Below, in pieces: positions 1 through 64,000 of a stretch of DNA of 64,000 nt. Position 1 is the first letter of the stretch; each line of letters begins with the position of its first letter. This DNA comes from Deltaproteobacteria bacterium (GTDB taxonomy: Bacteria; Myxococcota_A; Polyangia; HGW-17). Under the pieces are notes generated by a model. The model did not search any database. It was not told where the DNA came from and saw only the letters and a program-made list of their open reading frames with translations. The DNA is taken from positions 1-64,000 of the forward strand of contig JAFGWM010000040.1 in NCBI GenBank assembly GCA_016937155.1, read 5' to 3'. A program made the position numbers and the translations under genes.

Positions 1-1
1 A

Positions 2-3000
2 CCGGGTTTGAAAATAAGTGGGGGAAGTGATCTTCCCGGGTTAAAAACTGGAGGGGAAAGTGATTTACCGGGTTTGAAAATAAGTGGAGGAAGTGACCTT
101 CCCGGGTTAAAACAGGAGACTGGAAACAACCTTCCGGGTTTGAAATCAGCAGATAATATTGATCTCCCCGGAGTAAAAACTTCACTTCCCGGAGTAAAGG
201 ATAATCTTCCCGGTAAGCAGGATGTTTTACCCGGGGTAAAAACTTCACTTCCCGGAGTAAAGGATAATCTCCCGGATAAGCAGGATGTTTTACCCGGAGT
301 GAGAACTTCACTTCCTGGAGTAAAGGATGAAAATTATCCTGAAAGTTTCGATTTTCAATCAAGAGAACTTGGTGGAATAAAGGATTCTTCAGGTGCAGAG
401 GCTGAAGATGTTTCATCATTCAGTCTGGAAATTTCCGATTCTTCTCTGCTTGATAAAAGTGGATCGTCATCAAATCTTCTGGCCAGTCTTGAAAATTCAG
501 TTGAAATATCTTCCGGAAAAACCAATCCGTTCTCTGAAGAGATAACAGTTCCACTAAACGAAGTGAAAGATGAAGATTCAAGAGATGGATCACTTGAACT
601 TGTTTCTGTGGATGTTCCGGAGTTTATAGAAAATAAAAAAAGTGAACAAATTGAAGTTATAGATGAGATTCCTTCAGGAAATTCAGGAAAAATCATTATT
701 GCCCTGGGAGGAATTTTAGCTGCATCCGTGATTTTCCTGATAACTGACTGGGTGTTTGGTTTTACTGGAATTTTTGGAGAATCAAAAAACACTCAAAAAT
801 CAGAAATATCAAAAAAAGTATCAAGAAAACCTGGAAAGATTGTTCATAAGAAAAGAAAAAACAAATTCTACTTTGAAATCTCAGGTAATGTGCTTATTGA
901 AAAATCGAAAAAATCTGGAATAGAAGGATGTGAAGCTGCTCTTTTGAATCTGCTTCATAATCATGATGTAACCAGAATATCAAGTTGTGCACCCTATATG
1001 GTTCAAAAAATAAATACAGTTTCAGATGAAAAAATAGCAAGACTTAATGTTTTAAAACTTCTTATTCTGGCAAGTGATTTTCCTTCGGAAGTAAAGGGGA
1101 AAATTTTTAAGGGAAAAATAACTGAACCACTAAAAAAATCAGAGAAAATCATAACTCAATTTCTTTCAAAAAACAGAAAAAGTTCTCTGTGGAACTTCTA
1201 TAAGGCGATGTTCTATTACGTATCAAGGGATACTAAAAAAATGAAAATAGCACTTAATCAGGCCAGAACTCAGGAAGCCGGAAGATACAGTGCTCTTGAA
1301 TATTATGCTGGATTACTTGGTGATAAGGATGCATGGAAATATGCATTAAAAATTAAGGGTTTTGAAAGAACTGCAAGGATTTTGCCTCAACTTTCAATCC
1401 TTTATGATGTTATAAATAATCCTGTTTTTATACCCTATGCAGGTGATAAATGGATCAGCGTAAAACCCATGAAAGAATTGATAAAAGACAATTCATCTCC
1501 AAGAGTTAAATCTCTTGAGCATCTGGTTCAGGCCTGGGATAACTGGATTAAAGGTGATCTTAAAAAATCTTTTAGCCATTGTTCCAGAGCAATAAAAAAA
1601 GATCCGGGGAATGAATTTTCCGGTGCAATATGCTCAATGATATGGGTATGGCATGGATATTTTGGAAAAATAACTTCCAATTTCAGTGGTAAGACTTCTA
1701 AGCTCGTGGAGCCTTACAGAATAATGGCATGGCTGGCAGATGGTAGAAAAGCTGCTGTAATGGCTGTTTGGGAAGAGTTTTCCAGTAAAAATCCTGCAAG
1801 TTCAAAACCATTAAAACTGTTCGTAAAAATGCTGACGTCTGAGCCATGGCAAAATACAGTTATTGATATTATAAAGGAAGATAATATAGAAGAAACATGT
1901 TCAGTGATGCTGCAATCAGCAATGAGAATTCCGTCTTCAGCAGTAATTTTGCTTAAAATTCTGGAAAAAAACTCCAGCCAAAAGAAGTGCTTTAAAGATC
2001 TTAAATTACTTCTTGAAGTTATTAAAAGCTATGTTTTTAAGGATGGAAAAAAACTTCAAAAATTATTGGAAAAATTGAATTTTTCTAATAAAGGAGCAAT
2101 GCTGCCTTATACTGCAATGGCTGGTCTTGCAGGAGTTGATTTGAAAGAAAAAATTCCTTCAATGCTTTATGATTCTTACGGGATCAGTTATGAAATTTCT
2201 AAAATAAGCACAATGGGCGACAGTAAAAAGGCAATATCCATCCTGGAGAAGGAAGAGAAAAATATAAAAGATCAAATCTTTTTTATAAGTGCAGCCAATA
2301 TATTTTTAGAATCCTCTTCCCCTGACAGACTTTTCAGGGCGAGACAATTTGCTGATAAAGCAGTTACCATAAATCCTTCAAGTGCCGACAATCAGTTTCT
2401 TATTGGAAGATTGCATATAGAGAGTGGTCAGTATGAAACTGGGGAGAAACTACTTGAAAAAGCAGCCAACGCAGGAATTCTTAAGGTTGATGATTTTATT
2501 AAATGGTCAAATCTGGAGGTCAGAGTAAAAAGATTTAAGAGTGCAGTGGATGCATTGGATTATGGATTAAAAAAATATCCTGAAAACACTGAACTGTTGT
2601 TTGCAAAAGCAAATTTATTTGTTGAACAGAACAATCCAAAAAAAGCTGTGGAAGTTCTCATGAAGATACCGGACGATTCTAAACAGAAAGGAATGAAGTA
2701 TATACTTTTAGGAAACAGTTACCTGAAATTGAGGAGAAAAAAAGAAGCTCAAAAAGCATTTGGTGTAGCAATTAAAGCATCCCCTGAAAGTGCAGATCTT
2801 CATTTTAAATATGCAAAAATACTTTTGAGTGAAAATCTGGTATCGAAAGCAATAAAGCATTTTGAGACTGCTATTTCTTTGGTATCAAAAAACAAGGTGA
2901 AGGTTTCTTGGCTTTATGAAGCACATCGTCTTGCCGGTGGTGCATATAAAGAAAGAGGAAACCGTAGAAAAGCAATTCACCATATAAGAAAATATTCAGA

Positions 3001-3067
3001 CCTTGTGGGGGATGGTCCGCTGAAACTGGAAGCTATGAGACTTCTACGAAATCTTGGCGCAGAATAA
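2..3067 (+). CDS. TPR membrane protein with LPGLK linker (5' truncated)
   Basis: The reading frame is open to the left edge; the first codons read P-G and join the repeat series, so the TTG at 8 is an internal Leu codon and the true start lies outside. Visible order: 13-14 copies of LPGLK/LPGVK-type motifs (in-window residues 1-110), a Ser/Glu-rich acidic linker, one membrane segment (about 228-250), a Lys-rich stretch, then a long alpha-helical region ending in TPR units (about 780-1010, for example around SADNQFLIGRLHIESGQYE). The probable topology is a cytoplasmic N-terminus and a periplasmic TPR part. Myxobacterial proteins with an N-terminal zinc ribbon, a Pro-rich linker and C-terminal TPRs look similar, but no zinc ribbon is visible here. 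It leads the plus-strand cluster with ksgA 19 bases downstream. The function is unknown; a protein-protein scaffold is inferred. Confidence 0.85.
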   Translation, partial: PGLKISGGSDLPGLKTGGESDLPGLKISGGSDLPGLKQETGNNLPGLKSADNIDLPGVKTSLPGVKDNLPGKQDVLPGVKTSLPGVKDNLPDKQDVLPGVRTSLPGVKDENYPESFDFQSRELGGIKDSSGAEAEDVSSFSLEISDSSLLDKSGSSSNLLASLENSVEISSGKTNPFSEEITVPLNEVKDEDSRDGSLELVSVDVPEFIENKKSEQIEVIDEIPSGNSGKIIIALGGILAASVIFLITDWVFGFTGIFGESKNTQKSEISKKVSRKPGKIVHKKRKNKFYFEISGNVLIEKSKKSGIEGCEAALLNLLHNHDVTRISSCAPYMVQKINTVSDEKIARLNVLKLLILASDFPSEVKGKIFKGKITEPLKKSEKIITQFLSKNRKSSLWNFYKAMFYYVSRDTKKMKIALNQARTQEAGRYSALEYYAGLLGDKDAWKYALKIKGFERTARILPQLSILYDVINNPVFIPYAGDKWISVKPMKELIKDNSSPRVKSLEHLVQAWDNWIKGDLKKSFSHCSRAIKKDPGNEFSGAICSMIWVWHGYFGKITSNFSGKTSKLVEPYRIMAWLADGRKAAVMAVWEEFSSKNPASSKPLKLFVKMLTSEPWQNTVIDIIKEDNIEETCSVMLQSAMRIPSSAVILLKILEKNSSQKKCFKDLKLLLEVIKSYVFKDGKKLQKLLEKLNFSNKGAMLPYTAMAGLAGVDLKEKIPSMLYDSYGISYEISKISTMGDSKKAISILEKEEKNIKDQIFFISAANIFLESSSPDRLFRARQFADKAVTINPSSADNQFLIGRLHIESGQYETGEKLLEKAANAGILKVDDFIKWSNLEVRVKRFKSAVDALDYGLKKYPENTELLFAKANLFVEQNNPKKAVEVLMKIPDDSKQKGMKYILLGNSYLKLRRKKEAQKAFGVAIKASPESADLHFKYAKILLSENLVSKAIKHFETAISLVSKNKVKVSWLYEAHRLAGGAYKERGNRRKAIHHIRKYSDLVGDGPLKLEAMRLLRNLGAE
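178..321 (+). repeat. 63-bp in-frame tandem repeat
   Basis: The word ttcacttccc(t)gg recurs at 181, 244 and 307, an exact 63-bp period, which encodes a 21-residue unit carrying three LPG motifs (LPGVK, LPGKQ or LPDKQ, LPGVK). A shorter, less regular series of LPGLK units fills bases 1-175. The repeats are coding and in frame. Confidence 0.85.
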
Positions 3068-3086
3068 AAAATGGTAAAAGGGCTTT

Positions 3087-3884
3087 ATGGATAATTTCAG
3101 AGCTGATAAAAGTTGGGGACAAAACTATCTAATCAACCGCGGGGTAATAAAAAAAATAATAGATTCCCTTGAGTTAAAACAATCAGATACCGTTATTGAA
3201 ATTGGTGCCGGTAAAGGAGCCCTTACATCTCCTCTTGTTGAAACCGGGGCAAGTATTATTGCTATAGAACCACATGAGCAAAGCAGGGAATATCTTAGGG
3301 AAAAATTTTCTGAAAATAAAAATCTGAAAATTATTGATGCGGATGCCACCATATTTGATTTCAGAACCATTAATTCTCCCTGTGTTAAAATTGTAGGGAA
3401 TCTCCCTTATAATGTAAGTTCCAGAATACTCAAACGTCTCTTTGTAACAGCAATACATTCTCCGTTGTGGGTACTCATGTTTCAGAAAGAAATGGCTTAC
3501 AGAATTGCAGCCATACCTGGAAATTCTGAATACGGGTCCCTTAGTGTGATGACGGAATTTTTTACAGAAAGAAAAATTCTTTTCAATGTAAAGGCAGGTT
3601 CATTCTCTCCGCCTCCAAAAATTGAAAGTTCTGTGATGTCCTTTATTCCAAACTCAAAATACAGAATTTCGGATATTGATGGTTTTGAGGTGGTGCTAAA
3701 AAAGATATTTTCCCAGAGAAGAAAAAAAATGGAGACTATATTAAAAAAAATATTTCCCGAAGTTTACAGGGATGAAGTATTATCAGAGACAGGATTTTCC
3801 TTTTCCAGAAGACCGCAGGAGTTTCTTCCTGATGAATTTTTTATTTTAATTTCCGCGATTTTGAAATATACCGGTAGTGATTGA
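3087..3884 (+). CDS. rsmA: 16S rRNA dimethyladenosine transferase
   Basis: This is KsgA/RsmA, which dimethylates two adjacent adenosines in the 3' terminal helix of 16S rRNA during small-subunit assembly, using S-adenosylmethionine. The 265 residues match the family length. Seen: the N-terminal KSWGQNYL motif (family KxxGQNFL), the SAM-binding loop IEIGAGKGALT (about 39-49), the acidic IEPHE end of strand 2, and the catalytic NLPYNVSS motif (about 106-113). The C-terminal helical domain ends with SRRPQEFLPDEF. The ATG start has a weak purine-rich stretch (aaaaggg) upstream. It sits between two TPR membrane proteins in what looks like one transcription unit. Confidence 0.97.
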   Translation: MDNFRADKSWGQNYLINRGVIKKIIDSLELKQSDTVIEIGAGKGALTSPLVETGASIIAIEPHEQSREYLREKFSENKNLKIIDADATIFDFRTINSPCVKIVGNLPYNVSSRILKRLFVTAIHSPLWVLMFQKEMAYRIAAIPGNSEYGSLSVMTEFFTERKILFNVKAGSFSPPPKIESSVMSFIPNSKYRISDIDGFEVVLKKIFSQRRKKMETILKKIFPEVYRDEVLSETGFSFSRRPQEFLPDEFFILISAILKYTGSD

Positions 3885-3922
3885 TTTAAAGACAGCATAC
3901 CGGGAGTTAAGGAGTCCTGACA

Positions 3923-6604
3923 GTGTCAAATAATCTTATTCTTATTTTAGATACTCAAAACAGATGCAAGACTCTGATGGAGTCTCTTATTTCCCTTAAC
4001 ACCAGTTGTGAGGTGATAAACAGCAGTGTTGGACTTGCGCAAAAATTAAATTCAGATGGTTCCTATGCTGCAGTAGCTAATATTCATCATAATGATGAAT
4101 TTGAACTTTTAGAACATTTGTCTAAAATATCTCTTACTTATCCCGAGATTCCGCTTTTTATTCTCGTTCCTGAACCAATAGAGAACAATCTTAAATGGGG
4201 TCCTAAAGTATTTATCCTTGTGAAGCCAGTCAGTGCATATTCTATTCTGAGAAGACTTAGCTTTTTTAATGAAGACAGTTTCCCTTATGAAGGTAGAGTT
4301 AAGGGACCCATGCTGTTATCATTGCTTGATCATTGTCTGTTTGAGCAAAAGAGCTACAAAATTACCATAAATTACAAGGGTATTCATAAAGCTGAATTTA
4401 TTATTAGAGAAGGAAAATGGGTATCTCTTTACCTTGATGACAGTTTGAAAAACAATAAACTTTTATTGCCATTTTTTCTGGATGAGGTGCAATACCGTAT
4501 TAAGAAAACAGATAATGCTGAAATGGGTGAATTTGAAATAGACCATGGAGAATATGAAAAATTTCGTAAGGATTTTCATTCATGGATCTCATTGGTTGAA
4601 CAGATGCCTCTTGCCAGTGATATTGTGGCAATTGATCATGAAAAACTGAGTAATCTCAGTGGCTCTATTCCACAGAAAGTTATTCCCCTGATTAAAGCTG
4701 CTGATGGTCTCAGGGATATGTTTACAATTTTTATTGAAAGTGAACAGACTCCATGGGATACAGCCCAGAATCTTGGATACCTGTATTTCTCAGACGTCCT
4801 CTTCGTATTGAATAATGATGAAAAAGGAGAAAAAAGAACTTACAGCAGTGAAAATTCCGACAGTAAAAAGTATCGTATAAGAAATGAGGTTTTTGAACGC
4901 TTTGGTGGATCAGGGATGGTTCCAAAACCCAGGCGGAGTAAAGAGCTCGCAAATTGGATTATGGATCCAATGGCTGCTGCCAGAAAACTTGAAGAAAAAC
5001 TTCGGGATGAAATAAAAAAACACAGGCAATTGAAACCTGATGCAAATGAATTCAGACCAAGACGAAAAACTCAACCGGGTCTTGGAGAACTTGTTAGTTC
5101 TCTCCAACAGACGGATGAAGACGATGAAGTTGAATTTTCTGTATCTTCCGATGTGGGCAGTGGAGAGTGGGGAAATATCAGCGGAGATAAAACTTCCTTC
5201 AATGAAATTATAGGATTTATGTCTCAGGAAGAAACAGAATCTTCTTCAGAACCAACTTCAGAACCCGATGTCTCTATTCCTAAAAAAATCAGGGAAAAAG
5301 GTGGTCATGAAAAAAGCGGTGCCTTTAAAATTTCGGATTTAGAGGAAAAAACCAGAATTACAACGCAGCCCCTTACATCCCTCTCGGATTCAGTTGAGAT
5401 TGATGAAGATATTTCGATGGAAATTCCTGCTGTGGTGTTTGATGATGAAGATGTTGAAATAGTAATGAAAGACGAACACCATCAGTCGATGAAAAGTGGG
5501 GTTATCGAATTTGGCCAGTCACCGGAATCGAAAGTTGAGAGTACTGAAATAATCCTGGAGAGGGATCCGGAGGGTGAGCTTACAGGTGTCGATACAGTTT
5601 CCCGTGATTCTGACGAAATAGTTGATCTTAATGAAATGAGAAAAAACCGTCATGTATCACCGGCCTCTTCTCTGGATGAATTAAAAGCCTTGAGGCAGCG
5701 AAGACGTACTGATGGCTACTACAATTCCAATAGTGTTCTTGAAGAAGATGATGACGATGAAGACATTGAAGAAGAACCCTCACAGGTTATAGAAGAGGAA
5801 AAATCTGAGAAATTTTCAGATGATACTAATGGAGAGTATTTGGTAGAGCCTCAGATTAATGATGATGTTTTTGCCGAACAGACCACAGAGGAAATTCCTG
5901 AACTGGATGATCCGGAATCTACTTTGCGTATTTCAAATGTATCAGGAAAACTGGAGACATTTAAGAAAGATTCATCAGACTTCAAAGGTAGCCCCAAAGG
6001 AAAAGTTATTACAGTTTTCCTTGTTGTGGGTATCATCACCGGTATATTGGTATGGTATAAATTTTTTAGAGAGAACAAAGAAGAAATGGATTACAGTGGA
6101 GCTTCCACCGTAAAAACAACTGAAAAAAATAGCAAAAACGGAATGAAAAAAGTTGTTGTTATGAAAAAGGTTTCTTCTCCAGTGATTGTTAAAAAGACTG
6201 TTATGAATACTCCCCCGGGTATGAAACCAGAAAAAATAACAGTTAAAAAAGCAGAGCCGGGTATTGAGATAGAAAAAGTTATTGCAGAATATAAAAAGAA
6301 TAAAAATCTGAAAGAACTTGAAAAATCTCTTGAAAAATGGCCTGACAGTTCAAAAATTCTTGAGATCCTCGGTGGCGTATACTACAAAAAGGGTAATCTC
6401 AAAAAAGCCGAACAATTTGCTGAAAAAGCTGTATTGAAAGATTCCTCCAATGCAGGAAGTTGGAAAATTATCGGTCTTATTCAGTATGAACTGGGAAACA
6501 GAAAAAAATATATGAATGCCTTCACCAAATATATTTCCTTACATCCAGATGATCCTGAAGCTCTTAAACTCGCAAAGCAGTTTGGAATAAAGGTAAAAAA
6601 ATAA
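3923..6604 (+). CDS. Receiver-like/TPR single-pass membrane protein
   Basis: A 893-residue protein with a GTG start preceded by aaggag at 3909-3914. The N-terminus (1-115) resembles a response-regulator receiver fold but lacks a clear phospho-acceptor context. Residues about 125-230 resemble a DUF4388/PATAN-type domain. A long acidic, low-complexity region (about 390-680) is followed by a membrane segment (about 693-713), a Lys/Val-rich linker and C-terminal TPRs (about 790-890). This layout (acidic region, one membrane pass, TPR) mirrors the truncated protein at the left edge, so the two may act together across the inner membrane. The stop lies one base before tsaD. Function unknown; domain assignments other than TPR and the membrane segment are tentative. 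Confidence 0.85.
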   Translation: MSNNLILILDTQNRCKTLMESLISLNTSCEVINSSVGLAQKLNSDGSYAAVANIHHNDEFELLEHLSKISLTYPEIPLFILVPEPIENNLKWGPKVFILVKPVSAYSILRRLSFFNEDSFPYEGRVKGPMLLSLLDHCLFEQKSYKITINYKGIHKAEFIIREGKWVSLYLDDSLKNNKLLLPFFLDEVQYRIKKTDNAEMGEFEIDHGEYEKFRKDFHSWISLVEQMPLASDIVAIDHEKLSNLSGSIPQKVIPLIKAADGLRDMFTIFIESEQTPWDTAQNLGYLYFSDVLFVLNNDEKGEKRTYSSENSDSKKYRIRNEVFERFGGSGMVPKPRRSKELANWIMDPMAAARKLEEKLRDEIKKHRQLKPDANEFRPRRKTQPGLGELVSSLQQTDEDDEVEFSVSSDVGSGEWGNISGDKTSFNEIIGFMSQEETESSSEPTSEPDVSIPKKIREKGGHEKSGAFKISDLEEKTRITTQPLTSLSDSVEIDEDISMEIPAVVFDDEDVEIVMKDEHHQSMKSGVIEFGQSPESKVESTEIILERDPEGELTGVDTVSRDSDEIVDLNEMRKNRHVSPASSLDELKALRQRRRTDGYYNSNSVLEEDDDDEDIEEEPSQVIEEEKSEKFSDDTNGEYLVEPQINDDVFAEQTTEEIPELDDPESTLRISNVSGKLETFKKDSSDFKGSPKGKVITVFLVVGIITGILVWYKFFRENKEEMDYSGASTVKTTEKNSKNGMKKVVVMKKVSSPVIVKKTVMNTPPGMKPEKITVKKAEPGIEIEKVIAEYKKNKNLKELEKSLEKWPDSSKILEILGGVYYKKGNLKKAEQFAEKAVLKDSSNAGSWKIIGLIQYELGNRKKYMNAFTKYISLHPDDPEALKLAKQFGIKVKK

Positions 6605-6605
6605 A

Positions 6606-7649
6606 ATGAGAGTGCTGGGAATAGAGTCATCCTGTGATGAGACTGCGGCAAGCGTGGTAGTTGACGGGAGGATTATTGAAAGTAATATTATCCTTTCTCA
6701 GGTTTTACTTCACAGAGAGTATGGTGGGGTGGTTCCTGAAATTGCATCCAGACAGCATATAAAGGCTATTATTCCTGTTATCGATCAGGCTCTGGAATGC
6801 TGTGGTGGAATAGACGCCATTGATGTAATTGCTGTAACCAATGGTCCAGGGCTTGTGGGATCACTTCTTGTTGGTGTTCAGGCAGCTAAAGCACTTTCAT
6901 TTGTTACTGGAAAAAAACTGGTTGCTGTAAATCATCTTGAAGCGCATCTTAGAGCACCTTTTTGTGGATTTCCTGATGCGCCACCTCCGGACGTGGTTTA
7001 TCCTCATATTTCACTTCTTGTAAGTGGAGGTCACACAATTCTCTTTCATGTTACAGAAGAAAAACGTTTTGTATTAGGTGCAACCAGAGATGATGCTGCC
7101 GGAGAAGCTTTTGATAAGGCAGCGAAAATGCTGGGTCTTGGTTATCCTGGAGGGAAAGTGATTGATGAACTGGCCGATAACGGAAATCCAACCAGATTTA
7201 TTTTACCCAGAGGCTTAAGAAAACGTGGCGAATATGATTTCAGTTTCAGTGGGCTTAAAACAGCACTGATGAATATGATTTCAAAAGAGGAAGAGATAGA
7301 TTCAGTTGCCCTTGGAGACATTTGTTCTTCTTTCAGGGAAAGTGTTGTAGACTCCCTTATAGAAAAAACAGAAAAAGCTATTTTGGAACACAAAGTTAAA
7401 GGACTAAGTATTGCTGGAGGCGTTGCTGCAAATTCTCTCTTAAGGAAAAGAGGTGCTGAACTTGCTGAAAAGCATGGTGTGAAATATTTTATCCCTCCAA
7501 AAATACTTTGCACTGATAATGCTGCTATGGTTGCAAGTGCAGGGTATGATCTTGCAGTCAGAAAACAATGGGCCCTACCTACACTAAATGCTTTTGCTTC
7601 TTCACAATGGACAAAAAGGGGTGAACTGACCGGTACTGGGGGTCGCTAA
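6606..7649 (+). CDS. tsaD: tRNA N6-adenosine threonylcarbamoyltransferase
   Basis: TsaD (Gcp/YgjD) transfers the threonylcarbamoyl group to A37 of tRNAs decoding ANN codons, working with TsaB/TsaE and the TsaC product. The 347 residues match the family. Seen: GIESSCDETAAS at the N-terminus, the metal-binding HLEAHLRAP (His pair about 111 and 115), LVSGGHT, DDAAGEAFDKAAKMLGLGYPGG, SFSGLKTA, GGVAANSLLR, and the metal Asp in CTDNAAMVA. It starts one base after the upstream stop, and its TAA overlaps the next ATG by one base, so translation is probably coupled. TsaB, TsaC and TsaE are not in the window. Confidence 0.98.
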   Translation: MRVLGIESSCDETAASVVVDGRIIESNIILSQVLLHREYGGVVPEIASRQHIKAIIPVIDQALECCGGIDAIDVIAVTNGPGLVGSLLVGVQAAKALSFVTGKKLVAVNHLEAHLRAPFCGFPDAPPPDVVYPHISLLVSGGHTILFHVTEEKRFVLGATRDDAAGEAFDKAAKMLGLGYPGGKVIDELADNGNPTRFILPRGLRKRGEYDFSFSGLKTALMNMISKEEEIDSVALGDICSSFRESVVDSLIEKTEKAILEHKVKGLSIAGGVAANSLLRKRGAELAEKHGVKYFIPPKILCTDNAAMVASAGYDLAVRKQWALPTLNAFASSQWTKRGELTGTGGR

Positions 7650-8665
7650 TGGGAAAAGCCCTTGTGGTAACCAGAATATCCCATGCCAGATATCTTACAG
7701 ACAAATCCAGAATGGAAGAGCTGGCTCCTCTCCAGAGAAGACATATGGCAATATGCCGTTATATTTCAGATTTACTCGATACAGAAATTGTTCATCAGGG
7801 TGTTTCTTCTGTTTGTATGATATCTGATGACGAGGCCTCCGGTGTTGAAATCGCCATAAAAATACTTTCTGCACACAGAAGATGGACAGGGGGTACAAAA
7901 CCTCCGGAAATATCTGTTGCAGTGTGTTCAGGAGATTTTAGTCTCAAAGAAGGATCTATTACCGGAAAAGCATATTATCTGGGAATGGAAATACTTAAAT
8001 CATCCGGTCCGTGGGAACTTGTTATTGATTCCCGGATTTCTCAGGTATGGAATTTCCGCGGAAACAGGCATATTCTCAATTTAAAAAGAGAAATTTCTTT
8101 GGAAGGAACAACTGAGAAGGTGTTTCTGATTGACTGGGATTCTCACAGTATTGAACCAAAAAAAAATGCGATATTAAGAGGATTTGGTCACGTAACAGTT
8201 TTGCTTATACCTCCTATTGCCGCGATTTTTATTCTCATACTTACTATGGGAATACCTGCCCGACACAAAGGTAATTCTTTTATATTATGGGGCCCCTTCG
8301 GTGGTTTTGATGATAATGAAAAAAACTGTTTCATTCCAAAAGAATTGAAAAAAAACAAAAATATTTTCTGTTTTGATAAATACACATACCGGTATCCTCC
8401 GGTAACTGGAAGTACTCAGGTAACCGGTAGAAGAAAGACTCTGGATGCAGGGTATCTTTATGAACTGGAAATATCTGATATTTCTTCAGGTAAAATACTT
8501 GGAGCCGAAAGTGGTAAATTATCCACAGGTAAATTTGAGGAGTTTATTGAAAAAGTAAAAATATTTGTAAATAAAAAACCAGAATTGAGTGATAAAGAAA
8601 AGAAGAGGATATGTGAAGGGCTGAATGAAGAGGTCTGTATCCCGGATTTAGAACGTGTGAATTGA
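7649..8665 (+). CDS. Membrane protein with degenerate cyclase-like domain
   Basis: A 338-residue protein whose start overlaps the tsaD stop by one base. Residues about 1-135 follow the pattern of a class III nucleotide cyclase domain: a strand KALVVTRIS, a helix, HQGVSSVCMISDDEAS where active enzymes have HGG..K..GD, then EISVAVCSGDF, GSITGKAYYLGMEIL and WELVIDSRIS, where cyclases have the IGIHTGE, G..VN.AARL and ILVS motifs. Both metal-binding aspartates are absent, so catalysis is unlikely. A single membrane segment follows (about 179-202), then a basic, probably periplasmic tail. The cyclase resemblance is my own pattern match and moderately sure. Role unknown, perhaps ligand sensing or dimerisation. 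Confidence 0.75.
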   Translation: MGKALVVTRISHARYLTDKSRMEELAPLQRRHMAICRYISDLLDTEIVHQGVSSVCMISDDEASGVEIAIKILSAHRRWTGGTKPPEISVAVCSGDFSLKEGSITGKAYYLGMEILKSSGPWELVIDSRISQVWNFRGNRHILNLKREISLEGTTEKVFLIDWDSHSIEPKKNAILRGFGHVTVLLIPPIAAIFILILTMGIPARHKGNSFILWGPFGGFDDNEKNCFIPKELKKNKNIFCFDKYTYRYPPVTGSTQVTGRRKTLDAGYLYELEISDISSGKILGAESGKLSTGKFEEFIEKVKIFVNKKPELSDKEKKRICEGLNEEVCIPDLERVN

Positions 8666-8666
8666 T

Positions 8667-9635
8667 ATGAATAAACTAAGTTTTTTAATTATCTGTCTCA
8701 GTACTATGCTGTCATGTACAGGGAAAAAGGATAAAAATAATAAATCCACCGGTGGGGTAAACCAGATAGTTGATTACTATTTTCCTGAGGAAGGTGTGAA
8801 GGGTGGAATTTTAAAGTTAATGATTGGCTATGGAAAAAATACCGAGGAAATTCCGGTTACTGTAAAAATATCCTCTCTAGGCATGGTCATGGTTTTTTCA
8901 AATTCTTTTCTTTCAGGAAGTGAAATCAGGTCAGGTTCCACCGGTATTTCATTTATAGATCTGAGCACCAGAAAGACTGATCTGTTCAGCCTTACAAAAC
9001 AACCTGATTTATACGGATCCGATGGACAATGGAAAATCATTAATTTCAATGGAAAATCCAGAAAAACAGAGACCGATTACATTCTGACAACCTGGGAAGT
9101 TCAGTTAAAGCGAAAATCCGAAGTGAAATTTTCTAAACTGGAAGTAAAAAATTTTCGAGAACAGATGCCTGGATATCTTGAAAAAATTATATGGAAACTG
9201 GTTTTTTCTCCATGGGGTGAAAATGTCCCCCCAACTCTTCATGAAAAATTTCTTCCCAGAGAATGGAAATGGATAACAGAAAATCCTGATGGTGTTTCCG
9301 AGATATCTGTCCGTTTGATTGATATGAAAGAAAAACTATTGATGAGAGAAGAAATATATCCTTTTATCTCTTCCTTCAAAAAAGTAAAACTGTCTCAGAT
9401 AGCAGAAGGTTATTCCAGGCATGCACAGTGGATGAAGGGCAGTGTAGTGTTAAAAAGCAGAAGAAAATCAGCTCTTGTTTTTGTTAATGGTAAACTTCAG
9501 GAATTTCTGGTGCCAGGATTGAAACTTTATTTCCCTGTAGATAAGGGGCCCTTAAAAATTTTTGTACAGCAAATCTGGGGTACCCAAAAACTGCTGGAAA
9601 GAACATTTATTTCACCTGTGCGATGGGAAATATAG
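8667..9635 (+). CDS. Putative lipoprotein, unknown function
   Basis: A 322-residue protein with an N-terminal signal sequence ending STMLSC, a plausible lipobox with Cys at about 17, followed by a Lys/Gly-rich tether. The rest is rich in beta strand and has no motif I recognise. It starts one base after the upstream stop, so it is probably co-expressed with tsaD and the cyclase-like membrane protein. The preceding protein has a periplasmic tail, so an envelope partnership is possible. Lipid attachment is inferred from the lipobox only. Confidence 0.75.
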   Translation: MNKLSFLIICLSTMLSCTGKKDKNNKSTGGVNQIVDYYFPEEGVKGGILKLMIGYGKNTEEIPVTVKISSLGMVMVFSNSFLSGSEIRSGSTGISFIDLSTRKTDLFSLTKQPDLYGSDGQWKIINFNGKSRKTETDYILTTWEVQLKRKSEVKFSKLEVKNFREQMPGYLEKIIWKLVFSPWGENVPPTLHEKFLPREWKWITENPDGVSEISVRLIDMKEKLLMREEIYPFISSFKKVKLSQIAEGYSRHAQWMKGSVVLKSRRKSALVFVNGKLQEFLVPGLKLYFPVDKGPLKIFVQQIWGTQKLLERTFISPVRWEI

Positions 9636-9737
9636 TTTACTTTGAGAAGACAAACCTCAATATTTGTAGTATAAGTTTTCCACAACAAAAAAAGTATTGT
9701 TTCATTGGATCTGTATCTATGAACATATGGAGAATGG

Positions 9738-11792
9738 ATGAAAAATTTATTAATACTTGCAGTAACTGTTTTATTTTTCATATCTTGTGATGATTCAACT
9801 GAGAAACTAAAAAACTGTGGAAATGGAATTATAGACATAGGCGAGGATTGCGAAATCAACAATACTGATGGAGAAACATGTATTTCTATGGAGTTTCATA
9901 ATGGAACTCTGGGTTGTACATTAAATTGTAGATTTGATTTTTCTGATTGTGAGGAATGGGGAAAATGTGGTGATAATGAGCGTCAGGTGGATTATGAGGA
10001 ATGTGATGAAAATGCTATGCCTTTTACCAACTGTGCTCAACTTCCAGGTGAAAATTTTGATAGCGGATTGCTGTCGTGTCTTGATGATTGTACATTTGAT
10101 CGTTCAAACTGCATCCGGGAGTCATGTGGAAATGGAATTATAGACTCCACAGAGTCCTGTGATGGAACACAACTTAATGGTATGAATTGTGAAAATTTTG
10201 ATTTTTACGGTGGAATACTTGGGTGTTATGGAACATCCTGTGAGTTTAATACTCTTCAGTGTGAAGGTTATTGTGGAGATGGAGAATTACAACCTGAGTA
10301 TGAGGAGTGTGATGATACCCATCTCAATAATATGATATGCGATGATTTTGGTTTTTACTCTGGAGAAATATCATGTAAAACAGATTGTACAATAGATACT
10401 GATGGCTGCAGTAATTACTGTGGAGACGGTATATTACATTCTTTGGAAGGGGAGGAGTGCGATCTCACTGTGGATGAATCCATTACCTGTGAAGGTCTTG
10501 GATACAATGGTGGTAACGTGTTTTGTGATTCATACTGCAAAGTGGATATCAGTGATTGTGAATTGCATGGTATTTGTGGTGATAATATAGTTCAATCATC
10601 TGAAACCTGTGACGGGACAAATTTCAACGGAGTTACTTGTCTGGATTATGGGTTTTTCTCAGGAGAACTCTATTGTCCCATGGATTGTTCAGAGATTAAT
10701 TCAAACTGTTGTAAGTCCAGAATTTATGTAAACGTATCTGCAGGTGATGCCCACACATGTGCTGTTGATATTTTCGGAAAAGTGTGGTGCTGGGGAAACA
10801 ATTCCTACGGTCAACTGGGAATAGGAAACACCAATAATTCTTCATCCCCCGAAGCTGTTGATGCTGCATCTGATCTAAGTTTTCTGGTAGTAAGCTGTGG
10901 AAAAGAAGTTACCTGTGCCCTCAGTGATACCGGAAGAGTATGGTGCTGGGGAAAAGGCAGTTTTTTTGATTCAACTCAGGATATTCTGGTACCACGTGAG
11001 ATTTCAGGCACTTATCCTGATTTTACATCTGTTTCATGTGGAGCAAATCATTGCTGTGGTAGTGATTCAACTTCGGAATACTGTTGGGGATCAAATACAA
11101 TGTATGAATTTGGAACTGGGGATTCCAATCCAACTTTGAGTGCAACACCTCTTCAGACTTTTTCCTTCAGTGGTTCATCTCAGATTTCTTCCGGAGACGA
11201 TCACAGTTGCAAATTGGATACGGCAGGAACTATTGAGTGCTGGGGATCAAATTCCAATTCAATGTGCGGATTGCCTGGCTTATCCTATGTAACTTCACCT
11301 GAGGTTATAGATGCAACTGTTTTGAACACTATTGTGGATATAACTGCCGGAGGTGTTCATAGTTGTTTTATTGACAGTACAGGCCAGGGATGGTGTTTTG
11401 GTGCCAATGACTACGGGCAGCTTGGTCAGGGTGATGTAGATTACGATGCACATCTTCCTGAGATGATTAATCAGACAGATCTGTTGTTTTCATCTATCTC
11501 AGCAGGAAGAGCATACACGTGTGCTGTGTCCACCGACGGAAAAGTATGGTGCTGGGGAAGAAATCAGATGGGTCAACTTGGAAATCATTCAAATGAAAAC
11601 TCCAGTGTTCCTGTTACACTCTATCCAGGATCTGTTTCTGAAAAAATATTTGTTAATGTAACTACCGGTACAGAGCATGCGTGTGCTCTGGAAAACAATG
11701 GAATTCTATGGTGCTGGGGAAAAGGAACAAGTGGCCAGCTTGGTAACGGTAGTATTTCTACATCATCAATTCCAGTAACTGTTTCTGAGTAA
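9738..11792 (+). CDS. Lipoprotein with Cys-rich repeats and RCC1 propeller
   Basis: A 684-residue surface-type lipoprotein. The signal sequence ends VLFFISC (lipobox Cys about 17). Residues about 25-325 contain six Cys-rich units, each opening with CG[ND][GN] and carrying E.CD and further paired cysteines, as in the myxobacterial Cys-rich (DUF4215-like) repeat family. Residues about 330-684 contain seven RCC1-type units, several with the signature HTCAV...G.VWCWG...YGQLG, so a complete seven-bladed propeller is expected. Four units keep the full VWCWG/LWCWG form; the others vary. The gene is preceded by a 102-base gap and may have its own promoter. The role is probably extracellular binding or adhesion (inference). 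Its stop directly abuts the convergent gene's stop. Confidence 0.9.
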   Translation: MKNLLILAVTVLFFISCDDSTEKLKNCGNGIIDIGEDCEINNTDGETCISMEFHNGTLGCTLNCRFDFSDCEEWGKCGDNERQVDYEECDENAMPFTNCAQLPGENFDSGLLSCLDDCTFDRSNCIRESCGNGIIDSTESCDGTQLNGMNCENFDFYGGILGCYGTSCEFNTLQCEGYCGDGELQPEYEECDDTHLNNMICDDFGFYSGEISCKTDCTIDTDGCSNYCGDGILHSLEGEECDLTVDESITCEGLGYNGGNVFCDSYCKVDISDCELHGICGDNIVQSSETCDGTNFNGVTCLDYGFFSGELYCPMDCSEINSNCCKSRIYVNVSAGDAHTCAVDIFGKVWCWGNNSYGQLGIGNTNNSSSPEAVDAASDLSFLVVSCGKEVTCALSDTGRVWCWGKGSFFDSTQDILVPREISGTYPDFTSVSCGANHCCGSDSTSEYCWGSNTMYEFGTGDSNPTLSATPLQTFSFSGSSQISSGDDHSCKLDTAGTIECWGSNSNSMCGLPGLSYVTSPEVIDATVLNTIVDITAGGVHSCFIDSTGQGWCFGANDYGQLGQGDVDYDAHLPEMINQTDLLFSSISAGRAYTCAVSTDGKVWCWGRNQMGQLGNHSNENSSVPVTLYPGSVSEKIFVNVTTGTEHACALENNGILWCWGKGTSGQLGNGSISTSSIPVTVSE

Positions 11793-12629
11793 TCAGATAA
11801 GAATAATATTTCCTTCGCGGGATAGTTCTATGCAGAGTTCAGGGTTTTTATTAGAAGGAGAGTCAATGCATCTCTTAAGAATATCCTCAAGGTTTTTATC
11901 ATCAAGTGAGTGGTGATACCTTGTGAGAATAAGTTTTGATACACCTGCAGCAGAAGCAACTTCCACAGCCTGCTGTCCGTCATTTGAAAAATCCCGGGAG
12001 GAGTTTGTGATATCCCCTCCACTGAAAGAATCATGAATCAAAATATCAGCTCCGGATGAAAAATCTATGATTTTTTTAATCGATTCAGTGTTGTGGGTAA
12101 CTTGAGTTAAAAAAACAGCAGTTGAATTTTTATCCTGAATTTTAACTGCAGTAGATTTGGAATTTCCACAGGGAAATGTTTGTAAAACAATTGATAATTC
12201 ATCAATCTGAATTATTTCATCAGATTTGTAGGAAAAAAATTTGATGTCTGAACCAAAGTTTGAAAGGGTTTGCATGGGAGAAAATTCTGCAGCAACCTGA
12301 CTTTCAAGTACATCTGCGATGTTTATATCATTGTGCTGATAAATATTTACAGTATTTCCACCTACAAGAGCAGGAATAAAAAAACTGAAACCTTGTACAT
12401 GTTCATATCCGGTGTGAGTGATTATAAGATTAAACTTCCCGCTTCCCCTCATATCTGCACGGGCCATTAAGGCACGACTCCATGTGCTGAGTCCTGTACC
12501 AGCATCAATACCTACAAGTGAGCCATTTTCAGTCTCCACCCCGAAACTCAGCGTGTTTCCACCATAACACAGAGTTCTGGCACCAGGTACAGGGATAAAG
12601 CCACGAACTCCATGAAAAGAAATTTTCAT
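11793..12629 (-). CDS. MBL-fold protein, probable pseudoenzyme
   Basis: A 278-residue paralogue of the adjacent metallo-hydrolase, sharing its start (MKISFHGVRGFIPVPG) and the DAGTG strand. The metal motif HxHxDH is replaced by H72-T-G74-Y-E76-H77, losing the second His and the Asp. The later His/Asp positions are also changed (FPCGN where the partner has NHPWD, FLTQ where it has VTDT). HDSF and RYHHS near the C-terminus remain. It starts on the last base of the partner's stop codon, giving tight coupling. I infer a non-catalytic or altered subunit that may pair with the upstream enzyme. Its stop abuts the RCC1 gene's stop with no gap. Confidence 0.85.
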   Translation of the reverse strand: MKISFHGVRGFIPVPGARTLCYGGNTLSFGVETENGSLVGIDAGTGLSTWSRALMARADMRGSGKFNLIITHTGYEHVQGFSFFIPALVGGNTVNIYQHNDINIADVLESQVAAEFSPMQTLSNFGSDIKFFSYKSDEIIQIDELSIVLQTFPCGNSKSTAVKIQDKNSTAVFLTQVTHNTESIKKIIDFSSGADILIHDSFSGGDITNSSRDFSNDGQQAVEVASAAGVSKLILTRYHHSLDDKNLEDILKRCIDSPSNKNPELCIELSREGNIILI

Positions 12630-13552
12630 TATTGTTCTCCCGATTTTGTAATGAATACAGATGTGTTTTCACGGGCAACTGTTATCAGAGGGTTCCTGGA
12701 AAGAGAATACTTTTCACTCATCTGATCCAGCATTTCATCGGTTCTTTCAGGAGCGTGATGAAAGAGAACAAGATGATCGGCATTAACTTTTTTACAGATT
12801 TCTATAGCATGTTCTGGTGTTGAATGACCCCAATGAGGATTTCTGTTGTAATCATCTGAAAGGAACATTGTGTCATAGACAATAAGATCTGCATTATTAC
12901 ACAGATTTATCAGACCACTTTTCATTTTTTCAAGTGAAGCAATTTCCCCGCTAACCGGAAGAGTTGATAAATCCGGTGATTTCCCAATGAACTCATGGCC
13001 TAGAATGAGGTGATCAAAAGGAGCTGTGTCAGTTACATATACACAGACATTGCCATTGTGCTCAATACGATAAGCATCAGCATCCCATGGATGATTGAGG
13101 GGCGAAGATGAAATAGTATAACCACCCTTAATTGTCAGGGCAGTACTGTCATCGAATTCTATAATCCTGACATCGGCGTTCCAGTCGTTTCTGGATAAGC
13201 GTGAAAAGGCATCTCCAAAAACAGTATCAAGAATTCTTTCAATGGATTTACCCTCCTTAACTGGAGAATAAATGGTTATCTTATAACCGGAACGATATAG
13301 AGGTTCAAAGTACACAAGTCCCTGAATATGATCCCAGTGTGCATGAGTAAAAAAGATATGGATATTTTTTACAGTATTATCATGGATAATAGTCTGTCCC
13401 AGTTCTCTTATTCCTGTACCTGCATCAAGAATTATAAGACTGTCACTGTTATCTGAAGAGATACTTATACAACTGGTATTCCCACCATATTTTTTTGTGG
13501 TTACACCGGAAATGGGGATACTGCCCCTTACGCCCCAGAAGGAAACTTTCAT
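12629..13552 (-). CDS. MBL-fold metallo-hydrolase
   Basis: A 307-residue metallo-beta-lactamase-fold hydrolase of the PhnP/cyclic-phosphodiesterase-like group (start MKVSFWGVRGSIP with YGGNTSC). Seen: the zinc motif H70-A-H72-W-D74-H75, an NHPWD motif, VTDTAPFDH, DTMF and FHHAPERTD, so both metal sites look intact. The substrate is not evident; relatives hydrolyse phosphodiesters, sometimes cyclic nucleotides. It is the last intact enzyme of the minus-strand run pfkA-smpB-RsbRD-like and is followed by its degenerate copy. The ATG has a GGTGAT-type ribosome site. Confidence 0.9.
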   Translation of the reverse strand: MKVSFWGVRGSIPISGVTTKKYGGNTSCISISSDNSDSLIILDAGTGIRELGQTIIHDNTVKNIHIFFTHAHWDHIQGLVYFEPLYRSGYKITIYSPVKEGKSIERILDTVFGDAFSRLSRNDWNADVRIIEFDDSTALTIKGGYTISSSPLNHPWDADAYRIEHNGNVCVYVTDTAPFDHLILGHEFIGKSPDLSTLPVSGEIASLEKMKSGLINLCNNADLIVYDTMFLSDDYNRNPHWGHSTPEHAIEICKKVNADHLVLFHHAPERTDEMLDQMSEKYSLSRNPLITVARENTSVFITKSGEQ

Positions 13553-13704
13553 GGGATCACCGTTTCATGTTTTACAAATAAAAAGTTGTTAAAACGATCA
13601 ATCAATCTGTCACCGTCAGTATAAATGTATCAATTCATCATTCATGGCGAGTCATACTATCATATGGAAAGATGCGTGCCAAATTTTTAGTTGGATATTG
13701 AGAT

Positions 13705-14199
13705 TTATTTTCCCGGCATAAACCATCGGAGAGTTGGCCTCATCCTGCCCGAAGCTTTTTTACCCGAATTCCGTTCCTCTTCGAAGCCCATTAGAGACCA
13801 TACAAGAGCCTTATCGAAGAAACGTCCCACTTCAACGAGAAGTTCAAGGGCACCCTGAAGATCATATGATGAGGAAAATCCTACCTCCTGAACAGCTTCA
13901 AAAAGAACAGATTTTTCCAAACTAATGGCTATAACCAGCTCTGGTGTGGAAAATCCTTCGAAAAATCTTCTCCTGCCAAGATCCATATATATTTTCTTTG
14001 TTTCATCTGTTGAAAAATGATGTCCCAGATATTTACCCAGGCTGGAATAAACATTTTCAGCCCGTTTTGTAAGTTCCTCTTCTGGTATTTTATTGTAACC
14101 AGGAGTCATAGGGTGTTCAATAACAGCCCGAGCCCATCTCAATCCAAGGCTGTGGGCGTTTTTTTCAATCAGATCCACCAGTCTGTGAGCTAAAAGCAT
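13705..14199 (-). CDS. RsbRD-N-like regulatory protein
   Basis: A 164-residue all-helical soluble protein resembling the N-terminal domain of RsbR-type stressosome co-antagonists (RsbRD-N family), common as a stand-alone protein in deltaproteobacteria. Suggestive features are LIEKNAHSLGLRWARAVIEHP near the N-terminus, the central RRRFFEGFSTPELVIAI and the C-terminal LVEVGRFFDKALVWSL. There is no STAS domain. An AGGAG ribosome site lies 8 bases before the ATG. It sits 33 bases after smpB. The family assignment is by pattern; a signalling role is inferred. Confidence 0.7.
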   Translation of the reverse strand: MLLAHRLVDLIEKNAHSLGLRWARAVIEHPMTPGYNKIPEEELTKRAENVYSSLGKYLGHHFSTDETKKIYMDLGRRRFFEGFSTPELVIAISLEKSVLFEAVQEVGFSSSYDLQGALELLVEVGRFFDKALVWSLMGFEEERNSGKKASGRMRPTLRWFMPGK

Positions 14200-14232
14200 A
14201 ACAATTCTCCTGAGCCCATAAAGATGATAAAA

Positions 14233-14709
14233 TCAGTAATCGTCTCTTGAACGGATTCTGGCCTCATCCCTAGCCTTTATAGCTTCTCTTTTATCATGGG
14301 ATTTTTTACCTCTCACCAGAGCAATTTCAACCTTTATTTTTCCTTTTTCATTTATGTAAAAGGATAACGGTATAATTGTAAGCCCCTTTTCAATCACCTT
14401 GACACCCAGCCTGATAATTTCAAATTTGTGCATCAGAAGTTTTCTTTTTCTGCGGGGAGAGTGATTGAACTGGTTTGCCCATGGATATTCAGAAATGTTA
14501 CACTGAAGGATATAGAGTTCCTGTTTTTCAACTTCACAGTAAGAATCTACAATGCTTATTTTTCCAGCTCTGATGGATTTCACTTCACTGCCCATCAGTG
14601 AAATTCCAGCTTCCATTCTTTCCACAATCTCATAATCAAAAAATGCTTTTTTATTTTTACAGATAAGTCGCCCTGAAATAGTGGACTTTTTCTTCTTTGA
14701 TTTAGCCAT
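14233..14709 (-). CDS. smpB: SsrA-binding protein SmpB
   Basis: SmpB binds tmRNA and delivers it to stalled ribosomes for trans-translation. At 158 residues it has the family length. Seen: the N-terminal basic tail, NKKAFFDYEIVERMEAGI, LMGSEVKSIR, the ISEYPWANQFNHSPRRKRKLL block, and the basic C-terminal tail KKSHDKREAIKARDEARI, which enters the mRNA channel in known complexes. It lies 17 bases after pfkA on the same strand. I saw no tmRNA gene in the window. Confidence 0.97.
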   Translation of the reverse strand: MAKSKKKKSTISGRLICKNKKAFFDYEIVERMEAGISLMGSEVKSIRAGKISIVDSYCEVEKQELYILQCNISEYPWANQFNHSPRRKRKLLMHKFEIIRLGVKVIEKGLTIIPLSFYINEKGKIKVEIALVRGKKSHDKREAIKARDEARIRSRDDY

Positions 14710-14726
14710 AAATAAACCCGGAAATT

Positions 14727-15938
14727 TTAGTAGATTCTATCAACAATGCCTGTAACTTCAGTGAAAGTATGGTTAATATCCACTCTTTGCCGACCAAAAC
14801 AGACATTCATATTTTCAAAGAATTTAACTTCTTCAAGATTGACATAACGCTGTTTGATTAGTTCTTCTGTTTTCTGATATCGGATATCAGTTCCTTTTAT
14901 TTCAACGACACTGACACCACTTCTCCCGGCCCGCAAAAGCTCAACACTTGCGGCCCCGGCCCCCAAACCAAAATTTACATCATAGGCACTGGAACCACCA
15001 CTTCTAACGAGATGGCCTGGTTGAACCTGACGAATTTCCGGGATGAGATAAAGTCCTTCAACATACATCCCTGATTTTTTCATCAGTTCTGCCGTTTCGG
15101 GATCATTTCTAACTCGTTTTTGAAGTTCCTGAACAACATATTTTCCTGCCCCAGCCAGTTTTTTATGACCGAAACTATCCACTCCTGCACTTTCATCATA
15201 AAGTTCTCCACCAATGAGATCCTTCATTCCTTCTGCTACAACAATGGAATATGTTCCGGCGTGCACATCACTGGCGAGGATTCTTCTCCAGTAGATTTCC
15301 TTCATATGTTTGTATAGTTCATCAAAATCAACCGGTATTTCAGGTATAAGGATTGCGTCTGCTCCACTGGCAATACCGCCACGGAAAGCAGTATGTCCGG
15401 CATATCTGCCGAATACTTCGACAACAATAATTCTATTGTGGGTTCTTCCGGTGGTTTTTAAATCCCTTACAAAGTCGGAAATTCTGTTTATTGTTGAATC
15501 ACCACCAACGCTGTACGAATTAAGATCAAGATCCATTGTTTTCGGAGCATGGATACAGTTAATTCCGTGTGAATTGAGATCAACAATAACACTACCTGTG
15601 TCATCACCACCACTGATTATTAATCCATCTATCCCGAATTTGTCCAGACCTGCCTTAATCCGATCATATTTACCAGGATCGCTGATCTTCGAAATTTTAA
15701 CACGGCTATGTCCGGCTTCACTTCCGGCTAAAGAGACATTTACATCTTCAAGTCGGGAAACTGTTAACTCAGTGAGTCTGTCGAATTCGATGAGGTTGTA
15801 TAATCCGGCATATCCATTGGGTATAACCAGTGCTTTTATTCCATGATGTGCCGCTGTGAGCCCAACGCCTTTCACAACAGCATTAAGTCCGGCACAATCA
15901 CCACCACTTGTAATAATTCCAATAGCTTTGCAAGTCAT
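14727..15938 (-). CDS. pfkA: 6-phosphofructokinase, probably PPi-dependent
   Basis: A 403-residue phosphofructokinase. Seen: the phosphate-binding loop GIITSGGDCAGLNAVV, the phosphoryl-donor motif G-G-D-D (110-113), and the substrate/catalytic motif PKTMDLD (132-138). In E. coli-type ATP enzymes these positions read GGDG and PGTIDND; Asp and Lys at the two discriminating positions are the established signature of pyrophosphate-dependent enzymes. The reaction would be fructose 6-phosphate plus PPi to fructose 1,6-bisphosphate plus Pi, reversible. The start has an AAAGGAG site. It leads a run with smpB. The donor assignment is inference from the two residues. Confidence 0.93.
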   Translation of the reverse strand: MTCKAIGIITSGGDCAGLNAVVKGVGLTAAHHGIKALVIPNGYAGLYNLIEFDRLTELTVSRLEDVNVSLAGSEAGHSRVKISKISDPGKYDRIKAGLDKFGIDGLIISGGDDTGSVIVDLNSHGINCIHAPKTMDLDLNSYSVGGDSTINRISDFVRDLKTTGRTHNRIIVVEVFGRYAGHTAFRGGIASGADAILIPEIPVDFDELYKHMKEIYWRRILASDVHAGTYSIVVAEGMKDLIGGELYDESAGVDSFGHKKLAGAGKYVVQELQKRVRNDPETAELMKKSGMYVEGLYLIPEIRQVQPGHLVRSGGSSAYDVNFGLGAGAASVELLRAGRSGVSVVEIKGTDIRYQKTEELIKQRYVNLEEVKFFENMNVCFGRQRVDINHTFTEVTGIVDRIY

Positions 15939-16169
15939 TTGTCTACTCCTTTAAAAAACTACCGGCGCATTCTATCACTTAAACTATAATTTTCATCCAC
16001 TAATTTCGTGAGTTTTTCAAAATACAGGAAACAATAAAAAGAGGTTTTGAAGTTCAGAATAAAAAAAATGAAAAAATAAAACACAGGAGCCATCTTTTTC
16101 GGTTTCGACCTCACACTGAGGTGTAAGAGACGGAAAATATCCGTGATTATCCACAAATATTCAGCTTGT

Positions 16170-16197
16170 TTGACAGATGGATATAATGTAGTATATG
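16170..16197 (+). promoter_or_regulatory. Candidate promoter for the vWA lipoprotein gene
   Basis: A perfect TTGACA (16170-16175) precedes TATATG (16192-16197) by 16 bases. A TATAAT also lies at 16182-16187 but with no matching -35, so the exact -10 is ambiguous. The gene starts at 16232. Confidence 0.4.
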
Positions 16198-16231
16198 TAA
16201 CCTGCGGCACATGCCCATTGGAGGAGTTATT

Positions 16232-18007
16232 ATGAAAACCAAGAGAATTTTCCTGAGGTTGTTTGCTATGGTGCTTGCAACAGCATCACTTGCCTTTGTA
16301 TGGTCCTGTATCGAAAGACCAATGAAAGTTGCAGATCCACAGCCTGATATTATCAGTGATTTTAGTGCTATTCAGGCTTCCACCAGAGATGTTGATATCC
16401 TTTTCATGATTGATACTTCAAGATCAATGGAAGAGGAACAGATCACTCTGCTTAACAACTTTCCGGCTCTCATGAGGGTTTTAAAGGATATTTCCGGTGG
16501 CCTTCCAAATGTGCACATTGGTGTTATTTCTCCTGATATTGGGACTTACACATACAACATCAATGGTTGTGAAGGTGTTGGTGATGATGGAAAACTTCTT
16601 AAGGGGGATGGGTCCTGTTCCAATCCGGTGGGCCAGAATTTCATAGTTGACGTTGAACCCGCTGGTTGTACTATTGCCAAGGTTGATGATTCCAACACAT
16701 GTACATCTCACACCTGCGGCCAGACAAATTGTGAACAGAGCGCTTTTACAATTGAAGGTGTGGCAAAAGAGCCGGCTGGACTTCAGTTTGTTGAAGACGA
16801 ATTCGGATGTCCTCGTTGTCGTAACTACACAGGGGAAGATCTTGAAGATGTATTTACATGTATGGCTGATATTGGTATTGGCGGTTGCGGTTTTGAACAG
16901 CCCCTTGAAGCTATCTATAAGGCTCTCACCCCGGGAAAAAATCCTGGATTTATCCGTGATGATGCCTATCTGGCAATGTTCCTCATCACTGATGAGGACG
17001 ACTGCAGTGCCAAAGAACCAGGAAGTATTTTTGATGATTCCGATATTTCAATCACAGGAAATCTCGGACCACTTACTTCATTCAGATGCACCGAGTTCGG
17101 AATTGTATGTGACCAGACATGGCAGCGTGTTATCACCGGTGGTGTGATGAACTACACAAATTGTGTATCCCGTTCTTCAACAGATGCCAGAAATATGCTC
17201 AACCCGATCAGTAAATATACTGGTTTCCTTTCAACAATTAAATCATCAGAGATGATTATTGCTGGAGCTATTGCCGGACCATATAATCAGGGTAACCTCA
17301 GTGTTGGTGTCGATTCCTATCAGTATCCGGAACTTCAGTTTGTGTGCTATCCTGCTGGAAGTACTGAAAGTGGTGCTGTTCCTGGAATCAGACTTTATGA
17401 ATTTGTAAAAACATTTATTCAGTCTGAGGATGATCTTGCCTGGGCATACACCAGTGTTTGCAACCCTGATTATTCACAGGCACTTGAGGGTCTCGGAAAT
17501 AAAATCAAGGCTCTTGTTGAAGTTCAGTGTATAACCACACCTCTCAAGGGATGTCCTGATCCAGCAGCAGCAAACGGTTTTGATCCAATTACTGATCTTT
17601 CAACAGCAGAAGCTGAAATATGTGAAGCCTCCTGTGATGTTCGTGATATATCAACCAGCAATAACGAAATGGTAATAACCAACATCAATCCTTGTCCAAC
17701 AGACTATGCTGGTGGACATCCTGAGAAGAGAGATCCTTCCCTTACTGTTGAACAGTGCTGGCATGTTATGTACAATGAAAAATGTGCAGATCCCTACAAC
17801 GATTATGGTCCATCACGCGGAGCAGAGATTATCATCAGTCGTCGGACAAACCCCACACCGGGAACCAGTACTTCAATAACCTGTGCCGGAACTCCACTGG
17901 TTGAAATGCTTTGTCAGGACGGACTTGACAATGACTTTGATGGTAAAACAGATTGTGAAGACGACGACTGTAATAATCCGGACAATACCATCTGTTCCAA
18001 AAAATAA
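16232..18007 (+). CDS. vWA-domain lipoprotein
   Basis: A 591-residue surface lipoprotein. I chose the ATG at 16232 because GGAGGAG ends 5 bases before it; the in-frame ATG at 16211 lies upstream of that site. The signal sequence ends FVWSC (Cys 26). A von Willebrand factor A domain begins at about residue 55 with the metal-ion adhesion motif DTSRS (D-x-S-x-S), and a further acidic loop ITDEDDC follows. Many paired cysteines suggest disulfides outside the cytoplasm. The tail CQDGLDNDFDGKTDCEDDDC is a DND/DG calcium-type motif typical of myxobacterial surface proteins. It may bind a ligand or another cell (inference). It is transcribed divergently from pfkA. Confidence 0.9.
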   Translation: MKTKRIFLRLFAMVLATASLAFVWSCIERPMKVADPQPDIISDFSAIQASTRDVDILFMIDTSRSMEEEQITLLNNFPALMRVLKDISGGLPNVHIGVISPDIGTYTYNINGCEGVGDDGKLLKGDGSCSNPVGQNFIVDVEPAGCTIAKVDDSNTCTSHTCGQTNCEQSAFTIEGVAKEPAGLQFVEDEFGCPRCRNYTGEDLEDVFTCMADIGIGGCGFEQPLEAIYKALTPGKNPGFIRDDAYLAMFLITDEDDCSAKEPGSIFDDSDISITGNLGPLTSFRCTEFGIVCDQTWQRVITGGVMNYTNCVSRSSTDARNMLNPISKYTGFLSTIKSSEMIIAGAIAGPYNQGNLSVGVDSYQYPELQFVCYPAGSTESGAVPGIRLYEFVKTFIQSEDDLAWAYTSVCNPDYSQALEGLGNKIKALVEVQCITTPLKGCPDPAAANGFDPITDLSTAEAEICEASCDVRDISTSNNEMVITNINPCPTDYAGGHPEKRDPSLTVEQCWHVMYNEKCADPYNDYGPSRGAEIIISRRTNPTPGTSTSITCAGTPLVEMLCQDGLDNDFDGKTDCEDDDCNNPDNTICSKK

Positions 18008-18084
18008 TTCCTCCACTGAATATTAGTCACACAACATACTACAGAATTTTTAGGGGATAACGCTTTTTTACAGGATATACTTAC

Positions 18085-18113
18085 TTGAGATTGATCTTTT
18101 TTTCCGATATAAT
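18085..18113 (+). promoter_or_regulatory. Sigma-70 promoter of the DUF4178 cassette
   Basis: TTGAGA (18085-18090), a 17-base spacer, then a perfect TATAAT (18108-18113). Transcription would begin near 18120, and the first gene starts at 18137. It reads into the DUF4178 - microprotein - DUF350 - DUF4178 - HEAT run. Confidence 0.8.
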
Positions 18114-18136
18114 CCGCAGCGGGAGTTGATAATAAT

Positions 18137-18847
18137 ATGAGTGGAGAGATAATCTGTCCCGCCTGTGGTGCGCCTCTTGATGCGGATTCACGTTTTCAGG
18201 ATTACATAAACTGTGTTTATTGTGGCACACAGTCTTATGTGGGGGCCAGTACCAAAGCTATCAGTAGTGATAGTGGAGCAGATGCGACTGCAACTCTTGC
18301 AGATTCTTATACAAGATTCAGAATTGGTCAGAGGGGCTACATCAGGTGGAATAATGATGTACATGAGTTTATTGTAGTTGGCAGAGCAGTATATGAATAT
18401 GATGGAGGATACTGGTCAGAATGGTATATAGATATCGGCGGGCAGGGATACTGGCTTCAGGAAGATGAGGGAATTTATATATTATATGTTGAAATTCCCC
18501 TTGAAAACTGGGATGTTGTGATGATGCTTCATATCCAGAATGAACAGGAAAGCGAAGAACTTCGAGCAGGGAGGGTTATTCCGGCTCTGAATGGAGAAAT
18601 GGATGGATGGTATCTTCTTGAATGGGGAAATGCAGTACTTTCAGGAATGGAAGGGTCCATGCCGTTTCAGAAAACTGACGGGACAACCATCACATATATG
18701 GATGGAGTTGGGGAGAAAATCAGATATTCCCTTGAAATTGAATCTGATGGTCAGGATGGGACTCTTTGCAAAGGGTGGCCTCTTGAATATGAATGGATAA
18801 GAACTGATGATGAACCTGAACCAAAAGGGACAGTTGGTGCCATCTGA
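18137..18847 (+). CDS. Zinc-ribbon DUF4178 protein
   Basis: A 236-residue soluble protein. The N-terminus has a zinc ribbon of two Cys pairs, CPAC (8-11) and CVYC. The remainder is a DUF4178-type beta domain with the recurring WYIDIGGQGYWLQEDEGIY motif and a second copy of similar design (WYLLEWGN). DUF4178 proteins are known to travel with DUF350 membrane proteins and often with polyamine-synthesis-like enzymes, in cassettes linked to envelope functions. Here a DUF350 gene and a larger DUF4178 membrane protein follow, without polyamine genes. No catalytic motif is visible. The family call is moderately sure; biochemical function unknown. Confidence 0.8.
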   Translation: MSGEIICPACGAPLDADSRFQDYINCVYCGTQSYVGASTKAISSDSGADATATLADSYTRFRIGQRGYIRWNNDVHEFIVVGRAVYEYDGGYWSEWYIDIGGQGYWLQEDEGIYILYVEIPLENWDVVMMLHIQNEQESEELRAGRVIPALNGEMDGWYLLEWGNAVLSGMEGSMPFQKTDGTTITYMDGVGEKIRYSLEIESDGQDGTLCKGWPLEYEWIRTDDEPEPKGTVGAI

Positions 18848-18862
18848 AAGGAGCAGTTCTGA

Positions 18863-19027
18863 ATGAATTTAGTTGAATGGATAATTATAGGAACTGTTGT
18901 TGGCGGTCTTGGGCTGACAGGTCTTGTATCAAGATACGGATATGGAACACCCAGTGTTGCAAAAAAATCCACCAGACAGCAGAGTGCTCATCATGGTGGA
19001 AGATATTACCGTGGTGGTAAAAGATAA
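18863..19027 (+). CDS. 54-residue membrane microprotein
   Basis: A small ORF between the first DUF4178 gene and the DUF350 gene, with a good ribosome site (AAAGGAG at 18847-18853, 9 bases before the ATG). It encodes one membrane segment (VEWIIIGTVVGGLGLTGLV) followed by a basic Gly/Tyr/His/Arg-rich tail ending RYYRGGKR. The gene fills the gap exactly, on the same strand as its neighbours. It is probably a small subunit of the same membrane assembly (inference). Confidence 0.7.
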   Translation: MNLVEWIIIGTVVGGLGLTGLVSRYGYGTPSVAKKSTRQQSAHHGGRYYRGGKR

Positions 19028-19040
19028 GATGGAGGAATGA

Positions 19041-19448
19041 ATGTCAAAAACCAGAACTTTTTTTATTCTGAGTGTCATGATGGTTTCCACTCTCATGGGT
19101 TATGTGAGGGTATCCAGAGCTGAAAATCCGACTGTAACAGATATGAAAGCTGTTTCCCAGCAATCAGGTGTTGTTGCTGCTGAAAATCCACCCGTTATTC
19201 ACAAGTCCGGAAAAAGCAGAGATGGCATTTTTTCAAGAATTTATCTAGCTGATATTCTGGCTACTTTAGTTTATTCCCTTATGGGTCTGGCTATAGCACT
19301 TTTCGGATACAAAGTGTATGATTGGATCACTCCGTTTGATCTCAGAAAAGAACTTGAAATTGATCAGAATACCAGTCTTGGTATTGTTGCAGGAGCGATA
19401 ATTCTTGGATTGTGTATTATCGTTGCCGCCGCAATAATGAGTCCATAA
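19041..19448 (+). CDS. DUF350 family membrane protein
   Basis: A 135-residue protein with an N-terminal hydrophobic signal (1-28), a short exported linker, then a DUF350 module of two membrane segments: DILATLVYSLMGLAIALFGYKVYDWITPF and SLGIVAGAIILGLCIIVAAAI (each cut at about 20 residues in the membrane). The YDWITPFDLRKEL loop between them is the family hallmark. A GGAGGA site lies 5 bases before the ATG. It is flanked by two DUF4178 genes, the known companion family. Confidence 0.85.
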   Translation: MSKTRTFFILSVMMVSTLMGYVRVSRAENPTVTDMKAVSQQSGVVAAENPPVIHKSGKSRDGIFSRIYLADILATLVYSLMGLAIALFGYKVYDWITPFDLRKELEIDQNTSLGIVAGAIILGLCIIVAAAIMSP

Positions 19449-19470
19449 CAGTTAAGCGGGAGTAAAACAA

Positions 19471-20808
19471 GTGGCTCAACTTCAGGTTCAACAGATAGAG
19501 TGTGCAAACTGCGGGGCAAAGATTGATATCCGTTGTGGATTGAGAAGTCGGACTTTTGCCTGTGAATACTGCGGTGCTGTCTGTCAGAACGATCAGGTCG
19601 TCTCACTGCAGAATCAGCAGGAAATAAAAGAAAAGTACGCACCGAAAAGTTTTTTAAAACTTGGAATGAAGGGGCATTTCCTGGGTCGTGAGTATCAGGT
19701 GGTTGGTCGTATCAGACTTATGGGTAAGGATTACGTGGATACCTGGGACTGGGATGAATGGTTCCTCATGTCTGATACAGGGTATCCATTGTGGCTTCAG
19801 GAGGATGAAAACGGATATACTCTCTTCAGAGTTTTCGTTTCAGACACTTTTATTGATCCCTATAATCTGTCAGACAGATATTTTATAAATGGTGAAGCCT
19901 ATACTGTTGAAGAGAGCGATTTTGCAAGTATTGAATTTATAGAAGGTGAATTAACCTGGAAATCCCACCCTGGTGAAACTGTAAGTTATGTTGATCTGAG
20001 AAAGGGCATTAATCGTTTCAGTATTGAATACACTACAAAGGAAGTTCAGTATTTAAAGGGAAAGACTTTAAAATTTGAAGAAATAAAAGAAGCTTTTGGC
20101 GATATGGTTCCCGAAAAGGCCATTAAAAAAGCTCAGGCAAAGCAAGAGAAAAAAGATCGTAAGATGCACTGGGGTGTAATTGCAGGACTTATGATCGTTT
20201 TAGGTGCATTTGCTGCTTTGGCAGGTTTTTCTTTTGTAAAGGACAGTGGGAATGTAGTTTTTGAGGGAAGAAATATAGTTACTGTACGACGATTGGGAGA
20301 ATTTGAATTTAATTTTAAGGACTCCTCTGGAAAGCCTATGCTTTTTTATATTAAAAAAGGTCCTGTGATGAGTTTCAAATTCAGAACCGGAAGTTTCCCC
20401 TGGAGTAGTAATGGTAATTCGAGATACAGGGAAACTGGTTGGTGGGTTAGTGCAGAACTTTATAAAAAGGCTGAGGAAGGTAAAGAAGATGAGTTTGTTA
20501 CAGTTATTAATTCCGGTTTCTGGAAGGCTGACGGCATAGATGAGGGAGAAAGCTGGTATGAGGAAAGTACTTCAGATACAATTTTTTTGAAAGGAATTGA
20601 AACAGGTCACAACTATTATTTAAAATTCACCTGTGGTGCCAATGATAACGTGGATAAATACTATAATTACAATATTCCATTTGAAATAGAAGTACGAGAA
20701 GGTGCTTGGAATCCTTTCCCGTTTAAATTATATGCGTTTCTAATTGGTGGTATACCTCTTCTTATTATTATAATAATGCTTATAATAAAATACAGTAATG
20801 ATGATTAA
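19471..20808 (+). CDS. Zinc-ribbon DUF4178 membrane protein
   Basis: A 445-residue protein, GTG start. An N-terminal zinc ribbon (CANC at 12-15, CEYC about 31-34) leads into a DUF4178 domain (about 50-210) with EWFLMSDTGYPLWLQEDENGY, closely echoing the smaller paralogue upstream. A Lys-rich stretch precedes a membrane segment (about 232-254), a predicted extracytoplasmic beta domain (about 260-415), and a final membrane helix (about 421-440). The ribbon and DUF4178 domain would face the cytoplasm. It may be the membrane-bound partner of the first DUF4178 protein. It overlaps the next gene by 11 bases. Confidence 0.85.
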   Translation: MAQLQVQQIECANCGAKIDIRCGLRSRTFACEYCGAVCQNDQVVSLQNQQEIKEKYAPKSFLKLGMKGHFLGREYQVVGRIRLMGKDYVDTWDWDEWFLMSDTGYPLWLQEDENGYTLFRVFVSDTFIDPYNLSDRYFINGEAYTVEESDFASIEFIEGELTWKSHPGETVSYVDLRKGINRFSIEYTTKEVQYLKGKTLKFEEIKEAFGDMVPEKAIKKAQAKQEKKDRKMHWGVIAGLMIVLGAFAALAGFSFVKDSGNVVFEGRNIVTVRRLGEFEFNFKDSSGKPMLFYIKKGPVMSFKFRTGSFPWSSNGNSRYRETGWWVSAELYKKAEEGKEDEFVTVINSGFWKADGIDEGESWYEESTSDTIFLKGIETGHNYYLKFTCGANDNVDKYYNYNIPFEIEVREGAWNPFPFKLYAFLIGGIPLLIIIIMLIIKYSNDD

Positions 20809-22717
20809 TATAAAAAAAACAATCATTTTAATGATTATGGTCATGGGTTGTGCAACTCCGGATGATCATCTTCGTGATAGTCTTCTCAAGGGAAATCTGG
20901 CATCCAGAATTGGTGCAGCCAAGAAATTGGCAGAAATAAAAGATGACAGTACCACAAATGCTCTGATAACAGCACTCAGGGATTATTCATCTGATGTAAG
21001 AATTGAAGCATGTAATTCTCTGAGTGGCAGGGGTATGGTTGCTGTTTCTCCAGTGCTTCGGCTTATGAAGGATTCAAGCATAAGTGTGAGAATGAAAGCT
21101 GTTGATACACTGGAAACTCTTCCTGAAACAGATGAAGTTAGCGTTGTAATGATTAAAGCTCTGGATGATTCATCAATGAGGGTAAGGGATAAAGTAGTGA
21201 ATCTTCTGGAAAAAAGAAAATGGCCCAGGCAAGATATCCTGATTCTCAGAAGGATGATAAAGAGAATGGATGCTCTGGAAGATATTTCCATGGGGCAAAA
21301 AGAGGATAACGCGGTTGGTTTTGATCAGATAGGCAAACTGGGTTTTCCGCTGGATGATGCTCTTGTTTATGGTGCTCTGTTCAGTAAGGATTCCTTTGTG
21401 GTTTCTAAGGCTATCAAAGTTATAACAGATGGTTCGATGGATCATCTTGATGTACTTTTAGCGTTACCAACCGGAGAAATAAAAAATAAATCCTTGAAAG
21501 TATGGCTTTCGAACACCTGGAGTATTAAACAAAAACAGATAACTAAAATTATATCTGCTGGAATTCCTATTGATACACTGTTTAGTATTTTAACCCCTGA
21601 AGTTTTCAAGCCGGATTGTTCAACGTTTAATAGATTCAAAAAATATTCACTATTTTACAGAGGATTAAAATGTACCCTTCCTGATAAAATTTCACCCCAG
21701 GAGGAATTAGTATTAAGATATTCAACAGGTCTGGAAATTCCACCCTCCCTTATGGAAAATGTTTTTTCCAGAATCACATCAGGATCACCAAAAATCATTG
21801 AAATATTTGTAAAAAATGAAAAATACAGAGATAAAATAATTACTCTTATGAATGATTCCTGGAAACAATTCAAAAAAGATTATGAAAAATGGATTCCGGA
21901 GTCAATGTGGCAGAAACTTGAGTTGATGGGAAGTGATGTTCCAACGGTAAAACCAAGAAGCGACAGAGAGAAGTTTTTGGCCATCTACAAATCAAGAGTA
22001 AATGTTACCGGTGAAGAAGAATTGTTTCTTCCCACTTTTAATGCACAGTTGTTTTCCGATAGATTACTGGCACTGAAAGGTATTTTTGAAGCTAGGGAAT
22101 TGCTGATAAAAGTAGCGTCTTTTGCATCAGGAAAAATAAAAGCAAATGCTATTGAAGCGCTTTATCCATCAATTGCAAAATTGAAAATGCCTCCTGTTGT
22201 TTTAAAAAATCTGGATAATCCTGATGATTCCATTAGAAAAGCCGCTTTGATTACAGCAACCGGTCATATGGCTACGACTCACATATTGAAGCTTTTAAAG
22301 GATCCCAGTGCCTCAATAAGACAGATTGTACTGGATTACTGTTCTAAAAATGGGGGAAAAGAAATCATCACAGAACTTAAAAAAGAGTTTTCTGAAAAAC
22401 CAACCGCTGATCTTGCGCTGGCTCTGGGAAAAATCAAAGTTCGTTCCATGGTGGATTCATTCATTACAATACTGGATGAAGACTCATTGATTGCTATGTA
22501 CAGTGACCGTGCGGCGGTTCTAAGAGCTCTTTCCATGGTAAATACAGATAAATCCTCCACCAGTAAAGTATGCAACAGGGAATTATGGCATCCTGATGTT
22601 CTTGTGAGAAGCGAGGCCCTTAGATGTCTTGGTAAAAATGAGCTTTTTGCAGAGTATTCTGAGTTTGCTTCTGAAAGATATTTGAGAAGATTTGCCGCAT
22701 GGCTCAGAAAAAAATAA
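20798..22717 (+). CDS. HEAT-repeat lipoprotein
   Basis: A 639-residue protein with a signal ending MVMGC (lipobox Cys about 18). Residues about 25-150 and 440-620 form HEAT-like units (for example SSDVRIEACNSL, SISVRMKAVDTL, SSMRVRDKVVNLL, DDSIRKAALITATG, SASIRQIVLDYCSKNG), as in PBS-lyase-type HEAT proteins. The middle is helical without clear repeats. The start overlaps the upstream gene by 11 bases; ATG at 20801 is equally possible. It is the last gene of the DUF4178/DUF350 unit. A periplasmic scaffold role is inferred. Its stop abuts the convergent gene's stop. Confidence 0.85.
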   Translation: MMINIKKTIILMIMVMGCATPDDHLRDSLLKGNLASRIGAAKKLAEIKDDSTTNALITALRDYSSDVRIEACNSLSGRGMVAVSPVLRLMKDSSISVRMKAVDTLETLPETDEVSVVMIKALDDSSMRVRDKVVNLLEKRKWPRQDILILRRMIKRMDALEDISMGQKEDNAVGFDQIGKLGFPLDDALVYGALFSKDSFVVSKAIKVITDGSMDHLDVLLALPTGEIKNKSLKVWLSNTWSIKQKQITKIISAGIPIDTLFSILTPEVFKPDCSTFNRFKKYSLFYRGLKCTLPDKISPQEELVLRYSTGLEIPPSLMENVFSRITSGSPKIIEIFVKNEKYRDKIITLMNDSWKQFKKDYEKWIPESMWQKLELMGSDVPTVKPRSDREKFLAIYKSRVNVTGEEELFLPTFNAQLFSDRLLALKGIFEARELLIKVASFASGKIKANAIEALYPSIAKLKMPPVVLKNLDNPDDSIRKAALITATGHMATTHILKLLKDPSASIRQIVLDYCSKNGGKEIITELKKEFSEKPTADLALALGKIKVRSMVDSFITILDEDSLIAMYSDRAAVLRALSMVNTDKSSTSKVCNRELWHPDVLVRSEALRCLGKNELFAEYSEFASERYLRRFAAWLRKK

Positions 22718-22954
22718 TCAATAAATTCTGATGTAAAAAATTGTAACCAGTATGTAAATCATGAAAAATAATGCAGGTGCAGCTGTAACTCCATGTTTTT
22801 TCTTTTTAAAAGCAAGAAAAGTTGAAAACAAGGTCATCAGAGTGAAAATACCTGCGGCTAAAACAGTACCTGTGTTCACCCCTTTTAGGGATAACAGCAG
22901 TAACGGTACAGGCATTACAAGATATGTAATAATCAACCAGTATGCTGGGTTCAA
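22718..22954 (-). CDS. Small membrane protein
   Basis: A 78-residue hydrophobic protein with two or three membrane segments (about 5-23, 28-48, 58-76) and a Lys-rich loop FKKKKHG. The start is TTG; it is supported by a strong GGAGGT site 6 bases upstream. It lies 14 bases after metG on the same strand and is probably co-transcribed. No family recognised. Confidence 0.65.
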   Translation of the reverse strand: MNPAYWLIITYLVMPVPLLLLSLKGVNTGTVLAAGIFTLMTLFSTFLAFKKKKHGVTAAPALFFMIYILVTIFYIRIY

Positions 22955-22968
22955 TTTTTTACCTCCGA

Positions 22969-24984
22969 CTAACTTATCTGACTTCCAGGATAAAACCCTT
23001 TATCTCCACTCTGGGGAACAAGCAGTCCTAAGTGTCCTGAAGGATCTTCACATGCCAGTACCATTGCTTCACTGATGCCGAATTTCATTTTTCTGGGTTT
23101 AAGATTAACACAGACAACTACGGTTTTCCCAATAAGTTCCTCAGGAGAAAAATGAGCTTTAATACCAGCAAAAACATTACGTTTTTCTATTCCTATATCA
23201 ACTGTCAACTGTAGAAGTTTTCCTGCTCCTTTAACAAGTTGAGCATCAATAATTTTGCCTGCTCTAAGATCAATTTTCTGGAAATCATCGAATGCAATCT
23301 CATCTTTAAGAGGGGTTAATGGAATCTGAACAGATGGAGCTGCTTCTTTGGTTTTAGCTATCATTGCTTCAATATTTTTTTCATCTACTCTTTCAATCAG
23401 ACGTTCGAAGTTTCCAAGTTTTATATCCGGAGGAAGGATAAAATCCAAATCCCTGAAAGTCCAGGAATGAGGGGCACCAAGCATTTTTTCCACAGTTTTT
23501 TTAAATTCCGGAAGAACAGGACCTATGAGAATTGTAATACCCTTGAGAAGACCTAAAGCACTTGTTATGATCCTCCTGGCTTTTTCCGGATCAGACGATG
23601 TATAACGGAAAGGCTCAGTATCCTGAAGATAACGATTGGCGTTTTCAGCTATTATACAAATTTCCCGGATTGCTTTTGAAAACTCAAAATTCCCGTAATA
23701 TCGGCTTATGCTTTCAACTCTTGACTTCGCATCTTCCACAATAGATGAGCATTCCGGATCAGTTGTTCCGGTAACAGAATTGAGTTTTTTATTGATAATT
23801 CCCATGCTTCTGGATGCTAAATTAGCTATTTTATTAACCAGTTCAGCATTGACTCTTAATCTGAATTCTTCAAGATTAAGATCAATATCATCCATGGTAG
23901 GTCCAAGTTTAGATGCATAATAAAATCGAAGGTACTGTGGATCCAGAAATTCAAGATATGTTGATGCTTTCACGCTTGTGCCGCGACTTTTGGACATTTT
24001 CTCTCCATTAACGGTGAGAAATCCATGTATATGAACCCTGTGAGGCATTTTATATTCACCATATGCGAGCATTGCCGGCCAGAAGAGTGTGTGAAAATAA
24101 GTAATATCCTTACCGATAATATGGAAAATTTTGGTATCAGATTCCTTTGACCAGTAATCATTGAAGTCAAGTCCGTTTTCATCACAGTATTTTTGAGTGG
24201 TACCAATATATCCCACAGGAGCATCCATCCAGACATAGAAGAATTTATCCTCTTCTCCAGGAATTTTAAATCCGAAATATGGGGAATCCCGTGAAATATC
24301 CCATGGCCTCAGTTCTCCTGAAAGAAAATTACTTGTGAGCCATGCCTGAACTTCACTGTGCAGATGAGTTTTGTCATTAACCCATTTTTCAATGATATCT
24401 CGTGCTTTTTCAAGAAGAACAAAATAATGAGTGGAATTTTTCAAAGCGGGGGGGTTACCACAAAGACTGCATCGGGGATGTTTAACATCAACGGTATCAT
24501 ATGTAGCTCCGCATTTCTCACAGTTATCTCCATACTGATCCTCGGCTCCGCATTTGGGACAGGTGCCTTTAACAAACCGATCCGGAAGGAATCTTTTATC
24601 ATGATCACAGTAATACTGTTCAACCTCTTTTATTTCAATAAGGCCATTTTTATTGAGTTTATTGAATATATTTTCAGCATGAACTCGTGTTTCTTCACTG
24701 TGAGTTGTATAAAAGCGATCGAAATGAATCTGGAATCCAGTAAAATCCTGAAAATGTCGCTCATTAAATCTTGCAACCATTTCTTCAGGGGATATTCCCT
24801 GTTTCCTTGCATTGATTTCAATTGGGGTTCCATGGGTATCACTGGCACACATATATACAGCATTTTCCCCTGAAATTTTTAAATAACGAACGAAAATGTC
24901 ACTCTGGATATATTCAACGAGATGACCAATGTGTATATCACCATTTGCATAAGGTAATGCACTGGTTACAAGTATTTTAGACAT
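22969..24984 (-). CDS. metG: Methionyl-tRNA synthetase
   Basis: Charges tRNA-Met with methionine in the cytoplasm. At 671 residues it matches the bacterial form with a C-terminal tRNA-binding domain. Seen: the class I signature HIGH (GDIHIGHLVEY, about 16-20), the KMSKS loop (KMSKSRGT, about 328), a zinc-binding knuckle with two Cys pairs (CPKCG, CEKCG and the later CSLCG), and the C-terminal EMAP-type domain (about 565-671; IDLRAGKIIDAQ). A GCAGGAG site precedes the ATG. Confidence 0.98.
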   Translation of the reverse strand: MSKILVTSALPYANGDIHIGHLVEYIQSDIFVRYLKISGENAVYMCASDTHGTPIEINARKQGISPEEMVARFNERHFQDFTGFQIHFDRFYTTHSEETRVHAENIFNKLNKNGLIEIKEVEQYYCDHDKRFLPDRFVKGTCPKCGAEDQYGDNCEKCGATYDTVDVKHPRCSLCGNPPALKNSTHYFVLLEKARDIIEKWVNDKTHLHSEVQAWLTSNFLSGELRPWDISRDSPYFGFKIPGEEDKFFYVWMDAPVGYIGTTQKYCDENGLDFNDYWSKESDTKIFHIIGKDITYFHTLFWPAMLAYGEYKMPHRVHIHGFLTVNGEKMSKSRGTSVKASTYLEFLDPQYLRFYYASKLGPTMDDIDLNLEEFRLRVNAELVNKIANLASRSMGIINKKLNSVTGTTDPECSSIVEDAKSRVESISRYYGNFEFSKAIREICIIAENANRYLQDTEPFRYTSSDPEKARRIITSALGLLKGITILIGPVLPEFKKTVEKMLGAPHSWTFRDLDFILPPDIKLGNFERLIERVDEKNIEAMIAKTKEAAPSVQIPLTPLKDEIAFDDFQKIDLRAGKIIDAQLVKGAGKLLQLTVDIGIEKRNVFAGIKAHFSPEELIGKTVVVCVNLKPRKMKFGISEAMVLACEDPSGHLGLLVPQSGDKGFYPGSQIS

Positions 24985-25081
24985 GATAACTCCTGCACCG
25001 GAAGATGGTATAAGCCGGCAACGCCTTTAAAGTGCAACACTACATCCTGTTTTATCAAGCTGAAAATTGAAAAATCATTCA

Positions 25082-26410
25082 TCAATATTCCGGAGGAGGG
25101 GGAATAATGTTAGTTTCCATAAGGGTTTTAACAGTATTTCTCGCATGAGTGATCTGTTCTCTGGCTCTTTTCTCAAGATTTTCCAGTGTATCAGGATGGC
25201 TGGCAAGCCCCAGTCTCATACTTTCTTTTGCAGCACTCAAGGCAACTCGGATTGGTGTTTCAGGATCACCCATGTCCGGAACTATAAACTCCGGTGAAAG
25301 ACCAAGTTCCTCAGTACGATCTGAAATGACCTGGGCAGCTTTAACACACATACTGTCAGTAATTCGTTTTGTACCGACATCAAGGGCGCCTCTGAACATT
25401 CCCGGGAAAACAAGTGAGTTATTGAGTTGATTTGCAAAATCACTTCTACCTGTAGCGGTTATAAAAGCACCTGCATCATGAGCAATCCATGGCCAGATTT
25501 CCGGAACGGGGTTTGCACATGCGAAAACAGCTGATTTTTTTGCCATCAGTGAAACCTCGTTCGGCTTAATTACATCAGGTCCGGGTGTTGAAAGTGCGAT
25601 AAGAAAATCAGCGCCTGAAAGTGCATGTTCGAGGGTTCCTTTTAGATTAGATGAGTTACTTATTCTGGCCCACTTCTGTTTATAGGGGTTATCATCAGGA
25701 ATTTTTCTGTCCTTTGTGAGAATCCCTTTGCTGTCCAGTAAAATGATATTACCAGGATCTGCCCCGGAAATTTCCAGAAGATCTGCAACTGCAAGATTGG
25801 ATGCACCTGCTCCGCTGAGAACAAACTTTGCATTTTCAATCGGGATATCCATAAGTTTGAGTGAACTGAAAATCCCGGCAAGAATAATAGTGGCTGTGCC
25901 CTGTCTATCATCATGCCATACAGGAATATCCATTGAATTACGTAGAGAATCCAGAATATGGAAACACTTGGGTGTTTCAATATCTTCAAGATTTATACCT
26001 CCGAATGAAGGTGTTACAGCCTTGACAAAATTAACAATTTCCTCTGAAGAGTGTACATTGATGCAGAGTGGAAATGCATCCACTCCACCAAGGTATTTAA
26101 ATAGAAGGGCCTTTCCTTCCATTACTGGTAAACCAGCCAGAGGACCAATGTTGCCAAGTCCAAGCACTCTTGTTCCATCACTGACTACAGCAACAGTATT
26201 TGATCTGTTAGTGTAAATATCTGCCATGGATGGATCTGCGTGAATTTCACGACATGGTTGAGCTACTCCAGGTGTATACCAGTATGAAAAATCGTTTAAA
26301 TCCCTGATTGTACACCTTGGAATGACCTCCATTTTTCCACGATAAAACTTATGAAGTTTTGTACTGATTTCATAAGGTCTGCTGGCATTTTCGAGTTTTT
26401 TATCATCCAT
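25082..26410 (-). CDS. NAD(P)-dependent malic enzyme
   Basis: Oxidatively decarboxylates malate to pyruvate and CO2 with reduction of NAD(P). It has 442 residues, the short bacterial form without the C-terminal phosphotransacetylase domain of MaeB. Seen: YTPGVAQPCREI, SDGTRVLGLGNIGPLAGLPVMEGKA region, the metal/substrate acidic pair in GGINLEDIETP, HDDRQGTA, and the nucleotide-binding GAGASNLAVADLL. A ribosome site AAAGGAG precedes the ATG. Coenzyme preference cannot be read here. A stand-alone gene with small gaps each side. Confidence 0.95.
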   Translation of the reverse strand: MDDKKLENASRPYEISTKLHKFYRGKMEVIPRCTIRDLNDFSYWYTPGVAQPCREIHADPSMADIYTNRSNTVAVVSDGTRVLGLGNIGPLAGLPVMEGKALLFKYLGGVDAFPLCINVHSSEEIVNFVKAVTPSFGGINLEDIETPKCFHILDSLRNSMDIPVWHDDRQGTATIILAGIFSSLKLMDIPIENAKFVLSGAGASNLAVADLLEISGADPGNIILLDSKGILTKDRKIPDDNPYKQKWARISNSSNLKGTLEHALSGADFLIALSTPGPDVIKPNEVSLMAKKSAVFACANPVPEIWPWIAHDAGAFITATGRSDFANQLNNSLVFPGMFRGALDVGTKRITDSMCVKAAQVISDRTEELGLSPEFIVPDMGDPETPIRVALSAAKESMRLGLASHPDTLENLEKRAREQITHARNTVKTLMETNIIPPPPEY

Positions 26411-26471
26411 AGAGAATAGCTCCTTTACTGATGTTGTATAATACTGAAAACCTGGACAAATAAAACCAGTA

Positions 26472-28097
26472 TTACCTGAAAAGTTCTGATAGACTTATGA
26501 ATGCATTTTTCACATTTCCGGGAAGTTCAATATTTTTTAGGAGAATATAATAAAAATCCATACCATCAACGGTATGTTTGTGTTTATATTCCAGAAAATG
26601 CACGGTCTTTTGAATATACTTTTTGAGCGTTTTTTCTCTGGCTTCGAGAAAATAGCTAAGTTGCTCAGGTTTGCTATTCCAGATTTCCAGTATTTTTCCT
26701 GGAATGTGATTCTCGGGTATTTTCATTTTTTTCCATTCTATTAATTCAAAAAACAGCATGAGGAATACAAGGTCAAAAACAGTGAACTGCGACTCAGGAG
26801 ATGTTTTTTTTATGAACATTGAAAAGTTACACCAGTTTTCAGGATTAAAATTTTCCGGCCAAGTTTTTGATACGGACTGATACGTGTTGGAACTGTATTT
26901 AAGCAACCCTGACATCCTCATAGTTTCTACAGTGTTACGCAGATTGTATTTCCTGAAGGCATAAATTTCGGAAAGTGTCTCACTTATGGTTTCCCATGAA
27001 AATTCGTCAGTTGTGAGTATTTCAAGGATAAATCTCATGTAGTTTTTCAGTGGGATAAATTTTTCATCTTTGATGAGTTTTATATCATCACATATTGCGG
27101 TTCTGGCTCTAATGCCTCTCCTCCCGGCTCTTCCTGCCATCTGAATTATTTCACTCTCAGTGAGTTTACCACGGGAGAAAATATTAATATCTCTTATGAT
27201 GACATGGGTGAATGGGAGATCCATTCCCTGGGCAAGGGCTGTGGTACTTATAACGATTCTGATATCCAGCGTACTGATATTTTGAAGTAGTTTAGTTTTC
27301 CTTCCAATGGATAATCCGGAATGATAAATTTCAATCTGTTCAGGTAAAATTTTTGAATTTTTTTCAGATAATACCCTGAATTTTTTCAAAAGAACTTCAC
27401 ATGATTTTCTGGTTGAAACAAAAACAATAAAAGCAGTTTCTTTTGTATACTCACTGATAATATATTTCCATAAAGCTTCTGGTTTTTTTTCCAGAATAGA
27501 GAAATCAGATAGGGTTATATCTGATTTTTCGATAATTTTTTCGCATGGAGAAATAAGGCCCTCTGTTTGACTGGTAAAACCGTATCCACTTATAATCATG
27601 CGGGTTCCTGATGATTTTAATCCGGTGATTATGGAAATTAGAATTCCACTTCTGGAGGTATTTATCAGGTTTTGTATTTCATCAATTACTACAAGATCCC
27701 ATGATACTTTCATAAGGTTAAATTTGAAAAATTCCCAGGTGGAAAATACAATTATTCCATCAGTTGAATATATAAAAGAATCGTCTCCGGATATTTCATC
27801 ACCAGTTATTAATGCGGCTTTTAAGTCTTTTGAATTCTTCTGTTTAAAAAGATTGTATTTCTCATGAACCAGAGCTTTCAGGGGCAAAATCATGACACCA
27901 CGGAAGGAAGAACCGGAATTAAGAAATGCAGCCATTGGTACGGCAGTTTTTCCACTTCCTGGGGGTGTATCTATAGATATGTTCTTTCGCGAATACTTCC
28001 AGAGTTTATAAGCAGTGATCTGAAATTCGAAAGGACGGTGATTTTTACCTAGAGCTATCTGGAGTTCATCAGAAATCAACGATATTGAGCTTTCCAC
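26472..28097 (-). CDS. Ski2-like superfamily 2 helicase
   Basis: A 541-residue ATP-dependent helicase. Seen: motif I PPGSGKT (about 42-48), Ia PLKALVHEK, motif II DEIQ, a SGYG segment near motif III, VFVSTRKSCE, TTALAQGMDLP (motif V) and QMAGRAGRRG (motif VI). The QMAGRAGRRG form is typical of Ski2/Hel308-like enzymes. The protein lacks the long C-terminal domains of Hel308 and Brr2, so it is a compact member. The GTG start at 28097 has no ribosome site; a TTG at 28079 would overlap the upstream stop by four bases and is a realistic alternative. It overlaps the secreted-protein gene upstream, which suggests coupling. Substrate (RNA or DNA) is not evident. Confidence 0.88.
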   Translation of the reverse strand: MESSISLISDELQIALGKNHRPFEFQITAYKLWKYSRKNISIDTPPGSGKTAVPMAAFLNSGSSFRGVMILPLKALVHEKYNLFKQKNSKDLKAALITGDEISGDDSFIYSTDGIIVFSTWEFFKFNLMKVSWDLVVIDEIQNLINTSRSGILISIITGLKSSGTRMIISGYGFTSQTEGLISPCEKIIEKSDITLSDFSILEKKPEALWKYIISEYTKETAFIVFVSTRKSCEVLLKKFRVLSEKNSKILPEQIEIYHSGLSIGRKTKLLQNISTLDIRIVISTTALAQGMDLPFTHVIIRDINIFSRGKLTESEIIQMAGRAGRRGIRARTAICDDIKLIKDEKFIPLKNYMRFILEILTTDEFSWETISETLSEIYAFRKYNLRNTVETMRMSGLLKYSSNTYQSVSKTWPENFNPENWCNFSMFIKKTSPESQFTVFDLVFLMLFFELIEWKKMKIPENHIPGKILEIWNSKPEQLSYFLEAREKTLKKYIQKTVHFLEYKHKHTVDGMDFYYILLKNIELPGNVKNAFISLSELFR

Positions 28098-29362
28098 TTT
28101 GTTATAAAACTAACACTACGACCATTTCCCAGATCTCTGGTCATGCGGCTGGATCTTGATTCCCCACCTGCTGCTCTTATAAAAACACTGAATCTGTTGC
28201 TGAAAAGATTTTCCCAGAGTTTTTCACTAAACAACACAGCACTTTTTCCAGGACAGCTTTTCTGGATTTTCTCGGTAATGAGTTTTCTCGCATAGTTGGA
28301 ATCATAAACCAGTTTGAACCAGGGTTTTTGATCACCTTTTTTTCTGATGATTTTACCACTCATACATACCATATATCCTTCGTGTGAAGTGGATGCACCA
28401 ATGGTACATTTACCCATGGGCGTTTTATTACCCATAAAATAAATTTTTCCGCAGGCTTTGATATTATTTCCATTGGGGACTACAATAAAATCTGATACTG
28501 CAGTCATGGAAATGTTGATTCCACCACTTTTTCCTTCCAACTGTGATTTCATTCTTAATTTAAAAATTCCACAACTGTTTAATCTTGAAGAAAATTCAGT
28601 TGAATATTTCTGATCTTTTTGAAAATCCAGTGCATACATGGAATCTGTTTTCAGGAGAAGAGATCTGCCATGATTATACATCATTTTATCTGTACAGTAT
28701 TGGGCAGCTCTGCGGGAAAAACTTTCCAGAATAATTCCATATCTGTTTTTTAAGGACTTGCTTGCCTGCCATAAAATCCAAAGCTTTTTAAGTGATTTCA
28801 TGGAAATATCACCAAGAACTTCTTTTTCGACTTTTTTCCATCTGTTAATCTCACATTTGGAAAAATCCCTGTTGAATTTTTTAAGATCCCTGGAAGTGAT
28901 GTATTTCTTTATTTTTTTCAACTGAATCAGTGCATTGGTGGAAGACTCACAGTGTTTAACAGTTTTTACTTTCAGACTGTTCAGACATTGGGTACTTCTG
29001 GTAAAAATTTTATTTTTCATGCTTTTTGAAGCAGTAAGTTTGCTCTTTTTCTGAATCTGAAGAAAATTTTCATAATGACTAAGATCTGATGATTTTCTAC
29101 ATGCTTTAAGTTCTGCAGTACTCCAGGTTTCAAAACAATAAGAAATATGTGATCTCCATGTTTTGTTTAAACGGTGAGATGGGTATTTTTTAAGTAGAGT
29201 CATTGCTCCGTCAAGAATCTGATCAATACCCTTTTCATACTGGCCGTTTTTACAGAGATCTTTTCCCTGTTTTATTGTTGTCTTGACAATATCAATGTTG
29301 GCTTTGGACTGTGAAGGGATAAAAAACGCTAAAAATACAACAACTACATGTAATCTATACAT
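28076..29362 (-). CDS. Secreted protein, unknown function
   Basis: A 428-residue protein using the ATG at 29362, which has AAGGA 8 bases upstream; the upstream in-frame GTG at 29386 lacks one. The signal peptide ends SQSKA (about 20). The mature part is helical, Lys/Ser-rich, with scattered cysteines, followed by a beta-rich C-terminal portion (about 270-428; GKIYFMGNKTPMGKCTIGAS). No family recognised. Its end overlaps the Ski2-like helicase gene, an odd pairing of an exported protein with a cytoplasmic helicase. Confidence 0.75.
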   Translation of the reverse strand: MYRLHVVVVFLAFFIPSQSKANIDIVKTTIKQGKDLCKNGQYEKGIDQILDGAMTLLKKYPSHRLNKTWRSHISYCFETWSTAELKACRKSSDLSHYENFLQIQKKSKLTASKSMKNKIFTRSTQCLNSLKVKTVKHCESSTNALIQLKKIKKYITSRDLKKFNRDFSKCEINRWKKVEKEVLGDISMKSLKKLWILWQASKSLKNRYGIILESFSRRAAQYCTDKMMYNHGRSLLLKTDSMYALDFQKDQKYSTEFSSRLNSCGIFKLRMKSQLEGKSGGINISMTAVSDFIVVPNGNNIKACGKIYFMGNKTPMGKCTIGASTSHEGYMVCMSGKIIRKKGDQKPWFKLVYDSNYARKLITEKIQKSCPGKSAVLFSEKLWENLFSNRFSVFIRAAGGESRSSRMTRDLGNGRSVSFITKWKAQYR

Positions 29363-29446
29363 AATAAAGATCCTTTTCCGGCACACGTTACCACATTGAT
29401 GATTTGCTTGGAAGGTAATTTAAAGTGAGGAAATACTAAAAACGAA

Positions 29447-31537
29447 TTATCTGATAAGCGGGGCAATAACGAGGCTTACAACACTCATGAGTTTAATGAG
29501 AATGTTAAGTGATGGGCCACTTGTATCCTTGAAGGGGTCGCCTACGGTGTCGCCGGTAACTGCTGCTTTGTGAGCTTCACTTCCTTTTCCACCATGATTT
29601 CCATCTTCAATATATTTTTTAGCATTATCCCATGCACCACCAGCATTTGACTGGAAAATAGCAAGTAACACACCACTTACTGTTACACCTGCAAGGAGTC
29701 CACCCAGAGCATTCTTACTGATGAAACCAACAATAACAGGAATTGTCACAGCCATTACTCCAGGAAGAATCATTCTCTTAAGAGAAGCCTTTGTGGAGAT
29801 ATCAACACATGCTGCATAATCAGCTTTGCCGGTTCCTTCGAGAAGTCCGGGAATTTCTTTGAACTGTCTGCGTACTTCAATAATCATTTCGTTGGCAGCT
29901 TCTCCAACAGCAGTCATTGCAAGTGAAGAGAAAAGGAAAGGAAGCATGCCACCAACAAAAAGTCCAGCCATTACTGTGGGATTTGTAACATCAATAGATG
30001 TAATTCCTGCCTGAACACGGAATGCAGCAAAAAGAGCGAGGGCTGTGAGTGCAGCACTTCCAATTGCAAAACCTTTACCGATTGCTGCTGTTGTATTTCC
30101 TACAGCATCAAGTTTATCTGTTCTTTCTCTAACTTCTTTTGGAAGTTCAGACATTTCAGCTAAACCACCTGCATTATCAGCTATTGGACCGTAAGCATCA
30201 ACAGCCAACTGAATACCAGTTGTGGAAAGCATGCCAAGAGCTGCAATAGCGATTCCATAAAGACCTGCAAGTTTGTAGGAAACTAAAATAGCGCCACTGA
30301 TCCAGATTATTGGAAGCGCAGTTGACATCATTCCTGTGCTGAGACCTGCGATAATGTTTGTTGCAGCACCGGTTTCTGATGCCTTAGCAATTTTATGGAC
30401 AGGAGAACGATCCTTGGAGCAGTAAAATTCAGTTGTAATTCCAACTAAAATACCAGCAACAAGTCCACCCACTGTAGCGCCGAAAATTTTGAGAGCATTA
30501 ATTTTAATTGAGTCTTCAATCATTATTTCAGAAGGCACAAGCCAGAATGAAATCCCCAGAGTAGCTAAAAGCATAAGACCGGCAGCACCAAAGGTTCCGA
30601 TATTGAGGGCCTTTTGTGGATCTCCGCCCTCATTTGTTTTAACAAAGAAGGTTCCAATGATGGAGACTATAATACCTGCTCCAGCAAGAATCAGTGGGAG
30701 TAAAACCAGATTGAGGGCGGCACTTTTTCCTGTACTGACGAAAACAGAGCCAAAAGCAAGAACCATGGCACCAACAATAGCACCAACATATGATTCAAAT
30801 AGATCAGCACCCATACCGGCAACGTCACCAACGTTGTCACCAACATTATCGGCTATTGTAGCAGGATTTCTCGGATCATCTTCGGGAATTCCAGCTTCAA
30901 CTTTACCCACAAGATCAGCCCCAACATCAGCGGCTTTTGTGTAAATTCCACCACCTACTCGGGCAAAAAGTGCTATGGATGATGCGCCGAGGGAAAAACC
31001 AGAAATTACAGTAACTGCTTTCATGAGTGCATCATCTCCGGAACCCAGAAATCCAAGTTTATAATAGGAAATCATAAGTGTTCCGAGACCTAAAATAGCA
31101 AGACCAACAACGCTCATTCCCATGACAGTACCACCTGAGAATGCAACACCAAGAGCATTGTTGAGACTGCTTCTCGCACTGTTTGTTGTTCTTACATTTG
31201 CCTTGGTTGCAACTCTCATTCCGATATAACCGGCAAGAGCACTGCATCCGGCACCAACTATAAATGACAGGGCAATAAAGGGATTTTTATAAGTTGAAGG
31301 ATCATCCTTTCCAATCATGTTGGCTACGGCAAGAATAATAGCAACGCTGATTACGAACCATATCAGAATTTTGTATTCACTTTTAAGAAAAGCCATTGCG
31401 CCTTCACGCACATAACCTGCAATTTCTTTCATTCTATCAGTGCCTTCTTCAACAGCATTGATTTTACTGGCTTTCCACCAGGCGAATGCAAGAGCTATTA
31501 TCCCGAAAACCGGAACAGCAAAAATAATATTGGACAT
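29447..31537 (-). CDS. hppA: Membrane-bound ion-pumping pyrophosphatase
   Basis: Couples PPi hydrolysis to ion export across the inner membrane. It has 696 residues with about 16 membrane segments. Seen: the catalytic [20 protein letters not shown] motif, GVADVGAD-type acidic repeats, and a second acidic block [15 protein letters not shown] near the C-terminus. The [10 protein letters not shown] segment carries Ala and Gly where K+-independent enzymes have Lys and Thr, so it should be K+-dependent. The Glu in DLFESYVGA is at the position found in sodium-pumping members. Ion choice is inference. An AAAGGAGG site precedes the ATG. It follows pth by 63 bases. Confidence 0.96.
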
Positions 31538-31600
31538 ACAAACCTCCTTTATCTCGTTTGTTTATGAAAATACTGGATTTTCGATGTTTTCATTGGCATG

Positions 31601-32167
31601 TTACAACCCGTTGAAGGTATTCATTGCATATGATGGACCTTTAAGCAAGAGGGCTTCTACAGCTTTTAGTGATGTGTCAAAAATTTCTTTTATTTCAGTA
31701 CGTTCCAACTGCGAAAATCTTCCAAGAACATGTTTTGTCATGGAAGAGGCGGGGCGACCCACCCCAAGTCTGATTCTGATAAAATCATTTGTACCAAGTT
31801 GCTGTGAAATGGAACGAAGTCCGTTGTGTCCTGCAAGTCCCCCACCTACCTTAATTTTCATTTTTCCAAATTCAAGATCAGCCTCATCATGTAAAATAAT
31901 TAGTCTGTCTATGGTAATATTGGAATTCTTAAATGCTTTTTTAACGGAATTGCCACTGAGATTCATGTAAGTCTGGGGAAACAGAAAATTAACCCTGATA
32001 TTTCCCAGATCTGTACTGGTGAAAAAGCCATCATACTTCTTCCGGAAAGAGCCTGCATGCCACTGCTGTGCAATATATTCGAGGAGCATGGCACCGATAT
32101 TGTGCCGGGTATTTGCATACTCGGAACCCGGATTACCGAGTCCCACCAGAAGAAATGACCCTTCCAT
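31601..32167 (-). CDS. pth: Peptidyl-tRNA hydrolase
   Basis: Cleaves peptidyl-tRNA released from ribosomes and recycles tRNA. It has 188 residues. Seen: VGLGNPGSEYANTRHNIG with the catalytic His (HNIG, about 23), PQTYMNLSG, DEADLEFG with the catalytic Asp context, GGGLAGHNGLRSI, and IRLGVGRP. It lies 9 bases after rplY in the tRNA-Gln-prs-rplY-pth-hppA run, an order common in bacteria. Confidence 0.97.
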   Translation of the reverse strand: MEGSFLLVGLGNPGSEYANTRHNIGAMLLEYIAQQWHAGSFRKKYDGFFTSTDLGNIRVNFLFPQTYMNLSGNSVKKAFKNSNITIDRLIILHDEADLEFGKMKIKVGGGLAGHNGLRSISQQLGTNDFIRIRLGVGRPASSMTKHVLGRFSQLERTEIKEIFDTSLKAVEALLLKGPSYAMNTFNGL

Positions 32168-32176
32168 GGCCTGATA

Positions 32177-32770
32177 CTATATTTCCTCTTCGCCTTCAGT
32201 TTCAGTTTTCTCTGCTTTCAAACCGGAAATCATGAGAACTGCCTGACGGGGATTAAGTTCAATCTGGAGTCCTTCAGGGAGTGGAAGATCTTCGATTCTT
32301 GTAACAGTATCAATTTTAAGAGGGGAAATATCATAATCTATAAGTTCTGGAATTTTACTTACTTCACAATTTATAGGTAATTCACGGATTATCTGGCGAA
32401 GCTTTCCACCAAGTTTCTGACCTTCACTTCTACCCTTGAGAATGAAAGGAATAGTGACATCGATTCTGTCAGTTGGCTCCATTCTCAGAAAATCAACATG
32501 AAGTATTTCTCCGGAAAGTGAATCAATGGAAGCATCCCTGATAATAACCTTCTCTGATTCAGCACCATCAACACTTATTTCAAAATAGGTGTTACGTTTT
32601 TTTGCAGGATCAAGAAATTTAACAAGATTATTAGGATCAAATTTAACCATTATTTCCTGTTTCTTTTTTCCATAAACGATTCCTGGGCATAAACCGCCTG
32701 CTCTTAATCTGTTGTTTACATTTTTTCCTGTGCCGGTTCTAAGTGACACGTCAAATTTTTTTAATTCCAT
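32177..32770 (-). CDS. rplY: Ribosomal protein L25, CTC form
   Basis: Binds 5S rRNA in the large subunit. It has 197 residues, the longer general-stress (CTC) version with the extra C-terminal beta domain (about 95-190), ending in an acidic Glu-rich tail. Seen: VSLRTGTGKNVNNRLRAGGLCPGIVYGK and HVDFLRMEPTD. A GAGGT ribosome site precedes the ATG. It sits between prs and pth. Confidence 0.95.
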   Translation of the reverse strand: MELKKFDVSLRTGTGKNVNNRLRAGGLCPGIVYGKKKQEIMVKFDPNNLVKFLDPAKKRNTYFEISVDGAESEKVIIRDASIDSLSGEILHVDFLRMEPTDRIDVTIPFILKGRSEGQKLGGKLRQIIRELPINCEVSKIPELIDYDISPLKIDTVTRIEDLPLPEGLQIELNPRQAVLMISGLKAEKTETEGEEEI

Positions 32771-32821
32771 AGCCGATACCTCACTATATAAAAATATGAA
32801 ATTTATGTGTATATTTCTTAA

Positions 32822-33766
32822 TCAGATAAATAAAGAACTGATCGAATCTCCATGATGAATACGTTTAATAGCTTCTCCCAGAAGTCTTCCAACTGAAAGT
32901 TGAGCAATTTTATCACTTTTAACAGCGATATCACTCAACGGGATCGTATTGGTTACCCATACCTTCTTAAGGGGAGAATTGTCTATATTCTCCAATGCCT
33001 TTCCGGAAAATATTCCGTGGGTAGCCAAAGCATTAACTTCTGTGGCACCCTGTTCAATTACCGCCTGAGCAGCTTTGGTCAAAGTCCCTGCGGTATCAAT
33101 CATATCATCGATGATGATGGCTTTACGATCCTTTACATCACCTACAATATTCATAACTTCACACAAATTAGCTTCTGGTCTTCTTTTATCAATAATGGCC
33201 AGAGGGCACTTAAGTCTGAGTGAAAATTCCCGTGCTCTCTCAACTCCACCAGCATCAGGGGAAACTATAACAAGTTCCTCCGGTCTGAAATTCTGCCTCA
33301 ACTCATCAAGCAGTACCGGCAGAGCGTGGAGATGATCCACAGGAATATCAAAAAATCCCTGAATCTGACCTGCATGGAGATCCATCATAAGGACACGGTC
33401 AGCACCGGCCATGGTGATCAGATTTGCCACCAGTTTTGCACTGATAGGCGTTCTTGGTTTCACTTTTCTGTCCTGCCTTGCATAACCAAAATAGGGCAAA
33501 ATACCAACAATTGACCCGGCACTTGCTCTTTTCAATGCATCAATAATAATAAGAAGCTCCATCAGGTTTTCATTGACAGGCTTTGATGTGGGCTGAATTA
33601 CAAAACAATTCACTCCACGGATATTCTCATTGATACTGCAGAATGTTTCACCATCGGAAAACCGGCTGATTTTGATTGAGCCAGGAGCAATTTCCAGATA
33701 ACTGCATATCTCTTCAGTCAGTTTCGGATTGGCATTTCCTGAAAAAATTGCCAGGGACTTCAACAT
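32822..33766 (-). CDS. prs: Ribose-phosphate pyrophosphokinase
   Basis: Makes PRPP from ribose 5-phosphate and ATP for nucleotide, His and Trp synthesis. It has 314 residues from the ATG at 33766, chosen because GAGG lies 6 bases upstream; a TTG at 33778 is in frame but would precede that site. Seen: SDGE, YFGYARQDRK, DLHAGQIQGFF, SPDAGGVERAR, and the PRPP loop IIDDMIDTAGT. It lies directly behind tRNA-Gln and probably shares its promoter. Confidence 0.98.
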   Translation of the reverse strand: MLKSLAIFSGNANPKLTEEICSYLEIAPGSIKISRFSDGETFCSINENIRGVNCFVIQPTSKPVNENLMELLIIIDALKRASAGSIVGILPYFGYARQDRKVKPRTPISAKLVANLITMAGADRVLMMDLHAGQIQGFFDIPVDHLHALPVLLDELRQNFRPEELVIVSPDAGGVERAREFSLRLKCPLAIIDKRRPEANLCEVMNIVGDVKDRKAIIIDDMIDTAGTLTKAAQAVIEQGATEVNALATHGIFSGKALENIDNSPLKKVWVTNTIPLSDIAVKSDKIAQLSVGRLLGEAIKRIHHGDSISSLFI

Positions 33767-33782
33767 GAGAAACCTCAATATT

Positions 33783-33795
33783 GGAGTAATACTCC
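33783..33795 (-). other. Short hairpin between tRNA-Gln and prs
   Basis: A perfect 5-bp inverted repeat (GGAGT / ACTCC with a 3-base loop) lies 3 bases after the tRNA discriminator base and just before the prs ribosome site. It lacks a T run, so it is not an ordinary terminator; it may aid tRNA 3' processing or shield the leader (inference). Confidence 0.4.
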
Positions 33796-33797
33796 AG

Positions 33798-33868
33798 CTG
33801 GGCCGGAAGGATTCGAACCTTCGATGCGGGGACCAAAGCCCCGTGACTTGCCACTTGTCGACGGCCCA
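33798..33868 (-). tRNA. tRNA-Gln (anticodon TTG)
   Basis: A 71-base cloverleaf. Acceptor TGGGCCG/CGGCCCA, D stem GAC/GTC with AAGTGGCAA loop, anticodon stem CGGGG/CCCCG with loop CTTTGGT (anticodon TTG), T stem GAAGG/CCTTC with loop TTCGAAT, discriminator G. The CCA end is not encoded. It is transcribed toward prs. Confidence 0.96.
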
Positions 33869-33889
33869 ATATCCCCCGAAACGGTTAAG

Positions 33890-33918
33890 GGTATAAAGGT
33901 AACTGGTATAAAAGTCAA
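33890..33918 (-). promoter_or_regulatory. Promoter of tRNA-Gln and prs operon
   Basis: On the minus strand TTGACT (33918-33913), a 17-base spacer and TATACC (33895-33890) precede the tRNA by about 20 bases. It probably drives tRNA-Gln, prs, rplY, pth and perhaps hppA. Confidence 0.75.
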
Positions 33919-33998
33919 CTACTGATAGTATTATTTTTCAAAAAAAACAAAGTATGTGCAAATGTTTTACAAATATCAAAGGGTGTCTGGAAGGGATA

Positions 33999-34703
33999 TT
34001 AGATGAAGGATGCTTTTTTTCGGAGACGGTCTACAGCAGCTTTATTTATCTGACTGATTCTGCCTTCTGTAACTCCAAGGAGATCTGAGACCTCTCTGGG
34101 TGATTTTCCACTGTAGTACAGGAGTTCTACAACCACTTTCTCTCTTTCCGGAAGAGAATCCACCATTTCAAGGAGTGTGTGACGCATTTCAAGATCAAGG
34201 GCAGCCTGTTCTGGTTCTACAGCTGAGTGATCAGCAATCCTGCTTGCAGAGCTTCCATCATCTCTGGTTTCATATTCTTCAAATGAAATAAACTGAACAG
34301 CCTGTTTCAGTGTTTTTGCTTTTCTTATATCCTCAATACTCATTCCTGTAACCACACTAAGTTGTTCTTCTTTGGGTTGTTCCCCATAGACTTGAGTGTG
34401 TTCAGTGAATGCTCTTTCAACTGTTTTTACTTTTTTCCGTTGTGAACGTGTTAGAGGATCTCTTTTACGGAGATCATCCTGAATAGCTCCGATTACTCGG
34501 TTTTGTGCATAAGTCCAGAACGAAGTCTGTTTTTCATGGGTATATCTGTTATAGGCTTCAACCAGACCTAATGTGGCAGCACTGAACACTTCATCTCTTT
34601 CTTCCGGGGGAAGATTGCATGCATAATGCCAGGCAATATTTTTCACCAGTGGAAGATGTTGTTCAAAAACTTCATTCTCATTAACAGTTGAAATCTTAAC
34701 CAT
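33999..34703 (-). CDS. FliA/WhiG-type sigma factor
   Basis: A 234-residue sigma-70 family factor of the sigma-28 group. Seen: region 2 (VFSAATLGLVEAYNRY and FWTYAQNRVIGAIQDDLRKRD), region 3 (PKEEQLSVVTGMSIEDIR) and region 4 (SLPEREKVVVELLYYSGKSPREVSDLLGVTEGRISQI helix-turn-helix, split here across the loop). No flagellar gene lies nearby, so the regulon is unknown. An AAGGAG site lies 6 bases before the ATG, and a sigma-54 promoter 37 bases further up. The gene is not linked to an anti-sigma factor in the window. Confidence 0.92.
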   Translation of the reverse strand: MVKISTVNENEVFEQHLPLVKNIAWHYACNLPPEERDEVFSAATLGLVEAYNRYTHEKQTSFWTYAQNRVIGAIQDDLRKRDPLTRSQRKKVKTVERAFTEHTQVYGEQPKEEQLSVVTGMSIEDIRKAKTLKQAVQFISFEEYETRDDGSSASRIADHSAVEPEQAALDLEMRHTLLEMVDSLPEREKVVVELLYYSGKSPREVSDLLGVTEGRISQINKAAVDRLRKKASFI

Positions 34704-34739
34704 GACAAACTCCTTGGGTCTCAGTTGCAGTTAATATGA

Positions 34740-34755
34740 AGCAACACTTGTGCCA
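34740..34755 (-). promoter_or_regulatory. Sigma-54 promoter for the FliA-like sigma gene
   Basis: The minus strand reads TGGCACAAGTGTTGCT, matching the consensus TGGCAC-N5-TTGC[AT], with the GG and GC pairs at the required spacing. Transcription would start near 34729, about 25 bases before the ATG at 34703. Confidence 0.85.
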
Positions 34756-34894
34756 TATTGACAAAAAGGGTCATTTTTTTGACTTATTTTTTAACTGGTT
34801 GTAAATACATGGTTTTGGGTGCAATAGATATTTTTTTCAAAAAATTATTAAAACCATCAGGTCATATGATCGATGTATCTGAGGTATGCTGGGA

Positions 34895-35014
34895 TGTACT
34901 TTTATATACAAAATGTACAAAAACGAACAACCTGCTGATGCAGTCAACTGTATTGTTTGTGATTATATGTACATTAATGTACGATAAATTCCCTGTTTTG
35001 TACGTTTGTGTACA
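34895..35014. promoter_or_regulatory. Cluster of TGTAC operator-like words
   Basis: TGTAC occurs at 34895, 34914, 34968, 34978, 34999 and 35009, with a seventh overlapping the next start codon at 35084. Three of the six in this span are the palindrome TGTACA (34914, 34968, 35009). Pairs are spaced 10 bases (34968/34978, 34999/35009) and 21 bases (34978/34999), keeping them on one helical face. The cluster lies about 165-285 bases upstream of the sigma-54 start, the usual range for activator sites. Confidence 0.6.
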
Positions 35015-35082
35015 AAAACTGAAAAAATCAGTGGGTTTTAAAAAAAAACTTCCAGTATTTATGAACTGAGGAAAAAAATGCT

Positions 35083-35622
35083 ATGTACAAAAATGTGCAA
35101 TTAAAAAGAATCATTATTGTATCAACACTGATGATTTGTGTATATATACCTTCAGCACATGCTCAGAGTGTCACTTTTTCAGGTAGATTAAATGCTGGAA
35201 CAGGTATTACCACTGGAAAAACGGATGAAAATCACGTAAGAAGATCCCCTTCGTTTTTATCAGCCGAGTTGAGAACTTTTTTTGATGATGATGTTTTCCC
35301 AGTTTATTCTCTGGAAATTTTATCAGAAATAGAATCACGAACCACACTTGGAATAGTCCCAAAAATTGAATATACAGGGTCAATTGGAGACAATTTAGCG
35401 GTTACTGTCTATGGAGGTATACATTCTAAAGTAGCTCCTATGACAATGTTTGGGCCTGAAATTGGAGTATACCTGCATATGGATTTGGGGAAGATAGTTA
35501 TTCATTTTAAAATTTCCATGGGAATATTTCCATGGGGGGATGATTTACCTGATGGAACTACTCTGACAAAGATTGATTTCTCCACGGGATTTTCATTTCC
35601 GATAACGAGGTATGGACAATGA
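35083..35622 (+). CDS. Secreted beta-rich protein, unknown function
   Basis: A 179-residue protein with a signal peptide ending PSAHA (about 27), then alternating beta strands ending in an aromatic-rich C-terminus (FSFPITRYGQ). This resembles a small outer-membrane barrel or a periplasmic beta protein, but no family is recognised. The first codons overlap a TGTACA word. The next gene overlaps it by four bases, so the two are probably co-expressed. Confidence 0.7.
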   Translation: MYKNVQLKRIIIVSTLMICVYIPSAHAQSVTFSGRLNAGTGITTGKTDENHVRRSPSFLSAELRTFFDDDVFPVYSLEILSEIESRTTLGIVPKIEYTGSIGDNLAVTVYGGIHSKVAPMTMFGPEIGVYLHMDLGKIVIHFKISMGIFPWGDDLPDGTTLTKIDFSTGFSFPITRYGQ

Positions 35623-36086
35623 AAACCAGAAGTGTATTTTTTGTAAATCTCTTAACACTTCTTTGTCTTTATGGATGCAGTGTAAATGGTAATCCATGCT
35701 TAAGACACAGTGACTGCGCAGGAAATGAAGAATGTATTGCCGGGGTATGTTCCATTCCTTCAGATTCTTCTATAAGTGATGGAGGTAATGATATCGATGA
35801 TATAACTGATATTCAGGATGCAGTAGATGTCGATGATATAACTGATACCCAGGATGCAGCAGATATCGATGATATAACTGATGTAATGGATACTATAGAC
35901 TCTTCTGATGTTTCAGATTCAGGAAACATGGATGTAACTGACAGTTCGGGAGATTATACTGATACTGTGGATTCGGGTATCCCACCTGTTCCTCCTGCAA
36001 ATTTTTATCTTTTTATCAGATCACTTGGTTTTTATACTCAAAACTCACCGGTGGAAAAAAATCAACATAATTATAAAGTTAGATAA
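35619..36086 (+). CDS. Asp-rich lipoprotein, probably truncated
   Basis: A 155-residue protein. The signal sequence ends CLYGC (lipobox Cys about 20). A short Cys-rich unit follows (CLRHSDCAGNEECIAGVC), typical of myxobacterial surface lipoproteins, then three 12-residue Asp-rich repeats (DIDDITDIQDAV and variants) and an acidic Ser/Asp region. The frame ends after a short unmatched tail (PPVPPANFYLFIRSLGF). Such acidic tethers normally lead into a large surface domain, so the domain may have been lost. It overlaps the end of the convergent CooC-like gene by 8 bases. Confidence 0.65.
   Translation: MKTRSVFFVNLLTLLCLYGCSVNGNPCLRHSDCAGNEECIAGVCSIPSDSSISDGGNDIDDITDIQDAVDVDDITDTQDAADIDDITDVMDTIDSSDVSDSGNMDVTDSSGDYTDTVDSGIPPVPPANFYLFIRSLGFYTQNSPVEKNQHNYKVR
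35790..35897 (+). repeat. 36-bp tandem repeat, three copies
   Basis: Three in-frame 36-bp units at 35790, 35826 and 35862, each carrying gatgatataactgat, encode a 12-residue acidic repeat in the lipoprotein. The copies diverge by a few bases, the third most. Confidence 0.85.
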
Positions 36087-36843
36087 TACCTTCCTTTTCA
36101 AGAATATTTTTCAGAGCTGTAAGTGAAATTGAATCTTCTGGGATCAGAAAAGCATTTTCACCACGACTGTCAAGAGAGGTAATATTTTTATCAGGAGGAA
36201 TGACTCCATAAATTGAAAGTCCTTTTTCTTTTATAATATTTTCCAGACCCGGTTCAAAACTTTCAACCCTGTTGAAAATAACTCCTGTTTTTAAAGGTTC
36301 CATTCCCGGTGAACTATCAATGGTTTCTTTCGCAAGAACAGTTGTTTTTGCTCCTCTCATGGAATTGTCAGTTAGAAGTATTGGATAATCCACGCTTTGA
36401 GTTACTTCTCTGTTAATCTGCTCAATACCGGCTTCTGCATCTATAATTACAACATCGTAATTGGATGAGATGGAATCAATTGTTTCTCTGAGGAGAGAAT
36501 TTATAGGACAGTAGCATCCAACAGTATCTGTGTGACCCATTACCAGTAGACTGTATTGGGCAGTTTCATAAAGAGCTTCCAAAAGCAGATAATCAATTAT
36601 TTCACTTAACCTGGCGGATTCATCTTTCCTTGAAATCTTAGCCTGCCTGATTATTTCTTCCCGTGCTTTTCCAATAGTTTTAAAATTTTCAACATTAAGT
36701 GCTGTGGCAAGGCCCATGGCCGGGTCAGCATCAATAAGGAGAAGTTTTTTCCCCTGATTTAGAAAAAGTTTTGCAGTCAGAGAGGACAGAATGGATTTTC
36801 CTGATCCTCCTTTTCCAAGAAAAGCTATGGTTTTGGGGTTCAT
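36079..36843 (-). CDS. CooC-like nickel-insertion ATPase
   Basis: A 254-residue MinD/SIMIBI-class ATPase. Seen: the deviant Walker A KGGSGKS (11-17) with its signature Lys, the DADP Walker A' segment (38-41), VIIDAEAG (Walker B region), and a C-x-C motif (Cys 110, Cys 112) in GCYCPIN. In CooC of CO dehydrogenase the equivalent Cys-x-Cys binds Ni or Zn at the dimer face and ATP drives Ni insertion. No CODH gene is in the window. It is the last gene of the six-gene operon and overlaps its neighbour by four bases, so it probably matures a metal site in that complex (inference). Confidence 0.85.
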   Translation of the reverse strand: MNPKTIAFLGKGGSGKSILSSLTAKLFLNQGKKLLLIDADPAMGLATALNVENFKTIGKAREEIIRQAKISRKDESARLSEIIDYLLLEALYETAQYSLLVMGHTDTVGCYCPINSLLRETIDSISSNYDVVIIDAEAGIEQINREVTQSVDYPILLTDNSMRGAKTTVLAKETIDSSPGMEPLKTGVIFNRVESFEPGLENIIKEKGLSIYGVIPPDKNITSLDSRGENAFLIPEDSISLTALKNILEKEGII

Positions 36844-37571
36844 TGGTTCCTCTTTCTGAAAGTAACGACTTTCCTTATTATGTCACAGGCAGTTTTTTCA
36901 TCACATACACTGCAATCCAGATCTGTGCAGGCAATGATTCCTTCAGATTCCCATTTTAATCTGGTGTTTTCTCCTGAAATAACCCCAGCTGCGGAAGCAA
37001 TACTTTGAAATGAGGAAATTAATTCATCATTACCGGCAGCGATAAAAATATCTATGTTTTTTATTTCAGGATAAATAGTCTGATATTCATTTCTAACAAC
37101 TTGAGCAAAATTGAACAGACTAAAATTTTTTCCCACTTTCCTGTGGACTCTGATCCATAATTTTCCTGGAAATATTTTAGTCATTATTCCCGGAATTTTA
37201 TTTATCATGTTCATTATTCTGAAAACTCCACCCTCAACAGCCCTATCTGAATCATTCATTTGAATTACAACCATGTACAGAAAGGATTGTTTTTCAGCAG
37301 TTTCATGTAAGAAATGATCACCATGAAGGTAGAGTTTATTGCTGACAATTTCAGAATCCCTTGTCCATAAACCCCTGGAAACGGACAGTTTTCCTGGCGG
37401 GCCAAGTTCAAGGACTGTATCTTCTGACAGAACTACGGATGAAAGAATTTTGTTTCCACTTGATACTTTGAGATCATCAAGAGCCTGAGAATCTCCCCAT
37501 GGATATTCTTCAAAAAATGAAATATGTTCTCTGATTTTATTAATCAGATAAGTATGATCCTGCTGAGTCAT
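36840..37571 (-). CDS. Acetyl-CoA-synthase-beta-like protein
   Basis: A 243-residue protein with no full match to a known enzyme. Its latter part follows the pattern of the CODH/ACS beta-subunit (CdhC/AcsB): LWIRVHRKVGKNFSLFNF, YPEIKNIDIFIA, and a Cys cluster C-x5-C-x2-C-x5-C (CTDLDCSVCDEKTAC, about 217-231), where ACS proteins have a comparable stretch. The A-cluster cysteines of full-length ACS further along are absent. It may therefore bind metal or a partner and not synthesise acetyl-CoA. It overlaps both neighbours by four bases. The similarity is by my own pattern reading and needs a profile search. Confidence 0.55.
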   Translation of the reverse strand: MTQQDHTYLINKIREHISFFEEYPWGDSQALDDLKVSSGNKILSSVVLSEDTVLELGPPGKLSVSRGLWTRDSEIVSNKLYLHGDHFLHETAEKQSFLYMVVIQMNDSDRAVEGGVFRIMNMINKIPGIMTKIFPGKLWIRVHRKVGKNFSLFNFAQVVRNEYQTIYPEIKNIDIFIAAGNDELISSFQSIASAAGVISGENTRLKWESEGIIACTDLDCSVCDEKTACDIIRKVVTFRKRNQ

Positions 37572-38353
37572 TTTTTCCTGTTTAATTTTTCTGCACCAAT
37601 CAGTGCTGCTCCAAATGCTCCTGCAAGGGATGGGTTTATTTTCAACGGGATTAATTCACAGTTGAGAATTTCCTTTAGTTTCAGGGTAAAAAATGGAATA
37701 TGTGCCAATCCACCTGTAACGGATACCGGTCCATGAGCATTAATTCTGGAATACATTGTTTTACTTTTTTCCACGATGGAAATAATAATACCTGCAAGTA
37801 TATCACTTGTGTTGTCTCCAAGATTTACTCTGCTGATAACTTCACTTTCAGCAAATACTGCACAACTGTTGGACATTTTATATGGTTTGACTGATTCGGA
37901 ACAGACATTGGATATTTCATCTATCGGTACTTCAAGGGCTGATGTTATCATATCCAGAAGTTTACCACTACCAGCAGCACATTTTTCATTTTCAGCTCTG
38001 TCAAGGATCATTCCATCCTTTGAAAGAGAGCATATATTCAGAAAAAGAGCCCCAGCGTCAATAACGGTGCGTGTTTCCGGATTTAAACGGTATGCTGTAT
38101 GAGCAATGCTGCTCTCTACATCAACAATAAAATCAGCGTTTTTTACAAGATTAGCTCCGAAACCACAGGCTGTTTTATTTCTGACCTGAAAGCCAAAAAT
38201 CCCGGCTTTATCCAGGGCCGCCTTATAGGATGATTTCATTACCTTACTGAAACTGCCAACAAGCTGTCTAATATCATAACCTGTGATTTCACCATCTTTT
38301 ACAATGCAAATTTTTACGTATTTAGTTCCTATATCAAAACCAGCTGTAATCAT
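37568..38353 (-). CDS. BadF-type activase with degraded ATPase motif
   Basis: A 261-residue ASKHA-fold protein of the BadF/BadG/BcrA/BcrD family. The Fe-S ligand cysteines are kept at 125 (NEKCAAGSG) and 164 (SNSCAVFAESEV), the positions that bridge a single [4Fe-4S] cluster in HgdC. The N-terminal phosphate loop is FDIGTKYVK. The second phosphate motif, DIGGQD in active members, reads D-A-G-A-L-F here (99-104), so ATP hydrolysis is doubtful. It is probably the partner of the intact activase encoded just upstream in the operon, forming a heterodimer as in benzoyl-CoA reductase (inference). Confidence 0.88.
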   Translation of the reverse strand: MITAGFDIGTKYVKICIVKDGEITGYDIRQLVGSFSKVMKSSYKAALDKAGIFGFQVRNKTACGFGANLVKNADFIVDVESSIAHTAYRLNPETRTVIDAGALFLNICSLSKDGMILDRAENEKCAAGSGKLLDMITSALEVPIDEISNVCSESVKPYKMSNSCAVFAESEVISRVNLGDNTSDILAGIIISIVEKSKTMYSRINAHGPVSVTGGLAHIPFFTLKLKEILNCELIPLKINPSLAGAFGAALIGAEKLNRKK

Positions 38354-39144
38354 TTATTTATTTTACCTGAATTGAATTTTTTCTGTGCAAAAAGAGCTGC
38401 CCCTATTGCTCCCATAAGCTGGGGATCATGGTTCAGAGGAGAAAACCGAATTTTAAGTTCATGTTCAATATCTCTTACAACTGCAAGATTTTTTGAAACA
38501 CCTCCACTTATACAAATATCACCAGGTAATTGAACTTTTCCTGCAAGGGCTGCAATTCGTTTCGCAATCGAAACAGTAATACCGTGAGCAATATTTTCTC
38601 TTTTCTTCCCCTGATAAAGGAGCTGCATAACATCCAGCTCCATAAATATACTGCACTTATTTGATATAGGAAGAGGATGTCTGGATTTTAAAGCAAATCT
38701 TCCCAGTTCCTCAAGATCAAGATCAAGTGTTGAACTAAGAATTTCAAGGCTCCTGCCAGTTCCTGCGGCACACTTATCGTTCATAACAAAATCATCAACC
38801 AGACCATGGGAATCGATATTTATAATTTTACAATCCTGACCACCAATATCAATAATTGTTCTTATGGAATTATTGCTGAAAAAGGTACCAAGACCATGAC
38901 ATGAAATTTCACTCATCTGACATTGCGAAAAAGAAATATCATTTCTTCCATAACCTGTTGTGCATGTACAAGCGAGATCTTCAATTCTAAGATTCTGCCT
39001 TTCTAAAACAGTATCCATTACCCATTGGGCGCTGAGGATGGATCTCGCCTTAACAGGTCCTATACAGGAAGTGGTGATTTTTCCATTTTCGAGTAGTACA
39101 CCCTTTGCTGTAAGGGAACCGATATCAATTCCTGCAAATATCAT
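38350..39144 (-). CDS. BadF-type ATP-dependent activase
   Basis: A 264-residue ASKHA ATPase of the 2-hydroxyacyl-CoA dehydratase activator family. Seen: GIDIGSLTAK (phosphate 1), TGYGRND, DIGGQD (99-104, phosphate 2), NDKCAAGTGR with Cys 125, SNKCSIF with Cys 164, and ISGGVSKN (adenosine loop). The two cysteines match the [4Fe-4S] ligands of HgdC. It should use ATP to drive an electron at very low potential into the Fe-S subunits encoded upstream. It overlaps both neighbours by four bases. Confidence 0.93.
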   Translation of the reverse strand: MIFAGIDIGSLTAKGVLLENGKITTSCIGPVKARSILSAQWVMDTVLERQNLRIEDLACTCTTGYGRNDISFSQCQMSEISCHGLGTFFSNNSIRTIIDIGGQDCKIINIDSHGLVDDFVMNDKCAAGTGRSLEILSSTLDLDLEELGRFALKSRHPLPISNKCSIFMELDVMQLLYQGKKRENIAHGITVSIAKRIAALAGKVQLPGDICISGGVSKNLAVVRDIEHELKIRFSPLNHDPQLMGAIGAALFAQKKFNSGKINK

Positions 39145-40274
39145 GTTAAATTTACAACCTTTTCATAGAATGCCTGAATTCTGGTTTTCAACTGTCCGGT
39201 ACCTCCTCCGTAAAGTTCTCTGGTGAGTGTAATCGATGGAATATTGTATCTGTCCATTTCCTGTGAACAAATATAGGATTCTCCTGACATCATGGAGCAG
39301 AATTCAAGTTTTTCGATGATTACTGCATCAGCACTGTAGCGGGAGATCATATCCCTGTAATAGTTAATTCTTCCACGATAATCATCCATCATTCTCGGGC
39401 AGGAAATATTATAGAGATATCTCTGAGCAATACTTTGAAAAATATCATCTGTAATTTCAACATTATTTTCAAAATACCGGCTTCCAAAACATATTGAATC
39501 GGCAACAACAACTGCATCTGAAGATTCCAGTAGTTCCAGATGGGAAATTTCTTCAACACAGCTTCCGGTAATGAAAATTCTCAGTGCCGGATTTTTCGAA
39601 AAAACTCTTCCATTTTGAATTTCTTCGATTATTTTTTCGAGAAAATCAATAGCTGTCTCCACTGGAAGAACGTTTACAGCAAGCATAATACTCAGAAATT
39701 CTGTTCCTGAAAGTGGAACAGTTTTTTCTACTCTTGTTTCAGATATCTTTTTAAGAAGCTGGCGTTTTCTATTGTATAAAATGGTGGACTCAGAGAGTTT
39801 TTCAGGAGTTATTTCAGTTTCCATTTTTTCTTCAAGGAAAGATTTTAATTTATGAAGTTCATGGAAATACTGATCAAAAGAGGCTGGAGATTTCGCATGA
39901 GGTACGAAGAGCATATAATTAAAACCTTTACCGGTTTCAGAATATCTCCAGTTATCATAAATTCTGCGATTGTGATCGCATCCATTCATGAAAACAACGC
40001 CATTAAGAAAATCAAAATCTCCACTCAACGCCTTATCCATAATCCGTCTGGCAAAAGAACAGTTATTTGAAGAAAAGTAGGTATCTCCCATGGATGTTCC
40101 CTTACTTTCCACAGCCCTGAGTCTGTAGGGAACTCCACCAGCGGCATGTATCAATTCCTCTGGAACATAAGAGCAGATATAACCGATGATTTTTTCATTA
40201 TTTGAAATTTTCTGTTTTAGATGATTATTCAGAGTCATCTGTGATATGTTTTTAATCTCACTTATAACACTCAT
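39141..40274 (-). CDS. 2-hydroxyacyl-CoA dehydratase-type Fe-S subunit (small)
   Basis: A 377-residue subunit of the HgdB/HgdA/BcrB/BcrC family. Seen: ICSYVPEELIHAAGGVPYRL, NNCSFARRIMD (Cys 72), FMNGCDHNRR (Cys 99), EFCSMMSGE (Cys 325) and the C-terminal GGGTGQLKTRIQAFYE. Three conserved Cys match the [4Fe-4S] ligands of the family. In size it resembles BcrC/BzdN. It starts on the last base of the upstream stop codon. The substrate is not readable. Confidence 0.92.
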   Translation of the reverse strand: MSVISEIKNISQMTLNNHLKQKISNNEKIIGYICSYVPEELIHAAGGVPYRLRAVESKGTSMGDTYFSSNNCSFARRIMDKALSGDFDFLNGVVFMNGCDHNRRIYDNWRYSETGKGFNYMLFVPHAKSPASFDQYFHELHKLKSFLEEKMETEITPEKLSESTILYNRKRQLLKKISETRVEKTVPLSGTEFLSIMLAVNVLPVETAIDFLEKIIEEIQNGRVFSKNPALRIFITGSCVEEISHLELLESSDAVVVADSICFGSRYFENNVEITDDIFQSIAQRYLYNISCPRMMDDYRGRINYYRDMISRYSADAVIIEKLEFCSMMSGESYICSQEMDRYNIPSITLTRELYGGGTGQLKTRIQAFYEKVVNLT

Positions 40275-41656
40275 TATGCAAGTCCAGTACTGGTGAAAAA
40301 GTTGCTTAGTTCCCTTTTTAGTTCATTTTCATTCATGACTCTTTTGTCGAAAATATCTGCTTCCATCATCAGATAGGGAATTGAATGACTCTTGCATACA
40401 TCCTTCACAATACGGTGAAGTGCCCTGTTATGTTTACAGCCCTGATGTCCGTTAAAAATAACGCAATCTGCACTGAACTGCTGTATCTGCCTTTCAAGAT
40501 CATTAACAGTTTCTTCAAACTTGCCATGAGCCTGTTTTATCATTCCAGTATAAAGTCTGTCTCTCGCAAGACCCATCATCATGGTTTCGTTATTTGTCAT
40601 ATCAATTTCGGGATAAATTGCATCCCCGATATAATCACTGACCACAACTCCTCCAAAATTAACTTCTATCCATTTGAAAAGTTCTGTGAAAACAATGGGC
40701 ATATCAGCTATTATTATTCTGAATTTTTCTATTTTCTTTCTGGATGCGGGATTTTTAATTCTTTTTCTGGCAATTTCATAATTCAACCTTGCATTTTCCA
40801 TGATATAGGGATCTCCACTGTTGGGTATCTTGGAAAGCCAGGCGTTTTGAATAGCATAGCCAAGTCCGGGTGATGGAATATTCTGATTCATATGAGTAAT
40901 TTCATTCAGGTAGAAATTATGTTTGTTGAGAATATCGATCATTTCCCGGAATTTTTTCCAGTCAAAATTTTTCTTAAGGGTTTCTTCTAGAAATTCAATG
41001 GCTTCAAAAAGATTTTTTGAGTACAGATTAACGTCTTCATCTTCCTTTGTATAAGAGGTGTTTATTGTGTAAGCAGGTGCACCACTGATATACTCAAGCA
41101 ACTGATTTGTTGTACGGCCGGCATCACAGGGGTGCGCTACGCTAATTATAGCTGTAGGTTCCGGTATCTGTTTGAGAAGATATGCACCCAGAGTAATTCT
41201 GTCCATAGCACAGATATCATCAGATACTCCAATTCGTTCCACTGCTTCCAGGCAGGCTACATGACCATCAGTTCCAACGATATTGGCTATAGCCATAAAA
41301 CTTTCAGGTACAAAAGCTGCGACATCAAATCCTTTGACTATCTCAATAGGAACAGGCCAATCCAGCCATACTACGTCGGTGCCTTCACGATGAGCTTTAA
41401 TTAGCCTGTTATAGTGCCTGTAGGTAGCCATAGCATCATAACGATAGGCATACAGTTCATCCGGAGTCCATGTTGATGATCCTACTTTCTGAAATCCGAA
41501 TCTGTTGGCTTTGTTCAGTGGTGTTTCTTCAGAAAATATTAGAGGTGATACCGCTTTTAATACCAGCCATGCAATTTTAGGCTGGGCCAGCATAACTTCA
41601 CCAAGTTTAGCAGCCATAGCAACTTTTTTAATAATTTCATAAGGTTTAAGTTCCAT
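40274..41656 (-). CDS. 2-hydroxyacyl-CoA dehydratase-type Fe-S subunit (large)
   Basis: A 460-residue HgdB-family subunit, first gene of the operon. The likely cluster ligands are Cys 149 (DDICAMDR), Cys 177 (AHPCDAGRTTNQ) and Cys 407 (GHQGCKHNRALH), and the C-terminus has the IPYLMMEADIFDKRV segment of the family. Length and position resemble BcrB/BzdO of ATP-dependent benzoyl-CoA reductase. A GGAGGA site lies before the ATG, at a long spacing of about 11 bases. With the 377-residue subunit it would form the catalytic dimer. No aromatic-degradation genes lie nearby, so the substrate is open. Confidence 0.92.
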   Translation of the reverse strand: MELKPYEIIKKVAMAAKLGEVMLAQPKIAWLVLKAVSPLIFSEETPLNKANRFGFQKVGSSTWTPDELYAYRYDAMATYRHYNRLIKAHREGTDVVWLDWPVPIEIVKGFDVAAFVPESFMAIANIVGTDGHVACLEAVERIGVSDDICAMDRITLGAYLLKQIPEPTAIISVAHPCDAGRTTNQLLEYISGAPAYTINTSYTKEDEDVNLYSKNLFEAIEFLEETLKKNFDWKKFREMIDILNKHNFYLNEITHMNQNIPSPGLGYAIQNAWLSKIPNSGDPYIMENARLNYEIARKRIKNPASRKKIEKFRIIIADMPIVFTELFKWIEVNFGGVVVSDYIGDAIYPEIDMTNNETMMMGLARDRLYTGMIKQAHGKFEETVNDLERQIQQFSADCVIFNGHQGCKHNRALHRIVKDVCKSHSIPYLMMEADIFDKRVMNENELKRELSNFFTSTGLA

Positions 41657-41825
41657 AAACCCAATATCCTCCGGACAAGAGCGGTAAAAATATGCAATGT
41701 ACTAAAAATTTGCTGTGGTTCAATAAAAAAACTGATCATTCGTGATTATTGTAAAGAAATGAAAGAAGACTGGAGGATAATATATACACTTAAAATCTTT
41801 TTCCCGGTGAATTTTAATAAAGATA

Positions 41826-42656
41826 TTAATAGTTAGTAATGAGGGCTTCAGTCATAAGATTCCTATTTTCGGCAGATCCCCCAACATGATAAAAATGATT
41901 CATTGTATGTATCGTGAAATTAGACCATAAAATATCAATAAATTCATTTTTTCGGTATTTGTTATGGTGCCAACTGGATACGATAAATCTGCCATTGAAA
42001 TTATTAAGAAGTTTAAACAGTTTTCTTTCTTTTTCATGTGTCCATCCGTTAAAGTAATCGGCATATCTGTCAACATATGGAGGATCACAGTAAATAAAAT
42101 CATCAGAGACTGCTTCAGTTATGATTTTTTCAAAGGGGAAACATAAAAATTCATGTGGAGAAGAAAATATAGTCTTCTGAATGCCTGCAACCTGGTTTGA
42201 TATTCTTGTTATATATGATCTGGAAAATCTTTCAGGTTTTCTGCAGAAAGGAACATTGTAATTTCCTTTTCGATTAAATCGAATCATTCCATTGAACCCT
42301 GCCCTGTTTAAAAATAAAAAATCAAGGGGATGTCCATACTTGTTGAAACGCTCCCTTACAGAGTAGTAGTGGCTTTCTCCAATGTCAGATAATAAATTTC
42401 CCTCTTTTTCCAGAAAATTTCTTGTAATATCCGGTGTTATTTCCCCGGATTTTACAGCATTATAGAAATTTATTAGATGTGGATTGATATCATTCATTAA
42501 TTTGGGATACGGCAGTGTGTTGAAACCGACAACTCCACTTCCCATAAATGGTTCAATCCATTTTCCGGTAAGTTTTTCCGGGACAAAGGATTTAATCCAG
42601 GGAACAAGTTTTGTTTTTATTCCCTGAGATTTGATTGGGGGAATCAGTATTTTCAT
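41826..42656 (-). CDS. Dam-like N6-adenine DNA methyltransferase
   Basis: A 276-residue D12-class methyltransferase using the ATG at 42656, which has AGGA upstream; the in-frame TTG at 42686 has no ribosome site. Seen: the SAM loop WIEPFMGSGVVGFN, LMNDINPHL (acidic strand-2 end), FLNRAGFNGMIRFNRKGNYNVPF (Dam-type insert), and the catalytic DPPY in YCDPPYVDRY. Dam relatives methylate GATC, but the target cannot be read from sequence. There is no adjacent restriction endonuclease, so it may be an orphan regulator or a phage-type gene. Confidence 0.9.
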   Translation of the reverse strand: MKILIPPIKSQGIKTKLVPWIKSFVPEKLTGKWIEPFMGSGVVGFNTLPYPKLMNDINPHLINFYNAVKSGEITPDITRNFLEKEGNLLSDIGESHYYSVRERFNKYGHPLDFLFLNRAGFNGMIRFNRKGNYNVPFCRKPERFSRSYITRISNQVAGIQKTIFSSPHEFLCFPFEKIITEAVSDDFIYCDPPYVDRYADYFNGWTHEKERKLFKLLNNFNGRFIVSSWHHNKYRKNEFIDILWSNFTIHTMNHFYHVGGSAENRNLMTEALITNY

Positions 42657-42691
42657 AAAGTTTGTATCCTGTGAAAAATATTTCAAGATAA

Positions 42692-42708
42692 TTTACTTTT
42701 ATAGTAAA
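42692..42708. promoter_or_regulatory. Operator-like inverted repeat
   Basis: TTTACT and AGTAAA, separated by five bases, lie between the divergent Dam-like and HAD genes, 36 bases upstream of the Dam-like start. It could bind a dimeric regulator or fold in RNA. Short and AT-rich, so chance is possible. Confidence 0.3.
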
Positions 42709-42784
42709 CATTCTGATTTAACAAGTAATTTTGATAAACATCATTATAAGTTTATTGATGCATAAATACAGAAATGATCTATAA

Positions 42785-43636
42785 ATGGATATGGGAAAAT
42801 ATCTTTTTGCTTTTGATATAGATGGAACACTTGAAACAGGGACTAGGGAAATTGATCCTGAGTTGATTAAAATTATTAAAACAATTCAGGACAATGGAAA
42901 TGCTGTGAGTCTTATAACAGGTAGACTTTGTTCCGGCTCTATTGATGTAGCCGGGAAACTGGACCTTGTATCAGGAAGTTTTATTTCAGGTGGAGATGGT
43001 GGAAGTTTTTACATATGGAATGGGAAAAACAATAAACCCGATGCTAAAAAATTTAATTTTCTGGAGAAGGATTCAATAGTTGATATTTTACAGGAATTTA
43101 ATCCCCCGGGAATAATCATGTATGAAAATACCATTGATCTTGTTGGAAATGTTAGTGGCTTAATAAAGCATCTGGCTCGTATTTCCACTCCTGACATTAC
43201 AACTGTTTCTTCCTGGAATGAAATTGATTTTTCACGATCGGTAACGGGACTGCGTTTTATTGTTCCCACAACTAAATATCGTGAATTTATTAATACAATG
43301 GAAAATTATTCTGGAAATTCAACTGAGTTTTTCAGAGGTGACGACTTTGATAATACACTGACTGGTATAAGTGTAAGGAAACAGGGTATTGATAAGGCAT
43401 CGGCTCTTGAATATATCTGTACTGAATTGAATATTGATATTGGAAATACAGTTTCATTTGGAGACTGGATTACAGATATCCCTCTTCTGAAAAGGGCAAA
43501 AACAGGTTTCTGTCCTGTGGATGCTCATGATAGAGTGAAAAATACTGCAGACAATGTTTCGTTAAAAAAAATTCAGGAAAATTGGGTTACGGATTGTCTT
43601 TCCGCCTTTATGAATAAGCCAGATGAACAGGAATAA
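42785..43636 (+). CDS. HAD-superfamily (Cof-type) phosphatase
   Basis: A 283-residue haloacid-dehalogenase-like hydrolase, class IIB. Seen: motif I FDIDGTLE (nucleophile Asp about 10), motif II ITGR, motif III Lys in GIDKASALEYI, and motif IV GDWITDIPLLKRA. A mid cap domain (about 80-195) marks the Cof type. Substrates of such enzymes are usually sugar phosphates or cofactors; none can be named here. A second in-frame ATG lies at 42791. It stands alone between two minus-strand genes, and its stop is one base from the convergent gene's stop. Confidence 0.85.
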   Translation: MDMGKYLFAFDIDGTLETGTREIDPELIKIIKTIQDNGNAVSLITGRLCSGSIDVAGKLDLVSGSFISGGDGGSFYIWNGKNNKPDAKKFNFLEKDSIVDILQEFNPPGIIMYENTIDLVGNVSGLIKHLARISTPDITTVSSWNEIDFSRSVTGLRFIVPTTKYREFINTMENYSGNSTEFFRGDDFDNTLTGISVRKQGIDKASALEYICTELNIDIGNTVSFGDWITDIPLLKRAKTGFCPVDAHDRVKNTADNVSLKKIQENWVTDCLSAFMNKPDEQE

Positions 43637-43637
43637 A

Positions 43638-44450
43638 TTAAATTCCACAGATATAAATCTGTGAGGGACTGTCTATTTCCAGATCACTTCCATCGAAATT
43701 TCCAAAATATCCGTCAAGTCTGAAACCATGTCTTTTGAGGATATACTGAATTTCCTGCGGATAGTAAAAACGATGGGCAAACCGAAGCATGTATGAAGGG
43801 CCTTCTCCTTCGGTTACACTCTGATGGTAGATGTAGACATAGGAAATCTGTGTTGCAGCATCATAGTAATGATTTGTGGTGTAATAGTACCAACAATTGT
43901 ACCATGGGTGTTTAAAACGGGTTCTTGCCCAGTGTCTGGCAGGATCTCTCAGAAGCCATCGGAAATCAGGATTAAGTATATCAAATATAAAAGTACTGTC
44001 CTTTTCCATATGAGATTTAACATTTTCAAGAAATGTATCCATGTCAGAGTATTCATACAGATGCATCATGGAATTGAAAGCACTGACAATTAACGGGTAT
44101 TTTTTTTCCACTCCGGTAAATCTCATGTCCCCCTCTTTTAGTTTCCAAAGTGAGGTTTTTTTCCTGCCAAGATGTCTGAGTTTTTTATCAGCCTTTTCAA
44201 GCATGTGAGAATTGAGATCTATACCCTGTACTTCGATTCCTGCTTTTACCCAGTTGTAAAGGAGTCGTCCACTTCCACAGCCAAACTCCAGAACAGGTCC
44301 ATTGATGGATTTTCCCATATTGAGATAGAATCGTTTATCTTTTACATAACGTCTGAATTCATGATCATAAATTTCAGGATTATCGTAGAATTCGGTTGTT
44401 CCGGTATTCAGATCAAACGGAACGGCTTCCATTTGCAGGAGTTGAGACAT
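43638..44450 (-). CDS. SAM-dependent methyltransferase (class I)
   Basis: A 270-residue methyltransferase. The ATG at 44450 is chosen for the AAGGAG site 5 bases upstream. Seen: motif I VLEFGCGSGRLLYN (about 57-70), the acidic IDLN, FNSMMHLYEY, and a long Tyr/Trp-rich insert (about 170-210; HPWYNCWYYYTTNHYYDA). The substrate is unknown. It overlaps the end of pcnB by 38 bases, so it is probably translated from the same message. Confidence 0.88.
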   Translation of the reverse strand: MSQLLQMEAVPFDLNTGTTEFYDNPEIYDHEFRRYVKDKRFYLNMGKSINGPVLEFGCGSGRLLYNWVKAGIEVQGIDLNSHMLEKADKKLRHLGRKKTSLWKLKEGDMRFTGVEKKYPLIVSAFNSMMHLYEYSDMDTFLENVKSHMEKDSTFIFDILNPDFRWLLRDPARHWARTRFKHPWYNCWYYYTTNHYYDAATQISYVYIYHQSVTEGEGPSYMLRFAHRFYYPQEIQYILKRHGFRLDGYFGNFDGSDLEIDSPSQIYICGI

Positions 44451-45621
44451 GTTTTCTCCTTCGACGTTTCTTTCCAGAATGGGGGACAACTGTAGATATT
44501 GATTTTAGCTCATCTGCAGCATATCCTCTCGTAAGCCAGATTTTTTCCCAAAAAAATACTCCGGCTGAAAATAAATCTCTGCTTTTTGTTTTCGGGCTGA
44601 TTTTTCTTTTTAAATCCGGATGACCTAACTGAACAAAAATCTGCAGAATTCTGTGGATTTCGTCCTTTACTTTTCTTGAAAAACCATATTTCCCAAGGAT
44701 TGGAGCTAATTTTTCCTTATAAACTGATGTTACAAAATTGCCTCTTATGAGTGATTTGTCAAATAATTCTTCAAGTTCTCCCTGAAATAAAAGTGGGATT
44801 CCTGTACTGAGATTCATAAAAGGATTATCAAGAGAATAATCAAATAATTCAAACGTGTTATTCATGATAGAGTATCCTGGTTCCTCCATCATATATGCAT
44901 TTACTTCGGGAAGAAGAAGCTCCATCACTCCACTTTGTATAAAAAGAGGATAAGTAGTTCTGAATTCACCGGAAAATATTGTTTTCCATATTTCATCAAC
45001 AACTCTTCTGTGGGAAGCATCCAGAAGTTTTTCACGGTGATTAACCAGATTATACCAGGTTTCATCTTCAATATTGAAATGAAGTTTTCCCGCAAATCGC
45101 AAAGCTCTTAATATACGTACAGGATCCTCCTGAAATCTTATATCAGGATTTCCTATGGTTCTGATTTGCTTTTTTTCAATATCTTCAATGCCGCCGATGT
45201 AATCAATGACTTTACGTTCAACAGGATCATAAAAAAGTCCGTTTACTGTAAAGTCTCTTCTTAGGGCATCTTCCCTGGGTGTTCCAAAAATATTATCATT
45301 TGTTATCATCAGATCATCGGCTTGGTGTTCTTCAGTATTTGGATTTGCTCTGAATGTGGATGTTTCAATGATCTTGTTTTTTCCAAAGTAAATATGAACG
45401 AGTTTAAATCTTCTGCCTATGATTCGGCTGTTCCGAAAAATTCGTTTAAGTTCTCTGGGAGTTGCATTAGTTGATATATCAAAATCCTTGGGAGTACGAC
45501 CGATCAGAAGATCTCTGACACCACCCCCGACGATATAGGCTATAAACCCGAGTTTATAAAGTTTTTTTAAAATAAATCGGGCATCATTGTCTATCTCGTG
45601 ATAATCCAGATTAGTGTTCAT
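44413..45621 (-). CDS. pcnB: Poly(A) polymerase / tRNA nucleotidyltransferase family
   Basis: A 402-residue class II nucleotidyltransferase. Seen: the G-rich loop YIVGGGVRDLL, metal-binding DFDIST, IIGRRFKLVHIYFG (typical of PcnB), RRDFTVNGLFYD, and RILRALRFAGKL. PcnB adds poly(A) tails to RNA for decay, while CCA enzymes repair tRNA ends; the LVH segment and basic C-terminus (KKRRRRKH) favour PcnB. The unencoded CCA of the tRNA here means the genome also needs a CCA enzyme. It overlaps lon by four bases. Confidence 0.88.
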   Translation of the reverse strand: MNTNLDYHEIDNDARFILKKLYKLGFIAYIVGGGVRDLLIGRTPKDFDISTNATPRELKRIFRNSRIIGRRFKLVHIYFGKNKIIETSTFRANPNTEEHQADDLMITNDNIFGTPREDALRRDFTVNGLFYDPVERKVIDYIGGIEDIEKKQIRTIGNPDIRFQEDPVRILRALRFAGKLHFNIEDETWYNLVNHREKLLDASHRRVVDEIWKTIFSGEFRTTYPLFIQSGVMELLLPEVNAYMMEEPGYSIMNNTFELFDYSLDNPFMNLSTGIPLLFQGELEELFDKSLIRGNFVTSVYKEKLAPILGKYGFSRKVKDEIHRILQIFVQLGHPDLKRKISPKTKSRDLFSAGVFFWEKIWLTRGYAADELKSISTVVPHSGKKRRRRKHVSTPANGSRSV

Positions 45622-48011
45622 TTCGAGTTGTTATCGTCCATTCTGGAAAAAACAATCGATGGCTTTCCTTCCCAGAAGAGAGCATTGTCAAGCACTTCTC
45701 CAACTTCTGACACAGTTATAATATCCATTGAATTGAGTATCCTTACAGGTACATCTGAAAGATCCACTTTGTTTGCTTCAGGTATGATAACCTTTTTCAT
45801 ACCACTGCGGTGAGCGGCAATCAGTTTTTCTTTAAGGCCGCCTATTTTAAGCACTCTGCCTCTCAGTGTAATTTCGCCGGTCATTGCAATATCCATAAAT
45901 ACCGGCACCTTCAAAATGCTGCTTATTATAGCGGTGATAATTGTAACACCGGCACTTGGTCCATCTTTGGGTACAGCACCCTCAGGAAAGTGAATATGTA
46001 TATCAACTGTATCGAAAAATTCAACATTCAATCTGAGTTTTCCCATCTGGGAACGTACCCAGGATAATCCTGTCTGGGCACTTTCGCGCATTACTTCACC
46101 AAGTTTGCCTGTGAGAACGAGTTGACCCTTACCTGGTATTACACTGGCTTCTGCAAGTAGAAGGTCTCCTCCCATGCTTGTAACAGCAAGTCCGTTTACA
46201 ACGCCAATCATTGACTGATTTTCACCTTTTCCAAACTGAAATTTATGATGGCCTAAAAAGCCTTCAATCTGGGGTGCACTTATTTTTAAGGGTTTATTTC
46301 GATCGCGTTTTTGACCAACAACTTCAACAGCAATTTTTCTGAGAACACTGGCGATTTCTCTTTCCAGAGATCGTACTCCAGCCTCTTTTGTGTAGTGATT
46401 TATTATTGTCCTGATGGCATTTTCACTGAAGGAGGTATATTCAGCATTCAATCCATTTTTCTTTAACTGCCTTGGAATCAGATGATCAGTTGCAATGGAA
46501 ACCTTTTCCCATTCAGTGTAGGCATCCAGTTCTATAATTTCCATTCTGTCACGAAGTGCCCATGGAATGTTTTCGATGGAATTTGCTGTGGTAATAAACA
46601 GCACACCTGATAAATCGTAATCCAGATCTATGTAGTGATCCACGAAAGTGTGATTTTGCTCGGGATCAAGTACTTCAAGCATTGCACTTGCTGGATCCCC
46701 CCTTACATCACTTGAGAGTTTATCAATTTCATCAAGAAGGATAAGAGGATTGCATGTTTTTGCACGTCTCATGGCGTGGATTATTTTCCCTGGCATTGAA
46801 CCAACATAAGTTCTTCGATGACCGCGGATTTCTGATTCATCCTTGACGCCGCCGAGACTTATCCTTACAAAAGAACGATTACAGGCCTGAGCAACAGATT
46901 TAGCCAGTGAGGTTTTTCCCACCCCAGGAGGTCCAGCAAAACATAAAACAGGACCGGAAGTTTCACCGGTAAGAGCTGTTACTGCAAGATGTTCCAGAAT
47001 CCTTTCTTTGGGTTGTTCCATACCATGATGATCTCTATCAAGTATTTCTTGTGATTTTTTTATATCAAAAACGACGGGGCTGTATTCTCCCCATGGTATG
47101 GAAAGAATCCAGTCGATATAACTTCTTGAAACATTTGCCTCAGCGCTCATAGGAGCCATCTGTCTGAGTCTGTGAAGTTCTCTTAATGCTTTCTCTCTTG
47201 CCTCCTCACTTAATTCTCTTTCTGAAATTGATTTCTCAAGATTTGCCAGTTCATCATTAAAGTCTGAATCATCCGGAGTAGAATTATCTGTTTTGAGCGG
47301 AGGAAGTGTTTCAACAGATTGAGGAAGATTAATTTTCCTGGATTTGAGTTTATGTCTGATTTTATTTTCGTTCCCTAGGAGATCCATTTCTTCCTCAAGA
47401 AGATTCAAAACCATTTCCAGCCGTTTTTCAGGATTCAATTCTTCAAGAACCATTTGTAGAGTTTTTGTGGATAATCTTGTGACAAGATTTGATATTATAA
47501 GATCAGCAAACTGGCCTGTTTTTGTAATCTGGGCGGCGGTAGCAATAAGTTCGTGGGGAAGATTCTGACTGATGCGGATATAATGTTCAAAGGATTTTCT
47601 GGCAGTACTGAGTAAATCTGAAACAGATTCATTCTCAGTTTCAGAATCATCAAGTAATTCGTAATCAACCAGTGTGAGAGAATCATCATTTTTATCAAAT
47701 CCTGTGATTCTGACTCTTCCAATGCATGTTACAAGCACTTTAAATGTCGCGTTTCTGAGGGCAAACAGTTGTACAATATGAACCAGTGTGCCAATGGAAA
47801 AAATATCATCGTCTGAAGGTTCATCAATAGAATCATCCTTGAGAGAGCTGCATATGAGATATCCACTGTTTTTCCAGGCATATTCAACACTGGATATGGA
47901 TTTTATTCTTCCAACATAAAGAGAAGAAGCCATCAGGGGAAAAAGTGATTTACTTCTAAGAGGAAGTAGTGACAAAGTGGATGGCAGTTGAGTTAAATCG
48001 CTTTTATTCAT
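45618..48011 (-). CDS. lon: ATP-dependent protease Lon
   Basis: A 797-residue Lon protease that degrades damaged and regulatory proteins. N-terminal substrate domain (about 1-210), AAA+ module with Walker A GPPGVGKTSLAK and Walker B LILLDEIDKL, then the serine-lysine dyad: PKDGPSAGVT contains the catalytic Ser and GLKEKLIAAHRSG the Lys. An AAGGAG lies further upstream than usual (13 bases) from the ATG. It is placed between clpX and pcnB in the proteostasis block. Confidence 0.97.
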   Translation of the reverse strand: MNKSDLTQLPSTLSLLPLRSKSLFPLMASSLYVGRIKSISSVEYAWKNSGYLICSSLKDDSIDEPSDDDIFSIGTLVHIVQLFALRNATFKVLVTCIGRVRITGFDKNDDSLTLVDYELLDDSETENESVSDLLSTARKSFEHYIRISQNLPHELIATAAQITKTGQFADLIISNLVTRLSTKTLQMVLEELNPEKRLEMVLNLLEEEMDLLGNENKIRHKLKSRKINLPQSVETLPPLKTDNSTPDDSDFNDELANLEKSISERELSEEAREKALRELHRLRQMAPMSAEANVSRSYIDWILSIPWGEYSPVVFDIKKSQEILDRDHHGMEQPKERILEHLAVTALTGETSGPVLCFAGPPGVGKTSLAKSVAQACNRSFVRISLGGVKDESEIRGHRRTYVGSMPGKIIHAMRRAKTCNPLILLDEIDKLSSDVRGDPASAMLEVLDPEQNHTFVDHYIDLDYDLSGVLFITTANSIENIPWALRDRMEIIELDAYTEWEKVSIATDHLIPRQLKKNGLNAEYTSFSENAIRTIINHYTKEAGVRSLEREIASVLRKIAVEVVGQKRDRNKPLKISAPQIEGFLGHHKFQFGKGENQSMIGVVNGLAVTSMGGDLLLAEASVIPGKGQLVLTGKLGEVMRESAQTGLSWVRSQMGKLRLNVEFFDTVDIHIHFPEGAVPKDGPSAGVTIITAIISSILKVPVFMDIAMTGEITLRGRVLKIGGLKEKLIAAHRSGMKKVIIPEANKVDLSDVPVRILNSMDIITVSEVGEVLDNALFWEGKPSIVFSRMDDNNSK

Positions 48012-48080
48012 TTTATGTTCAGGCTCCTTCCATTGGAAGGAACTATACTACTTAATTTCTTTTAATAAAAATTTCCTGAT

Positions 48081-49451
48081 TTAACTGGAAGGTAAATTCC
48101 CGGATGGTTTATCTTCCGTATGATTTTTTGCGGACTCTTCCTCTTCAGATTCAACTTTCAGTTTATTAATCAGGGTGGGATATTTGTCTTCGGTGACGAC
48201 TTCCTTGTCTATAATAACTTTTTCGATATCATTTCTGGAAGGTATCTCAAACATTACATCCATCATGAGATGTTCCATAATGGATCTTAATCCACGCGCT
48301 CCGGAGCCAAGGAGTATTGCCTTGTCTGCCACGCTGCAAAGGGCATCCTTCTGAAATTCCAAAGATACACCATCAAGTTCAAACAGCCATTCATACTGTT
48401 TTACAAGGGCATTACGGGGTTCAGTTAGAATTGTTACAAGTGTTTCATTATCCAAATTATGTAGTGGAGCGATAACAGGTATTCTTCCTACAAATTCAGG
48501 GATGAGGCCATATCTGAGAAGATCTTCAGGCTGAATTTCCTTAAGATACTGCCATGTATCCTTTTTTTCTTTTTTAACTATACGCGCTCCAAAACCAATA
48601 GTTTTAGATCCAACTCTTTTTTCAATAGTTTCTTCAATACCGCTGAAAGCACCACCACATACAAAAAGTATGTTAGTTGTATCCACCTGAATAAATTCCT
48701 GCTGAGGATGTTTCCTGCCACCCTTTGGTGGAACAGCTGCTACGGTTCCTTCAAGAATTTTAAGTAATGACTGCTGAACACCTTCACCAGCAACATCCCT
48801 TGTTATAGAAGGGTTTTCACTGCGGCGGGCAAGTTTATCTATTTCATCAATATAGACAATACCTTTTTGTGCTTTTTCAACATCATTGTCAGCATTCTGA
48901 AGTAAACTCAGTATGATATTTTCAACATCTTCACCAACATAACCTGCTTCTGTAAGATTTGTTGCATCGGCGATAGCAAAGGGAACATCAAGAATTTTTG
49001 CAAGAGTTTGAGCCAGAAGAGTTTTTCCGCTTCCTGTCGGTCCAATAAGAAGAACATTAGATTTCTGGAGAATTACTTCATCAGTATTCTCTTCAGTGGA
49101 TTCTGCATCTGACTTATCACTAGAACTGCTGTTTTTCTCATTGTTTTCAATTCTTTTATAATGATTATAAACAGCCACAGAAAGAATTTTTTTTGCCCTC
49201 TCCTGACCAATGACATATTCATCAAGAACTTTCCTGATTTCTTTTGGAGGTGGAAGAGCACTCTTTTTTATCTGACCTTCCTCCTCTGGGGGTGGCAGAT
49301 CATCTTCTGTTATTTCAGTGCAGAGATGAACACATTCTTCACAGATGTAAACAGCCGGACCGGCAATCAGACGCTTGACATCATTGACAGTTTTGCCACA
49401 AAAAGAACAGAAAACATTTTCATCGGCGTTATTTTTTGTGGTGGTATCCAC
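48081..49451 (-). CDS. clpX: ClpX, ATPase of ClpXP
   Basis: A 456-residue AAA+ unfoldase that feeds ClpP. Seen: the N-terminal zinc-binding domain ([14 protein letters not shown]), Walker [19 protein letters not shown], Walker [12 protein letters not shown], sensor and RGLRSIMEH, and the ClpP-docking IGF loop (KTIGFGARI, variant of the usual IGF). GTG start immediately after the clpP stop, with a GAGG site 8 bases upstream. An acidic insert (about 105-125) lies between the zinc domain and Walker A. Confidence 0.97.
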
Positions 49452-50060
49452 TTACTTGTCCTCTTCCTTGTTTTCTTCAGTCTTTGGATAAAGAACTTCA
49501 TCAATCAGACCATACTCCAGAGCTTCCTCAGCGCTCAGGAAATAATCCCTGTCCGTATCACGGGCTATTTTTTCAATTGGCTGACCAGTATGATGAGCAA
49601 GAACAGCATTAAGTTTTTCCTTCATTTTAAGGATTTCTTTTGCATGAAGTTCAATATCACTGGCCTGTCCTGAAAATCCCCCCAGAGGTTGGTGTATCAT
49701 CACTCTGGAGTTTGGAAGCGCCATTCTTTTTCCTGGAGCGCCTGAAGCGAGAAGAATAGCTCCCATTGATGCTGCCTGTCCTATGCAGATAGTATTAACT
49801 CTGGAGTTAATATGCTGGATTGTATCATAAATTGCCATTCCAGCAGTAACTATTCCACCGGGAGAATTGATATACAGCATAATATCCTTATCCGGATCCT
49901 CTGATTCAAGGTAAAGAATCTGAGCAATAATCAGATTTGATACGTCATCATCAATGGGTGTTCCCAGAAAAATAATTCTGTCCTTGAGAAGTCTGGAATA
50001 GATATCCCATCCCCTTTCACCTCGGTGAGTCTGCTCTATTACGGTGGGTATTATAGGCAT
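49452..50060 (-). CDS. clpP: ClpP protease subunit
   Basis: A 202-residue serine protease subunit that forms a tetradecameric chamber. The ATG at 50060 has AGGA at proper distance; an ATG at 50072 is too close to that site. Seen: [38 protein letters not shown] with the catalytic Ser, MIHQPLGG with the catalytic His, and the C-terminal Glu/Lys-rich tail. It follows tig by 29 bases and directly precedes clpX. Confidence 0.97.
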
Positions 50061-50089
50061 ATTACTATGCATCCTTTCAGGTAGAAATA

Positions 50090-51481
50090 CTATTCTTCGG
50101 ATTCTGGCTCTTCTTCAGCCGGTTCTTCCGGAACTTCAGGTTTGTCCAGCTCAGGAAATTCATCAACTTCCTCTTCTGTTATCTTGGATTCAGTTTTCAG
50201 GAAGTCAAGGGTTTTGGACATTTTGATGTAATATTTAAGAGTATCCATGCCATTATCTTTAAGATAGTCAGCTTTAACTCTTTCGGGATTTTTTCCTTCC
50301 TCATTGGCAATTTCTATAATTTTATCTTCAATTTCCTGGTCAGAAACTTCTACATTTTCTATTTTTGAAATTGACTCAAGAGAAAGATTTTCTTTCAGTT
50401 CAATCTCAGCCTTGGCTGCGTAACTTGAAATAAGATTATTTTTGACATCGCCCATAAGGTTATTGTCATTTACTCCCAGACCAAGACCCATAAGAGTTTG
50501 ATTTACTTTCATCTCCGCCTGTTTTTTAATGAGTTTTTCACCAACCTGAAAATCATTTTTTTCAATAATTGATTTCATAATGGCTTTTTCGAGGAGCATA
50601 GTAGACTTTTCCTCAAACTGTTTTTCAAGATCCTTTCGGATGGTTTCCTTTAACTCATCAATAGTATCAGATTTACCAGTTTCTTTTGCAAAATCATCGT
50701 CCAGTTCAGGAACTTCAATTCTGGAAACTCCTTCAAATTCGACAAGGAAACTTCCTTTTTCCCCAGGATATTCTGCATCATTCTCATCAAATTCTATTTC
50801 GATATCATTTTCTTCGGGTATTGATGAAATCTCTTTACCTGCGAAACCAGCTGCGATTTTTTCTTTCAGACCGGAAATATTTTCTCCATCAGGTACAGGA
50901 ACCTTAACACTATCAATACTTACAGGTTTTTCACCCACTTTTCCCATTACACTGAAGGATATGATATGACCAGTTTCAACGTTTCCATCTTCCACTGGCA
51001 GACTTTTTTTATAGTGATTTCTTAAATGTTCAAGTTCATGATCAATCTGCTCATCCTTTACGGCTACAATGTATTTCACTGCTTCATGACCCTTGTAATC
51101 TTTTATTTCAACTTCAGGAACCACTTCAAAATTAGCTGTATAAGCAAAATCGCTGTTTTTCTCAATTTCACCGTGCTGAATATCCCATTCTGTGACGTCT
51201 CCAACAGGACGTATTCCCTCGGAAGTCTGAAGTATCTCAACAAGATCACTTCTTACCAGTTCCTGTACGATATCTTTTTCAACATGTTTTTTGAACATTT
51301 TCTCAAGCATAGAGCGTGGAACTTTACCACGTCTGAAACCCTTTATGCTGACTGTCTTGGAAATTTCACGATATGTTTCATCAAATTTTTCCTTAACGGT
51401 AATCCATGGAATTTTTCCCTTTATGGATTTTTCAATACTGCTAACTGATTCTATATCAAAGCTCTTGCCTATATCTGTCAT
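50090..51481 (-). CDS. tig: Trigger factor
   Basis: A 463-residue ribosome-bound chaperone. The ATG at 51481 has AGGAAAGG 7 bases upstream; in-frame codons further up lack it. Seen: the ribosome-binding GFRRGKVP signature (about 46-53), a central peptidyl-prolyl isomerase domain (about 165-245) with a reduced motif [16 protein letters not shown], and a long helical C-terminal arm ending in an acidic Pro/Glu tail. First gene of the tig-clpP-clpX-lon run. Confidence 0.95.
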
Positions 51482-51857
51482 TTTCAACCTTTCCTGTAAT
51501 CTGCCCATGGGCAATAAGGTAACATTATCATATAAAAAACCGGATAAAACCGGAATGTGATATTCGCCCATTAGTCGTTGGTGTCAAGAAATTATTTTGT
51601 ATTTCCTTATTTATTGAATAACTTTAACTATTTTCAAAGGATATATTTTTAATCATCGGAGTAGGCATCGTTTAAAAATAGCTAACCTGGTTAAAAACAT
51701 GAAGTGATTATTTTATATATCAATAATTTCTGAATCGAGAAATTCTTCACGCTGTACTTTGATCAGTTGACATTTTAAATTATGGCGATAAATGTTTTCT
51801 CCCGGTCACTTTTTTTACTGAACTGGATCGGAACCTTCAAAAAAGAGGAGTAAAAAA
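51482..51857. other. Divergent intergenic region tig/ugd
   Basis: A 376-base gap upstream of both tig and ugd. It holds the tig ribosome site, an AT-rich middle with no gene, a TTGACA at 51767-51772 followed by GATAAA only 14 bases away (a poor spacing), and the ugd ribosome site GAGGAG. No RNA gene or riboswitch was recognised. Confidence 0.6.
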
Positions 51858-53180
51858 ATGAAACTTTGTGTAATTGGTACTGGATATGTTGGTCTTGTGG
51901 CAGGAGCCGCATTCGCTGACTACGGTAATAATGTTGTTTGCGCCGATATTGACGAATCAAAAATAAATATGCTGAATGATGGAAAAATTCCTATTTATGA
52001 GCCAGGACTCGATAAAATAGTTGAAAGAAATGTGAAAAAGGGAAGACTCAGGTTTTCAACCAATATTGAGGAAAGTGTAAAGGGTGTCAGTGTAATTTTT
52101 ATGGCAGTGGGGACACCTCAGGGTGATGATGGAAATGCAGATCTTCGGTATCTCGCAGCAGCTTCTGAAACTGTAGCAAAATCAATTCAAAGTGGTGTGA
52201 TTGTGGTGCATAAATCAACGGTTCCAGTTGGTACAGCCGCTAAAATGCAGGACATTTATGACAGAGATTCAAAATTTCAGGTGAGCGTAGTTTCAAATCC
52301 GGAATTTCTTAAGGAAGGTGATGCTATAAATGATTTTATGAAACCTGAAAGAATTATTATTGGTACCCGTGATGAAAAAACCAGAGCAACCATGCATGAA
52401 CTTTATTCTCCATTTGTTAGAACAAGAGACAGAATAATAGACATGGATCCTGTGAGTGCAGAACTGACAAAATATGCATCAAATGCTTTTTTAGCCACCA
52501 GAATAAGTTATATGAATGATTTGTCCAGACTTTGTGAAAAAGTGGGTGGTGACATTGATCTGGTCAGGAGAGGTATGGGAAGTGACTCAAGAATCGGGCC
52601 AAAATTCCTTTATCCGGGGATTGGATATGGTGGAAGTTGTTTTCCAAAGGATATTAGTGCAATAATTCACCTGAGCAGACAGTATGGAAGTGAGCTTTCA
52701 ATTGTTGAAGAAACCAGCAATATTAACGAGAGACAAAAAAGTTTTCTTGTTGAAAAACTGGAGGCTTATTTTGGAGATGTTAAGGGTAAAACCATAGCAA
52801 TTCTCGGTCTTGCGTTTAAACCTAATACAGATGATATAAGAGAAGCACCTGCCAAGATTATTGTTTCAAAACTGAAAAAAATGGGAGCAGTTGTCAGAGC
52901 ATATGATCCTATTGCGATGGATAATTTCCGCGAAGAATTTCCTGCTGATGATTCAATGAGTTATCATAAAAATCTTTATGAAACAGTTGAAGGTGCAGAT
53001 GCAACACTGTTATGTACAGAATGGAAGGAATTTCAGCAGCCAGATTTTGAGCGAATTGCCGGTCTGATGAAAGGGCGTGCTCTTTTTGATGGAAGAAATG
53101 TCTGGTCCAGAACTCAGACTTCAAAAAATGGATTCAGACTAGAGAGCATTGGCAGGCCGGTAACAGGAGAAAGTAACTGA
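51858..53180 (+). CDS. ugd: UDP-glucose 6-dehydrogenase
   Basis: Oxidises UDP-glucose to UDP-glucuronate for surface polysaccharides. It has 440 residues. Seen: the Rossmann loop VIGTGYVGLVAGAAFADYG, the catalytic Cys in PGIGYGGSCFPKDI (Cys about 260), KSTVPVGT, NPEFLKEGDA, and the C-terminal GLAFKPNTDDIREAP. A GAGGAG site precedes the ATG. Its stop overlaps the gltX start by one base. Confidence 0.96.
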   Translation: MKLCVIGTGYVGLVAGAAFADYGNNVVCADIDESKINMLNDGKIPIYEPGLDKIVERNVKKGRLRFSTNIEESVKGVSVIFMAVGTPQGDDGNADLRYLAAASETVAKSIQSGVIVVHKSTVPVGTAAKMQDIYDRDSKFQVSVVSNPEFLKEGDAINDFMKPERIIIGTRDEKTRATMHELYSPFVRTRDRIIDMDPVSAELTKYASNAFLATRISYMNDLSRLCEKVGGDIDLVRRGMGSDSRIGPKFLYPGIGYGGSCFPKDISAIIHLSRQYGSELSIVEETSNINERQKSFLVEKLEAYFGDVKGKTIAILGLAFKPNTDDIREAPAKIIVSKLKKMGAVVRAYDPIAMDNFREEFPADDSMSYHKNLYETVEGADATLLCTEWKEFQQPDFERIAGLMKGRALFDGRNVWSRTQTSKNGFRLESIGRPVTGESN

Positions 53181-54640
53181 TGACCAGAGAAATAAAAACA
53201 AGAATAGCACCGTCACCAACGGGTGATCCACATGTTGGAACAGCTTATATTGCGCTTTTTAATTATGTTTTTGCAAAAAAAAATGGAGGAAAATTTCTTC
53301 TGAGAATAGAGGATACAGATCAAACCAGATGTAGGGCCGATAGTGAAAAGGCTATTATGGAATCGTTGAGATGGTTGGGTCTTGAGTGGGATGAAGGACC
53401 TGACTGTGGAGGCGCTGCAGGGCCGTACAGACAAAGTGAACGTCAGGAGATATATCTTGAACACGCAAACATTCTCATTGAGCGCAACGAGGCATACAGA
53501 TGTTTCTGCACCCCTGAAATTCTTGCAAAAGACAGGGAGCAGCAGCAAAAAGACGGCAATAGAAGATTTGGCTATAACCGTCGTTGTAGAAATATTGAAC
53601 CGGAAGTTTCTGCTAAAAGAGCTGCAAGTGGAGAACCTTTTACTGTAAGACTTAAGATGCCAATTGATGGAACAAGTGTTTTCAGGGATGAACTTAGGGG
53701 AGATATTTCCAGACCAAATGAGGAACTTGACGATCAGGTACTTATAAAAAGTGATGGGTTTCCCACATATCATCTGGCAAATGTAGTTGATGATCATCTC
53801 ATGGGTATAACTCACGTTATAAGGGCAGAAGAATGGATTCCATCGACACCCAAACATGTCAGGCTTTATGATGCTTTCGGATGGGAAATGCCAGTATGGG
53901 TTCATATGCCTTTACTTAGAAATGCTGATAAAAACAAATCCAAAATAAGTAAAAGAAAAAATCCTGTATCTCTACAGTATTACAAAGAGATTGGTATTTT
54001 TCCTGAAACTCTTGTTAATTTTCTTGCTCTCATGGGGTTTTCCTTCGGAAATGATGTCGAAAAATTTTCTCTGAATGAAATGACTGAAGTTTTCAGTTTT
54101 GAAAAAATTTCACTTGGTGGGCCCGTTTTTGATCTGGAAAAACTTACCTGGCTCAACGGGCTTTATCTCAGAGAAAAATCACAAAATCAACTTCTAGATG
54201 ATGTAATGTCTCTTTATCTGAATAAGGAATATCTTTCAAAAATATTGCCTCTTGTGCATGAAAGAATGAAGACAATTACCGATTTTGTGGATCTTACAAC
54301 TTTCTTTTTCAATGCAGATCTGGATTATTCACTGGAAGGCAGACTGATGCTTCCCAAAACAAGAACTCCAAAAGAAATGTCTGCTCTTTTTGAGGAAGCA
54401 GCTGAGAAAATAGATGTTCTTGTAGATTATAACCATGAAGAGCTTGACAGGATTTTCAGAGGAATGGCAGAAGAACGTGGATGGAAGATAAAGGAAGTTT
54501 TTATGCCTGTTCGAATTGCGTGTTTTGCAAGAAAAGCATCTCCACCTCTGTTTGAAAGTATGGAAGTGACAGGAAAAGAGCGAATCAGAAGAAGACTCAG
54601 AAAAGCTGCAGAGTTTATTAAAACTCTTCCTGTTCAATAG
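53180..54640 (+). CDS. gltX: Glutamyl-tRNA synthetase
   Basis: A 486-residue class I synthetase. Seen: the HIGH variant in APSPTGDPHVGTAYIALFN, LLRIEDTDQTR, the C-terminal part with KISKRKNPVSL (KMSKS variant), and a zinc-region CFCTPE with the following Cys. With tRNA-Gln in the window, it may be discriminating or not; GatCAB and GlnRS are not visible. Its end overlaps the convergent ABC permease gene by 7 bases. Confidence 0.97.
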   Translation: MTREIKTRIAPSPTGDPHVGTAYIALFNYVFAKKNGGKFLLRIEDTDQTRCRADSEKAIMESLRWLGLEWDEGPDCGGAAGPYRQSERQEIYLEHANILIERNEAYRCFCTPEILAKDREQQQKDGNRRFGYNRRCRNIEPEVSAKRAASGEPFTVRLKMPIDGTSVFRDELRGDISRPNEELDDQVLIKSDGFPTYHLANVVDDHLMGITHVIRAEEWIPSTPKHVRLYDAFGWEMPVWVHMPLLRNADKNKSKISKRKNPVSLQYYKEIGIFPETLVNFLALMGFSFGNDVEKFSLNEMTEVFSFEKISLGGPVFDLEKLTWLNGLYLREKSQNQLLDDVMSLYLNKEYLSKILPLVHERMKTITDFVDLTTFFFNADLDYSLEGRLMLPKTRTPKEMSALFEEAAEKIDVLVDYNHEELDRIFRGMAEERGWKIKEVFMPVRIACFARKASPPLFESMEVTGKERIRRRLRKAAEFIKTLPVQ

Positions 54641-55617
54641 TTTTCAGTTTTAGTTTTTCCCATTTGAAAGAGAAGAAAAAGGAAAAAAGGTCCTCCTGTA
54701 AGAGATGTAATAACTCCGGTGGGAAGTTGAATTGGAGCCAGAACAGTTCTTGCAATGAGATCTGATGCAACCAGAAAAATTCCTCCTCCTATGGCACTTA
54801 GAGGTAATAAAAATCGGTAATCCTTTATTCCAAGAAGACGAATTGCGTGAGGAACAATAATTCCTGCAAACGCTATAGGTCCGGCAATGCTCACCACAGA
54901 TGCAACTGCAATTCCTGTGGAAATAATTATCACCATCACCAGCTTTTTTGTATTGAGTCCTGCGGTTATTGCTGTTTCTGTTCCCAGTCCCAGAAGATTG
55001 AGATCCTTCCCTCTGGATATCAAAATCACTGAAGGAATTATGGTAAATGGTGCAATAGAGTAAATCTGTTTCATTGTTACAAAATCCAGAGTTCCCATTA
55101 GCCATCTCACCATTTTAAAACTTTCATTGTACGATGATGTGTACTGTATGAACATTATGGCGCTTGAAGAGAAAGAGGCGATGGTAATACCCGCAAGTAA
55201 CACTGTAATGGTGTTTCCGTTCATGGATTTTGCTGCAATTCTCATGAGCATAACAAGAACAAATCCTCCGGTGATAAAACTCAGGGTGAAAATTCCTCCT
55301 AATCCCGGTATAACGATATCAATTCCGGTTCTTATTGCTATGACTGCTCCAAGAGAGCTTCCGGATGCAACTCCCAGAGTATATGGACTCACAAGAGGAT
55401 TCAAAAGCAAACCCTGAAGACTTGCACCAGCCACTGCCAGTGTGCTTCCTGCGAGAAAAGCCAGTAATACTCTGGGTAATCTTATTGTGGTAATCACTTT
55501 ATAGTTAATTGCATTTCCAGGCCACTTGAATCCGGAAGGCCCATATCCCAGAGAAAGTAGAATAATCATGAGCCCTAGTACACTGAGAATGGTAAAAACA
55601 GTTAAAGTTTTCTGCAT
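54634..55617 (-). CDS. FecCD/BtuC-type ABC permease
   Basis: A 327-residue membrane permease with about 9-10 helices. Seen: RLPRVLLAFLAGSTLAVAGASLQGLLLNPL (N-terminal family hallmark), ASGSSLGAVIA, SIAGPIAFAGIIVPHAIRL, and LPTGVITSLTGGPFF near the C-terminus. These import iron-siderophore, heme or cobalamin complexes. It starts inside the end of the ATPase gene (16-base overlap). No periplasmic binding protein gene is nearby, so that component must lie elsewhere. Confidence 0.94.
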   Translation of the reverse strand: MQKTLTVFTILSVLGLMIILLSLGYGPSGFKWPGNAINYKVITTIRLPRVLLAFLAGSTLAVAGASLQGLLLNPLVSPYTLGVASGSSLGAVIAIRTGIDIVIPGLGGIFTLSFITGGFVLVMLMRIAAKSMNGNTITVLLAGITIASFSSSAIMFIQYTSSYNESFKMVRWLMGTLDFVTMKQIYSIAPFTIIPSVILISRGKDLNLLGLGTETAITAGLNTKKLVMVIIISTGIAVASVVSIAGPIAFAGIIVPHAIRLLGIKDYRFLLPLSAIGGGIFLVASDLIARTVLAPIQLPTGVITSLTGGPFFLFLLFQMGKTKTENY

Positions 55618-56390
55618 TGTTCACCTGTAAGAACAAATTGTGTACCATCATCAGTTCTGGAAATGCTAAGGGGTATGTCAAAATATGAATGACCGAATTT
55701 ATGAAGAATTTCTGAAGTATCTCCAGAAATTGTTTTTTTTCCTCCGGTTCCCATAAGTATAATTTTGGGAAAATTATTAAGAACCATTGAAATATCATGG
55801 GAGACACAGATTATTGTTGAATTATATTGTTTTCTGATTTTTCTTACCACTTCAATAAACTGCTCAGTTTGTGCAATATCCAGAAAAACAGTAGGTTCAT
55901 CAAGAAGCATTACGTGAGGGCACTGTACAAAACCCCTTGCAAGAAAGACTCTTCTTTTTTCCCCACCACTGAGTGTTCTGTAAATTCGGTTTTTGATTTT
56001 TTCAAGATTGAAAAGTTTAACTGCATTTTCAATATGTTTGCTTTCAGACTTTTTGAGAAACCATCCTGTTGAGTGGTATAAACCCATTTCAAGAATATCA
56101 ACTACTGAAGTATCTAGATCTGAAGGAAGATGCTGACTTACATATGATCTTTTTTCCGCAAGTTCTATTCCTGTAAAAAACTCCAGGTTTTTATCCATAA
56201 AGGTAACAATACCTTCTGATGGTGGATTCAGTCCGGCAAGAATCTTCAACAGGGTGGTTTTACCTGAACCATTGGGTCCACAGATAGCTGTCAGTTCTGA
56301 ATTCTCTATATTCAGTTCAATATTTTTAAAAACACTGGTATTTCCATAAGATGCCGAAATATTTTCCAGTGAAAAAATATTTTTTTTCAT
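55602..56390 (-). CDS. ABC transporter ATPase (FecE/BtuD-like)
   Basis: A 262-residue ATPase. Seen: Walker A GPNGSGKTTLL (about 38-48), Q-loop YVSQH, signature LSGGEKRRVFLARG, Walker B VMLLDEPTVFLD, and H-loop CVSHD. It precedes and overlaps the permease gene, the normal pairing. The C-terminal extension (about 215-262) carries a DUF-like tail seen in FecE-type proteins. Confidence 0.93.
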   Translation of the reverse strand: MKKNIFSLENISASYGNTSVFKNIELNIENSELTAICGPNGSGKTTLLKILAGLNPPSEGIVTFMDKNLEFFTGIELAEKRSYVSQHLPSDLDTSVVDILEMGLYHSTGWFLKKSESKHIENAVKLFNLEKIKNRIYRTLSGGEKRRVFLARGFVQCPHVMLLDEPTVFLDIAQTEQFIEVVRKIRKQYNSTIICVSHDISMVLNNFPKIILMGTGGKKTISGDTSEILHKFGHSYFDIPLSISRTDDGTQFVLTGEQCRKL

Positions 56391-56512
56391 TTTTTGTGAA
56401 TCCTTTTCTCAAAAACAGCGAATATTGGTATAAGAAATCTCTGTTTTTTTCAAACTAACTTTACCGTATAGTTTTTTTAAGGAAAGTGATTATCGGTAAC
56501 TGGAGGAATGAT

Positions 56513-56938
56513 ATGGCTGAAGGATTAAATAAAGTAATGCTGATTGGACATCTTGGTGCTGATCCTGTTTTTAAATCCACTAGTGCAAATGATGTTTGTG
56601 AGCTCAGGCTTGCTACCAGTGAAAGCTGGAGAGGTGCTAATGGTGACCGTCAGGAACATACTGAATGGCACAGGATTGTAGTATGGGGTAAACAGGCTAG
56701 TGTTCTTAAGGAATATACCCGAAAAGGCAGTAAACTGTATGTTGAAGGAAAGATTAAAACCAGAAAGTGGACTGATCAGGAAGGAAAAGATCGATATACC
56801 ACGGAAATTCTGGCGAATAAATTTATTTTTCTTGATCCTAAAAAAGGTTCCGATAATTCAGGATATGGGAGTGGTCATGAGGCTCAGGGAGGTTATGGCG
56901 GAGGTGCAGGTCCTGAGGAAGATGAAATACCATTCTAG
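56513..56938 (+). CDS. ssb: Single-stranded DNA-binding protein
   Basis: A 141-residue SSB. The ATG at 56513 has GGAGG 7 bases upstream; the ATG at 56486 does not. Seen: the OB-fold (NKVMLIGHLGADPVFK, EWHRIVVWGKQA, LYVEGKIKTRKW), a Gly-rich linker, and the conserved acidic tip EEDEIPF, which docks partner proteins. Transcribed divergently from the ABC ATPase gene. Confidence 0.97.
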   Translation: MAEGLNKVMLIGHLGADPVFKSTSANDVCELRLATSESWRGANGDRQEHTEWHRIVVWGKQASVLKEYTRKGSKLYVEGKIKTRKWTDQEGKDRYTTEILANKFIFLDPKKGSDNSGYGSGHEAQGGYGGGAGPEEDEIPF

Positions 56939-56959
56939 GAGTTTTAAAAGAAAAAATTT

Positions 56960-58156
56960 ATGCATGCAGGTAATTTCCTCAAATTTATAATAAACTGCTG
57001 TTTTTTACTCATATTATGGGGATGTCAGGATTTTACCGCAAACACAACTCCTGAAACTGTTGAATTGTCAGAAAAAAAATGGGAGGGAAGTCCGTATGTC
57101 GAATGGGAGAGTTCCACGTTTTTAAATCCACTCCTCCCTTTTTTTTCATCTTCAGCAGGAATATTGGCTTTTGAGGGGTATGTTTCAGAAAAAAATTTTT
57201 CTCCTGAAAAACTTGTACTTCTGGATCTTGATGAAGGAAAAACTTTATGGAGAAAAGCTTTTAAACCTGTATGGAAAAAAAATACATCTCTGTGGGACTC
57301 ATTTTCAATAATTGATGGTACAGAAAAAAATAAGTCAGTTCTCAGTTGGGTAAGTGGAGATGTATTTCGGATGCAGTCCATTGAAACCGGAGAAGATCTA
57401 TGGAATAGACCTGATTGTAAATGGCCGACAGTAAAAGGTGGTATGGTTATTGGATACTGTATGAATAAACTTATGTTTATAAACCGTAAAACCGGAAAAG
57501 TTCTTTCAAGAAGACCACTTCCTTTTGTTCCAGGTGGATTATGGGTACAGAAGGATCGTATTCTTGTACTGGATGAACGGGGAGATCTTAAAACCACTCC
57601 AATAAATGGTTATCGATTTTCAGATACACTGTATAATAAAAAAATTATTAAACTGATTGTTCTTTCAGAAGATATTTACGTTTTTTCCGTTCTTAACGGT
57701 GATTACTTTATCGAAAAAATAAAAATAGAGGATACAGGAGTTACTATAAAATGGTCGAGACCTCTGAATGAAAGTCCATCAGGGTTCTGGATACATCTCA
57801 CTCCAATGGATATACTTTATCCTGCTGGTTTTGGATGTATTGGAGCAGATAACCGTAAAACCGGAATTACATCCTGGACCAGCTGTGGTGTTTTCATAAA
57901 TAATCCTCCGGCATGGGATAAAAATGGATTATTAATGCTTTCATCAAGAATAACCAAGGATGGTGAAAGACCGATGATTTTTATTGACAGTGAAAACGGG
58001 CTTCAGACATCACTATTTGGAAGAAACTCAAATGGTAATGTAATTACATATACAGCGACATTTATTTCTCCCGGAAAAAGTATAAAAGGACTTATTTTTG
58101 CTATAAGATCAAAGAGTAAAATATTCGGTTTAAGAATTTCCGGTGAAACCAGATAA
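56960..58156 (+). CDS. Propeller lipoprotein (PQQ-like repeats)
   Basis: A 398-residue lipoprotein with a signal ending LILWGC (lipobox Cys about 22). The mature part has repeating blocks such as LVLLDLDEGKTLWRKAF, MQSIETGEDLWNRPDCKW and LMFINRKTGKVLSRR, which are PQQ-like beta-propeller units without the quinone-binding hallmarks. This resembles BamB-like scaffolds, but an assignment to outer-membrane assembly is only possible, not shown. It lies 21 bases after ssb. Confidence 0.8.
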   Translation: MHAGNFLKFIINCCFLLILWGCQDFTANTTPETVELSEKKWEGSPYVEWESSTFLNPLLPFFSSSAGILAFEGYVSEKNFSPEKLVLLDLDEGKTLWRKAFKPVWKKNTSLWDSFSIIDGTEKNKSVLSWVSGDVFRMQSIETGEDLWNRPDCKWPTVKGGMVIGYCMNKLMFINRKTGKVLSRRPLPFVPGGLWVQKDRILVLDERGDLKTTPINGYRFSDTLYNKKIIKLIVLSEDIYVFSVLNGDYFIEKIKIEDTGVTIKWSRPLNESPSGFWIHLTPMDILYPAGFGCIGADNRKTGITSWTSCGVFINNPPAWDKNGLLMLSSRITKDGERPMIFIDSENGLQTSLFGRNSNGNVITYTATFISPGKSIKGLIFAIRSKSKIFGLRISGETR

Positions 58157-58180
58157 AAAACCGGTAGTGGAGGAAAATCC

Positions 58181-58516
58181 ATGAAAAAAATTATCGGTCT
58201 TCTCTTTATTATGGGATTATCTGTTACGTCGTGTGTAACTGTACCAGAACAGTCTAGGATAGTCAGAAATACAGCTGCAAGGGATTTTGGATGTTTTTCA
58301 GGCAACATAAGCGTCAGAACAAATGCTGGAACAGGTTATGGCAGTTTCAGGGCTGAAGGATGTGGCTACTGGGCAAATTATGTTGTCTATTGTGATGATT
58401 ATGGTTCAACTTACTGTTACGCAAAATCTCACAGGATACACAAATATTATAATGCTGAAAAAACAAAAAAGTATCTTCCGGTGGAACCTGAAAAGGGCAT
58501 TACTCGAACATACTGA
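58181..58516 (+). CDS. Small Cys-containing lipoprotein
   Basis: A 111-residue lipoprotein with a signal ending SVTSC (Cys about 18). The mature part has AARDFGCFSGNISV, then FRAEGCGYWANYVVYC, a pattern of paired cysteines that recurs in small myxobacterial lipoproteins. A GGAGGA site precedes the ATG. The Tyr/Lys-rich tail has no known motif. Function unknown. Confidence 0.78.
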   Translation: MKKIIGLLFIMGLSVTSCVTVPEQSRIVRNTAARDFGCFSGNISVRTNAGTGYGSFRAEGCGYWANYVVYCDDYGSTYCYAKSHRIHKYYNAEKTKKYLPVEPEKGITRTY

Positions 58517-58587
58517 AAATCCTTCTTTTGCTATGTTACAGTTTATACAGTGTTTTATATATACACTTGTCTGAGTTGGAGTATTTC

Positions 58588-59568
58588 ATGAAAGCAGTTG
58601 TTGTAAGAAATAAAGACGGTTTTTCCGGAGCCGAATGGGAATCCGGAGTTGATATTCCAGCTCCTGAAAAAGGTCAGGTGCTTATAAGAATGACCTATGC
58701 TCCTATAAACCCATCGGATCTTGTATATGCCAAAGGCAGGTATGGAATAAAAGGTACTCTGCCATTTATTCCCGGTCTTGAAGGAACAGGAACGGTAGTT
58801 GATGGTTGTGGCTACGCAAAAATCCTGAAAGGAAGAAGGGTGAGTTGCAGTAGTGTTCCTGGTGGTAACGGAACATGGGCAGAATATATGGTTACTGATG
58901 CATCCAGATGTGTGCCACTACTTTCAGGAGTATCTTCGGAAGAAGGAGCAAGCATGCTGATAAATCCTGTTACAGCATGGGGTTTATGTGAAAGAGTTGA
59001 AAAACACAAATCTGATGGAGTAATTGTTACTCAGGCATCAGGTGCGTTAGGAAAAATGCTTATGAGACTTCTGGTTTCCCGTAAAATTCCAGTGCTGGGA
59101 ATTGTCAGAAAGAATACAGGACAGTTTTTCAGGAATGAAGTACTTAGAGAAAAAATAGTATTCAGTAATGATAATAATTTTAAAAAAAACATCATCGATT
59201 TTTCTGAAAATTATCAAAAAATTACAATTCTGGATGGGAATGGGGGTAAATCAACCACTCAACTTTTATCTATACTGAAAGTTCCTTCAACGGTTGTTGT
59301 TTTTGGAGCAATGGAAGGAAATTCCATGAATGCAAATCCATTGGATTTTATATTTAATGATCATTCCATTGAAGGATTCTGGCTAAAAAATTATATCTCT
59401 GGCAATAGAGGCATTTCAATTGCTGTAAAAGCTTTCAAAATCCAGCATTATCTGAATGATATTCTCCACACGGACATTCAGGGTATTCGTAAAGCTGAAG
59501 ATTTTAAACTGGCAATAGATGAGTATAAACATAATATGTCTTCGGGCAAAATATTGCTGTCGTTTTAA
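58588..59568 (+). CDS. MDR-family quinone/enoyl oxidoreductase
   Basis: A 326-residue zinc-free medium-chain dehydrogenase/reductase. The ATG at 58588 has GGAG 8 bases upstream; upstream in-frame starts do not. Seen: MKAVVVRNK, APINPSDLVYAKGRYG, PFIPGLEGTGTV, and TQASGALGKMLMRLL in the NAD(P)-binding region, with no zinc-ligand Cys array. It resembles quinone or 2-enoyl-thioester reductases. The substrate is unknown. Its stop overlaps the convergent gene's stop (shared TTAA). Confidence 0.85.
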   Translation: MKAVVVRNKDGFSGAEWESGVDIPAPEKGQVLIRMTYAPINPSDLVYAKGRYGIKGTLPFIPGLEGTGTVVDGCGYAKILKGRRVSCSSVPGGNGTWAEYMVTDASRCVPLLSGVSSEEGASMLINPVTAWGLCERVEKHKSDGVIVTQASGALGKMLMRLLVSRKIPVLGIVRKNTGQFFRNEVLREKIVFSNDNNFKKNIIDFSENYQKITILDGNGGKSTTQLLSILKVPSTVVVFGAMEGNSMNANPLDFIFNDHSIEGFWLKNYISGNRGISIAVKAFKIQHYLNDILHTDIQGIRKAEDFKLAIDEYKHNMSSGKILLSF

Positions 59569-60815
59569 CTGATTCCAAGTTTTTTCATTTTATTAACCAG
59601 AGTAGATCTTGGCATATCCAGAATTCTGGCACTGAGAGCTATGTTTCCACCAAACTTACCGAGAGTCTGTATTATTGCATCTCTTTGAATTTCTGAAAAA
59701 TTTTCAATATTATTTTTTTCAGTTTTCATTGTTGATTCATTTGAATTTTTGAAATTATAAAGTCTCTCCCTTATTGATTGCCCCCAACCAATTGTTTTTG
59801 CAGAAATTACAACATTTTTCAACTCACGAATATTCCCTGGCCATGAATATTCCAGCAGCTCTCTGATAATTTCATCATTAACCGGGGGAGCATTGAAGTA
59901 ATCAAGTAGTATAAGTATATCTTCAGGTCTTTTTCTTAATGGAGGAATTTTAATTTCAAAACCACTTAATCGATAATAAAGATCATGCCGGAAATTTCCT
60001 TTTTCAATCTCTTCTGCAAGATTTCTATGAGTTGCTGCCACCGTTATACAATTTGAATATTGTTCGATATCACTTCCAACCGGTCTGTACGATTTTTTTT
60101 CAAGCCACCTGAGTATTGAACTTTGATGCTGAGGTTTCAGTTCTGCAATTTCATCAAGGAAAAGTGTTCCAAACTGAGCCTGTTTTATTACTCCATCTCT
60201 TGTGCGTGCAGCTCCACTGAAACTTCCCTTTATATGGCCAAAAAGTTCAGATTCAACAAGTTCCGGAGCAATTGAACCGCAGTTCAGAGGAATGAAAGCT
60301 CCTCTTTGATTATTACAGATGTTGTGAACCATTTCGCTTACAAGTTCTTTTCCGGTTCCGCTTTCACCAAGAACCAGTACCGGTACATCAGGGTTATTAA
60401 AATTTACCAGTTTTCGATGAATTTCTCTCATTTTTGAATTTCTGCTGATAAATCCCCCAGAAATCATTCTCTGAGAACCCTGGGTAACAGCACATGGTCT
60501 ATTTGCTATAAAAAATATATCACCGGTCTCAATTTTTATTTCTTTCAATTTTTTACGGTTTTTAAATATTCCATATCTGGAATTAGTGTCACGTACGGTT
60601 AAAAAATCCTTAAAAAGTAATATTTTACAATGTATCTCAGAAATACCGGGATGTGAAAGTATTATATCTGCATTCATGCTTCTTCCTACGACTGTTTCTC
60701 TTCTGATTATAGGAGAAAAACTGTCGCTCAGAGCATCCCATAGATATAAGTTACTTTTATCAAAACCGGAGTTATTATAATTTTTTCGATGGATATCAAT
60801 AGTATCTGTTTTCAT
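59565..60815 (-). CDS. FHA-domain sigma-54 activator
   Basis: A 416-residue bacterial enhancer-binding protein. An FHA domain (about 36-110; VVGRSMNADIIL, SRYGIF) would bind phosphothreonine. The AAA+ module has GESGTGKE (150-157), the sigma-54 contact loop G-S-F-S-G-A (197-202, a variant of GAFTGA), FLDEIAEL and R-finger region. The C-terminal helix-turn-helix (SARILDMPRSTLVNKMKKLG) is of the Fis type. A GGAGG site precedes the ATG. It could be the activator of sigma-54 promoters such as that at 34740, though no link is shown. Confidence 0.92.
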   Translation of the reverse strand: MKTDTIDIHRKNYNNSGFDKSNLYLWDALSDSFSPIIRRETVVGRSMNADIILSHPGISEIHCKILLFKDFLTVRDTNSRYGIFKNRKKLKEIKIETGDIFFIANRPCAVTQGSQRMISGGFISRNSKMREIHRKLVNFNNPDVPVLVLGESGTGKELVSEMVHNICNNQRGAFIPLNCGSIAPELVESELFGHIKGSFSGAARTRDGVIKQAQFGTLFLDEIAELKPQHQSSILRWLEKKSYRPVGSDIEQYSNCITVAATHRNLAEEIEKGNFRHDLYYRLSGFEIKIPPLRKRPEDILILLDYFNAPPVNDEIIRELLEYSWPGNIRELKNVVISAKTIGWGQSIRERLYNFKNSNESTMKTEKNNIENFSEIQRDAIIQTLGKFGGNIALSARILDMPRSTLVNKMKKLGIS

Positions 60816-60896
60816 TTCCGCCTCCAGAGTAATATTTATATCCCCAATGGATATATAAAATTTTCTCCGGATTTACAGAAAAGTTTCAGAAATTTA

Positions 60897-61403
60897 TTAT
60901 TTTTTTTCAACCAGATATTTTTTAAGAGCCTGAGCTTCTTCTTCCAGAACGGTTTTAGCTGTTTTAAAAATAATTCTTTCAGCTATTGCCCCAACAACAG
61001 GAACCTTGATTTTTAGTTCACCACTGATAGTTCTGACTGTTTTATCTCCGGATTCCTCCAGAAGAATTTCACCATCGTTTTGAAACATTTTTCCTATTCT
61101 GGGATGAGTTGGAATGTTGCTATACTTTAAAACATGAGTTTTTAAATCATAAGTTGAATGCTCAACCCACTCCATAGCTTCTGGAGGAATTTTTTTTGTT
61201 CCCACTCTTTTAATGAGCGGTTTTGGAAGATACCGGACTTTTCTTTTCACAGAATCATCATCCCTGATGATTTCAATTTTCTCCAACTCTATAAGTGATG
61301 GCATTTCATTTACAAGGAAACTCCCAATATTTTCGTCAAGAAAAAGTGCTTCCTCCACAACGGTGATCGGATAATCGAATTCCTGTTTAATTTTAAATTT
61401 CAT
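60897..61403 (-). CDS. DUF2505-like START-fold protein
   Basis: A 168-residue soluble protein with the features of the SRPBCC/DUF2505 group: a beta strand FKIKQEFDYP, a short helix, extended strands and a long C-terminal helix. The ATG at 61403 has GAGG upstream, and its ATGA overlaps the preceding stop, so it is coupled to the membrane protein gene. Ligand unknown. The family call is by pattern. Confidence 0.7.
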   Translation of the reverse strand: MKFKIKQEFDYPITVVEEALFLDENIGSFLVNEMPSLIELEKIEIIRDDDSVKRKVRYLPKPLIKRVGTKKIPPEAMEWVEHSTYDLKTHVLKYSNIPTHPRIGKMFQNDGEILLEESGDKTVRTISGELKIKVPVVGAIAERIIFKTAKTVLEEEAQALKKYLVEKK

Positions 61404-62524
61404 TTTGTATACCTCATTAGAGAACAAAGGGATTGTTTTAATTGAATTCTTATTGATTTTGACTGTTTTTCAACAAAAGTTGCTGCAATGGCAAGAATAT
61501 CTTTTCTAACCAATGGATTCTTACCATATTTTACAATATTTTCGACACATGATTGGAAATTTGAATCTGTGTTACATAGAGAAATGAGTTTATAGGAAAG
61601 AGAGATAAAGACTTTTCTGTTTATTGTATGAAAACGATTGATTTCAAATGCAATTTTTGAAGCACTCTGTCTTCTGTCTCTGAGATAGTCATATACCGAG
61701 TTGCAGAAGTTTATGAATGTTGAGTAGTTTTTAAATTCAGCGTGTATTGATGGTTCAAGGCGGGATTTTCCTCTGCATGACATGTATAGGGCCAGAGAGA
61801 ATCTGCTGAGTCTTGCTCCCATAGATTTTGAACGGGTTCGAGCTGGAATCGACAGAAATTTGTGGACAGACTCATGCTTGCCCCGGAGATCAAATGTCCA
61901 GGCATTGAAATAAAGGCTTTCACTCCAATTTGAAAAACCAGGATGGGGCCGGACTCTCGAAAACCACAAATTTGCTTCTTTCAGATTGGCAAAATAATCA
62001 TGAGATGCTTTTCCTGGATCAGGTTTTTTGAAAGAAACAGTATCCGGCCATTTTCCGGTTTCAATGAAAGACTGAATTACAAGTGCCCTGCCAAGGGAAA
62101 TCATTCCAGCTTTATGATATTTATCCACATTATTTTTCGTTGCTTTTTTGTTTAAATCTATATTTGAGGGGATTTTTTCAGACGCTGATTTTATAAGCTC
62201 GCTGGTTTTATATGGTACTACACAGGAAAAGAATGTCAGAGATAAAATATCAGGAAGTTTACATTCAGATTTTTTCGAAGTGGTAACCGGTCCTTTGTTT
62301 TTCAGAACTTTTTTAGCAACTGAATTGCTGACAGATTCCTTATTTTTTGAAACAGTATCAACTTTTTTATCTTCAGGAATAAATGCAGGTTTTCTATAAT
62401 TTTTTAAACTGGACTTCATTAATAAAAATGAAACCAGTGAGAAGGAGAAAACGAGTCCAAGCCATACAGCACGACTGATAATAACTGATTTTATACTGAA
62501 TGACCTGTAACGGCTAGGATTCAT
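61400..62524 (-). CDS. Membrane-anchored protein, unknown
   Basis: A 374-residue protein with one N-terminal membrane segment (about 17-37; VWLGLVFSFSLVSFLLM) and a large, probably periplasmic Lys/Ser-rich helical domain containing several cysteines. No family is recognised. It is followed by the DUF2505-like gene with a four-base overlap. Adjacent to the hybrid kinase on the same strand, but 96 bases apart. Confidence 0.75.
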   Translation of the reverse strand: MNPSRYRSFSIKSVIISRAVWLGLVFSFSLVSFLLMKSSLKNYRKPAFIPEDKKVDTVSKNKESVSNSVAKKVLKNKGPVTTSKKSECKLPDILSLTFFSCVVPYKTSELIKSASEKIPSNIDLNKKATKNNVDKYHKAGMISLGRALVIQSFIETGKWPDTVSFKKPDPGKASHDYFANLKEANLWFSRVRPHPGFSNWSESLYFNAWTFDLRGKHESVHKFLSIPARTRSKSMGARLSRFSLALYMSCRGKSRLEPSIHAEFKNYSTFINFCNSVYDYLRDRRQSASKIAFEINRFHTINRKVFISLSYKLISLCNTDSNFQSCVENIVKYGKNPLVRKDILAIAATFVEKQSKSIRIQLKQSLCSLMRYTK

Positions 62525-62620
62525 TGAAAACTTTTTCTTCCCTAAGGTAAAACACCTTTGGCTAGAATCTACAGATTTTATTTAGAAATTCAAGCTGACA
62601 AGTTTATGATAAAATTTGTT

Positions 62621-64000
62621 TCATACTTCTTCTTTATCGAGACAGGATCTCACTGTGGATAGAAGAACATCTGTAACATAAGGTTTTTTTAACAAAATTT
62701 CTGAATCATCATGTGAAATTCCAGAATTTTTTACAAAATCCGCTCCATAACCAGTAGTAAATATAATTTTCATTTGAGGATTATCTTCTTTAATTATTCT
62801 GGCAAGTTCATAGCCGTTCATCATTGGCATTATGATATCAGTGATTACCAGAGAAATTTTTCCTCTCATTTTGTGATAGATTTCCAGAGCAGATATTCCA
62901 TTTTCAGCTTCAAGTATGGCATAACCATGCTTTGAGAGTATTTTTCGATTGATTCGTCTCACAATTTCTTCATCTTCCACGATTAGGATAACTTCATTTC
63001 CCTTCTGCCCGATATTGACAGTATCCAATTCTCTTGAAGGTGAAAATACATCACCAGCCAGTTTGAAATACAGCATAAACTCTGTTTTTATTTTCGGCAC
63101 GCTATTTACTGTTAATCCAGCATTGTGTATTTTCATTATCTGAAGTGTTGAACTCAAACCTATCCCGGTTCCTGCACCGGAGGGTTTTGTAGTAAAGTAG
63201 GGATCAAAAATATTTTCCATTATATTTTCTTTGATTCCTTCTCCATCATCAATAACTCCAACTGTTGCATATCGTCCCGGATCAAGATCCCCGGATACTG
63301 TGGAAAAAACCCTGTCCAATATCACTGAACTGATTTCAATCTCAATATTTCCGGAATTTTTAATAGCATCACGAGCGTTGATTAGCATGTTAAGTAAAAT
63401 CTGATCAATCTGCACAGGATCACACTCTATAATTAGAGCCTCCTGCGGAAAAAATGTTTTTACACTGATATGTTCACCTAAAATACTATTTATATTTGAT
63501 AGGGAGTCCTTAACTACTTCTACAATATTAACATGGTAGGGTTTAAACTCATGTCTCCTTGTGAGGTTTGTGAGTTTATATGCAAGTGCTTTGGCTTTAT
63601 ATGTTGCACTTCTTATTTCGGATAAACTTTCCTGAATTGGATGCCCTGGTTCAATATCCATTTCGGAAATATCAATATTGCCATTAATTACAGTAATTAA
63701 GTTGTTAAAATCATGGGCAATGCCAGCAGCAATATTGCCAATTAACTCAAATTTCTGCTTTTCGGGATAATCATTGTGCCCGGAGTTTAAATTACTTTCA
63801 TTGTTATCCTTATCCAAAAGAATCAAAACAGAATTTGGATTTTGTTCTGTACTTACACTATAGATTTGAAGTAACAACGGTATCTGTGCCAATCCTGGTT
63901 TTTTAAAAGGTACTGCAATTCTGTATGAAGCTGTATTTTCAAAACATTTTGTGATTATTCCAGCAAGTTTTTCCTGAATAAAGGATTGTATATTTAAATC
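62621..64000 (-). CDS. Hybrid sensor histidine kinase (5' truncated)
   Basis: The frame is open to the right edge, with no start codon visible except an internal TTG near 63892, so the N-terminus lies outside. The visible part begins with the end of a PAS-like domain, then the histidine phospho-acceptor GIAHDFNNLI, N box (DQILLNMLINARDAI), G boxes (DDGEGI, GAGTGIGLSS), and a C-terminal receiver with VEDEE, the phospho-acceptor Asp in VITDIIMP, TTGYG and KKPY. This is a NtrB/CckA-like hybrid kinase. Its partner regulator is not in view. Confidence 0.92.
   Translation of the reverse strand, partial: DLNIQSFIQEKLAGIITKCFENTASYRIAVPFKKPGLAQIPLLLQIYSVSTEQNPNSVLILLDKDNNESNLNSGHNDYPEKQKFELIGNIAAGIAHDFNNLITVINGNIDISEMDIEPGHPIQESLSEIRSATYKAKALAYKLTNLTRRHEFKPYHVNIVEVVKDSLSNINSILGEHISVKTFFPQEALIIECDPVQIDQILLNMLINARDAIKNSGNIEIEISSVILDRVFSTVSGDLDPGRYATVGVIDDGEGIKENIMENIFDPYFTTKPSGAGTGIGLSSTLQIMKIHNAGLTVNSVPKIKTEFMLYFKLAGDVFSPSRELDTVNIGQKGNEVILIVEDEEIVRRINRKILSKHGYAILEAENGISALEIYHKMRGKISLVITDIIMPMMNGYELARIIKEDNPQMKIIFTTGYGADFVKNSGISHDDSEILLKKPYVTDVLLSTVRSCLDKEEV

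What the first reader, a model, noticed from the sequence alone, without database searches (positions are those of the whole stretch)
36079..41656. Six-gene operon joining a benzoyl-CoA-reductase-like set to ACS/CODH-type proteins
Seen: all genes on the minus strand, each overlapping the next by one or four bases, which implies tight translational coupling. Order: large and small HgdB-family Fe-S subunits (three conserved Cys each), an intact BadF activase, a degenerate BadF activase, a CdhC/AcsB-like protein, and a CooC-like ATPase with C-x-C. Known: four-part sets of this kind form ATP-driven low-potential reductases (BcrABCD, BzdNOPQ), and CooC inserts nickel into CODH. Inference: the operon may encode a novel low-potential reductase whose catalytic site needs a metal matured by the CooC-like protein. 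No aromatic-degradation or CODH genes are nearby, so the substrate is open.
Basis: partly seen in the sequence, partly recalled or inferred. Interest (0 to 1): 0.85.

Follow-up and report, generated by a model that had tools for sequence, protein, structure and literature searches.

The report
ATP-driven reductase operon with ACS/CODH-derived helpers
Six tightly packed bacterial genes, conserved as a set in several phyla, pair the engine of an ATP-powered "extreme reduction" enzyme (the benzoyl-CoA reductase type) with two proteins borrowed from the carbon-monoxide/acetyl-CoA pathway, even in organisms that lack that pathway, which points to an undescribed enzyme whose substrate and metal are unknown.

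Summary
Six minus-strand genes overlap by 1 or 4 bases. They are the two HgdB/BCR-family subunits, an intact and a degenerate BadF activase, an acetyl-CoA-synthase (ACS) middle-domain protein and a CooC-family ATPase. The set recurs in the same order in the window's genus and two sister genera. A five-gene version (one activase) occurs in Chloroflexota, Desulfobacterota and Elusimicrobia, so the ACS-like and CooC-like genes belong to it. The window's genome and two other carriers have no ACS or CODH.

Corrections: the small subunit has six invariant cysteines, exactly those that hold the [8Fe-9S] double-cubane of BzdN; the large has the three [4Fe-4S] ligands, one replaced by His in most relatives. 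The ACS-like protein is only the A2 domain plus a four-Cys tail and lacks the nickel A-cluster domain.

Best reading: an ATP-driven low-potential reductase or radical dehydratase of the BCR/HAD superfamily, probably acting on a CoA thioester, with a CooC-type metal-loading partner. Nickel is suggested, not shown. Substrate unknown: the window's genome lacks the benzoyl-CoA ring-cleavage hydrolase and acyl-CoA dehydrogenases. No paper describing this combination was found in the library searched.

The parts
40274..41656 (-). P1/P0001, large HgdB/BzdO-type catalytic subunit (460 aa); cluster-ligand Cys C149, C177, C407
   Evidence: PF06050 E=1.9e-45; profile vs BzdO 2.4e-28; AF2 model matches 8s02/3o3m E=3e-15
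39141..40274 (-). P2/P0002, small HgdB/BzdN-type subunit (377 aa) with six invariant Cys of a double-cubane [8Fe-9S] site
   Evidence: PF06050 E=6.1e-89; BzdN 8s02_B E=7.1e-38; Cys conservation against ligands named in PMC11971306
38350..39144 (-). P3/P0003, intact BadF-type acyl-CoA dehydratase/reductase activase (264 aa)
   Evidence: TIGR00241 220 bits, above its cut-off; DIGGQD, GYGR and both bridging-cluster Cys kept
37568..38353 (-). P4/P0004, second BadF-type subunit with degenerate nucleotide motifs but both cluster Cys (261 aa); among the loci read, found almost only in the window's order
   Evidence: TIGR00241 144.5 bits; motif table
36840..37571 (-). P5/P0005, ACS middle-domain (A2)-like protein with C-terminal C-x4-C-x2-C-x5-C (243 aa); no A-cluster domain
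36079..36843 (-). P6/P0006, CooC-family P-loop ATPase with CxC at 110/112 (254 aa)

Best explanation
The operon encodes a self-contained ATP-driven low-potential iron-sulphur reductase, or radical dehydratase, of the BCR/HAD superfamily. P3 with P4 forms the ATP-hydrolysing activase, with one intact and one degenerate ATPase subunit sharing a bridging [4Fe-4S] cluster. It pushes single electrons into a P2-P1 dimer. P2 carries a double-cubane [8Fe-9S] relay; P1 carries the substrate site at a [4Fe-4S] cluster with three protein ligands and one open site. Two components come from the CODH/ACS world. P5 keeps the ACS A2 domain and has a four-Cys (probably Fe-S) tail; its likely job is to hold a CoA moiety and/or act as docking client of P6. 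P6 is a CooC-type ATPase that probably loads a metal, most likely nickel, into P5 or the P1 site. Shown from sequence: the families, the cluster-ligand residues, the degenerate P4, conservation of the set, independence from CODH/ACS. Inferred from the families: ATP-coupled electron transfer. Inferred weakly: CoA-thioester substrate and nickel loading.
For: Families and motifs. All six BzdN double-cubane ligands (Cys36/73/100/263/293/327 in PMC11971306) are present as C34/72/99/262/292/326 and invariant. P1 ligand Cys sit at helix starts in a model that matches BzdO/HadB. Six-gene order is the same in L064, L065, L066, L067; the five-gene cassette recurs in Chloroflexota, Desulfobacterota and Elusimicrobia. 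In Dehalococcoidia, leaving out genomes brought in by the P5 scan, 16 genomes have both P2-clade and P5, 1 has P5 only, 3 have P2 only, 217 have neither (Fisher p=4e-25 on the full 245). P6 cassette members form a clade (support 0.967) beside the CooC of CODH/ACS clusters. P6 also sits next to P2-P1 without P5 (L081, L087). ACS Arg429 aligns with invariant P5 R141 (its role in CoA binding is from my own knowledge). Cassettes elsewhere lie among acyl-CoA genes: acyl-CoA dehydrogenase, thiolase with ChsH2-type OB-fold, CoA transferase III, AMP ligase, SCP2.
Against: No biochemical data. The window's genome has no acyl-CoA dehydrogenase and no benzoyl-CoA ring hydrolase, so the acyl-CoA context seen elsewhere does not carry over simply. 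BzdO's acid Glu65 and His131 have no conserved equivalents in P1. P5 lacks the Ni-binding domain (no PF19436 match, no CGC motif). Orphan P2-P1 pairs without P5/P6 neighbours exist, and second-type Dehalococcoidia clusters have P5 but no P6 beside it (L041, L042, L043). Known BCR, HAD and DCCP enzymes work without a CooC.
Confidence: 0.6

Rival explanations
1. P5 and P6 are not part of the enzyme but a dedicated maturation pair: the ACS-A2-like P5 is the scaffold or adaptor through which the CooC-like ATPase assembles or loads the unusual cluster of P2 (double-cubane) or P1, acting also in trans on orphan P2-P1 pairs.
For: Orphan P2-P1 pairs coexist with P5/P6 elsewhere in the genome (L076, L077, L078, L079, L080, L083). 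P6 occurs next to P2-P1 without P5 (L081, L087). P6 keeps the CooC CxC and P-loop.
Against: BzdN and DCCP form double-cubanes without such helpers, so a helper is needed only if the site differs. P5 is as strictly co-linear as a subunit.
Confidence: 0.35
2. Ordinary BCR or 2-hydroxyacyl-CoA dehydratase with a familiar substrate (benzoyl-CoA or an amino-acid-derived 2-hydroxyacyl-CoA), the extra genes being minor accessories.
For: P1-P4 have the layout of BcrCBAD/BzdNOPQ, and the window's P1 keeps three Cys ligands and a HadB-like PE motif.
Against: NCBIfam scores are far below the equivalog cut-offs for BCR, HAD and DCCP. P2 falls outside the BzdN branch. No BamA and no acyl-CoA dehydrogenase in the window's genome.
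Confidence: 0.2
3. The P3-P6 module is an ATP-dependent reductive activator of corrinoid methyltransferases (a RACo-like role), with P1-P2 as the electron donor complex.
For: In OFTM73 a corrinoid protein and a UroD-B12 fusion flank the two cassettes (L007:15077-15724, L008:14240-16162). RACo has an ASKHA ATPase domain (own knowledge).
Against: The window's genome has a single B12-binding cap domain, in an 804-aa frame (not examined further), and no stand-alone corrinoid protein of that type. G307, with the operon apparently split over two contigs, has none. Most cassettes have no corrinoid gene that was recognised nearby.
Confidence: 0.06
4. P5 and P6 belong to an ordinary ACS/CODH pathway and are next to the HgdB genes by accident.
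For: 14 of 17 cassette genomes also have a true ACS.
Against: G000, G295 and G297 have neither ACS nor CODH. The cassette recurs in several phyla with varying order. P6 forms its own clade apart from CODH-linked CooC.
Confidence: 0.03

Closest known systems
Class I benzoyl-CoA reductase, BZD type (BzdNOPQ; PDB 8s02)
   Same: Two HGD-D subunits, double-cubane Cys set in the small one, 3-Cys site in the large one, two different BadF subunits
   Different: Scores well below the BCR family cut-offs; BzdO Glu65 and His131 not conserved; one BadF degenerate; extra ACS-A2-like and CooC-like genes; no benzoyl-CoA ring-cleavage hydrolase (BamA) in the window's genome
2-Hydroxyacyl-CoA dehydratases (HadABC/HadI, HgdABC; PDB 3o3m)
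   Same: HGD-D heterodimer plus BadF activator; window P1 has the HadB-like PE motif at the substrate side
   Different: HAD beta subunit is not known for the full double-cubane set (own knowledge); no ACS/CooC partners; score below cut-off
Double-cubane cluster protein DCCP/DCCP-R (PDB 6eno, 7yyl)
   Same: P2's best NCBIfam hit; same six Cys; ATP-driven
   Different: DCCP is built from one HGD-D subunit; here a heterodimer with a separate catalytic subunit, and P5/P6
Acetyl-CoA synthase / CdhC (AcsB; PDB 1oao, 9c0s)
   Same: P5 has the A2 middle-domain fold and the invariant Arg corresponding to Arg429
   Different: No A1, no A3/A-cluster domain, no CGC motif; short four-Cys tail instead
CooC / AcsF nickel-insertion ATPases (PDB 3kje)
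   Same: P-loop ATPase, CxC in the same context (GCYCP.N), full-length alignment
   Different: Own clade; partner is a BCR-like enzyme, not CODH or ACS
isr (putative isoprene reductase) operon of Acetobacterium (PMC10134865)
   Same: A precedent for nickel chaperones in an operon for a reductase not known to contain nickel
   Different: HypA/HypB with an unrelated oxidoreductase family

Membership tests
BCR/HAD (HGD-D) superfamily | Two homologous HGD-D subunits | tested here: met
   PF06050 1.9e-45 and 6.1e-89; fold match 8s02, 3o3m for P1
BCR/HAD (HGD-D) superfamily | BadF activase with ATP motifs and two bridging-cluster Cys | tested here: met
   P3 intact; P4 keeps the Cys but not the motifs
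Class I benzoyl-CoA reductase (BCR) | Double-cubane ligands in the small subunit (six Cys) | tested here: met
   Six Cys aligned to BzdN ligands and invariant
Class I benzoyl-CoA reductase (BCR) | Acid/base Glu65 and His131 at the active site | tested here: not met
   No conserved equivalents in P1
Class I benzoyl-CoA reductase (BCR) | Scores above the BCR equivalog cut-offs | tested here: not met
   27.6 vs 486.55 (TIGR02260), 134.9 vs 453.8 (TIGR03190)
Class I benzoyl-CoA reductase (BCR) | Genome has the lower benzoyl-CoA pathway (BamA) | tested here: not met
   No TIGR03200 hit in G000 or its family
Class I benzoyl-CoA reductase (BCR) | Reduces benzoyl-CoA | not testable with these tools
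   Needs purified enzyme
2-Hydroxyacyl-CoA dehydratase | Scores above the HadB/HadC cut-offs | tested here: not met
   69.2 vs 750 (NF052455), 119.7 vs 700 (NF052456)
DCCP | Scores above NF040772 cut-off; one HGD-D subunit | tested here: not met
   P2 202.5 vs 350 bits; two-subunit gene pair
Acetyl-CoA synthase | A2 middle domain | tested here: met
   Profile E=1.4e-21, fold E=2.6e-9
Acetyl-CoA synthase | C-terminal A-cluster domain with CGC and [4Fe-4S] ligands | tested here: not met
   Protein ends after the four-Cys tail; no PF19436 hit, unlike true CdhC
CooC/AcsF | P-loop ATPase with CxC | tested here: met
   Invariant C110/C112 and GKGG.GK in 21 members; 3kje best hit
CooC/AcsF | Inserts nickel | not testable with these tools
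   Needs metal-binding and maturation assays
Corrinoid reductive activator (RACo-like role) | Client corrinoid protein in the genome | tested here: inconclusive
   Only one B12 cap domain, in an 804-aa frame, in G000; none stand-alone

The most novel reading that the evidence does not exclude
The operon encodes a nickel- (or other heterometal-) dependent member of the BCR/HAD superfamily: an ATP-driven radical reductase whose catalytic cluster, or an ACS-derived partner cluster, is loaded by a CooC-type ATPase. That would join ATP-driven electron pumping with CODH/ACS-type metal chemistry. The Cys-to-His change at the third cluster ligand in most of the family (GHMGHK) would mark that altered site.
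Probability: 0.3. Interest if true: 0.88.

Novelty: new variant of a known kind. Interest (0 to 1): 0.72.

Why it matters
Enzymes that couple ATP to electrons below the usual biological potential limit are few (nitrogenase-like, BCR/HAD, DCCP). A widespread further branch with CODH/ACS-derived partners, present also in anaerobes that lack CODH/ACS, implies a low-potential reaction not yet described and a use of CooC-type metal loading outside CODH and ACS. It is a single operon of about 5.6 kb, so expression and metal analysis are direct tests.

Tried and rejected
Membership in an ordinary CODH/ACS pathway: rejected, since no ACS or CODH is found in G000, G295 and G297. Benzoyl-CoA degradation and beta-oxidation in the window's organism: no BamA, no acyl-CoA dehydrogenase. 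Corrinoid activation: disfavoured. A possible nickel transporter next to the cassette in Glo_12 (L010:7283-7975, with a GPDH motif after a His) had no Pfam or NCBIfam hit, so it is not used as evidence. C421 of P1 as a cluster ligand: rejected, because it lies inside a helix in the model and position 407 aligns with BzdO Cys380. Literature: searches for the gene combination found nothing relevant; the library is only part of the literature. Promoter and terminator scan: no more sites than in shuffles. The genome-contig scan used one short peptide pattern, so the 18 loci are a lower bound.
Full report
Observation. They are two HGD-D proteins, two BadF-family proteins, an ACS-related protein and a CooC-related ATPase. 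Flanking genes are housekeeping or unrelated (D12 DNA methyltransferase, HAD hydrolase, Lon, ClpX, ClpP, trigger factor, sigma factor), so the six form an isolated unit.

Conservation. The same six genes in the same order occur in another genome of the same genus (L064), in two genomes of a sister genus (L065, L066) and, cut by the contig end, in a third genus (L067). In L064 the overlaps are also the same. In a more distant genome of the order (G307) the set appears split over two contigs, P2-P1-P3 on L085 and P4-P5-P6 on L068. Outside the order a five-gene form with one BadF (P2, P1, P3, P5, P6, order variable) is found in Desulfobacterota, Chloroflexota (mainly Dehalococcoidia), Elusimicrobia and other MAGs. 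In a sample of 245 Dehalococcoidia, P2-clade genes and P5 co-occur strongly: leaving out the eight genomes that a P5 scan had brought in, 16 genomes have both, 1 P5 only, 3 P2 only, 217 neither (Fisher p=4e-25 on the full table).

The engine. P2 carries six cysteines that align one to one with the six [8Fe-9S] ligands of BzdN named in PMC11971306 and are invariant in 23 of 23 relatives. P1 has C149, C177 and C407 at the positions of BzdO Cys95, Cys128 and Cys380. A predicted structure (mean pLDDT 78) matches BzdO and HadB (TM about 0.7, E=3e-15) and places each of the three just before a helix. In most Chloroflexota and OFTM73-type relatives position 407 is His (GHMGHK). BzdO's Glu65 and His131 have no conserved equivalents. 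P3 is an intact activase; P4 has lost the nucleotide motifs but keeps both cluster cysteines, so the window lineage probably uses an asymmetric activase.

The CODH/ACS-derived pair. P5 is the ACS middle (A2) domain by profile (E=1.4e-21) and by fold (E=2.6e-9), followed by an invariant C-x(3-5)-C-x2-C-x5-C tail. It has no A-cluster domain and no CGC motif. The invariant R141 aligns with Moorella ACS Arg429 (a role of that Arg in CoA binding is from my own knowledge). P6 is a CooC-type ATPase with the CxC in the same sequence context as CODH-linked CooC and forms its own clade beside them (support 0.967).

Independence from CODH/ACS. Fourteen of 17 cassette genomes also have a true ACS, but the window's genome (95% complete), Glo_12 and the Elusimicrobia MAG have no ACS and no CODH above cut-off. 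The pair is thus not a stray piece of a Wood-Ljungdahl pathway. Absence in a MAG is never complete proof.

Limits of the set. The P2 tree puts all P5-linked P2 in one clade apart from BzdN and DCCP, but that clade also holds P2-P1 pairs without P5/P6 neighbours, in genomes that have P5/P6 elsewhere. This fits helpers that can act in trans. P6 can sit next to P2-P1 without P5 (L081, L087), and P5 without P6 nearby (L041-L043).

Substrate. Elsewhere the cassettes lie among acyl-CoA genes: acyl-CoA dehydrogenase, FAS1-DH/MaoC-type dehydratase, thiolase with ChsH2-type OB-fold protein, CoA transferase III, AMP ligase, SCP2. The window's genome has no acyl-CoA dehydrogenase, no benzoyl-CoA ring hydrolase and one B12 cap domain in a large ORF. 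It has a [NiFe]-hydrogenase-type gene, so nickel use is plausible. A CoA-thioester substrate is therefore inferred from the superfamily and from P5, not from the window's own pathway genes.

Conclusion. Shown: a conserved gene cassette with a BCR/HAD-type reductase engine plus two proteins of CODH/ACS ancestry, independent of CODH/ACS. Inferred: ATP-driven low-potential reduction or radical dehydration. Open: substrate, whether P5 is subunit or scaffold, and whether P6 loads nickel. The isr operon of Acetobacterium (PMC10134865) is a precedent for nickel chaperones beside a reductase not known to contain nickel. No paper on this combination was found, with the limits of that library.

Noticed in passing
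L069:7617-13367, L071:6360-14756: Dehalococcoidia genomes carry tandem pairs of archaeal-type CdhC (about 455 aa) and CdhA-like (about 828 aa) genes near formylmethanofuran-dehydrogenase-like genes.
   Followed up: partly
L014:11986-14865 and L026:11405-14512: Both OFTM73 cassettes are followed by a molybdopterin oxidoreductase; a corrinoid protein and a UroD-B12 fusion lie upstream.
   Followed up: partly
L076:8342-10798, L077:7259-9928: OFTM73 has extra HgdB pairs of the same clade without any activase next to them.
   Followed up: partly
L025:4309-11474 and L022:3584-9966: Cassettes with duplicated HgdB subunits (P2-P1-P2-P1 in Elusimicrobia; P2-P1-P1 in a Dehalococcoidia genome).
   Followed up: no
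window:35619-36086: Plus-strand ORF with an N-terminal Cys-rich stretch and Asp-rich DDITD repeats; it overlaps the end of the operon by 8 bases, tail to tail.
   Followed up: no
window:9738-11792: Large RCC1-repeat protein with a DUF4215-like stretch.
   Followed up: no
L041:2458-2898, L042:8698-9138, L043:8846-9304: A small protein lies between BadF and the ACS-like gene in the second-type Dehalococcoidia cassettes; the L041 copy scores just below the Pfam cut-off for SCP2 sterol transfer.
   Followed up: partly
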